Below are positions 1 through 64,000 of a stretch of 64,000 bases of DNA, piece after piece (position 1 is the stretch's first letter; each line of letters starts with the position of its first letter). The notes below the pieces were generated by a model. It made no database searches. It saw only the letters and a program-made list of their open reading frames with translations, and was not told where the DNA came from. A program made the translations under genes and the position numbers. Source of the DNA: an uncultured Acholeplasma sp. (GTDB lineage Bacteria; Bacillota_I; Bacilli_A; Acholeplasmatales; Acholeplasmataceae); NCBI GenBank assembly GCA_937868795.1, contig CALMNM010000151.1:1-64000 (forward strand), read 5' to 3'.

Positions 1-90
1 CAAGAAAAAATAAAAGAGCTCGCTCCAATGGATTATCGGAGACAAGCTCTATCTATTCTTTTTAATAACTGTCCGTTTTTAGCAAACTAA
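1..90 (+). CDS. C-terminal end of an unidentified gene (partial)
   Basis: The first forward frame is open from base 1 to a TAA at 88-90 and reads like coding sequence, ending in ...ILFNNCPFLAN. It stops 14 bases before the convergent gene at 105, which is normal packing here. I do not recognise the protein. An imperfect inverted repeat lies inside it (AGAGCT...AGCTCT, 17-52) and could serve as a terminator for the minus-strand gene. Only 29 residues are visible, so the call rests on frame openness and layout. Confidence 0.4.
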   Translation, partial: QEKIKELAPMDYRRQALSILFNNCPFLAN

Positions 91-104
91 CTCAATCGCC
101 TTCT

Positions 105-641
105 TTATTTTAGATGAATGGTATGAAGTGGCTGATAAGTCAACACGCCATCGACTTGATGGCTCAAGTAAAGGTGGATTTCCTCTACATCCCAACCTAT
201 TTCAGATTCAAACTTAGGGATATTTAGATCATTAGCTAATGTGGCTTGTCTGACTAAGGTGAGATGGGGGACCAAAGGCTTTTCATCAAAAGAGTAATGG
301 TGGCTCTTTAATTCATGTTTAAGAACGCTTGATAAATGTCTCAAATGTTCTCTACCTTGATTGATGCCAAGCCAAACAATGGAATGTTGTCCTTTATTGA
401 ACATCCCGATATCTGCCATGCTTATGGGAAATCTTGATTGTTGATGTAGTGTTTGATCCATAAGAATACTTATGCTCTCTATGTCATCAGTGCTAACTTC
501 GCCGATAAATACCAAGGTAATATGAAGATTGTCCAATCGTGTCCAACGTCCTTTACGTATATTGGGTTCTATCATTGGCTTTATCGATTGAATAGTTTCT
601 TTGACATGACTGGGTAAGGGGATTCCAATAAAAACACGCAT
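105..641 (-). CDS. thpR: RNA 2',3'-cyclic phosphodiesterase (2H family)
   Basis: A 2H-superfamily phosphoesterase of the LigT/ThpR type, about 178 residues, the usual family length. These cytosolic enzymes open 2',3'-cyclic phosphates on RNA ends. The two catalytic His-x-Thr motifs are visible: HITLVFIGE near residue 40 and HLTLVRQ in the second half. The frame extends upstream to 701, but the start at 641 (MRVFIGIPLP) has an AGGAAGTG ribosome site just before it and matches the family N-terminus. The physiological substrate in bacteria is generally unclear. It is monocistronic or followed by the small metal-binding gene's unit. Confidence 0.85.
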   Translation of the reverse strand: MRVFIGIPLPSHVKETIQSIKPMIEPNIRKGRWTRLDNLHITLVFIGEVSTDDIESISILMDQTLHQQSRFPISMADIGMFNKGQHSIVWLGINQGREHLRHLSSVLKHELKSHHYSFDEKPLVPHLTLVRQATLANDLNIPKFESEIGWDVEEIHLYLSHQVDGVLTYQPLHTIHLK

Positions 642-707
642 ATGATCACTTCCTAGTTCTATTTTACATAAAAAAATATGTCCGTAGCATGCTACAGACA
701 ATTTTCT

Positions 708-932
708 TTATTCAGTCTTAGTTTCGACAGCTTTATAACCTAAGCGAGCGACCTGTTCAACTATTTTTTTATTATCAACAAGTGTTTCATCATAGAGAAT
801 TTCAAATTTGCTTTCAGAGAGTCTCACTTCGACATCATTAACACCTTTAGTTTTTGATAATAATTTTGAGATGGCTGTCGAACAGCTTACGCAATGCATA
901 CCGATGACATTATATTCTGCTTTTTTCATCAT
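708..932 (-). CDS. Heavy-metal-associated (CopZ-like) small protein
   Basis: A single HMA domain of about 74 residues with the metal-binding motif GMHCVSC (CxxC) near the N-terminus, followed by the usual beta-alpha-beta-beta-alpha-beta pattern. Family members carry Cu(I) to P-type ATPases or repressors in the cytosol. No copper ATPase or CsoR/CopY regulator is adjacent, so the metal is inferred only from the domain. I place the start at 932 or 929, behind AAAGGATG; the frame itself runs to 947. Confidence 0.8.
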   Translation of the reverse strand: MMKKAEYNVIGMHCVSCSTAISKLLSKTKGVNDVEVRLSESKFEILYDETLVDNKKIVEQVARLGYKAVETKTE

Positions 933-975
933 GACACATCCTTTCACCTTTTATTTTCGCTATTTTTTGATGTGA

Positions 976-992
976 TTGCAAATATAATGCAA
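976..992. promoter_or_regulatory. Inverted repeat between divergent genes
   Basis: TTGCA-N7-TGCAA forms an inverted repeat in the gap between the HMA protein gene (minus) and the MFS gene (plus). Its position suits an operator, but I do not recognise a known regulator site. Confidence 0.3.
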
Positions 993-1007
993 CCGAAGGA
1001 TAAAGAT

Positions 1008-1035
1008 TGTATCATGAACAGGAGTTAAGTATAAT
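1008..1035 (+). promoter_or_regulatory. Promoter of the MFS transporter
   Basis: TTGTAT (1008-1013), a 16-base spacer and TATAAT (1030-1035) stand 23 bases ahead of the chosen start at 1058. The -10 is a perfect match. Confidence 0.6.
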
Positions 1036-1057
1036 AGAGAGTGTAGTGGAGGTTTTC

Positions 1058-2308
1058 ATGAGAAAAAACATGATGTTAATCATACTCTATTTTTTCATCC
1101 AAGGTGTGATCCATAATTTAGGGCATCCAGTCACCCCTTTTTTTGTTGAAGCTCTAGGTATTTCTGATTACATGTTTGGACTTTTTTTCTCAGCCATGTC
1201 TTTAGGCCTCATGCTTGGTGCACCTCTTTGGGGTATTTTAAGTGACCAAGGTCATCGTAAACGTTACATCGCGATCGGATTACTCGTTTATAGTATCGGT
1301 CAAATCGCCTTTGCCTATGTAGGAAATGAGACTTGGATGGTCGTCTTCCGTTTAATCAGCGGTCTTGGCGTTGTCAGTGGAATCACCATTATGACCGCCA
1401 TTGTGATCGAGCAGACACATCCGAACGAGCGTGCGAAACTGCTTGCCTTTCTTGCTGCATCATCGACTTTAGGTGCATCACTCGGTTACTTCATTGGGGG
1501 TCAACTTGGAAATCATCTCGAATGGTTCTCATTCTTAGGAAATATCTCTTATGCTCATGTCTTCTTAGTCCAAGGAATCCTGAATGCACTTTATGTGTTA
1601 TTCATCGTTCTCACACTCACAGATGTTGAGGTGAAGATGGCTCCTCGCGAACGAATATCGATGATTAAAAGCTTGAAATCACTTTCAAAAATGGACGGAA
1701 GTTTGCTGTTATTTATGTTATCTTTGACATTGATGAATATTGGAAGTACCAATTTATCAAAATATATCGATGTCTATTTTAAAGAACTTGGCTATACTTC
1801 AGATGACTTAGGAACGTATGTGATGGTGACGGGTATTGTCTCATTACTCGCAAGTATCTTTCTTGTTAGATATGTCGCCAAATTTAAAAAACAATTAGGT
1901 TTTATTGGTTTTATTCAATTAACGAGCGCTATCATCGTATTTATCGTCTTTCGTGCCAATCAGATCTTACTCGCTTTATACACACTCTATATGATTTATG
2001 TCATCTTGCGGACGCTTTATGTCCCACTGGAACAAAACTATATTGCAAAACAAGCTAAAGAGGGGATGTATGGAAGTGTCATGGGTGTACGCCAATCCTT
2101 CGTATCGTTGGGCATGGTGTTAGGACCCCTCATTGGTGGTTTCTTGTATGAAATCTCTCCCCTGCTTCTTTTTGATTTCAATGCATTTACATTTTTATTA
2201 GGATTAATCCTCCTCTATTTTGTGTGGTTCATTGAAATGAGAAGAAAAAAGCGACTTGATCAAGCCAATGAACTCATCAATGCCGCATCTCTTAATGATC
2301 TTGACTAA
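1058..2308 (+). CDS. MFS transporter, multidrug-efflux type
   Basis: About 416 residues with roughly 12 hydrophobic segments, typical of major facilitator drug exporters (MdtG/YitG-like). The loop after TM2 carries the MFS motif (GILSDQGHRKRYI), and TM5 has the antiporter-type glycine-rich stretch (STLGASLGYFIGG). The frame opens at 1007, but the ATG at 1058 (MRKNMMLIILYFF) has a GGAGG at 1048-1052 and starts directly before TM1, so I prefer it. Substrate cannot be told. It stands alone between its own promoter and terminator. Confidence 0.85.
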   Translation: MRKNMMLIILYFFIQGVIHNLGHPVTPFFVEALGISDYMFGLFFSAMSLGLMLGAPLWGILSDQGHRKRYIAIGLLVYSIGQIAFAYVGNETWMVVFRLISGLGVVSGITIMTAIVIEQTHPNERAKLLAFLAASSTLGASLGYFIGGQLGNHLEWFSFLGNISYAHVFLVQGILNALYVLFIVLTLTDVEVKMAPRERISMIKSLKSLSKMDGSLLLFMLSLTLMNIGSTNLSKYIDVYFKELGYTSDDLGTYVMVTGIVSLLASIFLVRYVAKFKKQLGFIGFIQLTSAIIVFIVFRANQILLALYTLYMIYVILRTLYVPLEQNYIAKQAKEGMYGSVMGVRQSFVSLGMVLGPLIGGFLYEISPLLLFDFNAFTFLLGLILLYFVWFIEMRRKKRLDQANELINAASLNDLD

Positions 2309-2309
2309 G

Positions 2310-2333
2310 ACGAAACATAGTTTCGTTTTTTTT
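2310..2333 (+). terminator. Intrinsic terminator after the MFS gene
   Basis: Stem ACGAAAC / GTTTCGT with a three-base loop, followed by eight T, directly after the stop codon. Confidence 0.85.
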
Positions 2334-2398
2334 ATTTCTACATAAGGCGTAAAGATTTATTACCCATAAAAAAAATCGTGTGATTTTAAGGGATTTCC

Positions 2399-2427
2399 TT
2401 GAAATAAAAGCGCTTACATGTTAAACT
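2399..2427 (+). promoter_or_regulatory. Serine-operon promoter overlapped by a cre-like site
   Basis: TTGAAA (2399-2404), 17 bases, TAAACT (2422-2427). The spacer contains TAAAAGCGCTTACA (2405-2418), which matches the CcpA catabolite-responsive element TGWAARCGYTWNCW at 13 of 14 positions. A repressor bound there would block RNA polymerase. The remaining leader of about 140 bases before the first gene shows no riboswitch or T-box that I recognise. Confidence 0.55.
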
Positions 2428-2575
2428 AAGGGTAGTCAGTTACTATTCGTTTTGCTAAGTCTTTTTTTATGCTGTTACATGCGTTACTGTAGGATCGGAT
2501 AGGTGCTTATGCCATACAGATTTTACCAATCAAATCCATACAAACACACACTCTCGAGAGAATAGGAGTTCTTTT

Positions 2576-3802
2576 ATGTCGCTTAAAAAACCTTTGATGC
2601 CGATCATTGCCCCAGATTTACTCTTACCGAAAAAAGGGATTGATTATTCCAAATGGGCTGTTGTAGCCTGTGATCAATTCACAAGTTCTCCTGAATATTG
2701 GAAAGAACTCAAAAGTTATATCGATAATGATCCTTCGACATATAACATGATTCTTCCAGAAGTCTATTTAGAAGTGATGAATGAGGATACGATCAAACAA
2801 ATTCATCAATGTATGGAAAACTATATAAGCGACCAGATAATCCAATCCATTGGTCCTTCGATGATGCTCATTGAACGTATCACACAGTTAAATAGTCGTC
2901 GCTTAGGACTTATTATGGCAATTGACTTAGAAGCATACTCATATGATGAAGGAACAAAACCTCTCATTCGTACGACGGAAAAAACGATTGTAGAACGTAT
3001 TCCACCACGTGTGAAAATTCGTGAGTATGCACCCCTTGAACTCTCCCATGTGATGTTGTTGATGAATGATGATAAATTTCATATCATCGAACAACTCTAT
3101 CAAAAGAAAAAAGAATTAGAAAAGCGATATGACTTTTGTTTGAATATGCTAGGGGGACACTTAAGAGGTTATCAAATTAATGATACCGAGCCCTTAATTG
3201 AGCAATTTAGAGCGTTGATTGATGATCCAAACGATCCGCTACTCTTTGTGGTCGGCGATGGAAATCACAGCTTAGCAACAGCAAAAGCGCATTGGGAAAA
3301 CGTGAAAAAAAGTCTGCATGTTGAACAACAGATAAATCACCCAGCACGCTATGCTATGGTTGAAGTCGTGAACATCTATGACCCAGGATTGTCGTTTGAA
3401 GGCATTCATCGTGTGTTATTTAATACGGATGATGACTTCCTAATTGGTTTATTCCACGCGGTTGACAAAGATCAAGAAACGTTTGTCTATCGAAAAGATT
3501 TAGGCAAAGAACCTTTCTATATTCCAGACAATACCGCTGAAGCTTACGAACAAATCCAAAATTACATTGATCATTATTTACAAACCCATAAAAAGACATC
3601 CATCGACTATATCCATGGTGAAGATGAACTGATTCGTATTTGTCACGAGCATCCAAACGCTATTGGAATTAAGATGCCAACTATTCAAAAAAAGGATCTC
3701 TTCCCGTTTATCAAAACTGGAAAAGTACTCCCTAGAAAATCATTTTCCATGGGAAGTGCGACAGCCAAACGATACTATATGGAAGCAAGATCAATAAAAT
3801 AA
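2576..3802 (+). CDS. DUF1015 family protein
   Basis: 408 residues, the full length of the DUF1015 (COG4198) family, which has no firmly established function. The most conserved patch is visible as GDGNHSLATAKAHWE around residue 224; other members have DGHHR at this place, which resembles the DGHHR signature of ParB-like free serine kinases. No signal peptide or membrane segment is seen. The start has AATAGGAGTTC before it. It is the first gene of an operon with serC (13 bases downstream) and serA. That linkage suggests a serine or phosphoserine function, but this is inference. Confidence 0.85.
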   Translation: MSLKKPLMPIIAPDLLLPKKGIDYSKWAVVACDQFTSSPEYWKELKSYIDNDPSTYNMILPEVYLEVMNEDTIKQIHQCMENYISDQIIQSIGPSMMLIERITQLNSRRLGLIMAIDLEAYSYDEGTKPLIRTTEKTIVERIPPRVKIREYAPLELSHVMLLMNDDKFHIIEQLYQKKKELEKRYDFCLNMLGGHLRGYQINDTEPLIEQFRALIDDPNDPLLFVVGDGNHSLATAKAHWENVKKSLHVEQQINHPARYAMVEVVNIYDPGLSFEGIHRVLFNTDDDFLIGLFHAVDKDQETFVYRKDLGKEPFYIPDNTAEAYEQIQNYIDHYLQTHKKTSIDYIHGEDELIRICHEHPNAIGIKMPTIQKKDLFPFIKTGKVLPRKSFSMGSATAKRYYMEARSIK

Positions 3803-3814
3803 AGGAGAAAAAAG

Positions 3815-4897
3815 ATGAATCGAATTTACAATTTTTCTGCAGGACCCGCAATTTTACCCGTCGATGTCCTCAAAGAAGCTGCGAGTGAAATGCTTGACTA
3901 CCAAGGCAGTGGGATGTCAGTCATGGAAATGAGCCATCGCTCCAAAATTTATGAAAACATCATCAATGAAGCGGAAAAGGATTTGAGAGATCTTCTCCAC
4001 ATTCCTGATAATTACCATGTGCTTTTTTTACAAGGTGGAGCAACGCTTCAATTTTCTATGGTTCCGATGAATCTACTCATCAACGGAAAAGCAGATTATA
4101 TTAATACAGGGGTATGGACAAAAAAGGCGATTGAAGAAGCACGTAAGTATGGTGATATCAACGTGGTTGCCTCATCGGAAGACAAAATGTTCTCATACAT
4201 TCCTGATTTATCCAATTTACCGATCAGAGATGATGCAGATTATGTATATATGTGTGACAATAACACCATCTATGGAACAAAAATCAAAGAACTTCCCAAT
4301 ACAAAGGGAAAAGTTCTCGTCTCCGATGCATCCTCATGTTTTCTCTCTGAACCCATTGATGTATCCAAATATGGTGTTATTTTTGCAGGGGCACAAAAAA
4401 ATGTCGGTCCAGCAGGGACTGTGATTGTCATCATTCGTGATGATCTTGTCAGAAAAGACATCGATTCCAAAACACCGATCATGCTTCGTTATGACATTCA
4501 TGTTGAAAACAAATCGATGTATAATACACCACCAACCTATGGTATTTATCTTTGTGGTAAAGTTTTCAAATGGTTAAAGAAAATTGGAGGAATTGAAGCT
4601 ATTCATCGAATCAATGTTGAAAAAGCTAATCTTCTATATGACTATCTCGATCATTCAAAGATGTTCTTTGGTACCGTCGATCGTCATTCACGTTCACTCA
4701 TGAATGTTTGTTTTAAAACAGGGTCTCCAGAACTCGATGAGCTCTTTGTCAAAGAAGCAAAAGCAAGTGGTTATGATAATCTCAAAGGTCACCGCAGCGT
4801 CGGTGGTATGCGTGCATCGATCTATAATGCGATGCCCATCGAAGGTGTGAAAGCTCTTGTTGAGTTTATGAATGCTTTTGAAAAGAAACATGGGTGA
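3815..4897 (+). CDS. serC: Phosphoserine aminotransferase
   Basis: Converts 3-phosphohydroxypyruvate and glutamate to phosphoserine and 2-oxoglutarate, the second step of serine synthesis, using PLP. 360 residues, exactly family size. It starts with the signature NFSAGPAILP; the PLP lysine is Lys195 in AGAQKNVGPAG; the C-terminal RSVGGMRASIYNAMP, which contacts substrate phosphate, is intact. AAAGGAG precedes the ATG. It lies between DUF1015 and serA in one transcription unit, with a 5-base gap to the serA start. Confidence 0.97.
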   Translation: MNRIYNFSAGPAILPVDVLKEAASEMLDYQGSGMSVMEMSHRSKIYENIINEAEKDLRDLLHIPDNYHVLFLQGGATLQFSMVPMNLLINGKADYINTGVWTKKAIEEARKYGDINVVASSEDKMFSYIPDLSNLPIRDDADYVYMCDNNTIYGTKIKELPNTKGKVLVSDASSCFLSEPIDVSKYGVIFAGAQKNVGPAGTVIVIIRDDLVRKDIDSKTPIMLRYDIHVENKSMYNTPPTYGIYLCGKVFKWLKKIGGIEAIHRINVEKANLLYDYLDHSKMFFGTVDRHSRSLMNVCFKTGSPELDELFVKEAKASGYDNLKGHRSVGGMRASIYNAMPIEGVKALVEFMNAFEKKHG

Positions 4898-4901
4898 TCA
4901 T

Positions 4902-6050
4902 ATGCGTTTTGTACATTGTTTAAATAAGATTTCTCCTGTGGGACTCCAAGCACTGTCAAGTGAGTACCAACTTACAGATCACATCGACCAAGCAGATGCC
5001 ATCCTAGTCCGTAGTGCTGTTATGCATGATATGATACTCCCTCCATCGGTAAAAGTCGTCGCTAGAGCAGGCGCTGGTGTTAACAATATTCCCTTAGATA
5101 TCTATGCGAAACAAGGTGTCGTGGTCTTTAACACACCAGGTGCAAACGCTAATGGGGTGAAAGAACTTACGATTGCAGGGATGCTCCTTGCGTCTCGGGA
5201 CATCATCGGTGGTCACCAGTGGATTAAAGAGAATCATGACGATCCAGAAATATCAAAAACGGTAGAAAAAATCAAATCGACCTATGGTGGTACCGAAATC
5301 AAAGGAAAAACGATTGGCATTATCGGCTTAGGTGCCATTGGATTTGAACTTGCTAAATCATGTGTTGCCTTAGGAATGAAAGTGATCGGAACCAAACGCA
5401 ACTTACTCTCCCTTGACCAGGAACAAATTCCTGAAGGGATGGTTCTTGTCAAAACAAAAGAAGAACTCTATCAATCCTGTGACTTCATCAGTTTAAATGT
5501 TCCTTTAACACCCGATACCAAAGGAATGATCGATCAACGTGCTTTTCAAAAAATGAAAGATGGTGTCATCCTCTTGAACTTTGCGCGTGATACCCTTGTC
5601 AATGATGATGATCTACATGAAGCGATCCTTAATAAGAAAGTGCGCTGTTATGTCACCGATTTTCCTAATCCTAAAACGGTGAACATGCCAAACGTCATCG
5701 CGATCCCTCACTTAGGAGCATCCACAGAAGAAGCTGAAGATATGTGTGCAACCATGGCCATACATCAAATGGAAAGCTACCTAGACCATGGTAATATTAT
5801 CAACAGCGTGAATTTTCCCAATGCGTCTCTTGGGGAAAAGAAAAATCACCGGATCACACTCTTAGGTGATGTCACCTTAGATCCGATGAAAATCCAAAAA
5901 ATATTAGCCACACAAACCATTTATCGCAGCATTACGCAAACCAATGGGAAATATACAACGATGATTTATGAACTTTCACAAGCACTAGATAAGGCAAGAA
6001 AAGAAGAAATCATTCGTGTCCCAGGTATACTTCATCTACATATATGTTAA
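4902..6050 (+). CDS. serA: D-3-phosphoglycerate dehydrogenase
   Basis: Oxidises 3-phosphoglycerate with NAD+ in the first step of serine synthesis. About 382 residues. The Rossmann motif GLGAIGFELA sits near residue 145, the substrate/NAD region NFARDTLV and the catalytic-His segment PHLGASTEEAED follow. After the catalytic part only about 65 residues remain, resembling a short ACT-like tail, so this is a compact form without the large regulatory region of E. coli SerA. An earlier in-frame ATG at 4872 lies inside serC; 4902 follows GGTGATC and is preferred. No phosphoserine phosphatase gene follows. Confidence 0.93.
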   Translation: MRFVHCLNKISPVGLQALSSEYQLTDHIDQADAILVRSAVMHDMILPPSVKVVARAGAGVNNIPLDIYAKQGVVVFNTPGANANGVKELTIAGMLLASRDIIGGHQWIKENHDDPEISKTVEKIKSTYGGTEIKGKTIGIIGLGAIGFELAKSCVALGMKVIGTKRNLLSLDQEQIPEGMVLVKTKEELYQSCDFISLNVPLTPDTKGMIDQRAFQKMKDGVILLNFARDTLVNDDDLHEAILNKKVRCYVTDFPNPKTVNMPNVIAIPHLGASTEEAEDMCATMAIHQMESYLDHGNIINSVNFPNASLGEKKNHRITLLGDVTLDPMKIQKILATQTIYRSITQTNGKYTTMIYELSQALDKARKEEIIRVPGILHLHIC

Positions 6051-6075
6051 TAGGTGCTCATGCACCTATTTTTTT
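6049..6075. terminator. Bidirectional terminator serA / GH105
   Basis: AATAGGTGC-TCAT-GCACCTATT hairpin followed by T residues. It overlaps the last codons of the convergent GH105 gene (stop at 6066) and can serve both strands. Confidence 0.8.
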
Positions 6076-7199
6076 ATCTTAATGACTTCGGTGTAAGCCA
6101 TAATAAGTGGACCTACTCCTTTTGCATCGTTATTAACGATGGGTTCAGAAACATAATATGCATAACTGCCATCGCGTCTAAGGTTGTTGTCAGGACCAAG
6201 ACCGGCAACTAAACAGATGGATTCGAGGTGTAGTTGTCCATCTTTTTCTTTCAGATTGCGCTTAACAATGCCATCAAAGATCGCTAAACCAATGGCTTGA
6301 TACTTATCGGGTAGCATGTGTAATCGAACACCCTTTAAAAAAGCATAACAAATTAATGCAGATCCTGAGGTTTCCAAATAATTGCCTTCCTGATGTCCGA
6401 GATTGATCACTTGGTAAAACATCTGTGATGTTTGATCTTGATAGTGTAATAAGCCTTCTGCAAGCTCAGTTAAATAGCTGATCAAAATATCTTTTTCTTG
6501 ATAACTATCCTCCATGTAGCTATACACATCCACTAAGGCGACTATATACCAACCGATCGCACGTAACCAATAATTTTTTGATGTCCCCGTGTTTGGATCT
6601 GCCCAAAAAATTGTTTTTGATGCATCGTAACCATGATAATAGAGTTTATCATTTGCATTAAACATCCGAGAATGCACCGTTTTAAATTGGTTGATGATGT
6701 CATCATAGAAATCCATACGACGTTGATAACTTGCATATCGGGTATAAAATGGTTGAGCCATGAATAATCCATCCAACCAAACTTGATGGGGATAGATTTT
6801 TTTATGCCAGAAATTTCCTTCATACGTTCTTGGTTGCTTTAGAATATGCTGGTAGGTAAACTGGATGGCTTTGAGATATTTATCTTCTTTGTACAGATCA
6901 TAAAGATCGAAAAGAACACGACTTTCACAAATATCATCGAGATTGAAGTTTTCCAATTGATACCCTTGAATATGCCCATCATCGTGAATGAATGTATCAA
7001 TATAAGATTTGACAAAGTGAATATACGTTGGGTCTTTCGTTTCTTTATAAAGTTCGATCAAAGAAATCATCATGCAGCCATCGATATAATTCCAATGAGG
7101 TTGTTTTCCTTGCAAGATGAGTTCGATATTCCACAGTGGTTTCTCTGGTGTGGATTCATGAACTAAGCGATGAATATATTTTTGGATAATTGGGTACAT
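6066..7199 (-). CDS. Glycoside hydrolase family 105/88 (unsaturated uronyl hydrolase)
   Basis: 377 residues with the (alpha/alpha)6-barrel signatures of GH105: WNYIDGCM near 37-43, HQVWLDGLFMAQPF at 138-151 and WLRAIGWYIVAL. The Asp of VWLDG is residue 143, the same number as the catalytic Asp of Bacillus YteR. These enzymes hydrate the unsaturated uronic acid left by polysaccharide lyases. There is no signal peptide, so it would act in the cytosol on imported oligosaccharides, yet no lyase or sugar transporter is adjacent. A clear AGGAG precedes the ATG at 7199. Confidence 0.88.
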   Translation of the reverse strand: MYPIIQKYIHRLVHESTPEKPLWNIELILQGKQPHWNYIDGCMMISLIELYKETKDPTYIHFVKSYIDTFIHDDGHIQGYQLENFNLDDICESRVLFDLYDLYKEDKYLKAIQFTYQHILKQPRTYEGNFWHKKIYPHQVWLDGLFMAQPFYTRYASYQRRMDFYDDIINQFKTVHSRMFNANDKLYYHGYDASKTIFWADPNTGTSKNYWLRAIGWYIVALVDVYSYMEDSYQEKDILISYLTELAEGLLHYQDQTSQMFYQVINLGHQEGNYLETSGSALICYAFLKGVRLHMLPDKYQAIGLAIFDGIVKRNLKEKDGQLHLESICLVAGLGPDNNLRRDGSYAYYVSEPIVNNDAKGVGPLIMAYTEVIKIKK

Positions 7200-7217
7200 G
7201 AGAAGCTCCTGATGTTG

Positions 7218-8813
7218 TTAATATGATGCGATGGTACCATCACACCGTTTTTCTGTTCCCCCCACATAAACACCAGTGATGGGGTCTTTCATGATGATTT
7301 GTCCACGACCATAATGACCCAGATTGGGTTCAACACTGATCTCGTGGCCTTTTCGTTGCAAACCTTCAATGATTTTAGGATTAAAATCCGGTTCAACGAT
7401 AATCTTTTTACCTTCAACCCACATAAAACGAGGGGCATCCAAGGCTTCTTGAGGATTCATATTGAAGTCAATCATGTTCATTAAGACTTGAACATGACCT
7501 TGGGGTTGCATATAACCTCCCATGACCCCAAAAGGACCAATAGGAATGCGATCTTTCATCAAAAATCCGGGAATAATGGTGTGATAGGGACGTTTTTCTG
7601 GGGTAACCACATTCGGTGACTTGGGATCAAGGGAAAAGTTTAATCCGCGGTTATGGAGCGCGATGCCTGTGCCAGGGATGACAATCCCCGAACCAAATCC
7701 CATGTAATTGGATTGAATCATCGATACCATATTACCTTCTTGATCAGCAACAGCAAAGTATACTGTTCCTGAATTAATTGGACGTCCAGGTTTGGGGTCA
7801 AGTGCTTTCACTTTGATCTCTCTTGAACGCTTCCATGCATAATTTTTAGATAACAAAGACTGGATGGATGTTTTCATGAATTTTGGATCAGAGACATAAT
7901 TCATGCCATCAGCAAAGGCGAGTTTTATCGCTTCCATCTGGCGATGATAAGAAAGAATCATTTCTTTTTCTTTAAAAGTGAAATTTTCTAACATGTTGAG
8001 TGCCATTAGAGCAACAATTCCTTGACCATTTGGTGGAAGTTCATAGACATCATACCCACGATAATTGGTTTTGATAGGTTCTACCCATTCAGGTGCAAAC
8101 GATTCGAGATCCTCTTTTCTAAGAAAGCCATCAAAGTGGCGAGAAAATTGATCGATTTGATCAGCAATTCGTCCACGATAAAACGATAAACCTAACGTAT
8201 CACCAATTTCTTCTAATGTATTGGCATGATCTTTTAAATACCAAAGTTCACCCTCTTTCGGGGTAACCATATGTTTTGTGAACGTCTCAAACCAAGGAGA
8301 AAACATTTCGTGTTGTAGATTTTTTTGATAGATTTGATTCGCACGTTGCCACGATTGTGCAATTGTCTTTTGCACAACAAAGCCATGACGTGCATAATCA
8401 ATGGCAGGACGAAGGGCATCCTTTAAGGAGAGCTGGCCAAATCGTTTAGATAATTCAGCCCATCCTGCAACGGCACCTGGGACAGTCACGGGAACAAGAC
8501 CATAAGTTGGGATTTTGCTTAATTTCTTTTTGGTAAGACCATCTAAAGACAAAAGTTTAGGTGCTTGACCACTCGAGTTTAATCCATAGAGTTGATTCTT
8601 ATACCAAACAATGGCAAAATTGTCGCCACCAATCCCATTGGATGTAGGTTCAGTAACGGTTAGGGTACTCGCAACAGCAATGGCAGCATCAATGGCGTTA
8701 CCACCACGTCTTAGTATATCAAGACCTGCTTGTGCTGCTTGGGGTTCAGAGGTTGCGACCATCCCATGCTTAGCATAGATGACATTTCGGGTCGCTTGTA
8801 CTTTATTGCTCAA
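7218..8813 (-). CDS. ggt: Gamma-glutamyltransferase family protein
   Basis: 531 residues of the Ntn-hydrolase GGT family, made as one chain that cleaves itself. The new N-terminal nucleophile is Thr350 in INSGTVYFAV, and the oxyanion/substrate stretch SGIVIPGTGIALHNRG follows. It begins HGMVATSEPQAAQAG without a signal peptide, so a cytosolic location is expected, unlike periplasmic or secreted GGTs. The start codon is TTG at 8813, chosen because GAGGTG lies seven bases upstream and no ATG fits. The reaction could be glutathione or gamma-glutamyl peptide hydrolysis or a related amidohydrolysis. It is followed 18 bases later by GH105. Confidence 0.88.
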   Translation of the reverse strand: MSNKVQATRNVIYAKHGMVATSEPQAAQAGLDILRRGGNAIDAAIAVASTLTVTEPTSNGIGGDNFAIVWYKNQLYGLNSSGQAPKLLSLDGLTKKKLSKIPTYGLVPVTVPGAVAGWAELSKRFGQLSLKDALRPAIDYARHGFVVQKTIAQSWQRANQIYQKNLQHEMFSPWFETFTKHMVTPKEGELWYLKDHANTLEEIGDTLGLSFYRGRIADQIDQFSRHFDGFLRKEDLESFAPEWVEPIKTNYRGYDVYELPPNGQGIVALMALNMLENFTFKEKEMILSYHRQMEAIKLAFADGMNYVSDPKFMKTSIQSLLSKNYAWKRSREIKVKALDPKPGRPINSGTVYFAVADQEGNMVSMIQSNYMGFGSGIVIPGTGIALHNRGLNFSLDPKSPNVVTPEKRPYHTIIPGFLMKDRIPIGPFGVMGGYMQPQGHVQVLMNMIDFNMNPQEALDAPRFMWVEGKKIIVEPDFNPKIIEGLQRKGHEISVEPNLGHYGRGQIIMKDPITGVYVGGTEKRCDGTIASY

Positions 8814-8847
8814 TGGATATCACCTCAATAATAAATGCTATATCTTT

Positions 8848-8877
8848 ATTATAAACGATATAGATTATAATCGTTAA
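8848..8877 (-). promoter_or_regulatory. Promoter of the GGT-GH105 unit
   Basis: Reading the minus strand: TTAACG (8877-8872), 18 bases, TATAAT (8853-8848), about 35 bases before the TTG start. It lies just downstream of the terminator of the small membrane protein. Confidence 0.55.
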
Positions 8878-8880
8878 CCT

Positions 8881-8905
8881 AAAAAAAAGAGCCTCGAAAG
8901 ACTCT
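8881..8905 (-). terminator. Terminator of the small membrane protein gene
   Basis: On the minus strand AGAGTC-TTTCGA-GGCTCT (one G-T pair) followed by at least seven T; it starts at the stop codon of the 93-residue protein. Confidence 0.8.
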
Positions 8906-9185
8906 AATTTGCTTTGTTTGCTTTTCTTGATTGAATCGCAGCTATGATCAATGCAGATATCAATGCGATAATGATGGAAAATACGCCAAAGACAGTATAG
9001 ATGACATCAGCAAAACTACCACCTGTGGTTGTGACGGTTTGACCTAAAATGATCATCACCAAACCGAAAGCTAAGAATAATGAACTGATAAGCCAAGCAC
9101 GCTTTTTCTTGAAGAATACTAAGTATAATGTTCCAATAAGACCTAATAATGAAAGTATCAAGACAATAATTGTAAATGGGTTCAT
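8904..9185 (-). CDS. Small three-helix membrane protein, unknown
   Basis: 93 residues with three predicted transmembrane helices (about 5-24, 31-50, 62-85), a KKKR loop after the first and a KANKAN tail. I do not recognise a family. The ribosome site AAGGAGGT is near-perfect and the gene has its own promoter and terminator, so it is a genuine, probably well-expressed gene. Its promoter is overlapped by a TTTGA-N3-TCAAA box identical in core to the one before the fatty-acid operon, which suggests control with membrane lipid synthesis. That link is inference. Confidence 0.8.
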   Translation of the reverse strand: MNPFTIIVLILSLLGLIGTLYLVFFKKKRAWLISSLFLAFGLVMIILGQTVTTTGGSFADVIYTVFGVFSIIIALISALIIAAIQSRKANKAN

Positions 9186-9204
9186 AGGTTACCTCCTTCT
9201 CTAA

Positions 9205-9234
9205 ATTATAACTGATTCATTTTGAATTTCAAAA
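9205..9234 (-). promoter_or_regulatory. Promoter with FabT-like box before the small membrane protein
   Basis: On the minus strand TTGAAA (9232-9227), 16 bases, TATAAT (9210-9205). The palindrome TTTGA-ATT-TCAAA (9221-9233, with flanking T and A) covers the -35, so a bound protein would repress. The core is the same as at 13490-13502. It may also affect the divergent glycosylase gene. Confidence 0.6.
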
Positions 9235-9324
9235 CAAAAAGGTTAGAATAAACACATGAGGTTATCTTCAAGATAAATGCTTTATTCGCTTCGTGTTATA
9301 ATAAGAACGTATGAGGTAAATCAA

Positions 9325-9945
9325 ATGAAGACGATTGTTTATTATCATGACACACCGATCACCAAATCGCTGATGCAAAAAGATCCCAAGTTAATCCCTC
9401 TTTTTCAAAGAAAAAAGCAAATTGACGTCACGTTAAGTGATGATTATTTTTTATCTCTTGTTCACACGATTATTGCCCAACAGTTATCGAGTAAAGTAGC
9501 ATCAGTCATCTCTAGACGATTAACTGATCATTTCAACGAAAGAATCACACCTGATCATATTGCAAACGCGGATGATCAAGAACTCCGTGCGTTAGGGTTA
9601 TCCCATCAAAAGATTAAGTATTTAAAAAGTTTAGCGGAATGTTTAATCACAAGAAAGGTTCATTTTGATGATATCCAACAAATGAGTGACCAAGAAGTGA
9701 TTGACATGCTCGTTCAGATCAAAGGCATTGGCATATGGACAGCTCAAATGTTTCTCATATTTAGTTTAGGTAGAGAAGATGTTTTTTCCGTCCTTGATTT
9801 AGGACTCAGAAATGTCGTCAAAGATCTTTATCAAAACCCAGCTTTAACCAATCAAGAAATAGACAAGATATCACAAACATGGGCACCGTATCGCACAGTG
9901 GTTTCCCATTTTCTCTGGCATGCCTATGATGGCATCGATGAATGA
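9325..9945 (+). CDS. DNA-3-methyladenine glycosylase II (AlkA-like, HhH-GPD)
   Basis: About 206 residues. It contains a helix-hairpin-helix (LVQIKGIGIWTAQMF) followed by VFSVLDLGLRN, where the Asp is at the catalytic position of HhH-GPD glycosylases. Such enzymes remove alkylated bases in base-excision repair. It lacks the N-terminal extension of E. coli AlkA, which is common in Gram-positives. The frame begins at 9277, but ATG 9325 (MKTIVYYHD) has GAGGTAA before it. A TATAAT at 9293-9298 is a likely -10. The next gene, zwf, begins about 20 bases on. Confidence 0.87.
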   Translation: MKTIVYYHDTPITKSLMQKDPKLIPLFQRKKQIDVTLSDDYFLSLVHTIIAQQLSSKVASVISRRLTDHFNERITPDHIANADDQELRALGLSHQKIKYLKSLAECLITRKVHFDDIQQMSDQEVIDMLVQIKGIGIWTAQMFLIFSLGREDVFSVLDLGLRNVVKDLYQNPALTNQEIDKISQTWAPYRTVVSHFLWHAYDGIDE

Positions 9946-9966
9946 CATAAAAGAAAAGAGGAATCG

Positions 9967-11337
9967 ATGATGACATATGATTTAATAATCACGATCTTTG
10001 GAGCAACCGGTGACTTAACGTCTAGAAAATTGCTTCCAGCATTCGCGAAGCTTTATGCGGAAAAACAAATCCCAGAAAACACAAAAATCATCGCCTTAGG
10101 TCGGCGTTCTTATACCAATGAAAGTTATGTAGACACGATGATTCAAGCAGGAAAGATGACCCATGGGGAAGATATTCTTAGACAACTTGTCTCCTATTTT
10201 CCGATGGAAATTACCGAAGAAGAAGGCTATAAACCTTTGGTTTCACTGATTGAATCCTTAAGACACAGTGAAACACGTGAACTTTATTATTTAGCGATTG
10301 GGCCTGATCTTTTTCCGATTGTCACAAAATATATCAATCAATCCTCTCTTGTCATTCAAGGCAATGTCAATCAGTCGATTGTTTTCGAAAAACCCTTTGG
10401 TCACGATCTTGAAAGTGCACGTGCGATCAATGAAATGCTCTGGCGCTATTTTGATGAAAAGCAGATCTATCGTATCGATCACTATTTAGGCAAAGAAATG
10501 ATTCAAAATATCATGATGGTTCGCTTTGCAAATCGTATATTTGAAGAGATTTGGCATAATCGATCGATTAAAAATATTAAAATCATCGCGAAAGAAACCG
10601 AAGGCATTTTGGGTCGAGCAGGATATTATGATCAATCGGGAGCCCTTAAGGATATGGTGCAATCCCACTTATTGCAAATGTTATCTTTAATCGCGATGGA
10701 ACCGCCCCTTTCCTATTTTTCTGATGATGTCAAAGATGAAAAAGTTAAGGTTTTAAAGCATGTAACATTTGATAAGGACAGCACGATTTTTGGTCAATAT
10801 GATGACTATCACGATGAAAGTAATATCCCAAAAGATTCGAAAACAGAAACGTTTGTTTTTCTTAAAGCCTATGTCAATACACCTCGGTTTAAAGGGGTCC
10901 CTTTCTACTTGATGACAGGGAAAAAGCTAGATAAAAAAGAATCACTCATTATCATCGAGTTTGAAGAAACAAGCGAACAAAGAAAGTGGAATTTACCTTT
11001 ATCTACGAATAAACTTTATATTAAAATTGCTCCACTCGACGGTGTGGGTCTCATCTTAAATAGTAAAGTCCCTGGTCTTCGCGATGATGTGGAAGAAGTT
11101 GAACTTGAATATTGCATCGCATGTCATGCTGTGGGTAACCTCTCAGAAGCTTATGAAAAGTTGATCAAAGATATTACTGGGCACCACAAGACACTCTTTA
11201 CACGATGGGATGAAATCGAATTTTCGTGGTCACTCATTGATCATTTGAAGAAGTTCCAAAAAGATCCGGTAATCTATCATGATTATGAAGATCTAAAACC
11301 CATGATTAAAGACTTAACAGGAGAAATTATGCCATGA
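9967..11337 (+). CDS. zwf: Glucose-6-phosphate 1-dehydrogenase
   Basis: Oxidises glucose 6-phosphate to 6-phosphogluconolactone with NADP+, opening the oxidative pentose phosphate path. Visible motifs are the nucleotide-binding GATGDLTSRKLLPAF at the N-terminus and the active-site RIDHYLGKE near residue 170. At 456 residues it is somewhat shorter than the usual 480-490. GAGGAA precedes two ATGs (9967, 9970). The gene overlaps the following cyclase gene by four bases (ATGA), so they are translationally coupled. Lactonase and 6-phosphogluconate dehydrogenase genes are not in this window. Confidence 0.95.
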   Translation: MMTYDLIITIFGATGDLTSRKLLPAFAKLYAEKQIPENTKIIALGRRSYTNESYVDTMIQAGKMTHGEDILRQLVSYFPMEITEEEGYKPLVSLIESLRHSETRELYYLAIGPDLFPIVTKYINQSSLVIQGNVNQSIVFEKPFGHDLESARAINEMLWRYFDEKQIYRIDHYLGKEMIQNIMMVRFANRIFEEIWHNRSIKNIKIIAKETEGILGRAGYYDQSGALKDMVQSHLLQMLSLIAMEPPLSYFSDDVKDEKVKVLKHVTFDKDSTIFGQYDDYHDESNIPKDSKTETFVFLKAYVNTPRFKGVPFYLMTGKKLDKKESLIIIEFEETSEQRKWNLPLSTNKLYIKIAPLDGVGLILNSKVPGLRDDVEEVELEYCIACHAVGNLSEAYEKLIKDITGHHKTLFTRWDEIEFSWSLIDHLKKFQKDPVIYHDYEDLKPMIKDLTGEIMP

Positions 11338-11981
11338 AAATCTATGATGTCTCCATGCTTGTCAAAGAAGGCATGCAAGTCTATAAGAATAACCCTAAAA
11401 AGCAACCTACATTTATTAATTTCTCTAATTTTTCAACATCAAGTGCTTACGAAACCAATGTAAATATCAATTTACATACAGGAACACATATGGATTTTCC
11501 TCTCCATATGATCGATGGTGGGGATACCTCAGATACATTAGATTTAAACAAATTGATCACCAAAGTCAAAGTGTTTGATCTGACCTTAGTCAACGATGGG
11601 ATCACTGCAGATGATTTGAAAGATTTTGCTATCAATGAAGGTGATTTTATCCTTCTTAAGACAAGTAATTCTTATGAAGATACCTTCAATTTTCAGTTTA
11701 TCTATCTCAAAGAATCAGGTGCTAAATATCTAGCTGACCGCCATGTGTCTGGTGTTGGTGTGGACGGATTAGGTGTCGAACGCGATCAAGCAGGACATCC
11801 CACACACAAGATCTTGATGAACGAAAAGGTCACCATCATCGAGGGATTAAGACTTGCAAAAGTGCCTGAAGGATCTTACATGATGTTTGCTTTACCGATA
11901 AAAATGCCAAAAGTTGATGCGTTATTATTATCCGTTGTGTTAGTTGAGGGAATCCATGATACGATTAGCGACATTATCTGA
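11334..11981 (+). CDS. Cyclase family protein (KynB/arylformamidase-like)
   Basis: 215 residues of the metal-dependent cyclase/kynurenine formamidase family. The metal motif HTGTHMDFPLHM is present at about residues 48-59, and GVGVDGLGVERDQ and MMFALPIKM in the second half fit the family. In such contexts the substrate is rarely kynurenine; an amide or lactone hydrolase role is possible. Coupling to zwf makes a sugar lactone imaginable, but that is only a guess from position. AGGAG lies within the end of zwf. Confidence 0.75.
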   Translation: MKIYDVSMLVKEGMQVYKNNPKKQPTFINFSNFSTSSAYETNVNINLHTGTHMDFPLHMIDGGDTSDTLDLNKLITKVKVFDLTLVNDGITADDLKDFAINEGDFILLKTSNSYEDTFNFQFIYLKESGAKYLADRHVSGVGVDGLGVERDQAGHPTHKILMNEKVTIIEGLRLAKVPEGSYMMFALPIKMPKVDALLLSVVLVEGIHDTISDII

Positions 11982-12471
11982 TCTTGAAGCGATTTGGACA
12001 CTCCGTCAAGAAACGAGTGCACTTTTGAAATCTCGGAATATCGATCAGTGGCAACACCAAAATCCGAGTCGAACGACGTTCATTCGTGATATTGAAAGTG
12101 GTGAGTTTTTTGTCTATGAAAAATCAGGTCAAATCGTAGGAATGATTGCGATTAAGTCTGGTATTGAAAGGACATATCTAACGATTTATGATGGTGCTTG
12201 GGGCGATGATTTACCCTATCAGACCATTCATCGGCTTGCCGTTAAAAAGGATTATCTTGGAACATCTATTGCCAAGGAAATGCTCGATTATGCAGAATTA
12301 ATCGCCAAACAAAGAAACACACCATATATTCGAATTGACACGTACTTTACCAATATGAATGCGATCAGATTATTCAAAAATCAAGGATATATTTTAAGAG
12401 GTTGGATCATTCTTGAACCTGGTGAAGGTGATTTAAGACGACTTGCGTTTGATAAAAAATTGGAGGACTAA
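11956..12471 (+). CDS. GNAT family N-acetyltransferase
   Basis: About 171 residues. The acetyl-CoA fold is recognisable from MIRLATLSDLEAIWTL at the start, the central RLAVKKDYLGTSIAKEML (the P-loop-like motif A region) and the late AIRLFKNQGYILRG. Substrate unknown. The start is ATG 11956 behind GAGGGA, overlapping the end of the cyclase gene by 26 bases; the frame is open slightly further upstream. It ends directly at the start of the next gene. Confidence 0.82.
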   Translation: MIRLATLSDLEAIWTLRQETSALLKSRNIDQWQHQNPSRTTFIRDIESGEFFVYEKSGQIVGMIAIKSGIERTYLTIYDGAWGDDLPYQTIHRLAVKKDYLGTSIAKEMLDYAELIAKQRNTPYIRIDTYFTNMNAIRLFKNQGYILRGWIILEPGEGDLRRLAFDKKLED

Positions 12472-13389
12472 ATGAACGTTTACATCGATGAAACTTTCTT
12501 CAATCATGCCTTGATGGAAAAGTTTATAAAACATTATCCAACACTTCATCTTCTTGATGAACAACATATCAGTCAAGCAGAACTTCTTATTGTCTCTCCT
12601 AAAATGGTGAAAAGGGACCTCCTTGAGAGGATGAATAATCTTAAATTTATCAAGCTTTTGACCGCAGGTTATGATACTGTGGATTTAACTTACGTCAAAG
12701 AGAATAAGATCCCAATAGCTTATGCGAAAGATGTCTTTAGTATTCAAATCGCTGAAGATGTTTTTGCCAAAATTCTCTATTTTAATCGTAAACTTGGGTC
12801 ATATCATGAACAATCGGTACAACAAAAGTGGACGTTTATCCCGTCACGACATGAGATCTATTTGAAGCATGTTTTAATCGTAGGTGCAGGATCGATAGGA
12901 TACGAAATTGCACTCCGTATGAAAGCTTTTGGAGCTCATGTAACCGGTTATAAAAAGCGACTACTTGAATCATCAATCTATGATCATCTGATCTATGAAA
13001 CTGAAGAACTTTATCATGCATTAACAAAGGCAGATTATGTCATTTTGTGTCTTGCGTTAAATGAAAAAACCTATCACTTTGTCGATGAAACGTTTTTAAA
13101 TCATATGAAAAAAGAAGCGTTACTCATCAATGTGGCACGCGGAGATATTATCGATCAAGATGCCTTAATTGTTGCCTTAAATGAAGAAAGAATTCGTGGT
13201 GCTGCACTTGATGTGACGTCTCCTGAACCTTTGCCTTTTGACCATCCTTTATGGCGTGCAAAGAACATTTTCATTACGCCACACCAAGCCTCATCTTCAC
13301 CGATGATGAAGGAACGATTAATGCATGAAGTGATCGATACCCTAGATAAATTTCTCCAAGGTCAAGCATTACCCAATCTTATCCGATAG
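12472..13389 (+). CDS. D-isomer-specific 2-hydroxyacid dehydrogenase
   Basis: 305 residues with the Rossmann motif VGAGSIGYEIALRMKAFG near residues 138-155, NVARGDIIDQDAL with the conserved Arg, a Glu-bearing DVTSPEPLP and the catalytic-His segment ITPHQASS. It is a paralogue of SerA in fold but lacks SerA's tail. Substrates of this branch are 2-oxo acids such as glyoxylate, hydroxypyruvate or phosphonates; the sequence does not decide. GGAGG precedes the ATG, which follows the GNAT stop at once. Confidence 0.85.
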   Translation: MNVYIDETFFNHALMEKFIKHYPTLHLLDEQHISQAELLIVSPKMVKRDLLERMNNLKFIKLLTAGYDTVDLTYVKENKIPIAYAKDVFSIQIAEDVFAKILYFNRKLGSYHEQSVQQKWTFIPSRHEIYLKHVLIVGAGSIGYEIALRMKAFGAHVTGYKKRLLESSIYDHLIYETEELYHALTKADYVILCLALNEKTYHFVDETFLNHMKKEALLINVARGDIIDQDALIVALNEERIRGAALDVTSPEPLPFDHPLWRAKNIFITPHQASSSPMMKERLMHEVIDTLDKFLQGQALPNLIR

Positions 13390-13413
13390 CCTATGATAAA
13401 TCATAGGTTTTTT
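13390..13413 (+). terminator. Terminator ending the zwf cluster
   Basis: CCTATGA-TAAA-TCATAGG followed by TTTTTT, right after the hydroxyacid dehydrogenase stop codon. Confidence 0.9.
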
Positions 13414-13419
13414 ATTTTA

Positions 13420-13433
13420 CGTTACCGCTTACA
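13420..13433 (-). promoter_or_regulatory. cre-like site upstream of the fatty-acid promoter
   Basis: On the minus strand TGTAAGCGGTAACG, 12 of 14 matches to the CcpA element. It ends 12 bases before the -35 of the acc-fab promoter. Confidence 0.35.
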
Positions 13434-13445
13434 TTGATTTTTGTA

Positions 13446-13473
13446 TTGACAAGTTAATCTTTTGTGATAGAAT
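13446..13473 (+). promoter_or_regulatory. Promoter of the fatty-acid operon
   Basis: Perfect -35 TTGACA (13446-13451), 16-base spacer, -10 TAGAAT (13468-13473). Transcription would begin near 13480, giving a leader of about 250 bases before accB. Confidence 0.8.
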
Positions 13474-13488
13474 AAACACAGGCATATG

Positions 13489-13503
13489 ATTTGAATTTCA
13501 AAA
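13489..13503. promoter_or_regulatory. FabT-like operator
   Basis: ATTTGA-ATT-TCAAAA is a near-perfect palindrome immediately after the predicted transcription start. It has the TTTGA-N3-TCAAA form of FabT operators (MarR-family regulator of fatty-acid genes in lactic acid bacteria). A TTTCAAA-ACA-TTTGAAA repeat overlaps it (13497-13513). No fabT gene is in the window. Confidence 0.6.
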
Positions 13504-13513
13504 CATTTGAAAT

Positions 13514-13729
13514 GCCAACAAGGGAGTGATGCGACCAACAATGACATCGTGATCAATGACATAAACATTAATTAATGATGAAATGAATGCGAAACATTTA
13601 TGTCGAATGACGATGGAGTATTAAACATCTCGAGATGATGCGATATTCAAGAAATATCTTCAACCAAACATCTGATCTTGATGCTGGAATAATGATTTAA
13701 AAATTTGAAAAGTGAAATGGTAACTATAT
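13514..13729 (+). other. Long structured leader of accB, no gene seen
   Basis: This untranslated stretch has three inverted repeats: GACATAAA/TTTATGTC (13558-13565 with 13597-13604), the 12-base palindrome CATCTCGAGATG (13626-13637), and GATATT/AATATC (13642-13658). A tiny reading frame, MRPTMTS, starts near 13529 behind AAGGGAG. I recognise no known riboswitch class and no T-rich terminator. Confidence 0.5.
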
Positions 13730-14179
13730 ATGACAATTAAAGAAATTCAGTCGATCATCAAAGATTTTGAAACGTCTTCGCTTATGACCTTAGAACTTGA
13801 GATGGATGGGTTTAAGCTCAAGTTATCGAAAAACAAAACCCAAGAAGTCGTCATTAATGAACCTAAAGGAGAACCTGTAAAACCTCAAAACGAAAAACCT
13901 GCAACACCCCCCACTGTTCAACTCAATCACCAAATGATCATAAAATCACCACTCGTTGGTACTTTTTACGCTTCATCGACTCCTAATGGAAAACCTTATG
14001 TTGAAGTCGGTCAACACGTGAAAAAAGGCCAAGTCGTCTGCATTATTGAAGCGATGAAAATCATGAATGAGATCACCTCTCCTTACGATGGTGTTCTCAA
14101 AGAAATCTTTGTCAAGAATGGCGAAGTCGTCGGCTTTAATCATGGCTTGATGCGGGTTGGTGACGCCAATGAAAAATAA
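13730..14179 (+). CDS. accB: Acetyl-CoA carboxylase biotin carboxyl carrier protein
   Basis: 149 residues. The C-terminal biotinyl domain carries EAMKIMNEI with the biotinylated Lys110, preceded by a Pro/Lys-rich flexible linker (about 45-65). It shuttles carboxyl groups between biotin carboxylase and carboxyltransferase to form malonyl-CoA. It is the first gene of the acc-fab operon. The ribosome site is weak (AAATGG), which fits control through the long leader. It overlaps accC by 11 bases. Confidence 0.96.
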   Translation: MTIKEIQSIIKDFETSSLMTLELEMDGFKLKLSKNKTQEVVINEPKGEPVKPQNEKPATPPTVQLNHQMIIKSPLVGTFYASSTPNGKPYVEVGQHVKKGQVVCIIEAMKIMNEITSPYDGVLKEIFVKNGEVVGFNHGLMRVGDANEK

Positions 14180-15533
14180 AATCTTAATTGCAAACCGTGG
14201 CGAGATTGCGGTTCGCATCATTCGTGCAGCGAAGGAACTCGGGATTGAGACCGTCGCTGTTTACTCTACCGCAGATGAAACATCGCTGCATGTTAAACTT
14301 GCGGATGAAGCGATTTGTATTGGTGAAGCACGGAGTAAAGATTCTTATCTAAATATGAACAGTGTCTTATCTGCAGCAATATCGACGGGATGTAATGCAA
14401 TCCATCCTGGGTATGGCTTTTTATCAGAAAATTCAGCCTTTGTCGAAATGGTGGAGCGCTGCAATATTACCTTTATTGGACCCAACTCTAAGTCAATCGC
14501 CCAAATCGGAGATAAATCCTCAGCGAGAGCGATTGCTAAAGCCAACGGCGTTCCAATTGTTGAAGGTAGTGATGGGATTTTAGAAGATGTCCATGAAGGA
14601 CTAAAAATAGCGAAAAAAATTGGCTACCCCGTCATGATTAAAGCTTCTTCAGGGGGCGGTGGTCGTGGCATCAGTATTGTGCGTTCAGATGAAGAATTCC
14701 TGAATGCTTTTGAGCGTACCTCACTAGAAGCAGAAATCAGTTTTGGTGATAAATCGCTTTACATTGAAAAGTTTATTGAATCTCCAAGACATATCGAAAT
14801 TCAAATTATCGCAGATACTTTTGGTAATGTGGTGTCCTTAAACGAACGTGATTGCTCAATGCAACGTCGTAACCAAAAAATGGTCGAAGAAACCCCATCA
14901 CCTGTGATGAATGACATTTTGAGACGCAAGATGAGTATGGCAGCAGTCAAACTTGCTAAAGCGATCAATTATGTCAATGCAGGAACCATGGAATTCTTAG
15001 TTGATCCCAAAGGAAACTTTTATTTTATTGAAATGAACACGCGAATTCAAGTCGAGCATCCCATCACTGAAGCAGTGACAGGTTTTGACCTTGTCAAAGA
15101 ACAGATTCGTATAGCTTATGGAAAAGAACTTTCCTTTAAACAACGCGATGTGAAAATGAATGGTCATGCCATTGAATGTAGAATCAATGCTGAACATGCT
15201 ATGAAGGGATTTGTCCCCACACCTGGAAAAATCAATAACATTTTATTTCCAGGAGGAATTGGCGTTCGCATTGATACCCATATCTACCCAGGGTATGAAG
15301 TCCCGCCATTTTATGATTCCATGATTGCCAAACTTATCGTTCATGCACCCACACGTAGAGAAGCAATTAAAAAGATGCGTGTTGCACTTGAGCAATTTGT
15401 TATTGAAGGCATTCACACGAATATCGACTATCAATACTTAATTATGCACAATACTGACTTCATAAAGGGTCAGTATGATACTGGATTTATTGCACGTTTC
15501 AATGTGCTTGTGGAGGCAGAGAATCGTGAATGA
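14169..15533 (+). CDS. accC: Acetyl-CoA carboxylase, biotin carboxylase subunit
   Basis: About 454 residues. ATP-grasp enzyme that carboxylates biotin on AccB. Visible: N-terminal KILIANRGEIAVRIIRA, the Gly-rich ATP loop KASSGGGGRGI near residue 160, and the catalytic region FIEMNTRIQVEHPITE. The frame begins at 14157, but ATG 14169 matches the family start exactly. Neighbours accB and accD overlap on both sides, so expression is coupled. Confidence 0.97.
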   Translation: MKNKILIANRGEIAVRIIRAAKELGIETVAVYSTADETSLHVKLADEAICIGEARSKDSYLNMNSVLSAAISTGCNAIHPGYGFLSENSAFVEMVERCNITFIGPNSKSIAQIGDKSSARAIAKANGVPIVEGSDGILEDVHEGLKIAKKIGYPVMIKASSGGGGRGISIVRSDEEFLNAFERTSLEAEISFGDKSLYIEKFIESPRHIEIQIIADTFGNVVSLNERDCSMQRRNQKMVEETPSPVMNDILRRKMSMAAVKLAKAINYVNAGTMEFLVDPKGNFYFIEMNTRIQVEHPITEAVTGFDLVKEQIRIAYGKELSFKQRDVKMNGHAIECRINAEHAMKGFVPTPGKINNILFPGGIGVRIDTHIYPGYEVPPFYDSMIAKLIVHAPTRREAIKKMRVALEQFVIEGIHTNIDYQYLIMHNTDFIKGQYDTGFIARFNVLVEAENRE

Positions 15534-16404
15534 TTTTATCAATGAACGGAAAGCAAAACTTGAAGATTTCAAGAAAAATATTAGAAAAAAGAGTACCGTT
15601 TACGCACCAGTAGATATTCCCGATGGTATTTTCATCAAGTGTGATCAGTGTGGAGCGGCAATCTATGAAAAGAATCTTGAATCGAATCAACTCATTTGTC
15701 CTTATTGTGAGTTTCATTTTCGCATGGGTGCAGACAAACGACTAGATTTGATCGTCGATGCAGGATCTTTTCGAGAAATCGATCGGTTGATGACCTCGAC
15801 CAATCCTTTAAACATGCCTGATTACGAAGATAAACTTTCCATTGGTAAAAAGTTAACCAAACATGAAGAAGCATTTCTCTCGGGAACTGCAACCATTGTG
15901 GGTATCGAATTAGCGATTGGTATTTTAGACAGTCATTTTATGATGGGAAGTATGGGAAGTGTTGTGGGTGAAAAAGTCACTCGTTTGATTGAACATGCTA
16001 CAAAGCATCGTCTTCCACTCATCATTTTTTCTGCTTCTGGTGGAGCACGGATGCAAGAAGGCATTTTATCCTTAATGCAGATGGCAAAAACCTCAGCAGC
16101 ACTCTATTATTTTGATCAAGCAGGTCTTCTTTTTATCAGTGTGATGACCAACCCAACCACGGGTGGTGTAGCCGCTTCCTTCGCTTCACTGGGCGATATT
16201 AATATCGCTGAAAAGTCCTCCTTAATCGGTTTTGCAGGAGCGAGAGTCATTAAGCAAACCATTCGACAAGAACTACCTGAAGGCTTTCAAACTGATCAGT
16301 TTCAGTTAGAGCACGGCATGGTGGATTTAGTGGTTCACCGTAAAGATTTGCGGAAAACACTTTACAAATTACTCCAATTTCATAGTGAAAGGAAGGATGG
16401 ATGA
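15526..16404 (+). CDS. accD: Acetyl-CoA carboxylase carboxyltransferase subunit beta
   Basis: About 292 residues starting at GTG 15526, behind GGAGG at 15512-15516; the longer upstream frame to 15475 has no ribosome site and reads unlike AccD. An N-terminal zinc ribbon is visible (IKCDQCGAAIYE ... LICPYCEFHF: CxxC and CxxC), followed by the crotonase-like carboxyltransferase core (SASGGARMQEGILSL, NPTTGGVAASFA). It pairs with AccA, whose gene overlaps its stop codon. Confidence 0.95.
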   Translation: MNDFINERKAKLEDFKKNIRKKSTVYAPVDIPDGIFIKCDQCGAAIYEKNLESNQLICPYCEFHFRMGADKRLDLIVDAGSFREIDRLMTSTNPLNMPDYEDKLSIGKKLTKHEEAFLSGTATIVGIELAIGILDSHFMMGSMGSVVGEKVTRLIEHATKHRLPLIIFSASGGARMQEGILSLMQMAKTSAALYYFDQAGLLFISVMTNPTTGGVAASFASLGDINIAEKSSLIGFAGARVIKQTIRQELPEGFQTDQFQLEHGMVDLVVHRKDLRKTLYKLLQFHSERKDG

Positions 16405-17225
16405 TGATGCATTCTGCATGGGATATCGTTAAACTTGCGCGTCATCCGAAACGTCCGACCGCACAAACGATAATTAAAGAACTTTTCCCGGATTTTATTG
16501 AACTTCATGGTGATCGTCAATATGCGGATGACCAATCCATCATTGGTGGTATTGGCACCTTTAATGGGATCCAAATCACGGTGATTGCTGAAGAAAAAGG
16601 GATCGGTACCGATGGTAAAATCCGTCATAATTTTGGGATGCCACATCCTGAAGGCTATCGAAAAGCACTGCACTTGATGAAACAAGCGGAAAAATTTAAG
16701 CGACCCATTCTTTGTATAGTTGATACTCCAGGTGCATATCCTGGTATCGGCGCTGAAGAGCGTGGTCAAGCACAAGCCATCGCGAATAATTTAAAAGAAA
16801 TGATGGGTCTAAAGACACCTATTCTTGTCGTGATTCTCTCTGAGGGAGGATCCGGAGGTGCACTAGCTATTGGTGTTGGTGATGTGGTTTTAATGTTTGA
16901 AAATAGCATTTACGCGATCTTATCCCCTGAAGGTTATGCATCGATTATCTATAAAGACAGTCAGAAAGCTGACTTAGCAGCCTCACTCATGAAATTAACC
17001 GCACAAGATCTCTTAGATTTTGGCGTGATTGATGAAATTATCCCTGAACATGAAGGTTTACATGTTGATGCTGATTTTGGCATCAAAGAACTCAAAAAGA
17101 GTTTGACGAAGCATCTAAAAAATTTAATGAAAGAACCGACAGACTTGCGTCTTGAGCAACGTTATGCTAAATATCGCAAGATGGGGGTTGTCATTGAACA
17201 ACAAGGAGAAAGCAATGAATTATAA
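16401..17225 (+). CDS. accA: Acetyl-CoA carboxylase carboxyltransferase subunit alpha
   Basis: 274 residues, a little short of the usual 310-320 because the N-terminal helix region is trimmed. Core motifs are present: IIGGIGTFNG, FGMPHPEGYRKALHLMK, VDTPGAYPGIGAEERGQ and LSEGGSGGALAIGVGD. It transfers carboxyl from biotin to acetyl-CoA with AccD. Three ATGs in a row (16401, 16404, 16407) follow AAAGGAAGG. It overlaps fabH by 11 bases. Confidence 0.96.
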   Translation: MMMHSAWDIVKLARHPKRPTAQTIIKELFPDFIELHGDRQYADDQSIIGGIGTFNGIQITVIAEEKGIGTDGKIRHNFGMPHPEGYRKALHLMKQAEKFKRPILCIVDTPGAYPGIGAEERGQAQAIANNLKEMMGLKTPILVVILSEGGSGGALAIGVGDVVLMFENSIYAILSPEGYASIIYKDSQKADLAASLMKLTAQDLLDFGVIDEIIPEHEGLHVDADFGIKELKKSLTKHLKNLMKEPTDLRLEQRYAKYRKMGVVIEQQGESNEL

Positions 17226-18153
17226 TCCAAGTAAAATTAAAATCGTCTCTGCAGGGAAATATGTCCCTGAAACGATCATTACCAATGAGGATTTAGAAAA
17301 ACTTGTCGAAACGAACGATGAATGGATTGTCACAAGAACCGGCATTAAAAGACGTCACCGGGCAGTGGATGAACTCACGAGTGACATGGCCACAAAAGCA
17401 GCAAAAAATGCGATCGAACGTGTTAATTATGACGTCAATAAAATCGATTTGATCATTATGGCGACCATCACCGGTGATCAAATGACGCCTTCTACCGCAA
17501 ATTTCATCCAAGCGCAACTAGGGTTAACCCATCATGTGATGAGTTTTGATATCAATGCGGCATGTACAGGCTTTGTTTATGGTCTTGAAGTGGCTGCTTC
17601 ATTACTACAGACAGGCCGTTTTAGAGCTGCTCTTGTGATCGGTGGTGAAATGCTCACTAAAATCGTTGATTATACTGATCGTAATACGTGCGTTCTCTTT
17701 GGAGATGCTGCCGGTGCCATGATTATCGAACCTGCTTATCATGAACACCATAACGCGTATTTCTTTAATGCAGCTCGTGGTGATACAAATAACACACTTA
17801 CCGTGGTCAATAAGATTAAAATGGATGGGAAAAAAGTGTATCAGTTTGCTGTCGATGCCATGGAACAGGCGATCAATAAAGTGCTTGATGATGCAAAACT
17901 TGACATTACAGAGATCGATATGATCATTCCTCACCAAGCCAATGAACGCATTATTCAATCCGTCTCTAAATCAATGGGTATTCCTATGGAAAAATTCATG
18001 CTTAATCTTGCTGAATATGGCAATACCTCTGCAGCAAGTATTCCGCTAACGATTGCTGAATATTTCGATCAAAATGAAATCAAAGGCCAAAAGATTTTAC
18101 TGGTTGGCTTTGGTGGTGGCTTTACATGGGGTAGTGCCATCCTCCAACTATAG
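17215..18153 (+). CDS. fabH: 3-oxoacyl-ACP synthase III
   Basis: About 312 residues. Starts chains by condensing acetyl- or branched-acyl-CoA with malonyl-ACP. The Cys-His-Asn triad is visible in DINAACTGFVYG, IIPHQANERII and EYGNTSAASIP. The start at 17215 has AAGGAG before it; the frame extends artificially to 17152 within accA. Primer preference (straight or branched chain) cannot be read. Confidence 0.96.
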   Translation: MNYNPSKIKIVSAGKYVPETIITNEDLEKLVETNDEWIVTRTGIKRRHRAVDELTSDMATKAAKNAIERVNYDVNKIDLIIMATITGDQMTPSTANFIQAQLGLTHHVMSFDINAACTGFVYGLEVAASLLQTGRFRAALVIGGEMLTKIVDYTDRNTCVLFGDAAGAMIIEPAYHEHHNAYFFNAARGDTNNTLTVVNKIKMDGKKVYQFAVDAMEQAINKVLDDAKLDITEIDMIIPHQANERIIQSVSKSMGIPMEKFMLNLAEYGNTSAASIPLTIAEYFDQNEIKGQKILLVGFGGGFTWGSAILQL

Positions 18154-18165
18154 TAAGGAGAACAT

Positions 18166-19101
18166 ATGGCGAAACTAGCATTGGTTTTTGCAGGTCAAGG
18201 AAGTCAATATTTAGGTATGGGGACGGATTATCTTGAACATTTTTCAGATAAAGAATTAGTCGCTAATCAACAACTTGGTTACAGTGTTCGTGATATTTTA
18301 AATGATCCAGAAGGAAAAATTAATCAAACCGAATACACACAACCTCTTGTTTTTTTATCTTCAGCCTTAGGCTATGAAGCATTTAAGAGTTTAGGTATTA
18401 CCCCAGAAGGTGTCTTAGGGTTTAGTTTAGGTGAGTATACTGCCCTTTATGCCTCAGGTGTCTTTAGTTTTCAAGATGCACTATCACTCATTCAGTTTCG
18501 TGCACAAGCGATGATGCGATGTGCAAGTGAGACTGAAGGAGGCATGGCAGCTATTCTCGGACTCAACCGCAATGATGTAGAGCAAGTTTGTCAAGAAACA
18601 AGTTTGAAAGCACCGGTATGGGCAGTCAATTTCAATTCACCCATACAAACCGTCATCAGTGGTACCAAAGAAGGTATCCAGATCGCTGTTGAATTATGTA
18701 AACAAAAAGGCGCAAAAAGAGCGATTCCTTTACAAGTATCTGGGGCTTTTCATTCACCTCTGATGGCAAAAGCAGGCCAAGAACTGGAAAATCATCTCAA
18801 AAATTATGACTTAAAACCTGCTAAATTACCTATCTACATGAATGTGAATGCACAAACATTGAAGGATAATGAACTCATGGATCTAATGGTGAAGCAAATT
18901 CAATCTCCTGTTGAATTTGAAAATTCCATCCTCAAGATGAAAATAGATGGTTTTACTCACTTTTTAGAAATCGGTCCTGGATCAGTCTTGACAGGACTCA
19001 TCAAAAAAATAGATAATAGTCTCGAAGTCTTTCATTTAGATCGTTTAAATGAACTCGAAGACGTGAAAGGATGGCTAAATACCCATGGATTTAACCAATA
19101 A
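18166..19101 (+). CDS. fabD: Malonyl-CoA:ACP transacylase
   Basis: 311 residues. Loads malonyl groups onto acyl carrier protein. The N-terminal FAGQGSQYLGMG, the nucleophile Ser87 in GFSLGEYTA, and the catalytic-His segment VSGAFHSPLM are all intact. TAAGGAGAA precedes the ATG. The 3' end overlaps fabG by 17 bases. Confidence 0.97.
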   Translation: MAKLALVFAGQGSQYLGMGTDYLEHFSDKELVANQQLGYSVRDILNDPEGKINQTEYTQPLVFLSSALGYEAFKSLGITPEGVLGFSLGEYTALYASGVFSFQDALSLIQFRAQAMMRCASETEGGMAAILGLNRNDVEQVCQETSLKAPVWAVNFNSPIQTVISGTKEGIQIAVELCKQKGAKRAIPLQVSGAFHSPLMAKAGQELENHLKNYDLKPAKLPIYMNVNAQTLKDNELMDLMVKQIQSPVEFENSILKMKIDGFTHFLEIGPGSVLTGLIKKIDNSLEVFHLDRLNELEDVKGWLNTHGFNQ

Positions 19102-19828
19102 AGTGGTGATTGTCACCGGTGGCGCTCAAGGGATAGGAAAGACGATTTCCTTAGTCCTTGCAAAAGCAGGTGCAAAGGTGGTTGTCAATTATAACCGAAG
19201 TGTCGATCAGGCGAAACTTCTCGTTGAAGAGATTGAAGGCTTTGGTGGACAAGCACTCGCTGTCCAAGCAGATATTTCCAAATATCAAGATGCCGAACGC
19301 TTGGTTCAAACCGCGGTTCAAACGTTTGGAACGCTAAATATTTTAGTGAACAATGCGGGAATCACTGATGATGCACTACTCCTTCGTATGACAGAAGAAC
19401 AATTTGATCGTGTGATCAATACCAATTTAAAAGGGGTATGGAACATGACCAAACATGCGGCTAAAGTCTTACTTAAGGCGGGCTATGGACGCATCATCAA
19501 CATTTCATCCATTTCTGGCGTTTTAGGCAATGCAGGTCAGTCCAATTACTCATCTGCAAAAGCAGGAGTGATTGGGATGACAAAAGCTGTCGCACGTGAA
19601 TTTGCGTCTCGTGGCGTCACAGTCAATGCGATCGCACCAGGATTTATCGAAACGGATATGACAAAAAAATTATCTGAAGAACAAGTGACCTTATGGGCAA
19701 ACCAAATTCCTTTAAAGCGTTTTGGTCAACCCAATGATGTCGCACAAGCCGTGCTCTTTTTAGCAAGTGAGCATGCAAGTTATATTACCGGCCACACCCT
19801 CGAGGTAGATGGCGGACTCGTGATGTAG
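19085..19828 (+). CDS. fabG: 3-oxoacyl-ACP reductase
   Basis: 247 residues, short-chain dehydrogenase. NADPH site TGGAQGIGK at residues 11-19, NNAGI in the middle, the catalytic Ser (NISSISG) and YSSAKAG tetrad residues, and the C-terminal GHTLEVDGGLVM. It reduces the keto group in each elongation round. Start chosen within the end of fabD behind GAAAGGATGG. Confidence 0.96.
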   Translation: MDLTNKVVIVTGGAQGIGKTISLVLAKAGAKVVVNYNRSVDQAKLLVEEIEGFGGQALAVQADISKYQDAERLVQTAVQTFGTLNILVNNAGITDDALLLRMTEEQFDRVINTNLKGVWNMTKHAAKVLLKAGYGRIINISSISGVLGNAGQSNYSSAKAGVIGMTKAVAREFASRGVTVNAIAPGFIETDMTKKLSEEQVTLWANQIPLKRFGQPNDVAQAVLFLASEHASYITGHTLEVDGGLVM

Positions 19829-19836
19829 GGGGATCT

Positions 19837-21069
19837 ATGAAAAGACGTGTTGTCGTGACTGGAATGGGACTTGTCAGTCCTGTAGGAAATACCGTAGAAG
19901 AATCATTCAAAAATCTTGTAGCAGGGAAAAATGGGATTGATTTTATCACCCTTTTTGATGCTTCCAATGATAAAGTGAAGATTGCTGGAGAAGTAAAAAA
20001 TATTAATTTCGAAGAATTTATTGATAAGAAAGAAATTAGACGTGCTGATCGCGTCACCAATTTAGCATTAGTCGCTGCACATGAAGCAGTTACCCAGGCT
20101 AACTTTTTAAGTCATAATTATAACCCATTTCGTATTGGAACCTATGTTGGGAGTGGAATTGGTGGACTAACCACCATCTTTGAAGAAACGAAAACCGCTG
20201 TACTACGCGGTCAAGATCGAATTTCTCCCTTCTTTATTCCTAATTCCATCATTAATTTGATTGGTGCGAAGATTGGGATTAAATATCAAGCTAAAGGTCC
20301 TAACCTTCCTCAAGTGACCGCATGCTCTGCAGCAACTAATTCCATTGGTGAAGCCTTTAGAGCGATTCGTGATGGGTATTTAGATGCAGTGATTACAGGT
20401 GGCGCAGAAGCTCCGATCAATGAAATTGGTGTGGGAGGATTTGCAAGTTTACGTGCCTTAAATTTCTCAAACGATCCCAATCAAGCATCCGTTCCTTTTG
20501 ATGCGAGACGTAGTGGCTTTGTGGTTGCTGAAGGCGCAGGAATCCTCATATTAGAAGATTACGATCACGCAGTGAAACGCGGTGCACCGATTCTTTGTGA
20601 AATGGTGGGCTACGGGACAACTGCAGATGCATTCCATATGACTGCACCAGATGATGAAGCAAGTGGGATTACAGAATGTTTGATTCAAGCACTTCAAGAT
20701 GCTAAACTCAATAAAGAAGACATTGATTATATCAACGCCCATGGAACATCAACGATACTTAACGATAAACTGGAAACATTAGGCATCAAAAAAGCGTTTG
20801 GTGACCATGCTTATAAGCTCAACATCAGTTCAACAAAATCGATGACGGGTCATGCTTTAGGCGCTGCAGGAGCCATTGAAACGATCGCTGCCATAAAGGC
20901 TTTGATGACCGGGGATATTCCACCGACCATTCATTTAGAACAACCCGATCCTGAATGCGATCTAAACTATACGCCTAATCATAGCGTCCATCGCGATCTA
21001 AATTATGTCATTAATATCAATATTGGTTTTGGTGGACAGAATGCTGCCATCATCTTTAAGAAGGTATAA
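19837..21069 (+). CDS. fabF: 3-oxoacyl-ACP synthase II
   Basis: 410 residues, the chain-elongating condensing enzyme. Nucleophile Cys163 in TACSAATNSIG, the two His residues in NAHGTSTILND and STKSMTGHALGAAG, and the FGFGG-like end (INIGFGGQNAA) are present. It is followed by fabZ after three bases. It is the only FabB/F-type gene in the operon. Confidence 0.97.
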   Translation: MKRRVVVTGMGLVSPVGNTVEESFKNLVAGKNGIDFITLFDASNDKVKIAGEVKNINFEEFIDKKEIRRADRVTNLALVAAHEAVTQANFLSHNYNPFRIGTYVGSGIGGLTTIFEETKTAVLRGQDRISPFFIPNSIINLIGAKIGIKYQAKGPNLPQVTACSAATNSIGEAFRAIRDGYLDAVITGGAEAPINEIGVGGFASLRALNFSNDPNQASVPFDARRSGFVVAEGAGILILEDYDHAVKRGAPILCEMVGYGTTADAFHMTAPDDEASGITECLIQALQDAKLNKEDIDYINAHGTSTILNDKLETLGIKKAFGDHAYKLNISSTKSMTGHALGAAGAIETIAAIKALMTGDIPPTIHLEQPDPECDLNYTPNHSVHRDLNYVININIGFGGQNAAIIFKKV

Positions 21070-21072
21070 TCT

Positions 21073-21501
21073 ATGAAATTATCAAAAGACGAGATAAAAA
21101 ATATTATCCCCCATCGTGATCCTTTTCTCTTTCTAGACGAGATCGTAGAATTAGAAAGTCTCAAATATGGGGTTGGTATTAAGCATGTAAAGGAAGAAGA
21201 CTTCTTTTTCGAAGGACATTTTCCGGGTAAACCTGTGATGCCAGGGGTATTGATCATTGAATCATTAGCTCAAGTCGGTGCCGTCATTTTATTGTCATCA
21301 CCCGAATACCAAGGTAAAATTGCTTATTTCACAGGAATTTCAAATGCTAAATTCCGTAAGAGTGTCCTTCCAGGCGATACCTTAGAACTCCGCTGTGAAT
21401 TGCATAAGATTCGCCGTGGTTTTGGTTTTGGACATGCCGAAGCTTACATTAAAGGTGAACTTGCTTGTGAAGCGGATATTTCTTTTGCAGTAGGTCAATA
21501 A
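21073..21501 (+). CDS. fabZ: 3-hydroxyacyl-ACP dehydratase
   Basis: 142 residues of hot-dog fold. The signature GHFPGKPVMPGVLIIE with catalytic His is visible near residues 52-67; IIPHRDPFLFLDEI at the start is typical of FabZ. AGAAGG at the end of fabF acts as ribosome site. It dehydrates 3-hydroxyacyl-ACP. The next enzyme of the cycle, enoyl-ACP reductase, is not encoded nearby. Confidence 0.96.
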   Translation: MKLSKDEIKNIIPHRDPFLFLDEIVELESLKYGVGIKHVKEEDFFFEGHFPGKPVMPGVLIIESLAQVGAVILLSSPEYQGKIAYFTGISNAKFRKSVLPGDTLELRCELHKIRRGFGFGHAEAYIKGELACEADISFAVGQ

Positions 21502-22026
21502 ATGGTTGCCTATACGTTACTTGAATTTGAAGAGTTGACATCTACCAACGATTTTCTCAAAGAAAATCATACCTATTTTCCAAATTTCACATTTATCAGG
21601 GCAGATGTTCAAACCCAAGGACGTGGTCAATACGATCGGACTTGGCAGTCGAATAAAGGAGAAAATCTCCTTTTTTCAGTCTTATTAAAACAAGTAAATG
21701 CAAGTCACTCTGATGCCTTAAAGCGTTGGATTATGGATACAATGATTGATGTACTTCAGTCAATTGGGATCTCTCCTCATTTTAAAGAGCCCAATGACTT
21801 ATATGTGGATGACAAAAAGATTTGCGGGATATTGATTGAATCGATGTCGATGGAACACATGTTTGATGTGGTCATTATTGGCGTAGGTCTTAATGTCAAT
21901 CAACTCGACTTTCATGGCATGAATGCGACATCTATTCAAAACCAACTAGGCAAATCGATGGAATTACATGATCTATTTAAGCATGTTGTTGAAGCTATGA
22001 CCAACGCTTATCCTAGATACCTATGA
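21502..22026 (+). CDS. birA: Biotin--protein ligase, short form
   Basis: 174 residues, catalytic domain only, without the DNA-binding domain or most of the C-terminal domain of BirA. Recognisable: LTSTNDFLKE, QGRGQYDRTW (biotinyl-AMP loop) and DKKICGILIE with the active-site Lys. The usual KWPND is KEPND here. It would attach biotin to Lys110 of AccB, encoded in the same operon. Its start abuts the fabZ stop and its end overlaps bioY by four bases. Confidence 0.85.
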   Translation: MVAYTLLEFEELTSTNDFLKENHTYFPNFTFIRADVQTQGRGQYDRTWQSNKGENLLFSVLLKQVNASHSDALKRWIMDTMIDVLQSIGISPHFKEPNDLYVDDKKICGILIESMSMEHMFDVVIIGVGLNVNQLDFHGMNATSIQNQLGKSMELHDLFKHVVEAMTNAYPRYL

Positions 22027-22544
22027 AATCAATGATAAGAATAGGGATGTTTGCAGCCATCCTATCAGTATCTGTCTTTCTCATTCCACCTGTATTTGTC
22101 CCTGTCGTCCAAGTGAGTGTGACCATTCAAACCTTGTTCATTTTTCTTATTGGATACATCCTTAAACCGAAAGAAGCCTTTCTATCGGTTTTTATCTATA
22201 TCTTAATTGGTGCGATTGGATTGCCTGTCTTTAGTGGTGCTCAAGGAGGCATTACCCATTTGATTGGTCCCACCGGAGGCTTTATTCTCTATTTTCCATT
22301 TATGGCAATGCTAATTTCAGTAACCAAAAAATCGAATCAAGGATGGTTATATCATTTTTTATATGGCTTTGTTTTTGGAATTCTAATGTTGTATGTCATT
22401 GCCAACACATGGCTCTCCTACAGTCTTGGCATATCGTATGTTCAAGGCCTCATGGGGTTGCTGATTTTTATTCCCTTTGATATACTGAAATGGGCAATAG
22501 CCTACATGATTTATCATCGTTTTCCAAAAGATATCTTAGTATAA
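22023..22544 (+). CDS. bioY: Biotin transporter BioY (ECF S component)
   Basis: 173 residues with six hydrophobic segments. Family signatures seen are IGAIGLPVFSGAQGG and LIGPTGGFILYFPF. It binds biotin and works with a shared energy-coupling module encoded elsewhere. Together with the ligase and accB it indicates that the cell imports biotin for acetyl-CoA carboxylase. Confidence 0.94.
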   Translation: MKSMIRIGMFAAILSVSVFLIPPVFVPVVQVSVTIQTLFIFLIGYILKPKEAFLSVFIYILIGAIGLPVFSGAQGGITHLIGPTGGFILYFPFMAMLISVTKKSNQGWLYHFLYGFVFGILMLYVIANTWLSYSLGISYVQGLMGLLIFIPFDILKWAIAYMIYHRFPKDILV

Positions 22545-22562
22545 GCAAAAAGGAAGAGGACT

Positions 22563-23453
22563 ATGCATTCACGGAAATCAAGTTTCTATCTCATTGGATT
22601 AGTTTACTTTATCGCGATTATCTTAGGTGTTTATGTATTCACATGGATGCCTCATTTCATGTTTATTTATCGGTTTTTAATCGCAGATTTAGCTGCTACG
22701 CTTACCATTTATGTCTGTTCACTACTTTTGAAAAATGCGTCATTGTATGATCCCTATTGGAGTGTTATTCCACCAGTGCTATTAGGACTTGCAGCTTGGT
22801 ACTATCAAGCCTGGTCTATCCACGTGATTTTAATACTCTTCGCAATCTCTATCTGGGGGATTCGATTGACCTACAATTGGGCAAGCTTATGGACAGGATT
22901 TGATGAGATCGATTGGCGATACCAAGCCATGAAAGAAAAAGCACCTCATCTCTATCCATTGACCAATTTACTTGGAATCCAGCTCTTTCCAACACTCATA
23001 GTCTTTGTTCAACTCAGTCATGCACTTATTGTTATCAACCATAATCAAGGGACATTTCTCTTAAGTTTGCTTGGTGCATTGATCATGATTGCTTCAGCAA
23101 TGATACAATACATCGCAGATCAACAAATGAAACGATTTAAGAAAAATCATCACGGCGAAAAAGTCTGCATTGATGAAGGTTTATGGCGTTACTCAAGACA
23201 TCCTAATTACTTTGGTGAAGTGATGGTCTGGTGGGGATTATATCTTTTTTACCTAGGGTATGCCAAATCTCTAGATGTCATGATTATCGCCCCTTTGATG
23301 ATGACTGCTCTATTCGTCTTTATCAGTATTCCTTGGATGGAAAAGAAGATCTTAAAGACACGTCCTGAATATAAGGATTATCAGGCTAAAGTTTCCATGC
23401 TGATTCCATTCTTTCGCAAAGAAAAAGATGAGTCATCGACCGAACTTGCTTGA
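22563..23453 (+). CDS. DUF1295 / steroid 5-alpha-reductase-like membrane protein
   Basis: 296 residues with about seven membrane segments. The C-terminal motif WRYSRHPNYFGEVMVWWGLYLF is the hallmark of the DUF1295 and isoprenylcysteine methyltransferase-like clan, where it binds a nucleotide or SAM cofactor. Members act on lipid-like substrates, which fits the position 18 bases after bioY at the end of the lipid operon, but the reaction here is unknown. Strong ribosome site AAGGAAGAGG. Its stop codon overlaps the next promoter. Confidence 0.8.
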   Translation: MHSRKSSFYLIGLVYFIAIILGVYVFTWMPHFMFIYRFLIADLAATLTIYVCSLLLKNASLYDPYWSVIPPVLLGLAAWYYQAWSIHVILILFAISIWGIRLTYNWASLWTGFDEIDWRYQAMKEKAPHLYPLTNLLGIQLFPTLIVFVQLSHALIVINHNQGTFLLSLLGALIMIASAMIQYIADQQMKRFKKNHHGEKVCIDEGLWRYSRHPNYFGEVMVWWGLYLFYLGYAKSLDVMIIAPLMMTALFVFISIPWMEKKILKTRPEYKDYQAKVSMLIPFFRKEKDESSTELA

Positions 23454-23477
23454 CAAATGATGATTATTTGATATCAT
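23450..23477 (+). promoter_or_regulatory. Promoter of the fluoride-switch transcript
   Basis: TTGACA (23450-23455), 16 bases, TATCAT (23472-23477). The -35 shares bases with the stop codon of the preceding gene. The transcript would begin just at the aptamer. Confidence 0.75.
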
Positions 23478-23482
23478 ACATG

Positions 23483-23568
23483 TAGGGAATGAATGTCTCC
23501 CATCGTCTCTTGACGTAAACCGCACACGCTGATGACTTCTACAACACCTGTTGTGGAGTCTTTTTTTT
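23483..23568 (+). promoter_or_regulatory. Fluoride riboswitch (crcB motif) with terminator
   Basis: The aptamer (23483-23542) has the class layout: a GGGA/TCCC stem enclosing an ATGA-containing loop, a small extra hairpin (CGTC-TCTT-GACG), the conserved AAACCGC, then GCTGATGACTTCTAC. The loop (GAA-T-GTC) can pair with GACTTC to form the pseudoknot, with one bulge. The 3' end of the aptamer is reused in a terminator, GACTTCTACAACA / TGTTGTGGAGTC plus eight T (23534-23568). Fluoride binding should therefore prevent termination and switch the downstream antiporter gene on. Confidence 0.87.
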
Positions 23569-23579
23569 AGGAGAAAATC

Positions 23580-24761
23580 ATGTTATTGTCCATTGCATTA
23601 ATCATTTTAATCGCACTTGCCATGGGTAAATTACTCAAGATGGTTCGAATTCCACCCATTTTAGGCATGTTACTGACAGGCATTCTTTTAGGACCTTTCG
23701 TTTTTGATCTTATCGATGATCGCATTTTAACGCTTTCTGCGGAATTACGACAAATCGCGCTCATTGTCATCCTGTTAAGAGCAGGTCTTTCTTTAAAACT
23801 CGAACATTTAAAAAAGATTGGTCGACCTGCACTTTTGATGAGTTTTATTCCTGCGACGTTTGAATTATTGGCGGTCCTTATTTTAGGTCCAATCCTTTTA
23901 GACCTATCGTTTCTAGAAGCCGCGATCTTAGGAAGCATTTTAGCCGCAGTATCACCAGCCGTTGTCGTTCCCAAAATGCTTCACTTAATGGAAAGTGGTT
24001 ATGGAAAGAAGAAGCACATTCCAGAGCTTATCTTATCCGGGGCATCGTTAGATGACATCTACGTCATCATTTTGTTTACAAGTTTCTTACAAGCCTACAT
24101 GACAGGTAACCCTTCTTTCCATCTTTTTTATCAGCTGCCATTATCCATCATCCTAGGCATTGGTCTAGGACTTTTCCTAGGGTATATGTCTGTACAGTTT
24201 TTTAAACGATTTCACATACGCGACACCATCAAAGTTCTAATTCTCTTTGCATTAAGCTTTTTATTGATCACACTCGAATTAACACTAAAGCCATGGGTAT
24301 CCATCAGTGGTTTATTAGCTGTGATGGTCCTTGGTGGGATGATCCATCACGAGTATCCTATACTAGCGAAAAGACTCGTGGGTAAGTTTGAAAAAATCTG
24401 GGTGATTGCAGAAATTATGCTCTTTGTTCTTGTAGGTGCTGCTGTTGATATCTCTTTGGTTTCTGATCTTGGTTTTCAAGCGATTCTCCTTATTCTTGGT
24501 GCACTCATGTTTCGTTCATTAGGGGTCTATTTGGCATTAATTAAGACTAATCTGATCTTTAAAGAACGTTTATTTGTAATGATCGCTTATTTACCCAAGG
24601 CCACAGTTCAAGCTGCGATAGGGACTATCCCTCTGGCATCAGGTATACCTTCAGGGCATCTCATGTTATCCATGGCTGTTTTGGCCATTCTTATCACAGC
24701 ACCTTTAGGTGCTATAGGCATGGATTTTACGTACCAATCCCTTCTAGCCAAGGAAAATTGA
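23580..24761 (+). CDS. Cation:proton antiporter (CPA family) under fluoride control
   Basis: 393 residues with about 12 membrane segments of the Na+/H+ antiporter fold. PPILGMLLTGILLGP near residue 22 is typical of CPA transporters, and GASLDDIYVIILF carries the paired acidic residues expected in the ion site. Antiporters are a known, less common gene class behind fluoride riboswitches, next to crcB and CLC-F. Which ion it moves cannot be said; removing Na+ or H+ during fluoride stress is one idea. AGGAG follows the riboswitch terminator immediately. Confidence 0.88.
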   Translation: MLLSIALIILIALAMGKLLKMVRIPPILGMLLTGILLGPFVFDLIDDRILTLSAELRQIALIVILLRAGLSLKLEHLKKIGRPALLMSFIPATFELLAVLILGPILLDLSFLEAAILGSILAAVSPAVVVPKMLHLMESGYGKKKHIPELILSGASLDDIYVIILFTSFLQAYMTGNPSFHLFYQLPLSIILGIGLGLFLGYMSVQFFKRFHIRDTIKVLILFALSFLLITLELTLKPWVSISGLLAVMVLGGMIHHEYPILAKRLVGKFEKIWVIAEIMLFVLVGAAVDISLVSDLGFQAILLILGALMFRSLGVYLALIKTNLIFKERLFVMIAYLPKATVQAAIGTIPLASGIPSGHLMLSMAVLAILITAPLGAIGMDFTYQSLLAKEN

Positions 24762-24877
24762 ACGCATTTTGGTTAAAAAAGGGTACAATATAAAGAGAGT
24801 ATCATTTTTCTCTACCGATTTATAGGTTTTAGTGATAAAATATTAAGGGTTTAGCAAGAAATAAAGGAGATCAAACT

Positions 24878-25294
24878 ATGAAGCGAAACAAATTCATCGT
24901 CATTGGTTGTGGCAGACTAGGGGCAAATATCGCGACTAAAATGTCAGAATTAGGCGAAGATGTCATCATCATTGATTCGACAGAAGATTCCTTTAGAAAA
25001 CTCCAGGATTCATTCACCGGATATGAAATCGTCGGTGATGCGACTGATCTAGCTGTTCTAGAAAATGCCTATATCAAGTATGCAAAGACGGTTGTTTTAA
25101 CGACAGATAGTGATAATACTAACATTTATTTAGCACATATTTGTTATTATGTCTATAATGTTCCGAAGATCTTTGTTCGTTTGTCGGACACCGATAAAGG
25201 TCGTCTTCTCGAAGGGACTTATATCAAAGCCATTTATCCATTTAAACTTTCCTTAGGTGAGTTTATGGATCAGTATGAGGAGGGGGATGTCTGA
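24878..25294 (+). CDS. trkA: TrkA-type potassium uptake regulator, RCK-N only
   Basis: 138 residues containing just one RCK N-terminal Rossmann domain: VIGCGRLGANIATKMSELG has the GxGxxG nucleotide motif and an acidic residue (IIDS) follows. It would bind NAD(H) or ATP/ADP and sit on the cytosolic side of the channel. It lacks the RCK-C domain found in its neighbour. AAAGGAG precedes the ATG and its stop overlaps the next start by one base. Confidence 0.88.
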   Translation: MKRNKFIVIGCGRLGANIATKMSELGEDVIIIDSTEDSFRKLQDSFTGYEIVGDATDLAVLENAYIKYAKTVVLTTDSDNTNIYLAHICYYVYNVPKIFVRLSDTDKGRLLEGTYIKAIYPFKLSLGEFMDQYEEGDV

Positions 25295-25956
25295 TGAAAG
25301 TGATCATTACCGGTGGTAAGCACGAAGCCGATTACATCGTCCAACGTTTGAAAGAAGAACATCATCAATTGATCGTCATCAATAATGATCGTCAATTTGC
25401 AGAATACATCAGCACCAATAACGACATTCAAGTATTTCCAGGCGATCCGACCAAATCTTATACACTCTCGGATGCTGAATGCGAATATGCTGATGTCCTT
25501 TTAGCGCTATCAGATAGTGATACTGATAACTACATCACATGCGTAACAGCAAAAAAACTATTTAATATAAGAAAGACAGTCGCTAAAGTAAGAAACCCAA
25601 AAAACGTCGATCTCTTTAAAAAACTAGGGGTTGATTCCGTGATTTCGTCCACATATCTTATGGCACAAAGCATTCTCAATGAATCTTCTGTCGAGAATAT
25701 TATTAAGACATTATCGATTGAAGATGAAAAAATCGTCATGATTGAATTAGGCGTCGAAGATGATTATGCCATTGAAAATCAGCGCATTATGGATGTTTCT
25801 TTCCCAAGAAACATTAATATCAGCTGTATATTTAGAGATCCTCATGTCATCATTCCTAAAGGGGATACCCGAATTAAAGCTAATGATAAACTGATTATTA
25901 TTACCACACCTTCTGAAAAAGAAGAAATTATTGACTTCATTCAAAAGAAACGATAA
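25294..25956 (+). CDS. trkA: Second TrkA-type regulator (RCK-N plus RCK-C)
   Basis: 220 residues: an RCK-N domain (1 to about 125) and an RCK-C/TrkA-C domain (about 140-218). The Rossmann loop is degenerate, GGKHEADYIVQRL, so nucleotide binding may be lost here while the partner protein keeps it. The C-domain could bind c-di-AMP as in other KtrA/TrkA proteins, an inference from family knowledge. Start behind GAGGAGGGG; the trkH gene begins three bases after the stop. Confidence 0.88.
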   Translation: MKVIITGGKHEADYIVQRLKEEHHQLIVINNDRQFAEYISTNNDIQVFPGDPTKSYTLSDAECEYADVLLALSDSDTDNYITCVTAKKLFNIRKTVAKVRNPKNVDLFKKLGVDSVISSTYLMAQSILNESSVENIIKTLSIEDEKIVMIELGVEDDYAIENQRIMDVSFPRNINISCIFRDPHVIIPKGDTRIKANDKLIIITTPSEKEEIIDFIQKKR

Positions 25957-25959
25957 ATT

Positions 25960-27447
25960 ATGGACAAAAAATCTCTCCGTGGCTATCCGTTAATCGTTAG
26001 CTACCTAGGCTTGTTTTCCATCTTAATCGGTATGATCATTATTTTCCCACTCATCATGGTGGTTTTTTACCCTGAAGAAATCAATCAAATCGTCTACTTT
26101 TTACCAACAGGTTTGACGCTCATTCTTTTTGGACTAATCTCTAAATTCTTGTTTCGTGGATTTGAAAAAGAACGACTAGAGCGTCATCAAGATACAATAT
26201 TGGTGGTTTTGTTATGGATATTTGCCATCTTTGCCTCAGCGATTCCTTTTATATTAACGGGAAATTATAACTTAGCACAAGCTGTTTTTGAGACTTCATC
26301 GGGATATTCCACTACAGGTCTTACCGTAGTCGATGTCACGCAAGCATCCCATGTCTTCTTATTCTATCGCAGTGTTTTACAGTTTGTTGGTGGGGCAGGC
26401 TTGGTCTTGGTCTTAACGGCAACAATCTCGGACAAATTTGGCATGCGTATGTATAATGCTGAAGGTCATCCTGATAAGTTGATGCCAAATCTCATCCGTT
26501 CTGGGCGCTATATATTAGCTATATATTTAGGTTATGTATTCGTAGGAACTATTTTATATATCATCTTTGGCATGACGCCTTTTGATGCCATCAATCATTC
26601 AATTTGTGCGGTAGCAACCGGAGGATTCTCGACAAAAGCACAAAGTATTGGTTATTATCAAAGTGTCCCGATTGAAATCGTAACCATTTTCTTGATGATT
26701 GCGGGAGGGACCAATTTCTTCGTTCACCTATTGATTATCACGGGTAAATGGAAGAGTGCCCTTAAACATATTGAAACCAAATCATTTTTTATTATCGCCA
26801 TCATCGGTGTTGCCATCTCAACATTATCCATCATTGGTTATACCAACGAAACCTTTGGTCAATCCTTGCGGATCGGTGCGTTCCACTTTATCTCTGCGTT
26901 AACCGGAACAGGTTATCAAATCATGCCATCTTTCACTTCACTTAATGCTGTGTTCTTTGGTCTTATTATTATTGGGATGATCATGGGTGCTGGTATTGGT
27001 TCAACGTGTGGTGGTTTGAAACAATATCGTGTAGGACTTGGGATTAAATCGATTTATTGGAGTTTTGCTGATCGTGTCACTCATAAGAACGTCATTAAAA
27101 AACATTTTATCAATCGATTAGGGAATAAGATGATTGTGACCGTAAACGATATAGCAGAAAACTATGCCTTCATCTTAGTGTACTTAATCTTCTTAATGAT
27201 AGGGACCGTTATCTTTAGTATCTACACAGGAGAATCGATGCAGTTTGCTCTCTTTGAATTTGCCTCAGCACTGGGCACCGTGGGATTAAGTGTGGGTATC
27301 ACGGGATACACAGCACATCCAGTGATCCTATGGACATCAACGATTGGGATGTTTTTAGGAAGACTCGAGTTTTATGTTTTCTTCATTGCCATTTCAAAAA
27401 TCATTATTGATGCGAAACGTCAAATCAAACATTCATTGGAACATTAA
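25960..27447 (+). CDS. trkH: Potassium uptake channel subunit TrkH/KtrB
   Basis: 495 residues with four pseudo-repeats of M1-P-M2. All four selectivity filter loops are visible: SSGYSTTGLT, ATGGFSTKAQ, LTGTGYQIMP and LGTVGLSVGI, each with the conserved Gly. It forms the membrane path for K+ (or Na+) and is gated by the two TrkA-type proteins encoded upstream. Its translation start has no strong ribosome site, so it probably depends on coupling. A terminator follows the stop directly. Confidence 0.94.
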   Translation: MDKKSLRGYPLIVSYLGLFSILIGMIIIFPLIMVVFYPEEINQIVYFLPTGLTLILFGLISKFLFRGFEKERLERHQDTILVVLLWIFAIFASAIPFILTGNYNLAQAVFETSSGYSTTGLTVVDVTQASHVFLFYRSVLQFVGGAGLVLVLTATISDKFGMRMYNAEGHPDKLMPNLIRSGRYILAIYLGYVFVGTILYIIFGMTPFDAINHSICAVATGGFSTKAQSIGYYQSVPIEIVTIFLMIAGGTNFFVHLLIITGKWKSALKHIETKSFFIIAIIGVAISTLSIIGYTNETFGQSLRIGAFHFISALTGTGYQIMPSFTSLNAVFFGLIIIGMIMGAGIGSTCGGLKQYRVGLGIKSIYWSFADRVTHKNVIKKHFINRLGNKMIVTVNDIAENYAFILVYLIFLMIGTVIFSIYTGESMQFALFEFASALGTVGLSVGITGYTAHPVILWTSTIGMFLGRLEFYVFFIAISKIIIDAKRQIKHSLEH

Positions 27448-27472
27448 ACACCGAGCCCATCGGTGTTTTTTT
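27448..27472 (+). terminator. Terminator of the trk operon
   Basis: CACCGA-GCCCA-TCGGTG followed by seven T. Confidence 0.88.
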
Positions 27473-27510
27473 ATACATTCAATTGTGTTAAAACATGCTA
27501 AAATAAGGTG

Positions 27511-27574
27511 AACCATGCAAGATATCGGACGTTTTTGCATGTCATCCAAAATCCCTTGAAGGGAAATCATGGTT
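27511..27574 (+). promoter_or_regulatory. Structured leader before the LytTR gene
   Basis: Two hairpins that share bases are possible: CATGCAA/TTGCATG (27514-27520 with 27535-27541) or AACCATG/CATGGTT (27511-27517 with 27568-27574). A third, CCCTTGAAGGG, lies between. No T-tract follows, so any effect would be on translation or stability. Confidence 0.35.
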
Positions 27575-27603
27575 GAACTATACTGATGATAGGAGGAACT
27601 CAG

Positions 27604-28128
27604 ATGTTAAAGATCATTTGGAATCGTGAGGACTTTGAGAAGATTAGCGACAAGATTCTCTCCGAATTCAATCTTCAAGTCACCGATGATCCAAATGAAG
27701 TACCCGAACACAAAATCGGTTTGCTTATGGATAGCGATAACGTGCTACTCATCGAAAAACTCATCAAGCGTTTGATGACAGAAAAGCAAACCATGGTTTT
27801 CCCCACTCCCAGTGGGTATCTACAACTCAATGTTCAAGAGATCACGTATCTTGAAGCCTTTGGCGATGACATCTTCATGCATGTCGAGAATAACCAAAGT
27901 CAACAGATCAAACAGCCTCTCTATCAGCTAGAAGCGATGCTCACTCCCTATCATTTCATTCGGATCGGAAAATCATTTATTGTGAATGCAAGTAAAATCA
28001 GATACATTCGTACGGCATTTAATGCGAAATTAGATCTGGAATTGCTTGATGGTACCCATCTAGAGGTTTCACGTTCCTTCGTCAAAGACTTTAAGAATGC
28101 ATTAGGCATTCAAAAAAAGGAGGATTAG
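27604..28128 (+). CDS. LytTR-domain DNA-binding regulator
   Basis: 174 residues. The C-terminal 100 residues form a LytTR domain (VQEITYLEAFGDDIFMHV, YHFIRIGKSFIVNASKI), which binds DNA in AgrA/LytR-type regulators. The N-terminal 70 residues are not a receiver domain: no phosphorylatable Asp pattern is seen. This matches stand-alone LytTR proteins that are often paired with a membrane partner controlling them. The next gene, three bases on, is a membrane protein. ATG 27604 follows AGGAGGAA; the frame opens at 27586. Confidence 0.85.
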   Translation: MLKIIWNREDFEKISDKILSEFNLQVTDDPNEVPEHKIGLLMDSDNVLLIEKLIKRLMTEKQTMVFPTPSGYLQLNVQEITYLEAFGDDIFMHVENNQSQQIKQPLYQLEAMLTPYHFIRIGKSFIVNASKIRYIRTAFNAKLDLELLDGTHLEVSRSFVKDFKNALGIQKKED

Positions 28129-28130
28129 TT

Positions 28131-30173
28131 ATGACAACCATGGGATGGATTTTAATTGGCATCTTGAGTTTGACAGGCGTATATTTCATCACACAACTTA
28201 TCAAGGATATTTTATGGAATCGCAAACTTTATCTTTTTCAGAAATCGGTCGGATCAGCAATCACAAAGGCACCTGTTCTTTTTTGGGTTAAACGCTCTTA
28301 TGGCGCAGTGATTGCAGGTCTTTTTGTTTTGACGACCGTTTTTTCTGGTGTCTTTCAACAACCTTATACCTTAAATGATCGCACACTCTTAAATGCAAGA
28401 CCTGTGGGTGATTTAGCAACCATGCAAAGTTTGATTGCAGACTCACAACAAGGCTACTGGAATGATTGGTTTTTCCGTGGGGATATTATGGCTCCGGAAG
28501 CGATGGAAGATGCGACTGCAGGTGCAGATGATCAATCCAATTCCGTAGAACGTGATTACATCGATACCAATGTTCAAGTCGAAGGTGTCCAAGAGGGCGA
28601 CATCGTGAAAACCGATGGTTACAACATTTATTATGCATCCCGTTATTACAATTCATTAAGAGTCTTATCCGTCGATGATTTTGGGATGGTCACCGTTGAT
28701 GCAGAAATCGATTTGGGCAATCTTTATACCGATCAAATGTATATCACAGACACACAACTAATCGTGATTGGCTATGTTTATGAAATGATTCCTTACGTTT
28801 ATGAAGACGGTAAAGACTATTACGGTTGGGAATATGTATCCTTTTCTGGTGCTGTCTATATTTATAACCGAGAAACGTTAGAACTCGAATATTCACTCGA
28901 GACCGATGGGAACTTTTACGAACATCGTTTGATTAATAATGCTTTATTCCTAGTCGCGAATAAATCCATCTATGGCGATGATCTAAGACCCGTGTTTGAA
29001 GAAACTGAAGGTGATGTGACAGAAACTTCGACTCTAGATTACCGTGATATTTACTACTTTGAAGATATTCCTGTCTATGGCATGACCGTTTTTACAGGCA
29101 TTAATTTGACTGATTATTCGATGAATTCTGAAGCATTCTTAGGTTATGTTTCAGAGATCTACGCCAATACAGATGCTTTATATACTGCATTCAATTACAC
29201 GGATTACACACCAGATGATGAAACCGTCACCGATACATTCTGGTATCAATCCAAAGTTCAAATTATGAAGTTTAACTTGGATACTGAACATGCTACCATT
29301 CATTATGCTGGTCAACAAGTCCTCCCAGGGTATGTAGGTGATCAATATTGGATGGATGAACACGAGGGTTATTTCCGTGTGGTCACATCTTCTTGGAATC
29401 CTATTGTCAACCAACTCTTTGTTCTTGAAGAAGATGACGATACCGATACCCTTGATCTTGTCGGTTCCATCACTGAAGACCTCGGTAAAGTGAATGAAAC
29501 CGTGAAAACCGTACGTTTTAATGGCGACTTAGGATATGTCGTGACCTTTGAACAAAAAGATCCACTTTATACAATAGACCTTTCTGATCCAACAGAACCT
29601 ACCATTGTGTCCGCGATTGAAGAACCAGGTTATAGTACGTATCTCCATGTATGGAATGAAGAAGGCAATCAACTCATCGGTTTTGGATTTAGTGCCGATG
29701 AACAAGGATTTGTCACAGGATTAAAGATCAGTGCCTATGATACTGCACTCACTGAACCACTCGCTTCATATCAGTTAAACGATCAAGACTCCTTAGGCAT
29801 CTGGTCTTACAGCTATTCTGAAGCCGTATATAATCCTAAAGCGATGATGATTTCACCTGATCATGGCATCATCGCATTCCCTGTCATGACATGGCGCAGT
29901 ATGCAAATTAGCCCCCTTGAATGGGATTACTCCTATATCAGCCAGTATTTAGTCTTCTACATCGATTTTAGTGCCGAAGATCCTCAAGATATCATTTCAG
30001 ATCCAGTGGTCATCAATCATGCTGAAAACAGTTGGTATGCGGGTATTGATCGCGGTGTATATATTAACAATGTGATCTACACGTTATCCTATACAGGTTT
30101 GGTCAGTTTTGATTTAGAAACCAAGCAAGTCTTGCAGACCATCAATTTCTCAATTCCTGAGTTCAATGAATAA
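28131..30173 (+). CDS. Membrane-anchored beta-propeller protein
   Basis: 680 residues. Two hydrophobic segments (about 4-24 and 58-74) are followed by a large extracellular region that matches the Firmicutes beta-propeller domain family (PF09826), including the signature NVQVEGVQEGDIVKTDGYNI near residue 145. The rest is rich in Asp/Tyr and beta blades. Function of the family is not established. It is coupled to the LytTR regulator gene upstream, so it may sense something outside and control that regulator, or simply be co-expressed. Confidence 0.83.
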   Translation: MTTMGWILIGILSLTGVYFITQLIKDILWNRKLYLFQKSVGSAITKAPVLFWVKRSYGAVIAGLFVLTTVFSGVFQQPYTLNDRTLLNARPVGDLATMQSLIADSQQGYWNDWFFRGDIMAPEAMEDATAGADDQSNSVERDYIDTNVQVEGVQEGDIVKTDGYNIYYASRYYNSLRVLSVDDFGMVTVDAEIDLGNLYTDQMYITDTQLIVIGYVYEMIPYVYEDGKDYYGWEYVSFSGAVYIYNRETLELEYSLETDGNFYEHRLINNALFLVANKSIYGDDLRPVFEETEGDVTETSTLDYRDIYYFEDIPVYGMTVFTGINLTDYSMNSEAFLGYVSEIYANTDALYTAFNYTDYTPDDETVTDTFWYQSKVQIMKFNLDTEHATIHYAGQQVLPGYVGDQYWMDEHEGYFRVVTSSWNPIVNQLFVLEEDDDTDTLDLVGSITEDLGKVNETVKTVRFNGDLGYVVTFEQKDPLYTIDLSDPTEPTIVSAIEEPGYSTYLHVWNEEGNQLIGFGFSADEQGFVTGLKISAYDTALTEPLASYQLNDQDSLGIWSYSYSEAVYNPKAMMISPDHGIIAFPVMTWRSMQISPLEWDYSYISQYLVFYIDFSAEDPQDIISDPVVINHAENSWYAGIDRGVYINNVIYTLSYTGLVSFDLETKQVLQTINFSIPEFNE

Positions 30174-30182
30174 GATGAAGAA

Positions 30183-30202
30183 AGCCGGCAACGGCTTTTT
30201 TT
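30183..30202 (+). terminator. Terminator after the beta-propeller gene
   Basis: AGCCG-GCAA-CGGCT with a tract of seven T. Confidence 0.88.
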
Positions 30203-30227
30203 ATGCTATAATATTTTTGGTGATGAT

Positions 30228-30656
30228 ATGAAATATCAAGTAGAAGTGCTGATTGAGCGTAAGCGAGACGATGTTGTTGCTGCCTATCTCGATATAGACA
30301 TGATGAAAAAATGGGAAAAGGGATTAACGGATATCGAATCGGTCAAGGGTTCGTTATTTGAAGAGGGATCAGAAGGTTATCTTCATTTTTCGTTTGGTGA
30401 CCAAACGATGAAAATGAAAGTGACCAATGAAAAGATCACAATCCCTGAACAAATTATCCAAATCTATGAAGTTCCCGGTGCGTGGAATCGCTGTGATAAT
30501 CACTTTATCGATCAGAATGGACATACCCTTTGGATCATGGATGTGGAGTTTCGTTTCGCTGAAGACCCCAATTTACCCATCGAACGATTTATCGAACAAA
30601 CCAAAGCAGGCATGGTGTTGTTTAAAGACTTTATGATGGGGTTAGGCGATGCATAA
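30228..30656 (+). CDS. SRPBCC-fold small protein
   Basis: 142 residues that read like a polyketide-cyclase/START-type SRPBCC protein: an N-terminal IERKRDDVVAAYLD strand-helix unit, a central LHFSFGDQTMKMKV sheet and a C-terminal helix ending KDFMMGLG. Such proteins bind hydrophobic ligands, but the ligand is unknown. GGTGATGAT precedes the ATG, and the TATAAT at 30207-30212 is a candidate -10. It overlaps the CotH gene by eight bases, so the two are expressed together. Confidence 0.72.
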   Translation: MKYQVEVLIERKRDDVVAAYLDIDMMKKWEKGLTDIESVKGSLFEEGSEGYLHFSFGDQTMKMKVTNEKITIPEQIIQIYEVPGAWNRCDNHFIDQNGHTLWIMDVEFRFAEDPNLPIERFIEQTKAGMVLFKDFMMGLGDA

Positions 30657-32079
30657 GAAAATTGGAATAATCCTTCAAGTAATGACACTGTTATTTTTCC
30701 TGGTCAGCTGTGATGTTGAACTCGCTCCAGTTATCCCCACACCACCGATTGATGACTCAAAAATTGAGTCTTTTGATCGTCTTTTTAATGATTTGGAACA
30801 AAAAACCATCACGATTATCATTACCGAAGAATCTTGGGAAAATCTCGATCAGGTGATGTTGAATTATTATCAGCAATTTGGCAATTTTCGCACCGATGTT
30901 TATGCACGTGCTGACTTTAAATTTGAAGATAGTCAAGGTGAAGTTTATATTGAAGATATCGGTTTTCGTACCCGGGGCAATCTCTCTAGAACACGGATCG
31001 TCAATGATAATGGAGATCCACAACTCTCTCACTTTAAGATTTCATTTCACGAAACCTATGACATAGACTACTCGAAACGTCAAGTCTTCGATGTCGAAGA
31101 ACTCGACATGAAGTATAACCGTAATTGGGATGAAACGTACATCACCGAGAAATTTTCATTAGGTCTCTTTCAATCGTTTGGTGTTTATGCAGCGGAGACC
31201 ACCATGGCAAAACTCTACCTTAAGATCGGAGACTCGACCTATTTTTATGGATTGTATACTATTTTCGAACCGATTGATAAGCTCTTTTTAGAAAAACGTA
31301 TCGGTGAACAAGCCGCTGAAGGTGATCTTTATAAATCATTATGGCAAGGCTATGGACCTGCAAATTTAAGTAACAATTATCATTTTGAAGCGATTGGCAT
31401 CAAGAATGAAGCCACTGGGTATCGACCAGCGTATGACTTAAAAACGAACAAGAAAACATCCAATCATGAATCCTTAAAAGCTTTTATTAACGATATTAAT
31501 CTTAAATATGGCGTTGTTTTTGAAACCTATATCGAAGAAAATTTCGAAGTCGATATGTTTTTACGACTGCTTGCTGTCGGTGTCTTATTAGGTAATCCCG
31601 ATGATTATCGTGCGATGGGAAACAATTATTATTTTTACCAAAATGATGTCACCCATAAATGGGGCATGATTCCATATGATTATGATCATGGCATGGGTCA
31701 AGGCTGGGATGGAGCTCCTGTCTTTACTAACTGGTCAGTGGGTATGGATATTTATACATGGGGTAATTTAAATGCTGCTTTTCTTGGAATTGAAGATTAT
31801 CCTCACGTATTGGTGGACAAGATCCTTGCTATTGAGACATATCAACTTCAATATGAAGCCTATCTTGCGGAATTGATCGATCCAAGCAAAGATTTATTTG
31901 ATCCCAATGTTTTTATGGCGATCTATGAATCACAAAGATCCTTATATAACGAAGGCTTATCCAGTGCGATGCAAAATCAATCCTTTGGATTGCGCAATGT
32001 CATCAATTATATGAATGATAAAATTGCAGACATTCAAAATCAGCTGACCTATTATCAATCCAACCCCGAAGAACGGTAA
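30649..32079 (+). CDS. CotH kinase-family lipoprotein
   Basis: 476 residues. A lipoprotein signal (LLFFLVSC, Cys21) places it on the outer face of the membrane. The remainder is a CotH domain: GFRTRGNLSRTR, the metal/ATP-binding stretch WGMIPYDYDHGMGQGW (Asp pair) and a preceding region with YGLYTIFEPIDKLFLEKR. CotH proteins are atypical kinases first found in Bacillus spore coats; many non-sporulating bacteria carry extracellular copies of unknown substrate. Co-translated with the SRPBCC gene. Confidence 0.86.
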   Translation: MHKKIGIILQVMTLLFFLVSCDVELAPVIPTPPIDDSKIESFDRLFNDLEQKTITIIITEESWENLDQVMLNYYQQFGNFRTDVYARADFKFEDSQGEVYIEDIGFRTRGNLSRTRIVNDNGDPQLSHFKISFHETYDIDYSKRQVFDVEELDMKYNRNWDETYITEKFSLGLFQSFGVYAAETTMAKLYLKIGDSTYFYGLYTIFEPIDKLFLEKRIGEQAAEGDLYKSLWQGYGPANLSNNYHFEAIGIKNEATGYRPAYDLKTNKKTSNHESLKAFINDINLKYGVVFETYIEENFEVDMFLRLLAVGVLLGNPDDYRAMGNNYYFYQNDVTHKWGMIPYDYDHGMGQGWDGAPVFTNWSVGMDIYTWGNLNAAFLGIEDYPHVLVDKILAIETYQLQYEAYLAELIDPSKDLFDPNVFMAIYESQRSLYNEGLSSAMQNQSFGLRNVINYMNDKIADIQNQLTYYQSNPEER

Positions 32080-32159
32080 AATTTAAGTAAAAATAAGGCA
32101 TTTAATCCTAAGTGTTGACCATTATTTTGTTATCATAGATGGTGTAAAGGAGATGTATT

Positions 32160-32579
32160 ATGCGTAAATATGTCGTTGCCTATGTCTGTGTTCATAATAG
32201 TTGTCGTTCACAGATGGCAGAAGCACTCACCAAAGCTTATTATTCTGATTTTTTTGATGCCTATAGTGGTGGCACTGAAACGAAACCAATGATCAATCAA
32301 GATGCTGTCCGCATTATCAAAAAGAATCATGGGATTGATATGAATCTTACCCAGCGCTCAAAGCTGATTGATGAACTACCTCAAGAAGTTGATTTACTTA
32401 TTACCATGGGATGTAATGTCGAATGTCCGTTTATCCCTACACAACATCGAGAAGACTGGGGTCTCGATGATCCTTCAGGTTTAGATGATGATGCGTTTAT
32501 TAAAACGGAGCAACTCATCCTAGAAAAGATTCAATCACTTAAGTCACGGATTTTATCAGGAGAAATTAAACTCGTATAA
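32160..32579 (+). CDS. Arsenate reductase / LMW protein phosphatase family
   Basis: 139 residues with the P-loop CVHNSCR (CX5R) near the N-terminus, followed by SQMAEAL as in thioredoxin-coupled ArsC. The redox Cys pair of ArsC is represented by MGCNVECPFIP, and WGLDDPSG matches the ArsC WGxDDP element. It would reduce arsenate, or act as a phosphatase. No arsenite pump or arsR is adjacent. AAAGGAG before the ATG; TTGACC at 32115 may be part of its promoter. Confidence 0.82.
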   Translation: MRKYVVAYVCVHNSCRSQMAEALTKAYYSDFFDAYSGGTETKPMINQDAVRIIKKNHGIDMNLTQRSKLIDELPQEVDLLITMGCNVECPFIPTQHREDWGLDDPSGLDDDAFIKTEQLILEKIQSLKSRILSGEIKLV

Positions 32580-32584
32580 TCCTA

Positions 32585-32611
32585 GAAGGTGTGAAAACAC
32601 TTTCTTTTTTT
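32585..32611 (+). terminator. Terminator after the ArsC-like gene
   Basis: AAGGTGT-GAAA-ACACTTT (one G-T pair) followed by a T run. The T run merges with a TTTGA-ACT-TCAAA palindrome (32610-32622). Confidence 0.7.
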
Positions 32612-32656
32612 TGAACTTCAAAGTATAGTGACATTTAACGGCATTTATGCTATACT
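32610..32656 (+). promoter_or_regulatory. Promoter of the flavoprotein gene with FabT-like box
   Basis: GTGACA (32628-32633), 17 bases, TATACT (32651-32656). Directly upstream is TTTGA-ACT-TCAAA (32610-32622), the third copy in the window of the palindrome also found at 9221 and 13490. Here the box lies upstream of the -35, so repression is less obvious. Confidence 0.5.
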
Positions 32657-32690
32657 TTTTTTTGATTTACTAAGACAAAAGGAGAATGAC

Positions 32691-33641
32691 ATGATGTATG
32701 AATTAATCATTGTTGGTGCGGGACCTGCCGGGTTATACGCAGCCACATGTGCAGCGATGAATGAACTTAAAGCGATTGTTATTGAGTCAAGCCAAGAATT
32801 TGGTGGACAACTCACGTTATATAAAGATAAAGCGGTTTACGATATGCCGGGATTTGCGAAAATCAATGGTGGCGACCTCGTTTCAAGTTTTTATGAGCAA
32901 TATAAAAACTACGAAAAAGAAGTTCCCATCATGCTCAATACACAAGCACTCGATGTCATTCATTATGACGATCATTTTGATTTAATCACCAATCAGGGGA
33001 CACTACAGACAAAAACCATCCTACTCGCCAATGGAGGAGGGATGTTTCAGCCTAAGAAGTTAGAGATTGCAACCTCAGAAAACTATCCTATGATTCATTA
33101 TGCAGTCAAGAATATCCATGATTATCGTGATTTGGATGTCGTTGTTTTAGGTGGTGGTGATTCAGCGGTTGATTGGGCACTCTCGCTTCAAGGGATTGCT
33201 AAATCGGTTACCCTAGTCCATAGAAGACATGAATTTCGTGCCCATCAACGCAACGTTGACATGTTCAAAGATCAAGGGACCGTGCTAACACCATATGTCG
33301 CGAAAGCATTGCATGGTGAACATGTCCTTAAAGGGATCACAATTGAACATACGGAAACCAAAGAAGAAGTGTTGCTGAAAGCAGATGCCATTTTAGTCTT
33401 TTATGGAGCAAGTCCTGTGCGAAGTAAGGCAGACATCTGGAAAGTGCATTTCAAAGACAACTCGATTTTAGTGAAACAAAATATGCAAACCTCATGCCAT
33501 CGCATTTACGCTGTAGGCAATAGCATTACCTATGAGGGGAAACTAAAAATGATCGTCACCGCTTTAGGGGAAGCAGCGACTGCCATCGGTGCGATCACCA
33601 AGTATTTATACCCCCAAAAAACGCATAGTTATAAGCATTAA
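32691..33641 (+). CDS. Ferredoxin--NADP reductase, type 2 (thioredoxin-reductase fold)
   Basis: About 316 residues. FAD motif IVGAGPAGLYAATCAA at the start and NAD(P) motif VLGGGDSAVDWAL in the middle, with the LVHRRHEFRAH arginines that select NADPH. There is no CxxC active site, which separates it from thioredoxin reductase and fits the YumC-type ferredoxin/flavodoxin reductase. Its partner could be a ferredoxin or the flavodoxin at 39552. The frame opens at 32628, but AAAGGAG stands before ATG 32691. Confidence 0.88.
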   Translation: MMYELIIVGAGPAGLYAATCAAMNELKAIVIESSQEFGGQLTLYKDKAVYDMPGFAKINGGDLVSSFYEQYKNYEKEVPIMLNTQALDVIHYDDHFDLITNQGTLQTKTILLANGGGMFQPKKLEIATSENYPMIHYAVKNIHDYRDLDVVVLGGGDSAVDWALSLQGIAKSVTLVHRRHEFRAHQRNVDMFKDQGTVLTPYVAKALHGEHVLKGITIEHTETKEEVLLKADAILVFYGASPVRSKADIWKVHFKDNSILVKQNMQTSCHRIYAVGNSITYEGKLKMIVTALGEAATAIGAITKYLYPQKTHSYKH

Positions 33642-33660
33642 ATATTTGGATGAATCTCGC

Positions 33661-33688
33661 TTGAAATGTGGTAAATTAGTGCTATAAT
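33661..33688 (+). promoter_or_regulatory. Promoter of the UPF0316 gene
   Basis: TTGAAA (33661-33666), 16 bases, TATAAT (33683-33688). Confidence 0.7.
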
Positions 33689-33708
33689 GAGACAGGTGAT
33701 AAAATACT

Positions 33709-34272
33709 ATGTGGGAACAATTCATTTCCTTTCTAACCTCGGTGCCCCTATGGGAACTCGCACTGATCTTCTTTGCCAAAATTATTGAAGTCACGATCGC
33801 AACGATGCGTGTCATTTTAATCACGAAAGGCTTCCGTAAACCGGGAACTATTCTTTCGTTTTTTGAAATTTTACTCTGGGTCTTTATCGCTTCACGTGTC
33901 ATTATGGGAATTGCAGAATTTCCGATGAAGGGCATTGTCTATAGTTTAGGTTTTACTACAGGAATCTACTTAGGTTCGCTTTTAGAAAATCGTGTGGCTG
34001 TTGGAAAGATTTTGATCTATGTCATTACTGATCAACCCACAGCAAACTTGATTTGTGATGTTTTACGGAGTCAAGGTCATGGTGTGACATCACTCGATGC
34101 TCATGGTAAAGATAGTGACCGTGTCGTGTTGATGGTGTTTGCGAATAGAAAGAACAAACAAATTATCATCAATTTGATTGAACAAACCAATGATAAGGCA
34201 CTCATTGTCTCCAATGAAGTCTCCATCTTACAGGGTGGTTATGTGAGTCCTTGGCGGAGAATCGCTAAATAA
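33709..34272 (+). CDS. UPF0316 (DUF2179) membrane protein
   Basis: 187 residues. The N-terminal half has about three membrane helices with FFAKIIEVTIATMRVILITKG, the characteristic UPF0316 stretch; the C-terminal half (about 105-170) is a soluble DUF2179-like domain (DVLRSQGHGVTSLDAHGK). Family function is unknown; DUF2179 domains in YitT-type proteins are suspected ligand sensors. It has its own promoter. Confidence 0.85.
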   Translation: MWEQFISFLTSVPLWELALIFFAKIIEVTIATMRVILITKGFRKPGTILSFFEILLWVFIASRVIMGIAEFPMKGIVYSLGFTTGIYLGSLLENRVAVGKILIYVITDQPTANLICDVLRSQGHGVTSLDAHGKDSDRVVLMVFANRKNKQIIINLIEQTNDKALIVSNEVSILQGGYVSPWRRIAK

Positions 34273-34320
34273 ATATTTTCATTGATTTAATTCTTAAATC
34301 ATGTATAATAGAAATTGGTC

Positions 34321-34395
34321 GGAGTTATAGCTCAGTGGGAGAGCACCTGCTTGACGTGCAGGGGGTCGTAGGTTCAAATCCTACTAACTTCACCA
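34321..34395 (+). tRNA. tRNA-Val (anticodon GAC)
   Basis: A complete cloverleaf can be folded: acceptor GGAGTTA with TAACTTC, anticodon stem CCTGC/GCAGG around TTGACGT (anticodon GAC at 34353-34355), and a T-arm with GGTTCAAATCC. CCA is encoded. A TTGATT-16-TATAAT promoter lies just upstream. The gene is intact and not used as an integration site. Confidence 0.95.
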
Positions 34396-34435
34396 TTTTT
34401 TTATTTTTTAGGTAATTCTTAGAGGAGTATAGATG

Positions 34436-34459
34436 AAAGGTAAGTGATTACCTTTTTTT
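34436..34459 (+). terminator. Terminator downstream of tRNA-Val
   Basis: AAAGGTAA-GTGA-TTACCTTT followed by T residues, 41 bases after the tRNA. Confidence 0.8.
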
Positions 34460-34554
34460 ATTGAACATACTTTCATTTTTCAATGTATCAACTGATATAT
34501 CACGTATCTACAAATTCATATAGCGCTTAGCTATGCTATCCTTGAAAAGTGATG

Positions 34555-34583
34555 TTGTTAAAATATGTCATGTGGGTTATAAT
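34555..34583 (+). promoter_or_regulatory. Promoter of nfnAB
   Basis: TTGTTA (34555-34560), 17 bases, TATAAT (34578-34583), 27 bases ahead of the nfnA start. Confidence 0.7.
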
Positions 34584-34610
34584 TGAAGTAGAGAAACGAG
34601 GGTCAGTTGA

Positions 34611-35453
34611 ATGTTTTTCATTCGTGAGAAAAGATATTTGACACCTACGGTGTTTGCGATGGAAATTGAAGCTCCTCTAGTGATCAAGCATGCTGAGCCT
34701 GGTCATTTTGTCATGATAAGAGTGGATGAAGAGGGTGAAAGAATTCCTTTGACGATCGCTGATATTAGCCCTGAGCATCAAACACTCACTCTAATCGTAC
34801 AAGTGGTTGGCGCGACCACCTATCAATTAAGTCAAAAAAATATTGGCGATACAATCAGTGATTGTCTAGGACCTTGTGGGAAAGCCACTGAACTTGATCA
34901 CCTAAAACGTGTTATTCTTATCGGGGGTGGTGTGGGTTGTGCCATCTTACATCCCATTGCCAAAAAGCTTGCCAAGATGAAGACAGAAGTGCTCACCATC
35001 ATTGGGTTTCGTGATCAATCTTTGGTCATCCTCGAAGATGATTTTTATCGCTTATCCAATAAACTTATCACCATGACCGATGATGGAAGTTATGGGACGA
35101 AAGGTTTTGTGACAGAGGCTTTAAAAAATGTTTTAAATGAAGATGCTGACTTTGATCGCATCATCGCGATTGGTCCTATCCCCATGATGAAAGCGGTGAG
35201 TGAATTATCTAAACCTTACGGAATCAAGACCATCGTTTCCATGAATCCTATCATGGTGGATGGTACAGGTATGTGCGGGGGATGCCGAATTCAAGTAGGC
35301 GATGACATCAAATTTGCGTGTGTCGATGGACCGGATTTCGATGGCCATTTAGTGGATTTTGATCAGTTGATGAAACGTAATAAAGCTTATAAAACCTATG
35401 AAAACCAATATTACGAGCGGTTAATAAAAAAAGAAGGTGAACGCCATGATTGA
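34611..35453 (+). CDS. nfnA: NfnA: FAD/[2Fe-2S] subunit of NADH-dependent ferredoxin:NADP oxidoreductase
   Basis: 280 residues, ferredoxin-reductase fold. FAD region GERIPLTIADI, the NAD site VILIGGGVGCAILHPIAKKL, and a C-terminal [2Fe-2S] cluster motif GTGMCGGCRIQVGDDIKFACVDG. With NfnB it forms the electron-bifurcating transhydrogenase that balances NADH, NADPH and reduced ferredoxin in anaerobes. PyrK/sulfide dehydrogenase-type relatives look similar; the adjacent nfnB decides the call. The two genes overlap by eight bases. Confidence 0.88.
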   Translation: MFFIREKRYLTPTVFAMEIEAPLVIKHAEPGHFVMIRVDEEGERIPLTIADISPEHQTLTLIVQVVGATTYQLSQKNIGDTISDCLGPCGKATELDHLKRVILIGGGVGCAILHPIAKKLAKMKTEVLTIIGFRDQSLVILEDDFYRLSNKLITMTDDGSYGTKGFVTEALKNVLNEDADFDRIIAIGPIPMMKAVSELSKPYGIKTIVSMNPIMVDGTGMCGGCRIQVGDDIKFACVDGPDFDGHLVDFDQLMKRNKAYKTYENQYYERLIKKEGERHD

Positions 35454-36825
35454 TCGCGTTGATATGCGTGCCCTTCCTGTTGAGATCAGAATTCAATCCT
35501 TTGAGGAAGTTAACCTAGGTTACCGACTCGAAGATGCGATGCTAGAAGCATCACGGTGTTTGCATTGTAAGCATCAACCATGTGTGAGTGCATGTCCAGT
35601 GGGTATTGATATTCCTGGCTTTATCAAAAAAGTCTCAGAAAATAGACTTGATGAGGCTTATCAAGTCATCTTCGGTGCATCAAGTCTCCCTGCGGTTTGT
35701 GGCCGTGTATGTCCTCAAGAAACGCAATGTGAAGCGGTTTGTGTGAAAGGAATCAAAGATAAACCTGTAGCGATTGGACATCTCGAACGATTTGTCGCCG
35801 ATCATTATTATGCCAATGAACACAACAAAACAGAACTTTTCATTTCAAATAAGAAAAAAGTAGCCATCGTCGGCTCAGGACCTGCGGGGTTATCCTGTGC
35901 CCATGATTTGCTTGATAAGGGTTATCATGTGGATCTTTATGAAGCTCTCCATGAAGCGGGTGGCGTACTAACCTATGGTATTCCTGCCTTTCGATTACCC
36001 AAATCGATTGTGAAAAGAGAAGTGCAATCACTCTTGGATCGAGGATGTCATATCCATTTTGATGTCATTATAGGTAAAACATTAACGATTGATGATCTTC
36101 ACGACATGGGATACAAAGCAATCTTTGTCGCGACAGGAGCGGGACTTCCCAAATTCATGGGAATTCCTGGAGAAATGCTTTCGGGTGTTTACTCCGCAAA
36201 CGAGTTCTTAACCCGTGTCAATCTGATGCATGCCTATGAAAAAAACGCCATGACACCGATTAAACGAGGAAAACGAGTCGCTGTCATCGGAGGTGGGAAT
36301 GTCGCTTTAGATGCCGCACGATGTGCGTTGCGATTAGGTGCTAGTATTGTCTATATCATCTACCGTCGTTCAAGAAGCGAACTCCCCGCACGTCTTGAAG
36401 AAGTGATCCACGCTGAAGAAGAAGGCATTATCTTCAAATTCCTCACGCAAATTAAAGAGATTTATGGAAATGATGATGGACAAGTGAAAAGTATCCGTTG
36501 TGTTGAGATGACATTAGGTGAAAATGATGCTTCAGGAAGACCAAGACCCATTGAAAATCCGCATAAGCAAAAAGTGATACCGATTGATGAAGTGATCATG
36601 GCCATAGGAACAACCCCTAATCCATTACTCATTCAATCGACACAGGATCTAAAAGCAACGAAACACGGCTGCTTGATTGTCAATGAACAAACCATGGAGA
36701 CATCTGTTCCAATGATCTTTGCTGGAGGGGATGTCGTTACTGGGTCCGCTACCGTGATTTTGGCGATGGAAGCAGGTAAAAAAGCTGCTTTTACCATTGA
36801 TCAACGCTTATCATCCAACCAATAA
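35446..36825 (+). CDS. nfnB: NfnB: FAD/[4Fe-4S] subunit (glutamate-synthase small-chain type)
   Basis: About 459 residues. An N-terminal bis-[4Fe-4S] domain (CLHCKHQPCVSACPVGIDIP; CGRVCPQETQCEAVC) is followed by two nucleotide sites: VAIVGSGPAGLSCAHDLL for FAD and VAVIGGGNVALDAARCALRLG for NADPH. No glutamate synthase large chain is adjacent, which favours the bifurcating NfnAB over GltD. Start at ATG 35446 behind GAAGGTGA. Confidence 0.9.
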   Translation: MIDRVDMRALPVEIRIQSFEEVNLGYRLEDAMLEASRCLHCKHQPCVSACPVGIDIPGFIKKVSENRLDEAYQVIFGASSLPAVCGRVCPQETQCEAVCVKGIKDKPVAIGHLERFVADHYYANEHNKTELFISNKKKVAIVGSGPAGLSCAHDLLDKGYHVDLYEALHEAGGVLTYGIPAFRLPKSIVKREVQSLLDRGCHIHFDVIIGKTLTIDDLHDMGYKAIFVATGAGLPKFMGIPGEMLSGVYSANEFLTRVNLMHAYEKNAMTPIKRGKRVAVIGGGNVALDAARCALRLGASIVYIIYRRSRSELPARLEEVIHAEEEGIIFKFLTQIKEIYGNDDGQVKSIRCVEMTLGENDASGRPRPIENPHKQKVIPIDEVIMAIGTTPNPLLIQSTQDLKATKHGCLIVNEQTMETSVPMIFAGGDVVTGSATVILAMEAGKKAAFTIDQRLSSNQ

Positions 36826-36861
36826 GATGACATCTTTGTTAACAAAAAAAAGAGGACGATT

Positions 36862-39537
36862 ATGGAAAAAAACTATCAAATTAAAAAAGAACAACTTAAT
36901 GATTATTTACAAACAAACCTTTCGCAAGGGTTAACTCAAGAAGAAGCCCAAAAACGGCTTCTTGAACATGGTCCTAATCAACTTGATGAAGCAAAAAAAC
37001 GATCCATAATTCTTAAATTCTTTGATCAGATAACTGATTTCATGATTTTGGTCTTAATTGGCGCATCGATTTTATCCTTTATCACGGGAGATTTAGCCGA
37101 AGGTTTTTTGATCATCGGGATAGTCATTATTAACGCAATCTTGGGACTTGCCCAAGAAGCGAAAGCTGAAAAAGCATTGGAGTCCATTAAGGAACTCTCG
37201 TCCCCTCAGGCAAAAGTACGCCGTGATGGAAAAGATCAGCTCATCAATGTCAAAGAATGCGTTAAAGGTGATCTTGTGTTACTTGATGCAGGAGACTATA
37301 TGCCTGCAGATGTGCGTATTATTGAATCGATCAATCTCAAATGCGATGAATCGGCACTCACGGGTGAAGCGGTTCCTGTCGATAAGATTGCTGATGACTT
37401 AAGTGCTGATGATTTACCATTAGGTGATCGTTTGAATATGGGCTACATGGGAACAGTCGTGACCTATGGCCGTGGTAAAGCCATCATCATGGAAACTGGT
37501 ATGCACACCGAACTTGGACACATCGCTTCCATGTTGTCAGAAACTAAAGATGAACAGACTCCGCTACAAAAGAGTATGGCAGGTCTCGGGAAGATTCTTG
37601 CTCTCATCGCTTTGGGCATTACACTCTTTATCTTTATCATTACCATGGTCGAAGCTTACCTCATCGATGGCGGTGCTTCACTCGATGTTTGGAAAGAAGC
37701 ATTCCTTACCGCCATTGCTTTAGCAGTCGCTGCGATCCCTGAAGGACTTCCTGCAATCATCACGATTGTATTAGCGTTAGGCATGCAAAATCTTGTCAAA
37801 AAGCATGCGATAATCAGAACACTTCCCGCCGTCGAAACACTTGGTTCTACCGCGATTATTTGTTCAGATAAAACGGGAACATTAACACAAAATTTAATGA
37901 CGGTTAAAAAAGTGTTCCTCAATGGAAATTTAATTGAGATTGATGATGATACAGAAAATTCAGATCACTTAGCGCTTCTTGCAACATATGGCGTCCTTTG
38001 TAATGACACAAAACTTAATCAAGAAGCAGAGACACTCGTTAAAATTGGTGACCCTACTGAAATTGCGTTAATCGATTTAGCCATTACTCTAAATCATGCA
38101 CCTATGGACATTCATAAGACATATCCAAGACAACATGAACTTCCCTTTGACTCTGAACGAAAAATGATGACGACCGTCCATCATGTAGGTGATAAGACGA
38201 TCGCAGTCATCAAAGGTGCACCCGATGTCATTTTTGGTCGTACGAAAGCAATTGATAAGATGACGATTAAAGATCTTTCTCTTTATGAAGATGCGAATCG
38301 CGATATGGCTGAGAAAGCCTTGCGTGTTTTAGCGATTGCCTATAAAGTGATTGAAACCAAAGATCAACTCAAATCATTAAGTTTTGATGATCTTGAGCAT
38401 GATGTAACATTGTTAGGCCTTATTGGAATGATGGACCCCGCTAGACCTGAGGTCAAAGATAGTATTGCTTTGTGTAACAATGCTGGAATTAAGACAATCA
38501 TGATTACAGGAGATCATAAAGCAACTGCAGTTGCGATTGCCCATGAACTTGGAATCTTGCATGATGATGAACTTGCGATTACAGGCTATGACTTAGATCA
38601 GATGGACGATGATACATTCTTTAACAAACTTGAAAAGATTAGAGTCTATGCACGTGTATCCCCTGAAAATAAGGTGCGTATCGTGGATGCATGGAAGAAG
38701 AAAGGTGAAGTAGTAGCGATGACAGGTGATGGTGTCAATGATGCACCATCTCTCAAAAAAGCAGACATCGGCATTGCGATGGGCATCACAGGAACTGAAG
38801 TGGCTAAAGGGGCTTCTGACATGATCTTGACCGATGATAACTTTGCTACGATCGTCAACGCTGTCTCTGAAGGTAGAGCTATCTTTGCTAACATAAAAAA
38901 AGCGATTCTTTATTTATTATCATGTAATATTGGTGAAATATTGACCATTTTCCTCGGAACGACGATTGGTATCCTTATTTTTAGTACACGCGTTACAACC
39001 TTAACTGCTGTTCAAATCCTTTGGATTAATCTAGTGACTGATTCGATTATGGCGATTGCGTTAGGTCTTGAGCCCAAAGAAAAGAACATTATGGATGAAA
39101 AACCAAGAGATACCAAAAAATCAATTTTTGCGGATGGTTTTGGTTCTAGAATCGTTAAACGCGGCATTATGCTCGGGATCTTAGCATTTTCAAGTTATAT
39201 CCTGGGTTGGTTCTTATCATCAACAACCTCTCAAGAAATTCATGCCCAAACCATTACATTCATGGTTCTTGCTATGTCCCAACTTGTTCACTCATTTAAT
39301 GTGAGAAGTGAAACAGAATCGATGTTTACCATGGAAGTGAATCCATTCATGATCGGAGCATTTACTCTTTCGATGAGCTTGCAGCTTATGGTAATTTTCC
39401 TTCCGTTCACGAGAAATCTTTTCGGACTTGTCTTTCCTAATCTCATCGAATGGATCATTATTATCGTGATTGTTTTAGTGCCTGTAGCTATTGTCGAAGT
39501 ACAAAAATGGATTAAACGTAAAAAATCAAATGAATAG
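36862..39537 (+). CDS. P-type Ca2+-ATPase (P2A)
   Basis: 891 residues. Phosphorylation motif DKTGTLT near residue 335, TGE in LTGEAVPVDK, the M4 PEGLP motif (AAIPEGLPAIIT) typical of calcium pumps, and TGDGVNDAPSLK hinge. N-terminal cation-ATPase domain and a C-terminal block of about six membrane helices (NLVTDSIMAIALGLEP) complete it. It would export Ca2+ from the cytosol. AAAGAGGAC before the ATG; the flavodoxin gene follows closely. Confidence 0.93.
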   Translation: MEKNYQIKKEQLNDYLQTNLSQGLTQEEAQKRLLEHGPNQLDEAKKRSIILKFFDQITDFMILVLIGASILSFITGDLAEGFLIIGIVIINAILGLAQEAKAEKALESIKELSSPQAKVRRDGKDQLINVKECVKGDLVLLDAGDYMPADVRIIESINLKCDESALTGEAVPVDKIADDLSADDLPLGDRLNMGYMGTVVTYGRGKAIIMETGMHTELGHIASMLSETKDEQTPLQKSMAGLGKILALIALGITLFIFIITMVEAYLIDGGASLDVWKEAFLTAIALAVAAIPEGLPAIITIVLALGMQNLVKKHAIIRTLPAVETLGSTAIICSDKTGTLTQNLMTVKKVFLNGNLIEIDDDTENSDHLALLATYGVLCNDTKLNQEAETLVKIGDPTEIALIDLAITLNHAPMDIHKTYPRQHELPFDSERKMMTTVHHVGDKTIAVIKGAPDVIFGRTKAIDKMTIKDLSLYEDANRDMAEKALRVLAIAYKVIETKDQLKSLSFDDLEHDVTLLGLIGMMDPARPEVKDSIALCNNAGIKTIMITGDHKATAVAIAHELGILHDDELAITGYDLDQMDDDTFFNKLEKIRVYARVSPENKVRIVDAWKKKGEVVAMTGDGVNDAPSLKKADIGIAMGITGTEVAKGASDMILTDDNFATIVNAVSEGRAIFANIKKAILYLLSCNIGEILTIFLGTTIGILIFSTRVTTLTAVQILWINLVTDSIMAIALGLEPKEKNIMDEKPRDTKKSIFADGFGSRIVKRGIMLGILAFSSYILGWFLSSTTSQEIHAQTITFMVLAMSQLVHSFNVRSETESMFTMEVNPFMIGAFTLSMSLQLMVIFLPFTRNLFGLVFPNLIEWIIIIVIVLVPVAIVEVQKWIKRKKSNE

Positions 39538-39551
39538 ATGAGGTGAAAATC

Positions 39552-39986
39552 ATGCTTGGTATCATTCTTTATTCAAAGACGGGAGAAACCCGTAAAATTG
39601 CTAAACGACTACAAGAAAAACTATCGTGTCCTCTACACGAAATTATTCCCGAATCGTATGACCCAAAAATCTTAAAACCCGTCCTGATTGAAGCACCTGA
39701 GATCGGAGCATTCGATACAGTGGTTTTAGCATCTCCTGTCCATGGTTTTCAAATGGCAAAAGTGATGCAAGCCTACATTGAACAAACGGATTTCACGGGG
39801 AAAACTGTCGATCTTTTTGTCACTCATTATTTTCCCTTCACTTGGCTTGGGGGATCACAAACGCTCAAACAAATGAAGCGTTTTGTTGAACATAAGGGTG
39901 GATCAGTTCGTCATCAAACCTCGATTAACTGGTCATCGAAAAAACGCGAACCTAGCGTTTTAGCGATGCTTGCTCTTTATCCATGA
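39552..39986 (+). CDS. Flavodoxin-like protein
   Basis: About 144 residues. The FMN phosphate loop is recognisable as YSKTGETRKIAKRL at residues 8-21, and VVLASPVHGFQMAK fits the second flavin loop. It is somewhat unlike classical flavodoxins and may be a flavodoxin-domain oxidoreductase. It could accept electrons from the ferredoxin/flavodoxin reductase at 32691. ATG 39552 has GAGGTGA before it. It overlaps the next gene by four bases. Confidence 0.75.
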   Translation: MLGIILYSKTGETRKIAKRLQEKLSCPLHEIIPESYDPKILKPVLIEAPEIGAFDTVVLASPVHGFQMAKVMQAYIEQTDFTGKTVDLFVTHYFPFTWLGGSQTLKQMKRFVEHKGGSVRHQTSINWSSKKREPSVLAMLALYP

Positions 39987-40639
39987 TGAAAGAAACAGAC
40001 TTATTTAAGCCTGTTCGAAATCTTTTCTTGTCTTTAGGATATGATGTTCACGGTGAAGTAGGTGCCGCGGACGTTTTTGGGCTGCTCGATGATGAGAGTT
40101 TAGTGGTTGAGCTCAAACTTACGATCTCACTTAAACTTATTTATCAAGCAGTTGAACGACAAAAGGTTGCCGATTTCGTCTATATCGCTGTCCCTAAAAG
40201 AATTTATACATCCCATCATAAACTGAATCCAAATTTCTTAGATTTACTCAAACGCTTAGGTGTAGGACTCGTGACAGTGACTCAGGATAAAGCAACCATC
40301 GAACTCCATGCAGAAAAAACTGATCTTAAAAAAACCAGACGAACCTCACGAATTAAAGGACAAATGATTAGTGAACACAAAAAAAGAGAGACGCATTTGG
40401 CATTAGGCGGTACGAATCAAACACGTGTAACGGCTTATAAAGAAAAAGTGATCGAGATCGCAAAAGCGCTACATACCTTAGGTGAAGCGAGTTCATCACT
40501 GATTAAGGAATACACGCGAATTGAGAAAACAGCAGAGATATTAGCGAAGAATTATAGTGGATGGTTTGAAAAAACAGAGCATAAGACATATCGATTAAGT
40601 GAAAAAGGACAACAATCATTAGTTGAGTTTCTTTTTTAA
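39983..40639 (+). CDS. DUF2161 family PD-(D/E)XK-like protein
   Basis: 218 residues. A nuclease-type core is visible: GEVGAADVFGLLDDESLVVELKL gives the D...ExK pattern of PD-(D/E)XK enzymes at about residues 20-40 (quoted loosely: ADVFGL and VVELKL). The C-terminal part (about 115-215) looks like a winged-helix DNA-binding region. Family DUF2161 is annotated as a putative nuclease without proven role; no restriction or toxin partner is adjacent. Confidence 0.7.
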   Translation: MMKETDLFKPVRNLFLSLGYDVHGEVGAADVFGLLDDESLVVELKLTISLKLIYQAVERQKVADFVYIAVPKRIYTSHHKLNPNFLDLLKRLGVGLVTVTQDKATIELHAEKTDLKKTRRTSRIKGQMISEHKKRETHLALGGTNQTRVTAYKEKVIEIAKALHTLGEASSSLIKEYTRIEKTAEILAKNYSGWFEKTEHKTYRLSEKGQQSLVEFLF

Positions 40640-40641
40640 AA

Positions 40642-40662
40642 AGAAAAAGCGCATTCGCGCTT
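40642..40662 (-). terminator. Terminator of the PfkB kinase gene
   Basis: AAGCGC-GAAT-GCGCTT read on the minus strand, followed by T-rich sequence; it overlaps the kinase stop codon. Confidence 0.75.
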
Positions 40663-41776
40663 AATCGAGAATTTGGTCATCCCATTGGATGAGGAAATCG
40701 ATGAGTTCACTGTATTTAGGACTTCTTGCTTGTCTGACATAAAAACCACTGGTTGCCATGCCTAAGAGAAGGGCTTCATTAGGCTTTAGACCTAATAATA
40801 AACCAAAGACAAATCCTGCATTAAAGTTATCTCCAGCACCAGTTGTGAGTTTTGGTTTTTGAGCCAAAGGACCGAATTCATGTTCGAAACGTTCGTTAAC
40901 AATGCAGCATGATTGATCGACAGGATGAATGACAACACCATAGATATTTAAGTACTGATAAAGACGTGTATTGAGATCCTCTAGCGTCACGTCATGATCG
41001 ATCAAATGAAGCACGCGAGCGACATCGTAGGCTTCTTTTTTATTGAGACCTAAGACGACATTGAACCATGGATTGAATGACTTGAGATGATCGAGTGCAT
41101 TTTTGATTTCATCATGTTCACGTTTTTCAGGATCCGCAAGATCAACAAAGAAGATGGGTTTATTCTCTCTTTTCTTGAGTTGAGGTAAGATATTGGTTCT
41201 CAGTTTGATCCATAGATCCGTCATATGAGGAATCATGGACCAGTTAACCGCTGCAAATAAATCGACATTGTCTAGTAATTCAATGAGTTGTGCTTCACCG
41301 ATTGCTTGAATAAGATTTTCATAGGTGACATCATTAAGTGAACTCATCTTACCGAGCATGAGTTTGCCATCCAAGAATTCGACCGCATCCGTATGTCCTG
41401 CATTGGCAACTGAAATGAGTTTTGCATTCTCAGGCATCTTTAAGAAGACTGGATGGATGTTAGGGACACCTAAAGCACCTAAATACGTGATTTTTGTCTC
41501 ATGTTGTGAGAGTGCATTACACATAATGGGTCCATTTCCACCGATTTTTTCTTGAACGGGGAAGAGTTCGATATTGGTCGATAGACCCGATGCTTTTTCA
41601 ATTCGTTTAGCAAATTGAAGCATGGTTTCGATACGCGTGAAGTGTTCACTATCGAGACGTTTATCGACGGCATGAATGATTTCATCGATAAAACCATCAA
41701 AACCAATGACTACGGATTTATTTTGGTAAGGCAGGGTTTTTAATTTTTGGGAGAGTTGACGTTTAACAGATTGCAT
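40661..41776 (-). CDS. PfkB-family carbohydrate kinase
   Basis: About 371 residues. The ribokinase/PfkB signature with the catalytic Asp is visible late in the protein as TTGAGDNFNAGFVFGL, and the substrate end shows VVIGFDGFIDEI and GGNGPIMCNAL. It phosphorylates a sugar or sugar-like compound in the cytosol; which one is not clear, and no sugar transporter is adjacent. I start at ATG 41776, seven bases after AGAAGGT; other in-frame ATGs lie at 41782 and 41794. Confidence 0.8.
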   Translation of the reverse strand: MQSVKRQLSQKLKTLPYQNKSVVIGFDGFIDEIIHAVDKRLDSEHFTRIETMLQFAKRIEKASGLSTNIELFPVQEKIGGNGPIMCNALSQHETKITYLGALGVPNIHPVFLKMPENAKLISVANAGHTDAVEFLDGKLMLGKMSSLNDVTYENLIQAIGEAQLIELLDNVDLFAAVNWSMIPHMTDLWIKLRTNILPQLKKRENKPIFFVDLADPEKREHDEIKNALDHLKSFNPWFNVVLGLNKKEAYDVARVLHLIDHDVTLEDLNTRLYQYLNIYGVVIHPVDQSCCIVNERFEHEFGPLAQKPKLTTGAGDNFNAGFVFGLLLGLKPNEALLLGMATSGFYVRQARSPKYSELIDFLIQWDDQILD

Positions 41777-41867
41777 AAGCATACCTTCTTTCACAGAATT
41801 TAATCATATTATACCATGAAAAGTATCAAGATAAATGATATAATGAGAACGGAAAAGAGGGAGAATT

Positions 41868-42287
41868 ATGACGCATACCACGACGATACACCCGCGCTAT
41901 CAGGAAACCGATCAAATGGGGATTATTCATCATTCTGTCTACCCTATTTGGTATGAAATAGGCCGCGTTGAATTTTGTGATGTCCTTGGTTTACCATTTC
42001 ATAAGATCGAAGAAAAGGGATTAAGACTCGCCATTCTATCGGTGCATAGCCAGTTTATTAAGTCAGCACACTTTGGTGAAGTTTACCAATTAAAAACCAA
42101 CATCACCGAGCTTTCAAAAGTAAGAATGAAGTTTACCTATGATATCTACAATTCAAATCATGAACTCATTCATCAAGGTTATACTGAAGTCGCATGGTTA
42201 AATAGCGCATTAAGACCTGTGAACTTACAAAAACTTTATCCAGACATTTACGCAATCTTTGATTCATCATTATCCAAAATTAGATAG
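41868..42287 (+). CDS. Acyl-CoA thioesterase, YbgC/4HBT family
   Basis: 139 residues, single hot-dog domain. The active-site motif RYQETDQMGIIHHSVYPIW near residues 9-27 contains the catalytic Asp and the HH-Y pattern typical of YbgC/FadM thioesterases. Substrate unknown. TATAAT at 41839-41844 is a likely -10, and AGAGGGAG precedes the ATG. Confidence 0.88.
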   Translation: MTHTTTIHPRYQETDQMGIIHHSVYPIWYEIGRVEFCDVLGLPFHKIEEKGLRLAILSVHSQFIKSAHFGEVYQLKTNITELSKVRMKFTYDIYNSNHELIHQGYTEVAWLNSALRPVNLQKLYPDIYAIFDSSLSKIR

Positions 42288-42295
42288 AGGTTACT

Positions 42296-43330
42296 ATGGT
42301 CATTATCCATGCATCCGATTTAAATTTAAAAGAAAACCAAGAGCTCATTTCCTCTACCATCAAAAAAGGTGGTCTTTGTGTGTTTCCTACGGAAACAGTC
42401 TATGGCATTGGTGCGGATGCGACTAACGATGATGCGATTAAAAAAATCTTTCTTGCCAAGGGCAGACCTTCTGATAATCCACTCATTGTTCATCTAGCAT
42501 CCAAAGATGATTTAGTACAGTGCGTGAGTGAAATTCCTGCTCTTGCCCATCCTTTAATGGACCATTTTTGGCCAGGTCCATTAACACTCGTTTTTAAAAA
42601 GAAGTCATCGATTTCTTATCTTGCAACCGGAGGTTTAGAAACCGTAGGGATCAGAATACCTTCCTCAATCATTGCGAAACATGTCATTGAAGCGGCTGGT
42701 GTTCCGCTTTGTGCACCTTCAGCAAACATCAGTGGTCGTCCTTCAGCAACACTTTTTACCCATGTGCTTGAAGATTTTAAAGATAAAGTTGATCTATTAA
42801 TCGATGGTGGGAAAGTAACCATCGGTCTTGAATCCACCGTCCTTGACATCACCACACCAATCCCTGTCCTTTTAAGACCAGGAGCTATTACGAAAACCAT
42901 GATTGAGCATGTACTAAACCTCTCGATTATCGATGCGACCGAAGATGCGATCACCGATGTACCCAAATCACCTGGGATGAAATATCGTCATTATGCACCT
43001 CATGGGGAATTGAGTTTAGTGCGTGGTGAATTTCACCAAGTGGTTCACTTTTTCGAGCAGTCATTAAAACAAAATCATGAGATTGGGATTATCGCCCCTC
43101 ATGAATATCTCCTTAATCTTAAGGGGAAACATCTCATTTCTATTGGCTCGATGCATGACCCAAACGAAATGGCAACTAACATCTTTGAAGCTTTACGAAC
43201 CATGGATCAACATCATGTCAACATCATCTATATCCCTACACTTAATGACAAAGATTTAGGACAAGCCATCATGAATCGACTCATCAAAGCTGCATCTCAT
43301 CGAATCATCGACCTCGACGAGGGACGATGA
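42296..43330 (+). CDS. tsaC: Threonylcarbamoyl-AMP synthase (Sua5 type)
   Basis: 344 residues: a YrdC/TsaC domain (GGLCVFPTETVYGIGADA, KGRPSDNPLIVH, CAPSANISGRPSAT) followed by the C-terminal Sua5 domain joined through SPGMKYRHYAP. It makes threonylcarbamoyl-AMP from threonine, bicarbonate and ATP for the t6A modification of tRNAs reading ANN codons. It begins eight bases after the thioesterase gene. Confidence 0.93.
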   Translation: MVIIHASDLNLKENQELISSTIKKGGLCVFPTETVYGIGADATNDDAIKKIFLAKGRPSDNPLIVHLASKDDLVQCVSEIPALAHPLMDHFWPGPLTLVFKKKSSISYLATGGLETVGIRIPSSIIAKHVIEAAGVPLCAPSANISGRPSATLFTHVLEDFKDKVDLLIDGGKVTIGLESTVLDITTPIPVLLRPGAITKTMIEHVLNLSIIDATEDAITDVPKSPGMKYRHYAPHGELSLVRGEFHQVVHFFEQSLKQNHEIGIIAPHEYLLNLKGKHLISIGSMHDPNEMATNIFEALRTMDQHHVNIIYIPTLNDKDLGQAIMNRLIKAASHRIIDLDEGR

Positions 43331-43348
43331 TTTTTATCTTAATAAAGA

Positions 43349-43402
43349 TGTAAGCATTTTCTAATGAAGAATACTTCAATCTTAAAAAAATGTATGTATA
43401 AT
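43349..43402 (+). promoter_or_regulatory. ABC exporter promoter with upstream cre-like site
   Basis: TTCAAT (43375-43380), 16 bases, TATAAT (43397-43402). TGTAAGCATTTTCT (43349-43362) differs from the CcpA element at one position and ends 12 bases before the -35. Confidence 0.5.
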
Positions 43403-43434
43403 AGTGTTTGGACAACAAGAAATAGGGTGGACAT

Positions 43435-45171
43435 GTGAAACACATTTTTTCAAAAATTGGCTGGTTTGTTAAGGAAAATTGGAAGACGTATGTCGTCTTA
43501 TTTTTGTTATTAATTGCGATATCACTCATCTCTTTAGCACCCGCGTATGTCCTCGGTTTATCAATCGATACGATTGTTTCAGGAGGACTCAACAGACATA
43601 CACTCCTATTACTAGTGATTGGGTTAGCATTACTTCCGATTGCAAGATATTTCTTAAGTTTCATCTATAACCATCTCTCGCAAAAAACCGCACAAACACT
43701 GACCTTTCAAATGCGTAAACGGTATTTATCTCATCTTTTCGATATGGATTCTCAGTTTTATGAAAAGTATGATAAAGGGGACTTAATCGCGAGAGTCACC
43801 GCAGATTTGGATGCCATTACTCAGGCAGCATCATCGATGCTTGAAGGAATTATTTTTAACGTTGGTGTCATTATATTTGCGATTACCGTCATGTCATTGA
43901 CCATAAGTTGGCAACTCACTTTAATCTCTGTATCGATTATGCCGATTGCATTAACGGTTTTAAATATGATCCGTAATCAAAAACGTAAATATATTAAACG
44001 TCATCGTGAAATATATGCCGATATGACAGAAAAAGTATTAGAATCTGTGGAAGGACAAAAAGCGATTCGTGCGTATGTCCAAGAAGATAACGATTTGGAA
44101 AAACAATATCAAGCCATCAATAATGACATTGAATCATGGCGTTATATCGTCAAATTTGAAAACTGGTTTAACCCACTCTTTGAAGTGGTCTATGGGATTG
44201 CATATATTCTCGCCTTTGCGTTTGGTATCTTTTATATAATGCAACAACAGATGACTTTAGGTGGACTAATTACCTTTGTTTCATACATTGGTATGCTCTA
44301 TGGTCCTATCATTTCGATTTCTAATATCTTTGCTCAAATCAATAATGCTACGATTTCTGTCGACCGATTGGATGAAATCATGCAACAACAACCGATCGTT
44401 CATGATGAGATTGATTCAAAACCCATTGGTACGTTTCAATCTATCGAATTTAAGGACGTCACCTTTAAGTATCCCTTTGATAAACAACCTGTCATTAAAC
44501 AGATTACATTTACGATTCATCATGGACAAACGATCGGGATTGTAGGACCGACAGGTGCAGGAAAATCGACATTGATTAGACAGTTGTTACGCGAGTTTAA
44601 CGTCACTAACGGACAAGTCTATGTTGATGGACTCCCCATTGAAACGTATAAAATTGAAGATATTCGTAATCTAGTGGGTTATGTTCCTCAGTCGCATATG
44701 CTCTTTCGACGCTCTGTAGAAGACAATATCTTAATTGGTGACCCCAAAGCGAGTCATCAAGCCTTTGACCGTGCGGTAAAGATTGCAGATTTTGAGAAAG
44801 ACTTAGTCTATCTACAAAACGATCTTCAAACGATGGTAGGCGAAGCTGGAGCTACACTTTCAGGTGGTCAAAAACAGCGTTTATCCATCGCCCGTGCTCT
44901 GATTAAAGATCCGCAAATTCTAATTTTAGACGACTCGTTATCCGCGGTTGACGCGAAAACAGAAGATACCATTATCGAACATTTAAAAGACTTTAGAAAA
45001 GGGAAAACTAACATTATTGTTGCCCATCGTTTTTCTGCGGTCAGAGATGCAGATATGATTTATGTTCTAGAAAATGGACGTATCACACAAAAAGGCACGC
45101 ATCAAGAGTTGCTCCGCCAAGAAGGCTGGTATAAGATGCAATACATCCAGCAAATGACTATGAGTAGGTAA
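43435..45171 (+). CDS. ABC exporter half-transporter with degenerate catalytic site
   Basis: 578 residues: six membrane helices (1 to about 310) fused to an ATPase domain. Walker A GPTGAGKST, signature LSGGQKQRLS, Walker B ILILDDSLSAVD. The residue after Walker B is Asp rather than the catalytic Glu, the mark of the degenerate site in heterodimeric exporters such as LmrCD, YheIH or TM287/288. The start is GTG behind AGGGTGG; the ATG two bases earlier is out of frame. Partner encoded four bases downstream. Confidence 0.9.
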   Translation: MKHIFSKIGWFVKENWKTYVVLFLLLIAISLISLAPAYVLGLSIDTIVSGGLNRHTLLLLVIGLALLPIARYFLSFIYNHLSQKTAQTLTFQMRKRYLSHLFDMDSQFYEKYDKGDLIARVTADLDAITQAASSMLEGIIFNVGVIIFAITVMSLTISWQLTLISVSIMPIALTVLNMIRNQKRKYIKRHREIYADMTEKVLESVEGQKAIRAYVQEDNDLEKQYQAINNDIESWRYIVKFENWFNPLFEVVYGIAYILAFAFGIFYIMQQQMTLGGLITFVSYIGMLYGPIISISNIFAQINNATISVDRLDEIMQQQPIVHDEIDSKPIGTFQSIEFKDVTFKYPFDKQPVIKQITFTIHHGQTIGIVGPTGAGKSTLIRQLLREFNVTNGQVYVDGLPIETYKIEDIRNLVGYVPQSHMLFRRSVEDNILIGDPKASHQAFDRAVKIADFEKDLVYLQNDLQTMVGEAGATLSGGQKQRLSIARALIKDPQILILDDSLSAVDAKTEDTIIEHLKDFRKGKTNIIVAHRFSAVRDADMIYVLENGRITQKGTHQELLRQEGWYKMQYIQQMTMSR

Positions 45172-45175
45172 GACG

Positions 45176-47185
45176 ATGTTTAAGACAATGAAGAAAGTTT
45201 GGCGTTATATCGCCAAATACAAGAAACTATTATTCATCACACTCACTGCCATGCTGATTGTTCAAGGTTTGGGTCTTTTAGCACCGCTAATTGTTAAATC
45301 GATTCTTGATGACTACTTGGTGGGTATCGAAAGACCTTGGTATGAAACGACAGATGAAGCAAGTAGTATCTTTTTTGAAGGCAAATACTACACACAAGAT
45401 GTAACATCAGATGATGTTTTATCGATTATCATCTACGAAGGAAAGTATTATGCTGCGTATGACTTTGTTCCTATGGGCAATAAAGACTTAAGCGGTACGA
45501 CACTCACAGTGACGATACAAAGTGGTGAGATTTTCACATATTCGGTCATTCAACTTAACCGTGAAGATGTTCTAAATTTCTATCAACCTTTTGTTCAACC
45601 ACTTACCATACTTATTCTTTTACTGACCCTAAGATTTTTCTTACAGATCATATTTACCTACATTCAACGTATTTCAACCTCGATGATCAACGTTAATATT
45701 GTTCGTGACGCAAGAAAAGATGCGGTAAGATCGTTGCAGAAGATGCCGATGACCTATTTTGAATCAGAACCTGCAGGAAAAATCGCAAACCGAGTCATCA
45801 GTGACGTTGGGGGCATGATGAACCTTTTCTCAACAATCATGAACTTGCTCGTTAACGCATCACTTTCTGTTATTTTTGCTTATATAGGTATGTTTTATTT
45901 AGATGCGAGACTCGCATTATTGACGTTCATAATCTTCCCTGTGGTCTATGTTTGGTTGCGCTATTTCACGAAGAAACTGAACAAAATCGCCGTTAAAGTA
46001 AACGAAATGGCATCGATGATCACAGCTCAACTCAATGAAATTATTAATGGGATTAATATCTTGCAGATCTTTAACTTTAGAAAGCAGACTGAAGATCGGT
46101 TCAATCAATTATCCTCAGATTTTATGAAAGAAAAGATATCTGAGAATATCTTACACCTATCCATCGGATGGAACATGATTCGATTAATTGGATCCTTAGT
46201 CACCGCAGTCATCGTGCTTTATTTTGGGCAAGGATACTTAAATGTGGCTGGATTTGTGGTGACGGCTGGGATCATCTATGCCTATAATGATTATTTATCG
46301 CGATTGATCGAACCCGTCGGGACTTTATTCAGAGAAATTGGAAATCTTCAGCATTCAATGGTACGGACAGAACGTATCTTTAAGATTATTGATGGGGATC
46401 AAGAAGATGGATCATATGAAGCTATCCCACGATTCAAAGGACATATTGTTTTCGATCATCTCTGGTTTTCCTATAGTGAGGGAACACCTGTTCTTAAAGG
46501 CATTAATTTAGAGATTAAACCAGGCCAACTCGTCGGTTTAGTAGGTCATACAGGTTCAGGAAAGAGTTCACTCATGAGTTTACTTATGCGTTTTTATGAT
46601 CTTAAACCTTATGACATGGGGCAGATAACGATTGATGGTATCGACATCTCAACTCACACAAAACGCAGTTATCGCCAACATGTAGGGATCGTTTTACAGG
46701 ACCCTGCAATGTTCAAGGGGACGATTGCTGATAATATTCGATTTGGACAAAACGTCTCCGATGAAGACATTGAACGCATCCTAAGAAGCATTGGTGGGGG
46801 TCGTTTGCTTGATAAACTCGAAAAAGGAATTCACACGATGATCACACGCGCAGGTGGTAACTTGTCCGTAGGTGAGAAACAGATTATTTCATTTGCAAGA
46901 GCTGTCGTCCATGATCCAGCGATCTTAGTTATGGATGAAGCAACCGCGAATATCGACACGGAAACAGAAACAATGTTACAAGAAGCCTTAGAAAAAGTCA
47001 GACAAGGACGAACGATGGTCGTGATAGCACATCGCTTATCCACCATAAAAAATGCGGATAAGATTGTTGTTTTAGAAAACGGGATGAAAGTTGAAGAAGG
47101 AAAACATAAAGACTTATTAGCGAAAAACGGTGTTTATGCCAATATTTATCGTTCTCAGATCAAACCAGGGGCGGAAATCAGTTGA
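45176..47185 (+). CDS. ABC exporter half-transporter, catalytic partner
   Basis: 669 residues. As usual for the larger partner of heterodimeric exporters there is an insertion of about 90 residues between TM1 and TM2 (about 45-135), predicted outside the cell. Walker A GHTGSGKSS; signature LSVGEKQIIS is altered at its second Gly; Walker B ILVMDEATANID has the catalytic Glu. The complex likely exports drugs or lipids. The stop codon is inside the terminator hairpin. Confidence 0.9.
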   Translation: MFKTMKKVWRYIAKYKKLLFITLTAMLIVQGLGLLAPLIVKSILDDYLVGIERPWYETTDEASSIFFEGKYYTQDVTSDDVLSIIIYEGKYYAAYDFVPMGNKDLSGTTLTVTIQSGEIFTYSVIQLNREDVLNFYQPFVQPLTILILLLTLRFFLQIIFTYIQRISTSMINVNIVRDARKDAVRSLQKMPMTYFESEPAGKIANRVISDVGGMMNLFSTIMNLLVNASLSVIFAYIGMFYLDARLALLTFIIFPVVYVWLRYFTKKLNKIAVKVNEMASMITAQLNEIINGINILQIFNFRKQTEDRFNQLSSDFMKEKISENILHLSIGWNMIRLIGSLVTAVIVLYFGQGYLNVAGFVVTAGIIYAYNDYLSRLIEPVGTLFREIGNLQHSMVRTERIFKIIDGDQEDGSYEAIPRFKGHIVFDHLWFSYSEGTPVLKGINLEIKPGQLVGLVGHTGSGKSSLMSLLMRFYDLKPYDMGQITIDGIDISTHTKRSYRQHVGIVLQDPAMFKGTIADNIRFGQNVSDEDIERILRSIGGGRLLDKLEKGIHTMITRAGGNLSVGEKQIISFARAVVHDPAILVMDEATANIDTETETMLQEALEKVRQGRTMVVIAHRLSTIKNADKIVVLENGMKVEEGKHKDLLAKNGVYANIYRSQIKPGAEIS

Positions 47186-47200
47186 TTTTCGCTTTTTTTT
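47171..47200 (+). terminator. Terminator of the ABC operon
   Basis: GCGGAAATCA-GT-TGATTTTCGC followed by eight T; the gene's TGA is in the 3' arm. Confidence 0.85.
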
Positions 47201-47269
47201 ATTTTTCTCCAATAAAATCTAAGACTCAATCGTTTATAGGGTGAAATAAAAATAGAAAGGAAGAAAAAA

Positions 47270-48307
47270 ATGAAAAAATTAGTGATAGGATTATTCTCAC
47301 TTATCTTGGTAGCAACCCTTGCTGCATGTACTGGTTTAAATGGCGAGGTTGGTTTTGCCCTCACATCCGATAAAGACGTCATGTCTTTTCAAGCACTATC
47401 GACAGCAGAACTCTTGTCGAATATCCAACCAGCTACAACCCAGTCGATGGATGCTTCTGGAACATCCGTGCTTTCCACAGAAGTTGATGTAACGATTGAT
47501 CAAATTCAGCCTTACTTAGAATTGTTTGAACAGCTATTAACACAAAATAATGGGTTAACAGTGGTTACAGAAGTATCAGATTTACCAGAATATGAAACCA
47601 AGCAAGTCTTTACTGTCACAGATATCCTTGGCAATCAAGTGACTTATGTCATGTATTACAACACCATCATGGTAGTTGATGATAACGTTGATGAAACAGA
47701 TGAAGTGGATGAAACAGAGGATACTGAACAAGAATATCGCATTGAAGGCATCATGATCTATGGAGATATCACCTATCAAATCGTGGGTGAGTACGAAGTC
47801 GAAGGTGAAGAATCAGAGCTCAAATTTAAGTCTTATGTTGATGAACTCAACTATGTTGAATCTAAATATGAAGTAGAATCTGAAGAAATTAAGTTCGAAT
47901 TCCAAGTGGTCACCAACGGCATTGTCATCAATGAAAGCAATATCAAAATTGAAAATGAAGATGATGAGTTAAAGATTAAACTAGAATATGTCAGTGGTTC
48001 CGATTCTGGGGAGTATGTATTTAAACTTGAAGAAGAAGATGGACAGACACAATTAAAGATTGAGTTTACTTCAACAATCAATGGCATCACTACGAGTGGT
48101 GAAGCAAAAGTGAACGTCGTTGTCGATGAGTTGACGGGTGAAACATCCTATGTTATCTCAGTTAAATCTGATGATGACAATGAATATGAAAGAGAATATG
48201 ATCGTGATCTTGAAGATAGAGAAGATGACGATGACGATGAATTTGAAGACGAAGAAGACGAAAACGAAGAAGAATCCGAAGACAACGTAGAAACCGAAGA
48301 AGACTAA
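47270..48307 (+). CDS. Lipoprotein with acidic tail, homologous to the anti-sigma ectodomain
   Basis: 345 residues. Lipoprotein signal VATLAAC (Cys20) puts it on the cell surface. The body (about 85-290) is beta-strand-rich and aligns with the outer part of the anti-sigma protein two genes on: QPYLELFEQLL vs EPYLGMIENLL, LPEYETKQVFTVTDILGN vs LEDYETKLLITTYDLLGN, VDELNYVESKYEVE vs LDDLNYIESIYKVE, VDELTGETSYVISVK vs LDEITNTTSYSILVK. The last 45 residues are almost all Asp/Glu. I know no family name. AAAGGAAG precedes the ATG. It probably acts in the same signalling or stress system as the sigma factor. Confidence 0.82.
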   Translation: MKKLVIGLFSLILVATLAACTGLNGEVGFALTSDKDVMSFQALSTAELLSNIQPATTQSMDASGTSVLSTEVDVTIDQIQPYLELFEQLLTQNNGLTVVTEVSDLPEYETKQVFTVTDILGNQVTYVMYYNTIMVVDDNVDETDEVDETEDTEQEYRIEGIMIYGDITYQIVGEYEVEGEESELKFKSYVDELNYVESKYEVESEEIKFEFQVVTNGIVINESNIKIENEDDELKIKLEYVSGSDSGEYVFKLEEEDGQTQLKIEFTSTINGITTSGEAKVNVVVDELTGETSYVISVKSDDDNEYEREYDRDLEDREDDDDDEFEDEEDENEEESEDNVETEED

Positions 48308-48334
48308 TCTTTAGAAATCACATAAAGAAACCTG

Positions 48335-48374
48335 TATAATGAATTTGGGGGCAAGGCATACCTTGACCCCTCAA
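48335..48374 (+). promoter_or_regulatory. Sigma-gene -10 and 5' hairpin
   Basis: TATAAT at 48335-48340 is followed by a strong hairpin, TTGGGGGCAAGG-CATA-CCTTGACCCCTCAA (48345-48374, one or two bulged bases), without a T tract. It would be the very 5' end of the sigma transcript or a processing barrier after the lipoprotein gene. The -35 is weak (TAGAAA). Confidence 0.45.
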
Positions 48375-48397
48375 ACTCATTACAGAGGACATGACTC

Positions 48398-48919
48398 ATG
48401 AGACTTGATCACCAGGCAATTAAACGTTTAAAAGCCCATGATAATCCCACATTTGAAAAGATTTATGATGAGACAAAACGCGGTGTCTATTCGATCGTTT
48501 TTTCGGTGACTCAAAGTCATGAGTTGACACAAGATTTAATGCAAGATATTTATATGAAGATGCTTGTGAAAATAGATCAGTATAAAATTGGAACGAATTT
48601 CTTTAATTGGTTGATGCAAATTGCAAAGAACCACGCTATCGATCATTATCGAAAAGAGAAAAAAGTTTCACGGATTGACGATGAGCATATCCAACACTTA
48701 TCTTCGACATATCACGATATTCCTGATGAAAGTGATCGATTTGAGCAGATGATGGACCTCTTAGAGGACGATGAACGAATGATTGTTCTACTCAAAGTTG
48801 TCGATGAACGTACCCATCAAGAAATCGCTAAAATTATGGATAAACCTTTAGGTACAGTTTTATGGGTCTATCAAAAAGCACTAAAAAAGTTAAAAGAATT
48901 CGGAGGTGATGTGTCATGA
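48398..48919 (+). CDS. ECF-type RNA polymerase sigma factor
   Basis: 173 residues with region 2 (about 15-85: LTQDLMQDIYMKML, NWLMQIAKNHAIDHYRK) and region 4 (about 118-170: ERMIVLLKVVDERTHQEIAKIM, then GTVLWVYQKALKKLK). No region 1 or 3, as in extracytoplasmic-function sigma factors. It overlaps the following membrane protein by four bases (ATGA), the classic arrangement with a cognate anti-sigma factor. No target promoters can be named; autoregulation of the flanking lipoprotein is plausible. Confidence 0.9.
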   Translation: MRLDHQAIKRLKAHDNPTFEKIYDETKRGVYSIVFSVTQSHELTQDLMQDIYMKMLVKIDQYKIGTNFFNWLMQIAKNHAIDHYRKEKKVSRIDDEHIQHLSSTYHDIPDESDRFEQMMDLLEDDERMIVLLKVVDERTHQEIAKIMDKPLGTVLWVYQKALKKLKEFGGDVS

Positions 48920-50112
48920 AAAAGAAAGAAATCAAGATGCTAATTAAATCAACAATGAATGCACACACCCCTGACCATGCTCCTTTCATCGATTGGGCAA
49001 AAGTGGATGTCCTTCGTGCTGAAGAACCGATCACACATCCTTCACGAGTTTGGTTTTCACCCATGAAGCTTTCTTTAGGATTCTCATTGATAATTGTTCT
49101 TTCTTTAGGTTTATTCGCTTTACTAAGCAATCCAATAAATCCTGAGATCCCTACAGGTGAAGCACTTTTCTATGACCAACAAGAAGTGTTATCTGTTTCT
49201 TTTGTTTCAACTGCATCGTTAATTCCAGCTTTCGATCAACAGCTTAGTGTACCAAGTTTCCGCTTGCTTGCTGTGGATTTATCACCGATTGATCGAGTCG
49301 AACCTTATTTAGGAATGATTGAAAATCTACTCTCACAAGACCAAGGAATCACATCAACTATCATACCTTCAGATTTAGAAGATTATGAAACGAAGCTTTT
49401 GATTACGACCTATGATTTATTAGGTAATTCGATTACCCATACGTTTTATTATAATGTTGAACAATATCAAAAGAATGATGATGAAGAAACCTTTGTTATT
49501 CGAGGGATTATGGTGTTACATGGGACGACCTATCAGATGTATGGTGAAAAAACGATTGAAGATGATGAATCAATTTTGAAGGTGAAAGGCTTTCTCGATG
49601 ATTTAAACTACATTGAATCGATATATAAAGTAGAAAATGACGAATCATTGTATGAAGTTAATCGTGTCAATAACGGATCCCTTGTCTCATCCTCAATCAT
49701 CAAAATTGAATATGATGAGGAAAATGAAATTAAAATTGACATCGAAATCGACTCGATCACAGAAATTTCTACGTATGAATTTAAATATGAGCTCGATGAA
49801 GATTCACCTACAATTAAAGCTGAATACGAAGTTAACGATTTGGTCAATCAACTGACACATCAGGCTGAAATGAGAATCCGAGTCATTTTAGATGAAATAA
49901 CGAATACAACATCCTACTCAATATTGGTTAAAGATGATGAGAACGAAGAATATGAGTATGAATCGGATCGTGAAGTTCGAACTGACAAAGATGATAAAGA
50001 TGAAGATGAAGAAGATGAAGAAGACGAAATTGATGAAGAGGATGAAGAGGATGAAGAAGATGAAGATAATGAAGAGGATGACGATATCATCGATGAATCT
50101 GAGGAAGATTAA
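48916..50112 (+). CDS. Membrane anti-sigma factor with acidic surface tail (putative)
   Basis: 398 residues. A cytosolic N-terminus of about 50 residues, one membrane helix (about 51-71, LSLGFSLIIVLSLGLFALL), then an ectodomain homologous to the lipoprotein at 47270, ending in about 65 residues that are mostly Asp/Glu. The N-terminus has no His-x3-Cys-x2-Cys zinc motif, so it is not a ZAS-type anti-sigma. Role as anti-sigma is inferred from overlap with the sigma gene and topology. GGAGGTGATG lies before the start. Confidence 0.8.
   Translation: MKKKEIKMLIKSTMNAHTPDHAPFIDWAKVDVLRAEEPITHPSRVWFSPMKLSLGFSLIIVLSLGLFALLSNPINPEIPTGEALFYDQQEVLSVSFVSTASLIPAFDQQLSVPSFRLLAVDLSPIDRVEPYLGMIENLLSQDQGITSTIIPSDLEDYETKLLITTYDLLGNSITHTFYYNVEQYQKNDDEETFVIRGIMVLHGTTYQMYGEKTIEDDESILKVKGFLDDLNYIESIYKVENDESLYEVNRVNNGSLVSSSIIKIEYDEENEIKIDIEIDSITEISTYEFKYELDEDSPTIKAEYEVNDLVNQLTHQAEMRIRVILDEITNTTSYSILVKDDENEEYEYESDREVRTDKDDKDEDEEDEEDEIDEEDEEDEEDEDNEEDDDIIDESEED
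50032..50076 (+). repeat. 9-bp in-frame tandem repeat encoding acidic triplets
   Basis: Five successive copies of GATGAAGAR-like units (start positions 50032, 50041, 50050, 50059, 50068), coding Asp-Glu-Glu. Copy-number change would lengthen or shorten the acidic tail without a frameshift. Confidence 0.75.
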
Positions 50113-50127
50113 AATTTAGAATCAGTT

Positions 50128-50162
50128 AAAGGCCTTTGTTGAATTAAATAAAGGCCTTTTTT
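50128..50162 (+). terminator. Terminator of the sigma/anti-sigma unit
   Basis: AAAGGCCTTT arms at 50128-50137 and 50150-50159 with a 12-base loop, followed by T residues. Confidence 0.8.
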
Positions 50163-50220
50163 GTTTGCCTGAAACACACATTTCTCATGATACAATAAGT
50201 GTATAGACGTGGTGTAAAAC

Positions 50221-52347
50221 ATGAAAAAATTGACAGTTTTCCTGCTTAGTTTGTTACTAACGATGACATTTTTAACCGTCCAATCTCAAGCCTTTATTAA
50301 TCCGGCTTCTTTTGGACTTACATTTTCTCATCCTGCAGGTTTTTATGATGAAGGCTTTTCTTTAATACTTACCTCAAAAGAAGGGACAACCATTTACTAC
50401 ACGCTTGATTCCTCAGATCCGAACGAACTCAGTACATCCTATACGACACCTATATGGGTTGAAGAGTCATGGATTGAAGCAACAGGGGAAGAAGTGAATA
50501 TTACACCAGATAGTCAAGAAAATATTCCTGATCCTTCATATCCAATCTCCATGATACGAACCACATCACTTTATTGGATGTCACCTAAAGAGGATATATT
50601 CAAAGCCACGGTTGTCAAAGCGATTGCCATCGATGATCTCACCGGTGAAAAAAGTGAAATCATCACACAAACATACTTTGTACATCCTTTGATGCAAGAT
50701 CTTTACGCTTTTCCAATCATCAGTCTTTCAACAGATATCAATCATCTTTACGATTACGAAACAGGGATTAATATCCCTGGCATTCATTATGATCAAAATA
50801 TCGATGGAAAAGGCATCCAAAATCCTATTGGTGATAATGTAAGTTCATTGACCCATGCTGGACAAAATCGCACAGGTAACTACTTTCAAAGTGGTGATTT
50901 GTGGGAAAAACCAGTCTACGTTGAATATTTCACAACAGAAGGTATTCGCACGATTGCTCAACATGCAGGTTTAAGACTTCATGGTGGTCTATCAAGAAAA
51001 TACACAATTAAAAGTTATCGTCTTTACGCAGATGATCGATATGATGATAATGATATGTTCTACTATCCGTTTTTTAGTGATAAGGATGTGAACGAATACA
51101 AGCGGATTATCTTACGTAATGGAGGACAGACCTATCAATATACATTTATGGGTGATGCGGTTGCTCAAAGTATATTAAAACCTCTTACCCTAGATATTCA
51201 ATATAGCACACCTATTATCTTATTTATGAATGGCGAGTATTTTGGTATTCGCAATATTCGTGATCGGTTAGATCAGTACTATTTATCAACCCATTATCAA
51301 TTAGACCCAAACGATGTCACGATACTCACAGGTCATGCATTTATCGACGAAGGTAGTGTGATTGATCAAGCACACTATCAGCGTATGTATACCTATGCGA
51401 GTACAAAGGATTTATCTATCCAAAAAAACTATGAAAAAATGGCAACGTGGATGGATATGGACAATTATATCGATTATATGATCGCTGAACTTTATTTTGG
51501 TAATGTCGATTGGCCACAAAACAATATATCATATTGGCGAAAATCAGGAGGATTTCATCCGGATGCACCATATGGCCATGATGGACGCTGGCGTTGGATG
51601 ATCCAAGATCTCGATGCCTCTTTTGGTGCATCATGGGGAACTACACAAGCGGATCAAAATCCCTTTGAGAGGATGACGGGTGACTCATGGAAGACTGGTA
51701 AGCTTTTTGTTGAACTTCTTGAAAATGATCAATTTAGAGCTGCCTTTATCTATCGTCTCAATGAACTGTTATTGTCTATTTATGATGAACAACGCACATC
51801 TTCAATGGTAGAAGAAATGATCGATTTATATGAACCTGAAATGTCTACCCACATTGCACGATTCGGTTATCCAACCTCGATCGATACATGGAAATTCTAC
51901 AGTGAGCGAATGGTAGATTTTGCACTTGAACGCCCTAACTATTTACAAACTTATATGGAAAGTTGGCTTGAACTTGATCAAACACATGAAATCAATGTGA
52001 TGTATAATCAAGAACAAGGAACGATCCGTATGGGGAATCGTGTGGATTCTGATGGCATGGCATCGTTTGATGCTTATGAAGGTATACCACTCACCATAAC
52101 TGCAGAGGCTAAAGAAGGTTATTATTTTGAAGGATGGTATCTTGAAGATATGTTACTATCGCGTGAATCCACCATTTATATTCCTCCTTATGATTCTTTA
52201 AATATCACTGCAAGCTTCCAATTAGGAGAAGCCCCTGATATAAATGATCCTACACCATATCTTGGATGGGTGATCACATCCTCACTCATGACACTAGGAT
52301 TAGTTTCTACACTGTTTTATCTGATCAAGACGCATAAAAAAAATTAA
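50221..52347 (+). CDS. Large surface CotH protein with chitobiase-like and InlB-repeat domains
   Basis: 708 residues. Signal peptide (1 to about 24), then a chitobiase/hexosaminidase C-terminal-type domain (about 35-150, EGTTIYYTLDSSDPNE), a CotH kinase-like region (about 200-560: HAGLRLHGGLSRKYTIKS, FGIRNIRDRLDQYYL, and the catalytic-type WRWMIQDLDASFG), an InlB-B repeat (about 605-655, YYFEGWYLEDMLL), and a C-terminal membrane helix followed by KTHKKN. It is thus anchored with domains outside. Its function is not established. It has its own upstream region after the terminator. Confidence 0.85.
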   Translation: MKKLTVFLLSLLLTMTFLTVQSQAFINPASFGLTFSHPAGFYDEGFSLILTSKEGTTIYYTLDSSDPNELSTSYTTPIWVEESWIEATGEEVNITPDSQENIPDPSYPISMIRTTSLYWMSPKEDIFKATVVKAIAIDDLTGEKSEIITQTYFVHPLMQDLYAFPIISLSTDINHLYDYETGINIPGIHYDQNIDGKGIQNPIGDNVSSLTHAGQNRTGNYFQSGDLWEKPVYVEYFTTEGIRTIAQHAGLRLHGGLSRKYTIKSYRLYADDRYDDNDMFYYPFFSDKDVNEYKRIILRNGGQTYQYTFMGDAVAQSILKPLTLDIQYSTPIILFMNGEYFGIRNIRDRLDQYYLSTHYQLDPNDVTILTGHAFIDEGSVIDQAHYQRMYTYASTKDLSIQKNYEKMATWMDMDNYIDYMIAELYFGNVDWPQNNISYWRKSGGFHPDAPYGHDGRWRWMIQDLDASFGASWGTTQADQNPFERMTGDSWKTGKLFVELLENDQFRAAFIYRLNELLLSIYDEQRTSSMVEEMIDLYEPEMSTHIARFGYPTSIDTWKFYSERMVDFALERPNYLQTYMESWLELDQTHEINVMYNQEQGTIRMGNRVDSDGMASFDAYEGIPLTITAEAKEGYYFEGWYLEDMLLSRESTIYIPPYDSLNITASFQLGEAPDINDPTPYLGWVITSSLMTLGLVSTLFYLIKTHKKN

Positions 52348-52394
52348 AGTATATTTTCATAAGCAAAGTATTCGTTTTATACAAATATATTTGA

Positions 52395-52409
52395 TACAAT
52401 CTAATTGAA
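52395..52409. promoter_or_regulatory. OhrR-type operator before gpx
   Basis: TACAATCTAATTGAA matches the OhrR box TACAATTNAATTGTA at 13 of 15 positions (counting N as a match). The left half (TACAAT) can also be the -10, so binding would block transcription of gpx-ohrR. Confidence 0.55.
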
Positions 52410-52440
52410 TAAAATAATATGGAAAGTATGGTAATCAAAA

Positions 52441-52956
52441 ATGTCAATCTATGATTTTAATGTTCAAAACACGCAAGAAAAAGAAGTCTCACTAAAACAG
52501 TACAAAGGAAAAGTACTTCTTGTTATCAACAGTGCAACCAAATGTGGACTCACCCCTCAGTATGAAGGAATTGAGAAACTTTATCAAACCTATAAAGATC
52601 AAGGTTTTGAAGTTCTTGATTTTCCTTGTAACCAATTTTTACATCAAGCTCCTGGATCCAATGAAGAATTAAAGAGTTTTTGCCAAATCAATTATGGAAC
52701 AACCTTTGAGACTTTTGCGAAGATCGAAGTGAATGGAAAAAATGCCAATCCCTTATATGTCTATCTCAAAAAACAACAACCTAAAGATTATAATGAAAAA
52801 GCAGGCAAAGGATTCTTAAAGAAATTATTTCCCAGCACTGCGATTAAGTGGAATTTCACGAAGTTTTTAGTCGATCGTGAAGGAAATGTCGTGAAGCGCT
52901 TTGGTCCAGGCTTCTTACCTGAAGATATCGGTCAATACATTAAAGAGGTTCTCTAA
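52441..52956 (+). CDS. gpx: Glutathione peroxidase-family thiol peroxidase
   Basis: 171 residues. Peroxidatic Cys35 in NSATKCGLTPQYEG, FPCNQF (Gln of the catalytic tetrad) near 62-66, and WNFTKFLVDREG with the Trp/Asn. Cys81 could be the resolving cysteine, as in thioredoxin-dependent members. It reduces hydrogen or organic peroxides in the cytosol. The following gene, one base on, is an OhrR-like peroxide sensor. Confidence 0.92.
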   Translation: MSIYDFNVQNTQEKEVSLKQYKGKVLLVINSATKCGLTPQYEGIEKLYQTYKDQGFEVLDFPCNQFLHQAPGSNEELKSFCQINYGTTFETFAKIEVNGKNANPLYVYLKKQQPKDYNEKAGKGFLKKLFPSTAIKWNFTKFLVDREGNVVKRFGPGFLPEDIGQYIKEVL

Positions 52957-52957
52957 G

Positions 52958-53404
52958 ATGAACTGGCGCTTAGATGATCAATTATGTTTTCTTCTTTATG
53001 CCAGCAGCAGACATGTGACGAAATTATATAAAAATCTACTCGATCCTCTCAATCTTACCTATACACAATACGTGACGATGATTGCCTTATGGGAAAAGAA
53101 TCACCAAAGTGTGTCTGAATTAGGAGAAAGACTAGCATTAGACTCTGGAACACTCACTCCTCTTCTAAAAAAGTTAGAAAAAGATGGGAGAATCACCAGA
53201 CATAGAGATCATGAGGATGAACGAAAAGTGTGGATTGACTTAACAGAAGAAGGTAAAAAGCTCTCTGATGAAGCCAGCCATGTTCCCTTTGATCTTTATC
53301 GATGTGTGGATTTACCTGAAGAGGATGCAAAAGATCTTTACCGAATACTAAAGAAACTTGATTTTAGAGAGTCATCATGCGAGGTCATCGATCACCATGA
53401 ATAA
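52958..53404 (+). CDS. ohrR: OhrR-type organic-peroxide-sensing MarR regulator
   Basis: About 148 residues. WRLDDQLCFLLYASSRHVTK matches the start of Bacillus OhrR closely and keeps the sensing cysteine (here Cys10). The winged helix with LALDSGTLTPLLKKLEKDG and the wing HRDHEDERKVWI follow. Extra cysteines near the end (LYRCVD, SSCEV) may allow disulfide-type sensing. It should repress gpx and itself until oxidised. Start ATG 52958 behind AGAGG. It overlaps ribD by eight bases. Confidence 0.9.
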   Translation: MNWRLDDQLCFLLYASSRHVTKLYKNLLDPLNLTYTQYVTMIALWEKNHQSVSELGERLALDSGTLTPLLKKLEKDGRITRHRDHEDERKVWIDLTEEGKKLSDEASHVPFDLYRCVDLPEEDAKDLYRILKKLDFRESSCEVIDHHE

Positions 53405-54500
53405 TGAAACTAAATTTGACTATATGAAGCGTGCGATTGAACTCGCTGAACTTGGTAAAGGTAAAGTCAATCCGAATCCTCTTGTCGGTGCAGTGATCGT
53501 CAAAGATGGGAAAATCATCGGTGAAGGTTACCATGAATGCTTTGGCCATGCGCATGCAGAAGTCAATGCATTTCATCATGCCACTGAAGACGTTGAAGGG
53601 GCAGAGATGTATGTGACCTTAGAACCTTGTTCCCATTACGGAAAGACTCCCCCTTGCGCACTAAAGATCATTGAGAAGAAAATAAAAAAAGTTTATATTA
53701 GTCAGCTTGATCCAAACCCACTCGTCAATGGACGTGGTGTAAAACTGTTAAAGGATGCTGGTATTGACGTTGAGTCTGGCATTTTAGAAGATGTTTCAAA
53801 AAAGCAAAACGAAATATTCTTGCATTATATTAAAACCAAACATCCATTTGTTGCGATGAAATATGCGATGACTTTGGACGGAAAAATGGCAACACGCATG
53901 AAAGATTCCAAATGGATCACTAATGAAGACTCAAGAGCATATGTTCACGAACTTAGACATGAATATATGGCGATTATGGTTGGAGCCAATACAGTTATCC
54001 TTGATGATCCCCATTTGGATACAAGACGCCAACAGAAAGAATCGCGCAATCCGATTCGGATCGTCATTGATCCTGATCTCATTGTCCCTATTGATCGCTA
54101 TATCGTTCAATCTGCAAAACAACAACCTTCATGGTTTGTTGTTGATGAATTGATTGATGAAAAAAGACTTGATCCATTCAAGGAAAAAGGAGTCGAGTTT
54201 ATTCTGATGCCCATGCCCTTAAATATGCATGATTTGATGGGTGTCATCGGTGAAAGAAAAGTCGATAGTTTGCTAATTGAAGGGGGCTCATTCCTTCATG
54301 CAAAAGCACTAGAAGCAAACATTGTAAATAAAGCGTATGTCTTTATCGCACCTAAAATGATTGGTGGTAAAGAAGCTTTGACACCAGTAGGTGGCGATGG
54401 TGTAGAGAAAATGAATGATGCATTTAGGTTAGAAAACATCCATGTCCATCACTTTGGTGATGATGTCATGATTGAAGGATATTTTAAACAAGGAGAATAA
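53397..54500 (+). CDS. ribD: Bifunctional pyrimidine deaminase/reductase RibD
   Basis: About 367 residues. Deaminase domain: [31 protein letters not shown] (zinc His and Cys residues intact). Reductase domain from about residue 145: [39 protein letters not shown]. It performs the second and third steps after GTP cyclohydrolase II. Start ATG 53397 behind GAGGTC, within the end of ohrR, which couples flavin-precursor genes to peroxide control. Confidence 0.94.
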
Positions 54501-54502
54501 CA

Positions 54503-55699
54503 ATGAAATTAAATACAGTAGAACAAGCGGTTGAGGCATTTAGACTAGGAAAATGTGTGATTGTGATCGATAATGACGATCAGGATAACGTGGGAGAAAT
54601 AGTTTTTCCCGTAGAAAAAATGAGTTCAACACTCTTTCATCAAATTAGATCCATGACAAAAGGCGCTATTTCTGTCGTCGCGAATAAAGCTTTCTTTGCT
54701 GAAAAAGGCTTAGTAGCAAGTTATGAAAAGTCTTTATTATCGAAGAATTTTGTTCGTCCATCAGTCTCATTAGCCAGTCATGTTAAAGGAGATACATTAA
54801 TTCTTGATACACTGAAAGGGTTAATTCAATCCAGTACATCTGAAGAAGATTTTGTTCAACCTGGGACCATCAATACAGTCATCGGTCGATTAGGTGGCGT
54901 TCTCAAACGAGCAGGACATCCTGAAGCGACGCTCGATCTTGCCGAACTTGCAGGTGTATATCCACTCGGTGTGACATTTGAAATGATTCATGATAACGGA
55001 AAACTATACAGTATTGAAGAACTTTATGATCTTGCAGTAAACCATGGCCATGTAATCATTAGCATTGCATCACTCATTGAGTATCGTCGTAAAGATTCAT
55101 CACTCATTAAGCGTGCTGCTGAAGCGAATCTTCCAACATCCCATGGGGATTTCCGTATGGTAGGCTTTGAAAATGCACTCAATGGTGAACATCATGTTGC
55201 CTTAGTGAAAGGTGATATAAAACCTGGTGATGAGGTGCTCGTACGTGTTCATTCTGAATGTTTGACGGGGGATGCATTTGGTTCACTAAAGTGCGATTGT
55301 GGTGAACAGTTAAATGCAGCGCTCGATAAAATTGAAAAAGCAGGTAAAGGTGTCCTTCTCTACATGCGACAAGAAGGTCGTGGAATCGGTTTAATCAATA
55401 AAATTAGAGCATACAATCTTCAAGATCAAGGCATGGATACTGTGGAAGCGAATCTTGCTTTAGGCTTTGATGAAGATTTAAGAGATTATGGGATTGGTGC
55501 TCAAATTCTTTCGGATTTAGGCGTAACCAAAGTGAAACTCATGACCAATAATCCCTTAAAACTCAAAGGTTTGACAGGACATGGGATTGAAATCACGTCA
55601 CGTGAACCCATCCAACTTAATCATAATGAACGTAATGAGTATTATATGCGGACAAAGAAAGACAAAATGGGTCACTTGCTGAAGTTTAAGGATGAATAA
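54503..55699 (+). CDS. ribBA: RibBA: intact GTP cyclohydrolase II fused to a degenerate DHBP synthase domain
   Basis: 398 residues. The C-terminal half (about 205-395) has all RibA elements: zinc site [26 protein letters not shown] and the LMTNNPLKL end. The N-terminal RibB domain is eroded: the usual DDEDRENEGDL reads [11 protein letters not shown], changing the metal-binding Glu and the following charged residues, and the His of GHVFPL is gone (GTINTV), though RAGHPEA keeps one His. DHBP synthase activity is therefore doubtful. AAGGAG precedes the ATG. Confidence 0.88.
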
Positions 55700-56355
55700 T
55701 GGGTAAAAAAGCGATAAAGACTGTCCTTTTTGATTGGGATGGAACGCTTCACGATACCATCCACATTTATGAACCAGCATTTCGTAAAGCCATTGATTTT
55801 CTTGTCCACGATGGATATCTTCCTAAAAGGGAATGGAATGTTGAAGACATTAAACGTTTTATTGGTATGAGCCCAACTGCGATGTGGAGCACATTCAAAC
55901 CATCGCTTGATCCAAACATCATTGCTAAAGCAAGTGCCATGATCTCACAAACGATGCAATCTTTGATCGAACAAAACCAAGGGCGACTCTACTCTGATGT
56001 AGTAGAAACATTAACGTATCTTAAAGAAAAAGGTTACTACCTCGTTTACTTATCCAATTCAAAAACTTACTACATGGAACTCATGAAAGATCATTTTGAT
56101 TTAGGAAGATTCTTTGATCGCTTCGAGTGTTCTGAAATGCATGACTATTTGCCAAAACAACAAATCCTTACCAAAATCAAAGAACAACTCCCTCAAGCGA
56201 TGGCGATGGTCGGAGACCGCATCATTGATATTGAGACTGGAAAAATGAACGGATGCTTAACATTTGCGTGTGACTATGGCTACGGACCCAAAGAAGAATT
56301 AGTGGATGCTGATATTCACCTTTCCAAACTTATTCAATTAAAGGATTACCTGTAA
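55699..56355 (+). CDS. HAD-family phosphatase
   Basis: 218 residues. Motif I FDWDGTLHD at residues 11-19, motif II LVYLSNSKT, and motif III/IV MAMVGDRIIDIETG, with an alpha-helical cap after motif I as in phosphoglycolate phosphatase-like HADs. It overlaps ribBA by one base, so it may be the phosphatase that dephosphorylates the RibD product, a step done by HAD enzymes in other bacteria. That role is inferred from position. Confidence 0.85.
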   Translation: MGKKAIKTVLFDWDGTLHDTIHIYEPAFRKAIDFLVHDGYLPKREWNVEDIKRFIGMSPTAMWSTFKPSLDPNIIAKASAMISQTMQSLIEQNQGRLYSDVVETLTYLKEKGYYLVYLSNSKTYYMELMKDHFDLGRFFDRFECSEMHDYLPKQQILTKIKEQLPQAMAMVGDRIIDIETGKMNGCLTFACDYGYGPKEELVDADIHLSKLIQLKDYL

Positions 56356-56358
56356 GAC

Positions 56359-56383
56359 AAAGGGATATATCCCTTTTCTTTTT
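56359..56383 (+). terminator. Terminator of the gpx-rib operon
   Basis: AAAGGGA-TATA-TCCCTTT followed by T-rich sequence. Confidence 0.85.
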
Positions 56384-56393
56384 TATGAAGAAA

Positions 56394-56407
56394 TGTAAGC
56401 GTTTTAT
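56394..56407 (+). promoter_or_regulatory. cre-like site before the proline operon
   Basis: TGTAAGCGTTTTAT matches the CcpA element at 13 of 14 positions, upstream of the operon promoter. Catabolite control of an amino-acid catabolic operon would be expected. Confidence 0.5.
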
Positions 56408-56421
56408 CAAGGGCTCTTTTT

Positions 56422-56445
56422 TATCACATTTAAATGTGATAGAAT
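56422..56445 (+). promoter_or_regulatory. Proline-operon promoter with perfect 20-bp palindrome
   Basis: TATCACATTTAAATGTGATA (56422-56441) is a perfect palindrome that overlaps the -10 TAGAAT (56440-56445). The -35 region is only T-rich. This looks like an operator for a dedicated regulator of the downstream operon; the half-sites are in the opposite order to a CRP site. Confidence 0.65.
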
Positions 56446-56483
56446 AGAAGATAGATAAGACAGATGAAAAGACAGGTATCGAT

Positions 56484-56789
56484 ATGCGCGTCAAGACCCA
56501 TCCCATTTTAGAGTTTAAACCCCAAAAGGAAATTCCTTTTTTCTTTGAAGGAAAAGAAGTGATTGGTTATGAAGGAGATACGATTGCTTCTGCACTACAT
56601 GATCTTGGTATCATGACATTAAGCTATAGTATTAAAAACCACAGACCTCGTGGTTTTTATTGTGCCATTGGTCATTGTGCATCATGCAACATGATTGTCA
56701 ATGGTGTGCCCAATGTACGTACGTGCATCACGAAACTGGAAGCAGGCATGCATGTTGAACGACAAATGGATAAGGGGGTCTACCGATGA
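56484..56789 (+). CDS. [2Fe-2S] small subunit of amino-acid dehydrogenase complex (HcnA/OoxA-like)
   Basis: 101 residues. A plant-type [2Fe-2S] cluster motif is visible, [14 protein letters not shown] ... VRTC, and the N-terminal [14 protein letters not shown] is typical of the sarcosine oxidase/HcnA/hydroxyproline dehydrogenase small subunits. It passes electrons from the flavin subunits. It overlaps the next gene by four bases and is the first gene of a six-gene operon. Confidence 0.88.
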
Positions 56790-57880
56790 AACAGTATGAA
56801 TTGATCATTATTGGTGGTGGACCATCAGGCTTATGTGCTGCTCATATGGCACTTGAAGCAGGACTTGATGTTTTATTGATTGACCGCAGTCCCAATCTTG
56901 GTGGACAACTTGTCAAGCAAACCCATAAGTTCTTTGGTTCTAAAGCCCAATATGCCAAAACTAGAGGGTATGATATTGCTCAAAAATTGATTACTCATGT
57001 GGACCAGTTTCCTAATTTAACGATTTTACATGAAGCGACCGTGGTTGGTCTTTATCCAGATAAGGTCGTTACCGTCCTTCATGAAGACAAATATCATCGC
57101 TTTTATGCTGATGCGATTATTGTAGCAACAGGTGCTTCTGAAAAATTCTTAGCCTTTGAAAACAATGATCTTCCTGGTGTCTATGGTGCTGGTGCAGTCC
57201 AAACACTGATGAATCTTTATGGCGTTCTACCAGGTAAAGAAATCATCATGGTAGGCAGTGGAAACATTGGATTAATCGTTAGTTACCAACTTTTGCAGGC
57301 AGGTGTCAAAGTCAAAGCGATTATCGAAGCTGCAAAAACGATTGGGGGCTACAAAGTCCATGCATCAAAAATAAGACGTTTAGGTGTCCCTATCTATACC
57401 CAAACAACCGTTCAAAAAGCGATAGGAAAAGACCATATTGAAGCCGTTGAACTCGTAAACCTTGATGATGGATGGCAACCTATTCCTGGATCAGAACGGA
57501 TTGAGACTGTAGATGCGCTATGCATTTCCGTCGGATTATCACCCATGCATCAACTATTATCAATGGTTGGAGCAAAAACAAAGTTTGTGAGTGAACTCGG
57601 TGGGTTTGTTCCTGTGATTGATGACCATCATGAAACCTCAGCGAAAGGCATTTATTCTTGCGGTGATGCTGTGGGTATCGAAGAAGCAAGCTCAGCCATG
57701 ATGGAGGGGTATTTAACAGGTCTTTATGTCGCAGATCGTTTGGGAAAACCACATCCAGAACATCAAAAAATGAAAGAACATTATGAACATGAACTCGATA
57801 TGCTTAGAAATGGTCCCTTTGGTATCAAGACCAAAGTGGGACTTGAAAAGCTAAGAAAAGGTGAAAACCATGCTGAATAG
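56786..57880 (+). CDS. FAD/NAD(P)-binding subunit, HcnB / proline dehydrogenase alpha-like
   Basis: 364 residues. FAD motif [19 protein letters not shown] at the N-terminus and a second Rossmann motif [18 protein letters not shown] in the middle, as in HcnB, octopine dehydrogenase OoxA and the alpha subunit of archaeal dye-linked L-proline dehydrogenase. The usual C-terminal BFD domain is absent here but is encoded separately at 58346. It likely mediates electron transfer to or from ferredoxin or NAD(P). Confidence 0.88.
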
Positions 57881-58349
57881 AACAGGAATTCCAACCCCAG
57901 ATCTCGTGCTTTCTCGTTTTCCAGAATCAAAAGCACTGATCAGACCTAAAGCCATCTTGGAATGTTACGAAGATATCCCCTGTAATCCGTGTCAAACCTC
58001 ATGTCCCTTTGATGCGATTATCATCGGTGAAAATATCAATACCCAACCTCAACTTGTAGTTGATAAATGCACTGGATGTGGACTATGTGTCACTTCATGT
58101 CCAGGTCTAGCGATTGTAGTTGCCCAGATTAAGGGCGATCAAGCAGTCTTTAAAATTCCTTATGAGTTTTCACCTATGCCCAATAAAGGTGAGATTTGGG
58201 ATGGTGTGAATCGATCTGGTGAAACCATTTGTGATGCTAAAATTGACGCTGTGCAGTTACAAACAAAAAATGATCACACCGCACTGATTACATGCAGTGT
58301 TCCTGTAGAGTATCTCCATGAATTTGTCACAATACGGGTGAGATTATGA
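57870..58349 (+). CDS. Ferredoxin-like [4Fe-4S] subunit (proline dehydrogenase delta-like)
   Basis: About 159 residues. Two iron-sulphur patterns: [16 protein letters not shown] and [16 protein letters not shown]. Size and cysteine layout resemble the 19-kDa delta subunit of Thermococcus-type PDH1. Start at ATG 57870 behind AAAGGTGA, overlapping the previous gene by 11 bases. Overlaps the next gene by four bases. Confidence 0.87.
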
Positions 58350-58627
58350 ATAAAAAAGATATCATCATCTGTCGTTGTGAAGATGTCAACTTAGAACAGA
58401 TCCATCAGCTTCTCGAACAGGGTCATACCAATTTTGAAGACTTAAAAAGACTACTTAGAGTGGGAATGGGTCCTTGTCAAGCAACCACATGTGGTCACCT
58501 TATTCAACGAGAAATCGCGAAATTCTTGAATAAACCTTTAGAAGAAGTCGCGATTCATAAGGTAAGACCCCTTGCCATGGGTGTCGAACTCAAGAAGATT
58601 GCGGAGGATACGGATCATGAAGATTAA
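58346..58627 (+). CDS. BFD-type [2Fe-2S] subunit (proline dehydrogenase gamma-like)
   Basis: 93 residues with the bacterioferritin-associated ferredoxin pattern IICRCEDV (CxC) and GMGPCQATTCG (Cx4C). In HcnB-type proteins this domain is fused at the C-terminus; here it is a free 10-kDa protein, as in archaeal PDH1 gamma. Overlaps the neighbours on both sides. Confidence 0.88.
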   Translation: MNKKDIIICRCEDVNLEQIHQLLEQGHTNFEDLKRLLRVGMGPCQATTCGHLIQREIAKFLNKPLEEVAIHKVRPLAMGVELKKIAEDTDHED

Positions 58628-59762
58628 CTGTCTCATCATCGGTGCTGGGATCAGTGGAGTATCGATTGCCTATCATCTTGCAAAAAAAGGCATGAAGGAT
58701 ATTCATGTCATCGATAAGAGTTATTTCACGAGTGGGGCAACAGGTCGTTGCGGTGCTGGAGTTAGACAACAATGGGCAACCGAAATGAACTGTTTACTGG
58801 CTAAACGCTCGATTGAATTTTTTGAAACCGCAAAAGAAACACTAAATTATCCAGGGAATCTAGAATTCAAACAAGAAGGGTACTTGATTCTTGCAACCTC
58901 CCAAGAAGAACATGATCAATTTACGAAGAATGTAGCACTTCAAAATCGTTTGGGCATCCCATCGGTTCAATTAAATAAAAAAGAAGCGATGGAGATTGTT
59001 CCTCACTTGAATCCTGATGCTTTCCTAAGTGCAACCTTTTGCAAAACAGATGGTCATCTAAATCCCTTTAAGATGACTGAAGCTTTCATGCTTGCAGCCA
59101 AACAATTAGGCGTCACTTTTTCGTTTTTTGAAGAAGCCATAGCGATCGAAAAAGAAGGAAACAAGATTGTGAAAGTCAAAACAAACAAAGCCGAATATGA
59201 GACCTCCATGGTGGTGAATGCAGCGGGTGGTTTTGCTAAAGAAGTGGGCGATCTCGCAGGTGTTCATATTCCAGTATATTCAGAAAATCATGAGATATTA
59301 GCAACAGAGCCTGTGGAGAAGATGCAAGGACCCATGGTTATGTCATTTTCTAAGAACATCTATTGTCAACAAGTTCCTCATGGTGCATTTTTGATGGGAA
59401 GATCGAATCCGAAAGCGACCCGTGATCACGATATTTCATCATCTTGGCAGTTTTTAGATGACATGGCAAAAACGGTATGTCACATCTTGCCCAAAGTAGG
59501 CGAACTTAGAGTCGTCCGTCAGTGGGGTGGATCTTATAATATGTCACCGGATAGACAACCCATCATCTCCGATACCCCTGAGCTCGAAGGTTTTTATATG
59601 GCGTGTGGATTCAGTGGTCACGGCTTTATGCTCGCACCTATGACAGGACTCCTACTTTCCGAAATGATCATGAAAGAAACAACATCCATGCCAATGGATG
59701 CATTAAATATTCGAAGATTCGTCAATCAAGAGGCGATGACTCAAGAAAAATCAGTGGTTTAA
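58617..59762 (+). CDS. FAD-dependent amino-acid dehydrogenase catalytic subunit (proline dehydrogenase beta / DadA-like)
   Basis: About 381 residues of the DAO/sarcosine oxidase beta family. FAD motif IIGAGISGVSIAYHLAKKG, then SGATGRCGAGVRQQW, typical of the L-proline dehydrogenase/sarcosine oxidase beta group, and the C-terminal ACGFSGHGFMLAPMTG. It would oxidise L-proline (or a close analogue) to P5C, given the P5C dehydrogenase next to it. Start at ATG 58617 behind GCGGAGGA. Confidence 0.88.
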   Translation: MKINCLIIGAGISGVSIAYHLAKKGMKDIHVIDKSYFTSGATGRCGAGVRQQWATEMNCLLAKRSIEFFETAKETLNYPGNLEFKQEGYLILATSQEEHDQFTKNVALQNRLGIPSVQLNKKEAMEIVPHLNPDAFLSATFCKTDGHLNPFKMTEAFMLAAKQLGVTFSFFEEAIAIEKEGNKIVKVKTNKAEYETSMVVNAAGGFAKEVGDLAGVHIPVYSENHEILATEPVEKMQGPMVMSFSKNIYCQQVPHGAFLMGRSNPKATRDHDISSSWQFLDDMAKTVCHILPKVGELRVVRQWGGSYNMSPDRQPIISDTPELEGFYMACGFSGHGFMLAPMTGLLLSEMIMKETTSMPMDALNIRRFVNQEAMTQEKSVV

Positions 59763-59777
59763 GAAAGGAGTTTTACC

Positions 59778-61334
59778 ATGGCTATTTACCCTTACCAAAC
59801 AGAGGCACTCTCAGACTTTACTAATCCAATCATCAAAAGCAAGTATGAAGAGGGTCTCAAGAAAGTCCAAAGCTATCTCGGTCAACATTATGATCTGATC
59901 ATCAATGGAACACGTATTCATACATCAAAACAGATGACTTCACTCAATCCAGCTAACTACAAAGAAGTCATTGGGACCATCGCACAAGCTTCTGTTAAGG
60001 AAGTGGATCTTGCGATGGAAGTCGCCCTTAAGACGTTTGAAACATGGAAACATGTTTTACCGGAAGTAAGAGCAGACGTTTTGTTTAAAGCTGCCAATAT
60101 TTTAAGAAGACGCAAATTTGAATTTGCAGCTCTCATGACCAAAGAAGCAGGGAAACCTTGGCCAGAGGCGGATGCTGATGTCGCAGAAGCCATTGACTTC
60201 TTGGAATATTATGGTCGTCAAATGCTCATCATCACCCGTATTGATGATCAAATTCAATCAAGAAAAGATCTAGAGAGAAATCATTATTTCTATATTCCAC
60301 TCGGAGTCGGTGCCATCATTTCTCCATGGAATTTCCCACTCGCGATATTAACAGGGATGACATCTGCAGCGATTGTAACAGGAAATACAGTGTTATTGAA
60401 ACCTGCATCAACGACTCAAGTCATCGCGTATAAATTTATGGAAGTTTTAGAAGAAGCAGGTCTTCCAAATGGTGTCATCAGTTTTATCCCTGGTAGTGGT
60501 GCAGAAATTGGTGATTATATTGTCAATCATCCCAAAACACGATTCATCTCCTTTACTGGCAGTAAAGATGTTGGTATGGGAATTTATGAAAAAGCTGCGA
60601 AAGTTCATAAAGGTCAAATTTGGCTTAAACGTGTCATTGCAGAAATGGGTGGAAAAGATGCGATCATCGTCGATAATGAAGCTGATTTAGATCTTGCGGC
60701 TGAATCGATTGTTAAATCTGCCTTTGGCTTTTCAGGACAAAAGTGTTCTGCATGTTCAAGAGCGATTATTCATCAAGATGTTTATGATGTCGTCGTTGAT
60801 AAAATTATTCATTTAACCAAGCAAATTAAAGTGGGTGATCCTAGTCAATCAGATGTTTTTATGGGTCCTGTCAATGATATTAAAGCCTTCGAGAAGATTG
60901 CCTCTTATATAGAAATCGGTAAAAAAGAAGGTAAGCTTGTCGTTGGTGGTACGAAAGATGGATCAAAAGGCTACTTTATTGACCCTACCGTCGTCATTGA
61001 TTTAGATCCGTATTCAACCTTGATGCAAGAAGAAATCTTTGGTCCAGTACTTGCTGTAACGAAAGTCAAAGACTTTGATGAAGCCATTAAGGTGGCGAAT
61101 AATACAGAATATGGTCTAACAGGTGCTGTTATATCCAAGAACCGGATGCACCTTGAGCAAGCCCGTCGTGAATTCCACGTGGGTAATCTTTATTTCAACC
61201 GTAAGTGTACTGGGGCGATCGTTGGCTATCAACCCTTTGGTGGTTTTAACTTAAGTGGTACAGATTCCAAAGCAGGAGGCCCTGATTATCTCGTCCTTCA
61301 CATGCAAGGAAAATCAGTTTCTGAACAATTGTAA
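59778..61334 (+). CDS. rocA: 1-pyrroline-5-carboxylate (glutamate semialdehyde) dehydrogenase
   Basis: 518 residues, the length of RocA/PruA2-type enzymes. The N-terminal [17 protein letters not shown] region is typical; the catalytic Glu is in [10 protein letters not shown] and the catalytic Cys in [11 protein letters not shown]. It oxidises glutamate semialdehyde to glutamate with NAD+. With the dehydrogenase complex it completes proline-to-glutamate breakdown. AAAGGAG precedes the ATG. Confidence 0.93.
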
Positions 61335-61340
61335 CAACAA

Positions 61341-61373
61341 AAAACCCAACATTCGAGCAAATGTTGGGTTTTA
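61341..61373. terminator. Bidirectional terminator rocA / citXG
   Basis: AACCCAACATT-CGAGCA-AATGTTGGGTT, flanked by A and T runs that serve both strands. Confidence 0.9.
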
Positions 61374-62642
61374 TTATAGATACTGATGGTGGATTTTGTG
61401 TAAAAACAGTGTTCCAATAAGTAAATCAGCTGCTCCACCAAAACTGAGTTTGTTATTGATCATGTAAGTGGTAAGTTCTTTGACTTGGTTGATGTCAGTT
61501 GGATCGAGATCAATAAACATTTTCTTAATTTTTTGGTAGTTTTCGAGTGAACCCGCGCGTTTGAGCATCACCGTATCGTCAGTGGCTAGAATCAATGTCT
61601 TTAGGACCATGCGTAAGGTGGCATCATTTTGGGGATGATGCTCTAAGATATGTAAGGCATGGTGTATCGAAGGAAAACCAAGATACGCTTCACCACGAGC
61701 ACCGGTGATCTGATAGGTTTGATAGGCATGTTCACCAAATGTTTGAGGAGGTTTATTGAAGTCATCGAAGAGAGGATGCGTCATGTGATGGACATTGGTG
61801 AAAATATGATCGATGGTTTGATGATGACTTAGTGCATAACCCGTGGAAACCATAAGCCAACCCAAGACGAAGATTAACCCCTTGTAGCAATTGATCCCTT
61901 GGGTTTCCTCTAACATTGCATATTCTGCATCAAGTCCGATATGTCTTGCAGAATCAAAGAGTGAATAGAGGGCTTCTGATTGGTAACCCAAGAGAAATAG
62001 TTTTTGGAAATAAGGCAGAATTACTTGTTGAGCTTTCATCATGAGATGATAGTCCATATCATCATGAGAACCCGATGAAGATGGCGTAATTAAGCCAAAC
62101 TTATCCTCTAAATTCAGTTCTTTCATCATCGCATCTTTGGCAAGATGTTGGATATCTTCTAAAAGAAAAGTTTGAACCTCATCCCTCAAAAATGTAAGCA
62201 GTTCATCTTTTGAATGTTTTCTTGATCGTATGCAATGAAAGGCAATATCATCACACACATAACAACGACGAGGACCGATGTTTAATGTAGTTCTTGAATA
62301 ATGGTGTTCTTTATCAAAAAGGTCCAAATCAATAAATCTTCCTAAAGGATGATTTTCCTCTAAATCGATGAGTATTTGCTTTAATGCTAGAGCAGATGAA
62401 CCCTCGATATAACATAAGGTATAAGGACCATCATCATTAAAAAATCGCTCACATTGGATGATATGCGCATGTTCATTCATGATCGATTCAAAAAAGTGAA
62501 CGAGTGTGTACGATTCATGGATGTTTTTATCATCACCAGGAATGTTCGCGTGAATCGATAGGACGAATTGGTTATTTTCCTTTCGCCATAGATCGATCAT
62601 ATGGGCTCTAGCTTCACGTCCTAAGAGTATGGGATCCATCAT
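61374..62642 (-). CDS. citXG: CitXG fusion: citrate lyase prosthetic-group synthesis and transfer
   Basis: 422 residues. The N-terminal CitX part (1 to about 165) has GRFIDLDLFD and RRCYVCDDIAFHCIRSRKH; it transfers the phosphoribosyl-dephospho-CoA group to the acyl carrier subunit CitD. The C-terminal CitG part (about 165-422) has TPSSSGSHDDMD, GINCYKGLIFVLG and GARGEAYLGFPS; it makes triphosphoribosyl-dephospho-CoA. Fusion of the two is known from some bacteria. The start overlaps the citC stop (ATGA). Confidence 0.92.
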   Translation of the reverse strand: MMDPILLGREARAHMIDLWRKENNQFVLSIHANIPGDDKNIHESYTLVHFFESIMNEHAHIIQCERFFNDDGPYTLCYIEGSSALALKQILIDLEENHPLGRFIDLDLFDKEHHYSRTTLNIGPRRCYVCDDIAFHCIRSRKHSKDELLTFLRDEVQTFLLEDIQHLAKDAMMKELNLEDKFGLITPSSSGSHDDMDYHLMMKAQQVILPYFQKLFLLGYQSEALYSLFDSARHIGLDAEYAMLEETQGINCYKGLIFVLGWLMVSTGYALSHHQTIDHIFTNVHHMTHPLFDDFNKPPQTFGEHAYQTYQITGARGEAYLGFPSIHHALHILEHHPQNDATLRMVLKTLILATDDTVMLKRAGSLENYQKIKKMFIDLDPTDINQVKELTTYMINNKLSFGGAADLLIGTLFLHKIHHQYL

Positions 62643-63634
62643 AAGAAAAGAGCCTTTCCTTCATCAGAGATTAAAAACTGATAGGTTACCTCAGGAACCC
62701 ATTTTTTTACTTCATCATAGGCTTTTTGTTTCATGAGTTCTCTTACTTTTGAAGCAGAGATGACATGACGATTGAATGTGAGACGATCGATAATTTTAAG
62801 TGATGGACCAAAGATGATTTTCATCTGGTCGTTATAATGTGCTGTGGCTAGATCGATAGGTTCTGTCCCTACATACCGAGCAGTAAGATGGAAAGCCTTA
62901 AAGAAGTGTTCTTTAAATATCGTTAAATCAAGCTTGATAAATAGATCGCTCGCTTCAGACACTTCCTTTAAGAAGTATGTTGGAAAGGTTGCTGGACTGA
63001 TAATATAGGATGTCGAAGGAATTACATGCACGTTTGGTAGATGTTTCGTTGCATCTTTAACCAAGCGAAAACGAACATCAAATGAAAATACTGACCGGTT
63101 GGTTTCGACTAAAAAGATGATGACATCATCATTTTCTTTGGCGCAGGTTTCGATCAAAAAGAGATGACCTAAGGTGATAGGGTTGCAGTTCATGACGATA
63201 CCAGCTCGTCTGTTCCCATGATAATGAAGTGAGGAAGCAAGTTTCTCAAGTGTTTGATCAATAGGGTGAAATGCATTTTCAAAGAGGGCAATGCGATCGG
63301 TTTTGGAAACCAGTTTTAAATTGAGTTCACGAAAAATCGCTTCATTTTCTACGGGTGTAAATAGGAAATACTTTCCGATGCCTCTAGATTCAAACAGACG
63401 CATCACATACTGAAGAAGAACACCCGTGAGGTTTTCTTTTTCATGAGATTCCTTTATGGCAATCATTTTAATGACGTTCTCGTCATAAGAGATGGTTCCA
63501 ACACATTCATCATAAAGATAGAGGTTGATGGTTTCACTCACATGATCATCAATCATTAAGCCACGCGATAAAAGAAGATGGAGAGCCATCTCTTTTTCAT
63601 AGGATGTGGTTGCGTGAACAAACCGAAAGGCCAT
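62639..63634 (-). CDS. citC: Citrate lyase ligase
   Basis: 331 residues: an N-terminal GNAT-like domain (1 to about 125) and a nucleotidyltransferase domain starting at RRAGIVMNCNPITLGHLFLI, where NPITLGH is the HxGH-type ATP site. It activates citrate lyase by acetylating the thiol of its prosthetic group, using acetate and ATP. AAAGGAG lies in the end of citF, one base separates the genes. Confidence 0.94.
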   Translation of the reverse strand: MAFRFVHATTSYEKEMALHLLLSRGLMIDDHVSETINLYLYDECVGTISYDENVIKMIAIKESHEKENLTGVLLQYVMRLFESRGIGKYFLFTPVENEAIFRELNLKLVSKTDRIALFENAFHPIDQTLEKLASSLHYHGNRRAGIVMNCNPITLGHLFLIETCAKENDDVIIFLVETNRSVFSFDVRFRLVKDATKHLPNVHVIPSTSYIISPATFPTYFLKEVSEASDLFIKLDLTIFKEHFFKAFHLTARYVGTEPIDLATAHYNDQMKIIFGPSLKIIDRLTFNRHVISASKVRELMKQKAYDEVKKWVPEVTYQFLISDEGKALFL

Positions 63635-63635
63635 A

Positions 63636-64000
63636 CTAATCTCCTTTTAATTGGTATAAACTATCGATGATGGAGCCATCACGATAGCGAACTACTCCGA
63701 TGATTTTTGATCCCAACTCGATGGGTTTTGGAATACCAGTCATCTGATATGCTTTATTGAAAAGACAATCAATGGTGGTGATCGGAAGTGTTGAATGTTT
63801 AAGTCTTTCGATCAAATCAAGTCGCTTAGGATTGATAGCAATCCCTCGTTCTGTCACTAAGATATCGATGGAATCACCAGGTGTGGTAATGGTGGTGACG
63901 TGTTCTTTGACCATGGATAAACGTGATTTGGTTAAATTGGTCGTGATGATCGTTACTTTCGCACCTTCCGCGGTATCGCTATGACCACCACTGCCTCCCA
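63636..64000 (-). CDS. citF: Citrate lyase alpha subunit, C-terminal part (runs off the window)
   Basis: The frame is open from the window edge to the stop at 63636 and reads GGSGGHSDTAEGAK, then KEHVTTITTPGDSIDILVTE and NPKRLDLIERLK, all close to the C-terminus of CitF (citrate:acetyl-ACP transferase). About 120 residues are visible; the ATG at 63914 is internal, not the start. citE and citD would be expected beyond the edge. The order citF-citC-citXG is unusual but uses standard genes. Confidence 0.93.
   Translation of the reverse strand, partial: GGSGGHSDTAEGAKVTIITTNLTKSRLSMVKEHVTTITTPGDSIDILVTERGIAINPKRLDLIERLKHSTLPITTIDCLFNKAYQMTGIPKPIELGSKIIGVVRYRDGSIIDSLYQLKGD

Follow-up and report, generated by a model that had tools for sequence, protein, structure and literature searches.

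Background

The ECF (group IV) members of the sigma-70 family consist of regions 2 and 4, without region 1.1 or 3, and are about 160-200 aa long. In the RpoE/RseA/RseB system the periplasmic RseB, a LolA-like protein, guards the anti-sigma factor RseA from proteolysis and does not contain RseA's periplasmic domain. Few regulators are usually attributed to Mollicutes and their relatives and, to our knowledge, little has been described of how these bacteria sense naked-membrane damage. In a study mapping Mollicutes promoters, alternative sigma factors are mentioned generally, and not ECF factors by name (PMC5138195). In the SigI/RsgI system the anti-sigma factors are autocleaving and of the RsgI_M/SEAL type, i.e. 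Pfam PF23750 (PMC12203970). In SigV/RsiV the anti-sigma factor is a lysozyme receptor carrying DUF4163/DUF3298 (PMC5014341).

The locus analyzed here was compared with these systems. No Pfam match to RsgI_M was obtained for the proteins of the window (the whole stretch of 64,000 nucleotides that was analyzed), and DUF4163/DUF3298 was found neither in these proteins nor in the corresponding domains of 45 relatives, among the matches listed. Foldseek gave no significant match, and the LolA-like fold of RseB/MucB does not figure among the matches listed.

The three-gene locus and its host

The host is represented by a 2-Mb draft genome, and among named relatives Acholeplasma/Tenericutes MAGs are the closest. 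This genome yielded no penicillin-binding transpeptidase, in keeping with the absence of a cell wall in the Acholeplasmataceae (PMC10868615); a site-2 protease gene (Peptidase_M50) is present. Three genes follow one another on the (+) strand, encoding a lipoprotein, an ECF sigma factor and a single-pass membrane protein. The lipoprotein (47270..48307, 345 aa) has the lipobox LAAC with Cys20, a domain that we call domX at residues ~33-300 and an acidic tail at ~305-345. The sigma factor (48398..48919, 173 aa) is matched by the Pfam families Sigma70_r2 (2.4e-13) and Sigma70_r4_2 (2.2e-09) and by the NCBIfam model TIGR02937 sigma70-ECF (81 bits for a cut-off of 42.9), and carries Asp82/Arg85 in region 2.4; having only regions 2 and 4 of sigma-70 in its 173 aa, it belongs to the ECF type. 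Its gene overlaps by 4 nt that of the membrane protein (48916..50112, 398 aa), in which domX forms the ectodomain (~85-345) and is followed by an acidic tail (351-398).

The membrane protein consists of a positively charged cytosolic N-terminus of ~50 residues, one transmembrane (TM) segment at ~52-72 and a large outer part; in the membrane-anchored domX homologues the TM segment starts within residues 40-75. Its gene place, cytosolic N-terminus and single TM segment are those of a membrane anti-sigma factor. It does not carry the ZAS motif HxxxCxxC, as residues 1-50 contain no Cys. The sigma/anti-sigma pairing put forward in the preliminary description is supported by genome context: a sigma gene lies directly upstream in 67 of the 69 membrane-anchored domX proteins, so that homologues without a sigma gene are far from being the majority. 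The exceptions are loci L072 and L244, the latter at a contig edge. The membrane protein is a predicted anti-sigma factor, which would bind and inhibit this sigma.

Downstream of the triad lies a gene for a CotH-kinase protein with a C-terminal TM segment (50221-52347; PF08757, 1.8e-36). It was rejected as a part of the module since it adjoins the triad in only two relatives, on different sides, and is probably a mere neighbour.

A domain shared by the lipoprotein and the anti-sigma factor

A BLASTP comparison of the lipoprotein with the membrane protein extends over 339 columns with 38% identity (E=1e-48), the acidic tail making up part of this alignment; the homology proper covers ~200-250 residues, to which the Asp/Glu-rich tails are added. 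Once trimmed of its tail, domX aligns over 45 relatives with a mean column identity of 31%. AlphaFold models of domX reach a pLDDT of 83.4 for the lipoprotein and 84.7 for the anti-sigma factor, and both have the same layout, i.e. one helix followed by a meander of 13-14 consecutive strands. The homology over about 200 residues, noted in the preliminary description together with the Asp/Glu runs, is therefore confirmed by alignment and matched in the predicted structures.

The initial impression that this domain has no named family also held: searches of Pfam, NCBIfam and PDB sequences, with single proteins and with alignments, gave nothing above cut-off. Scattered sub-threshold matches to I-set, FlgE_D2 and NOA36 (the last one on the acid tail) were rejected as compositional. 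Foldseek against the PDB returned no significant fold match to domX, the best E-values being 0.03 and 0.04 with a TM-score of ~0.2; the porin-like 4ghb, the lipoprotein 4fvs and OspA all remained below significance.

Distribution and evolution of the module

Related loci were gathered with an alignment of the sigma factor as query. Of 395 genomes in the class, 114 contain domX; when 245 genomes were drawn from the whole phylum, the 44 domX matches all fell in this same class. One contig labelled Clostridia (L117) also carries the set. Conserved triads were found in many genomes, far beyond chance, with three main layouts: lipoprotein-sigma-anti-sigma (33 loci), sigma-anti-sigma-lipoprotein (15) and sigma-anti-sigma followed by a lipoprotein with RsgI_M instead of domX (15). 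Expanded clusters precede a single sigma/anti-sigma pair in L216 and L217, with two domX lipoproteins or with an RsgI_M and a domX lipoprotein. There are also orphan domX lipoproteins (family f12: L229-L232, L242), several of them acid-tailed, which lack both a neighbouring sigma gene and a promoter motif of the kind described below; domX can therefore work apart from the circuit.

In phylogenetic trees the domX of lipoproteins and that of anti-sigma factors do not separate into two clades: such a split is rejected with an AU p of ~1e-83, at least 4 changes are forced, and a tree constrained to group the lipoproteins is worse by 199 log-likelihood units. Those of the Acholeplasmataceae, of both kinds, group in one clade (99/97), and the pair was therefore re-matched within that family. 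Composition bias from the acidic residues may contribute. As far as can be judged from such trees, lipoprotein and anti-sigma domX have been re-matched several times. The case of genome G180 appears recent: its two domX are 53% identical, vs at most 26% to any other anti-sigma. When tested locus by locus, concerted evolution holds for G180 and not for the window, where the lipoprotein is no closer to its own anti-sigma factor than to others (rank 11 of 47).

A conserved predicted promoter ahead of the lipoprotein gene

A predicted ECF-type promoter precedes the lipoprotein gene (47209..47236, + strand), with the -35 element CCAATAA (47209-47215), a 15-nt spacer and the -10 element CGTTTA (47231-47236). 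This is the only exact motif match within the window. Comparison of the loci shows CCAATAA-N15/16-CGTWTA before the lipoprotein gene in almost all Acholeplasmataceae triads; its position is kept in nearly all relatives (14-37 nt ahead of the gene) and, in more distant lineages, the motif persists with one or two changes. An element of the -35/-10 type expected next to an ECF operon is thus predicted by motif comparison. A stricter form, CCAAYAA-N14-16-CGTWTA-N4-GT, gave 39 matches in 101 genomes vs 8 for the reversed control, and 24 of the 39 are located directly upstream of a domX lipoprotein gene. The motif also precedes lipoprotein genes not shown beside a sigma gene (L237 and L238, as well as L215 and L245, which are each at the end of a contig).

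Of the four promoter matches in the own genome, two fall within ORFs and were set aside as chance. The sigma motif also precedes a second gene, which encodes an unnamed 170-aa protein with two TM segments (C106:32645; L127:2146-2703), and it is kept before homologues of this gene in several members of the genus. This putative second target agrees with a reading in which the lipoprotein is an effector only, a protective or structural surface protein whose common ligand binding comes from duplication and exerts no feedback; a sigma-type promoter would suit any effector of a regulon, and the orphan domX lipoproteins without sigma fit as well. Against it, the lipoprotein almost always adjoins the sigma/anti-sigma pair and is the recurring target, and one would not expect an unrelated effector to show repeated re-matching of the domain. 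We consider this reading quite improbable.

A housekeeping-like -10 box, TATAAT (48335-48340), and a strong stem-loop (48344-48375) are located just upstream of the sigma gene on the + strand. The RNAfold energy of the stem-loop is -16.9 kcal/mol vs about -5.4 in shuffles, and stem-loops of different sequence occupy the same place in most Acholeplasmataceae triads. The stem-loop comes immediately after the box, where the sigma/anti-sigma mRNA presumably begins, and is perhaps an mRNA stabiliser.

A paralogous module with another promoter

The own genome contains just two sigma factors of this kind, that of the window (CGTTTA) and that of a paralogous module, L207 (C139:2211-4967). The latter belongs to what we call class B, i.e. 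a sigma factor, a domX anti-sigma factor and an RsgI_M lipoprotein. PF23750, the central domain of RsgI, is found on class B lipoproteins (best E 3.4e-29); by profile comparison it is unrelated to domX (hhalign probability 0.6%). In C139 the promoter CCAATAA-N15-AGTATA is present before both the sigma gene and the RsgI_M lipoprotein gene. The first -10 base is T or A in 16/16 RsgI_M lipoproteins tabulated; L102 and L149, with C at this base, are class B exceptions.

This base goes along with region 2.4 of the sigma factor: Asp82/Arg85 are associated with C and Asn82/Asn85 with T. Residue 82 is Asp with C in 43/46 cases and Asn with non-C in 29/30, the covariation not being significant on the tree, where only ~3 supported independent contrasts exist. 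From the conserved promoter, the other -10 base of the paralogue and the tracking of this base by sigma residues 82/85, the sigma probably has the lipoprotein as its main target. The conserved ECF-type promoter before the lipoprotein gene and its apparent base-specific separation from the paralogous module are the new elements of this comparison.

The exchange of lipoproteins in class B also bears on another role for the lipoprotein, that of a co-regulator which would bind the anti-sigma ectodomain through domX-domX contacts and guard it against proteolysis, as RseB does for RseA. The RsgI_M domain that replaces domX on class B lipoproteins is fused to the anti-sigma factor itself in L093, L096 and L098, which suggests that the ectodomains of the two proteins cooperate; the many-stranded fold common to both proteins and their repeated re-matching are also in line with such contacts. 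The Foldseek matches listed include no RseB/LolA-like fold, however, and a constitutive guard would need no sigma-type promoter as its conserved promoter. This co-regulator role is in our opinion unlikely, though worth keeping in mind.

Acidic tails

The Asp/Glu fraction of the last 40 aa is 0.70 in the lipoprotein and 0.85 in the anti-sigma factor. Among the other ORFs of 100 aa or more within the window none reaches a tail acidity of 0.35, and in related loci all 229 neighbouring ORFs stay below 0.4, so that the tails do not simply reflect genome composition. At least 50% Asp/Glu in the last 40 residues is found in 26/42 domX proteins, and tail acidity covaries between lipoprotein and anti-sigma partners (rho 0.86, the rows not being independent). 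In many conserved triads the acidic tail is absent or its place is taken by one rich in His/Gly/Pro; it is lacking in the L034 lipoprotein, L046, L052, L087, L088, L090 and L209-L214. In another family (L050-L054) His/Gly-rich tails lie beside an acidic stretch, as in GHHGHGNDDE, a possible sign of metal binding.

The preliminary description had suggested a response to surface charge, Ca2+ or antimicrobial peptides. A pair of acidic tails measuring cations, surface charge or cationic peptides would agree with the restriction of these tails to domX proteins, with their covariation between partners and with a membrane that is probably naked in a genome without PBP transpeptidase. Yet triads with the same promoter exist whose tails are not acidic, or are His/Gly-rich as in L050-L054; the tail is hence not the defining sensor element. 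By this comparison the acid tails are lineage-specific; sensing of charge, Ca2+ or peptides is therefore speculative and is not supported by our data, and the tails are very unlikely to be the sensor.

Proposed mechanism and comparison with known systems

The computed features, i.e. gene order and its conservation, the shared domain, the lipoprotein promoter, its separation from that of the paralogue and the re-matching of domains, lead us to lean slightly towards an ECF sigma/anti-sigma switch that would regulate itself and have as its main conserved product its own sensor ectodomain, copied onto a lipid anchor and acting in negative feedback. Basal sigma and anti-sigma would come from the housekeeping promoter that separates their genes from the lipoprotein gene, and we infer that the short cytosolic N-terminus of the anti-sigma holds the sigma. 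A surface signal on domX would free it, probably via regulated intramembrane proteolysis. Free sigma would then transcribe the lipoprotein gene, and read-through would raise sigma and anti-sigma. The domX of the lipoprotein would bind the same ligand or surface state, withdrawing the signal from the anti-sigma factor, with negative feedback and probably protection as the outcome, in one step. The idea that the lipoprotein mimics or competes with the sensor domain, already present in the preliminary description, gains indirect support from the conserved sigma-type promoter and the repeated re-matching, the binding itself being putative.

More generally, this could be a widespread, unnamed class of surface-sensing modules in wall-less or thin-walled Bacilli, in which the sigma's product would be a tethered duplicate of the sensor domain, re-matched by duplication or conversion and insulated by its promoter from an RsgI-type sister; we regard this extension as possible rather than probable. 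The module is a conserved candidate sensor of naked-membrane damage, with a defined promoter and a domain family unnamed in the libraries. If the sensor domain is truly copied as the main product of the regulon, it would be a clean case of feedback by molecular mimicry, and two insulated versions in one genome would form a natural system for studying ECF -10 specificity. No matched sensor/lipoprotein pair of such kind was found described in the open-access literature searched.

By analogy, the module is expected to work like the known switches made of a sigma factor and a membrane anti-sigma factor (RsiV, RsgI). With RpoE/RseA/RseB it has in common an extracytoplasmic partner encoded alongside the anti-sigma factor; the window lipoprotein shares the outer domain of the anti-sigma, whereas RseB does not share that of RseA. 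As in SigI/RsgI, the sigma factor is paired with a single-pass anti-sigma having a cytosolic N-terminus and a large ectodomain, and the C139 module of the same genome even carries RsgI_M, but on the lipoprotein; unlike SigI/RsgI, the window sigma is of the ECF type and domX is found on both anti-sigma and lipoprotein. SigV/RsiV likewise couples an ECF sigma to a membrane anti-sigma with a ligand-binding ectodomain, as that of the window presumably is, and the type of ectodomain seen in RsiV occurs in other secreted proteins too. The difference is that the window cluster also encodes a matching lipoprotein, under a promoter of the sigma type.
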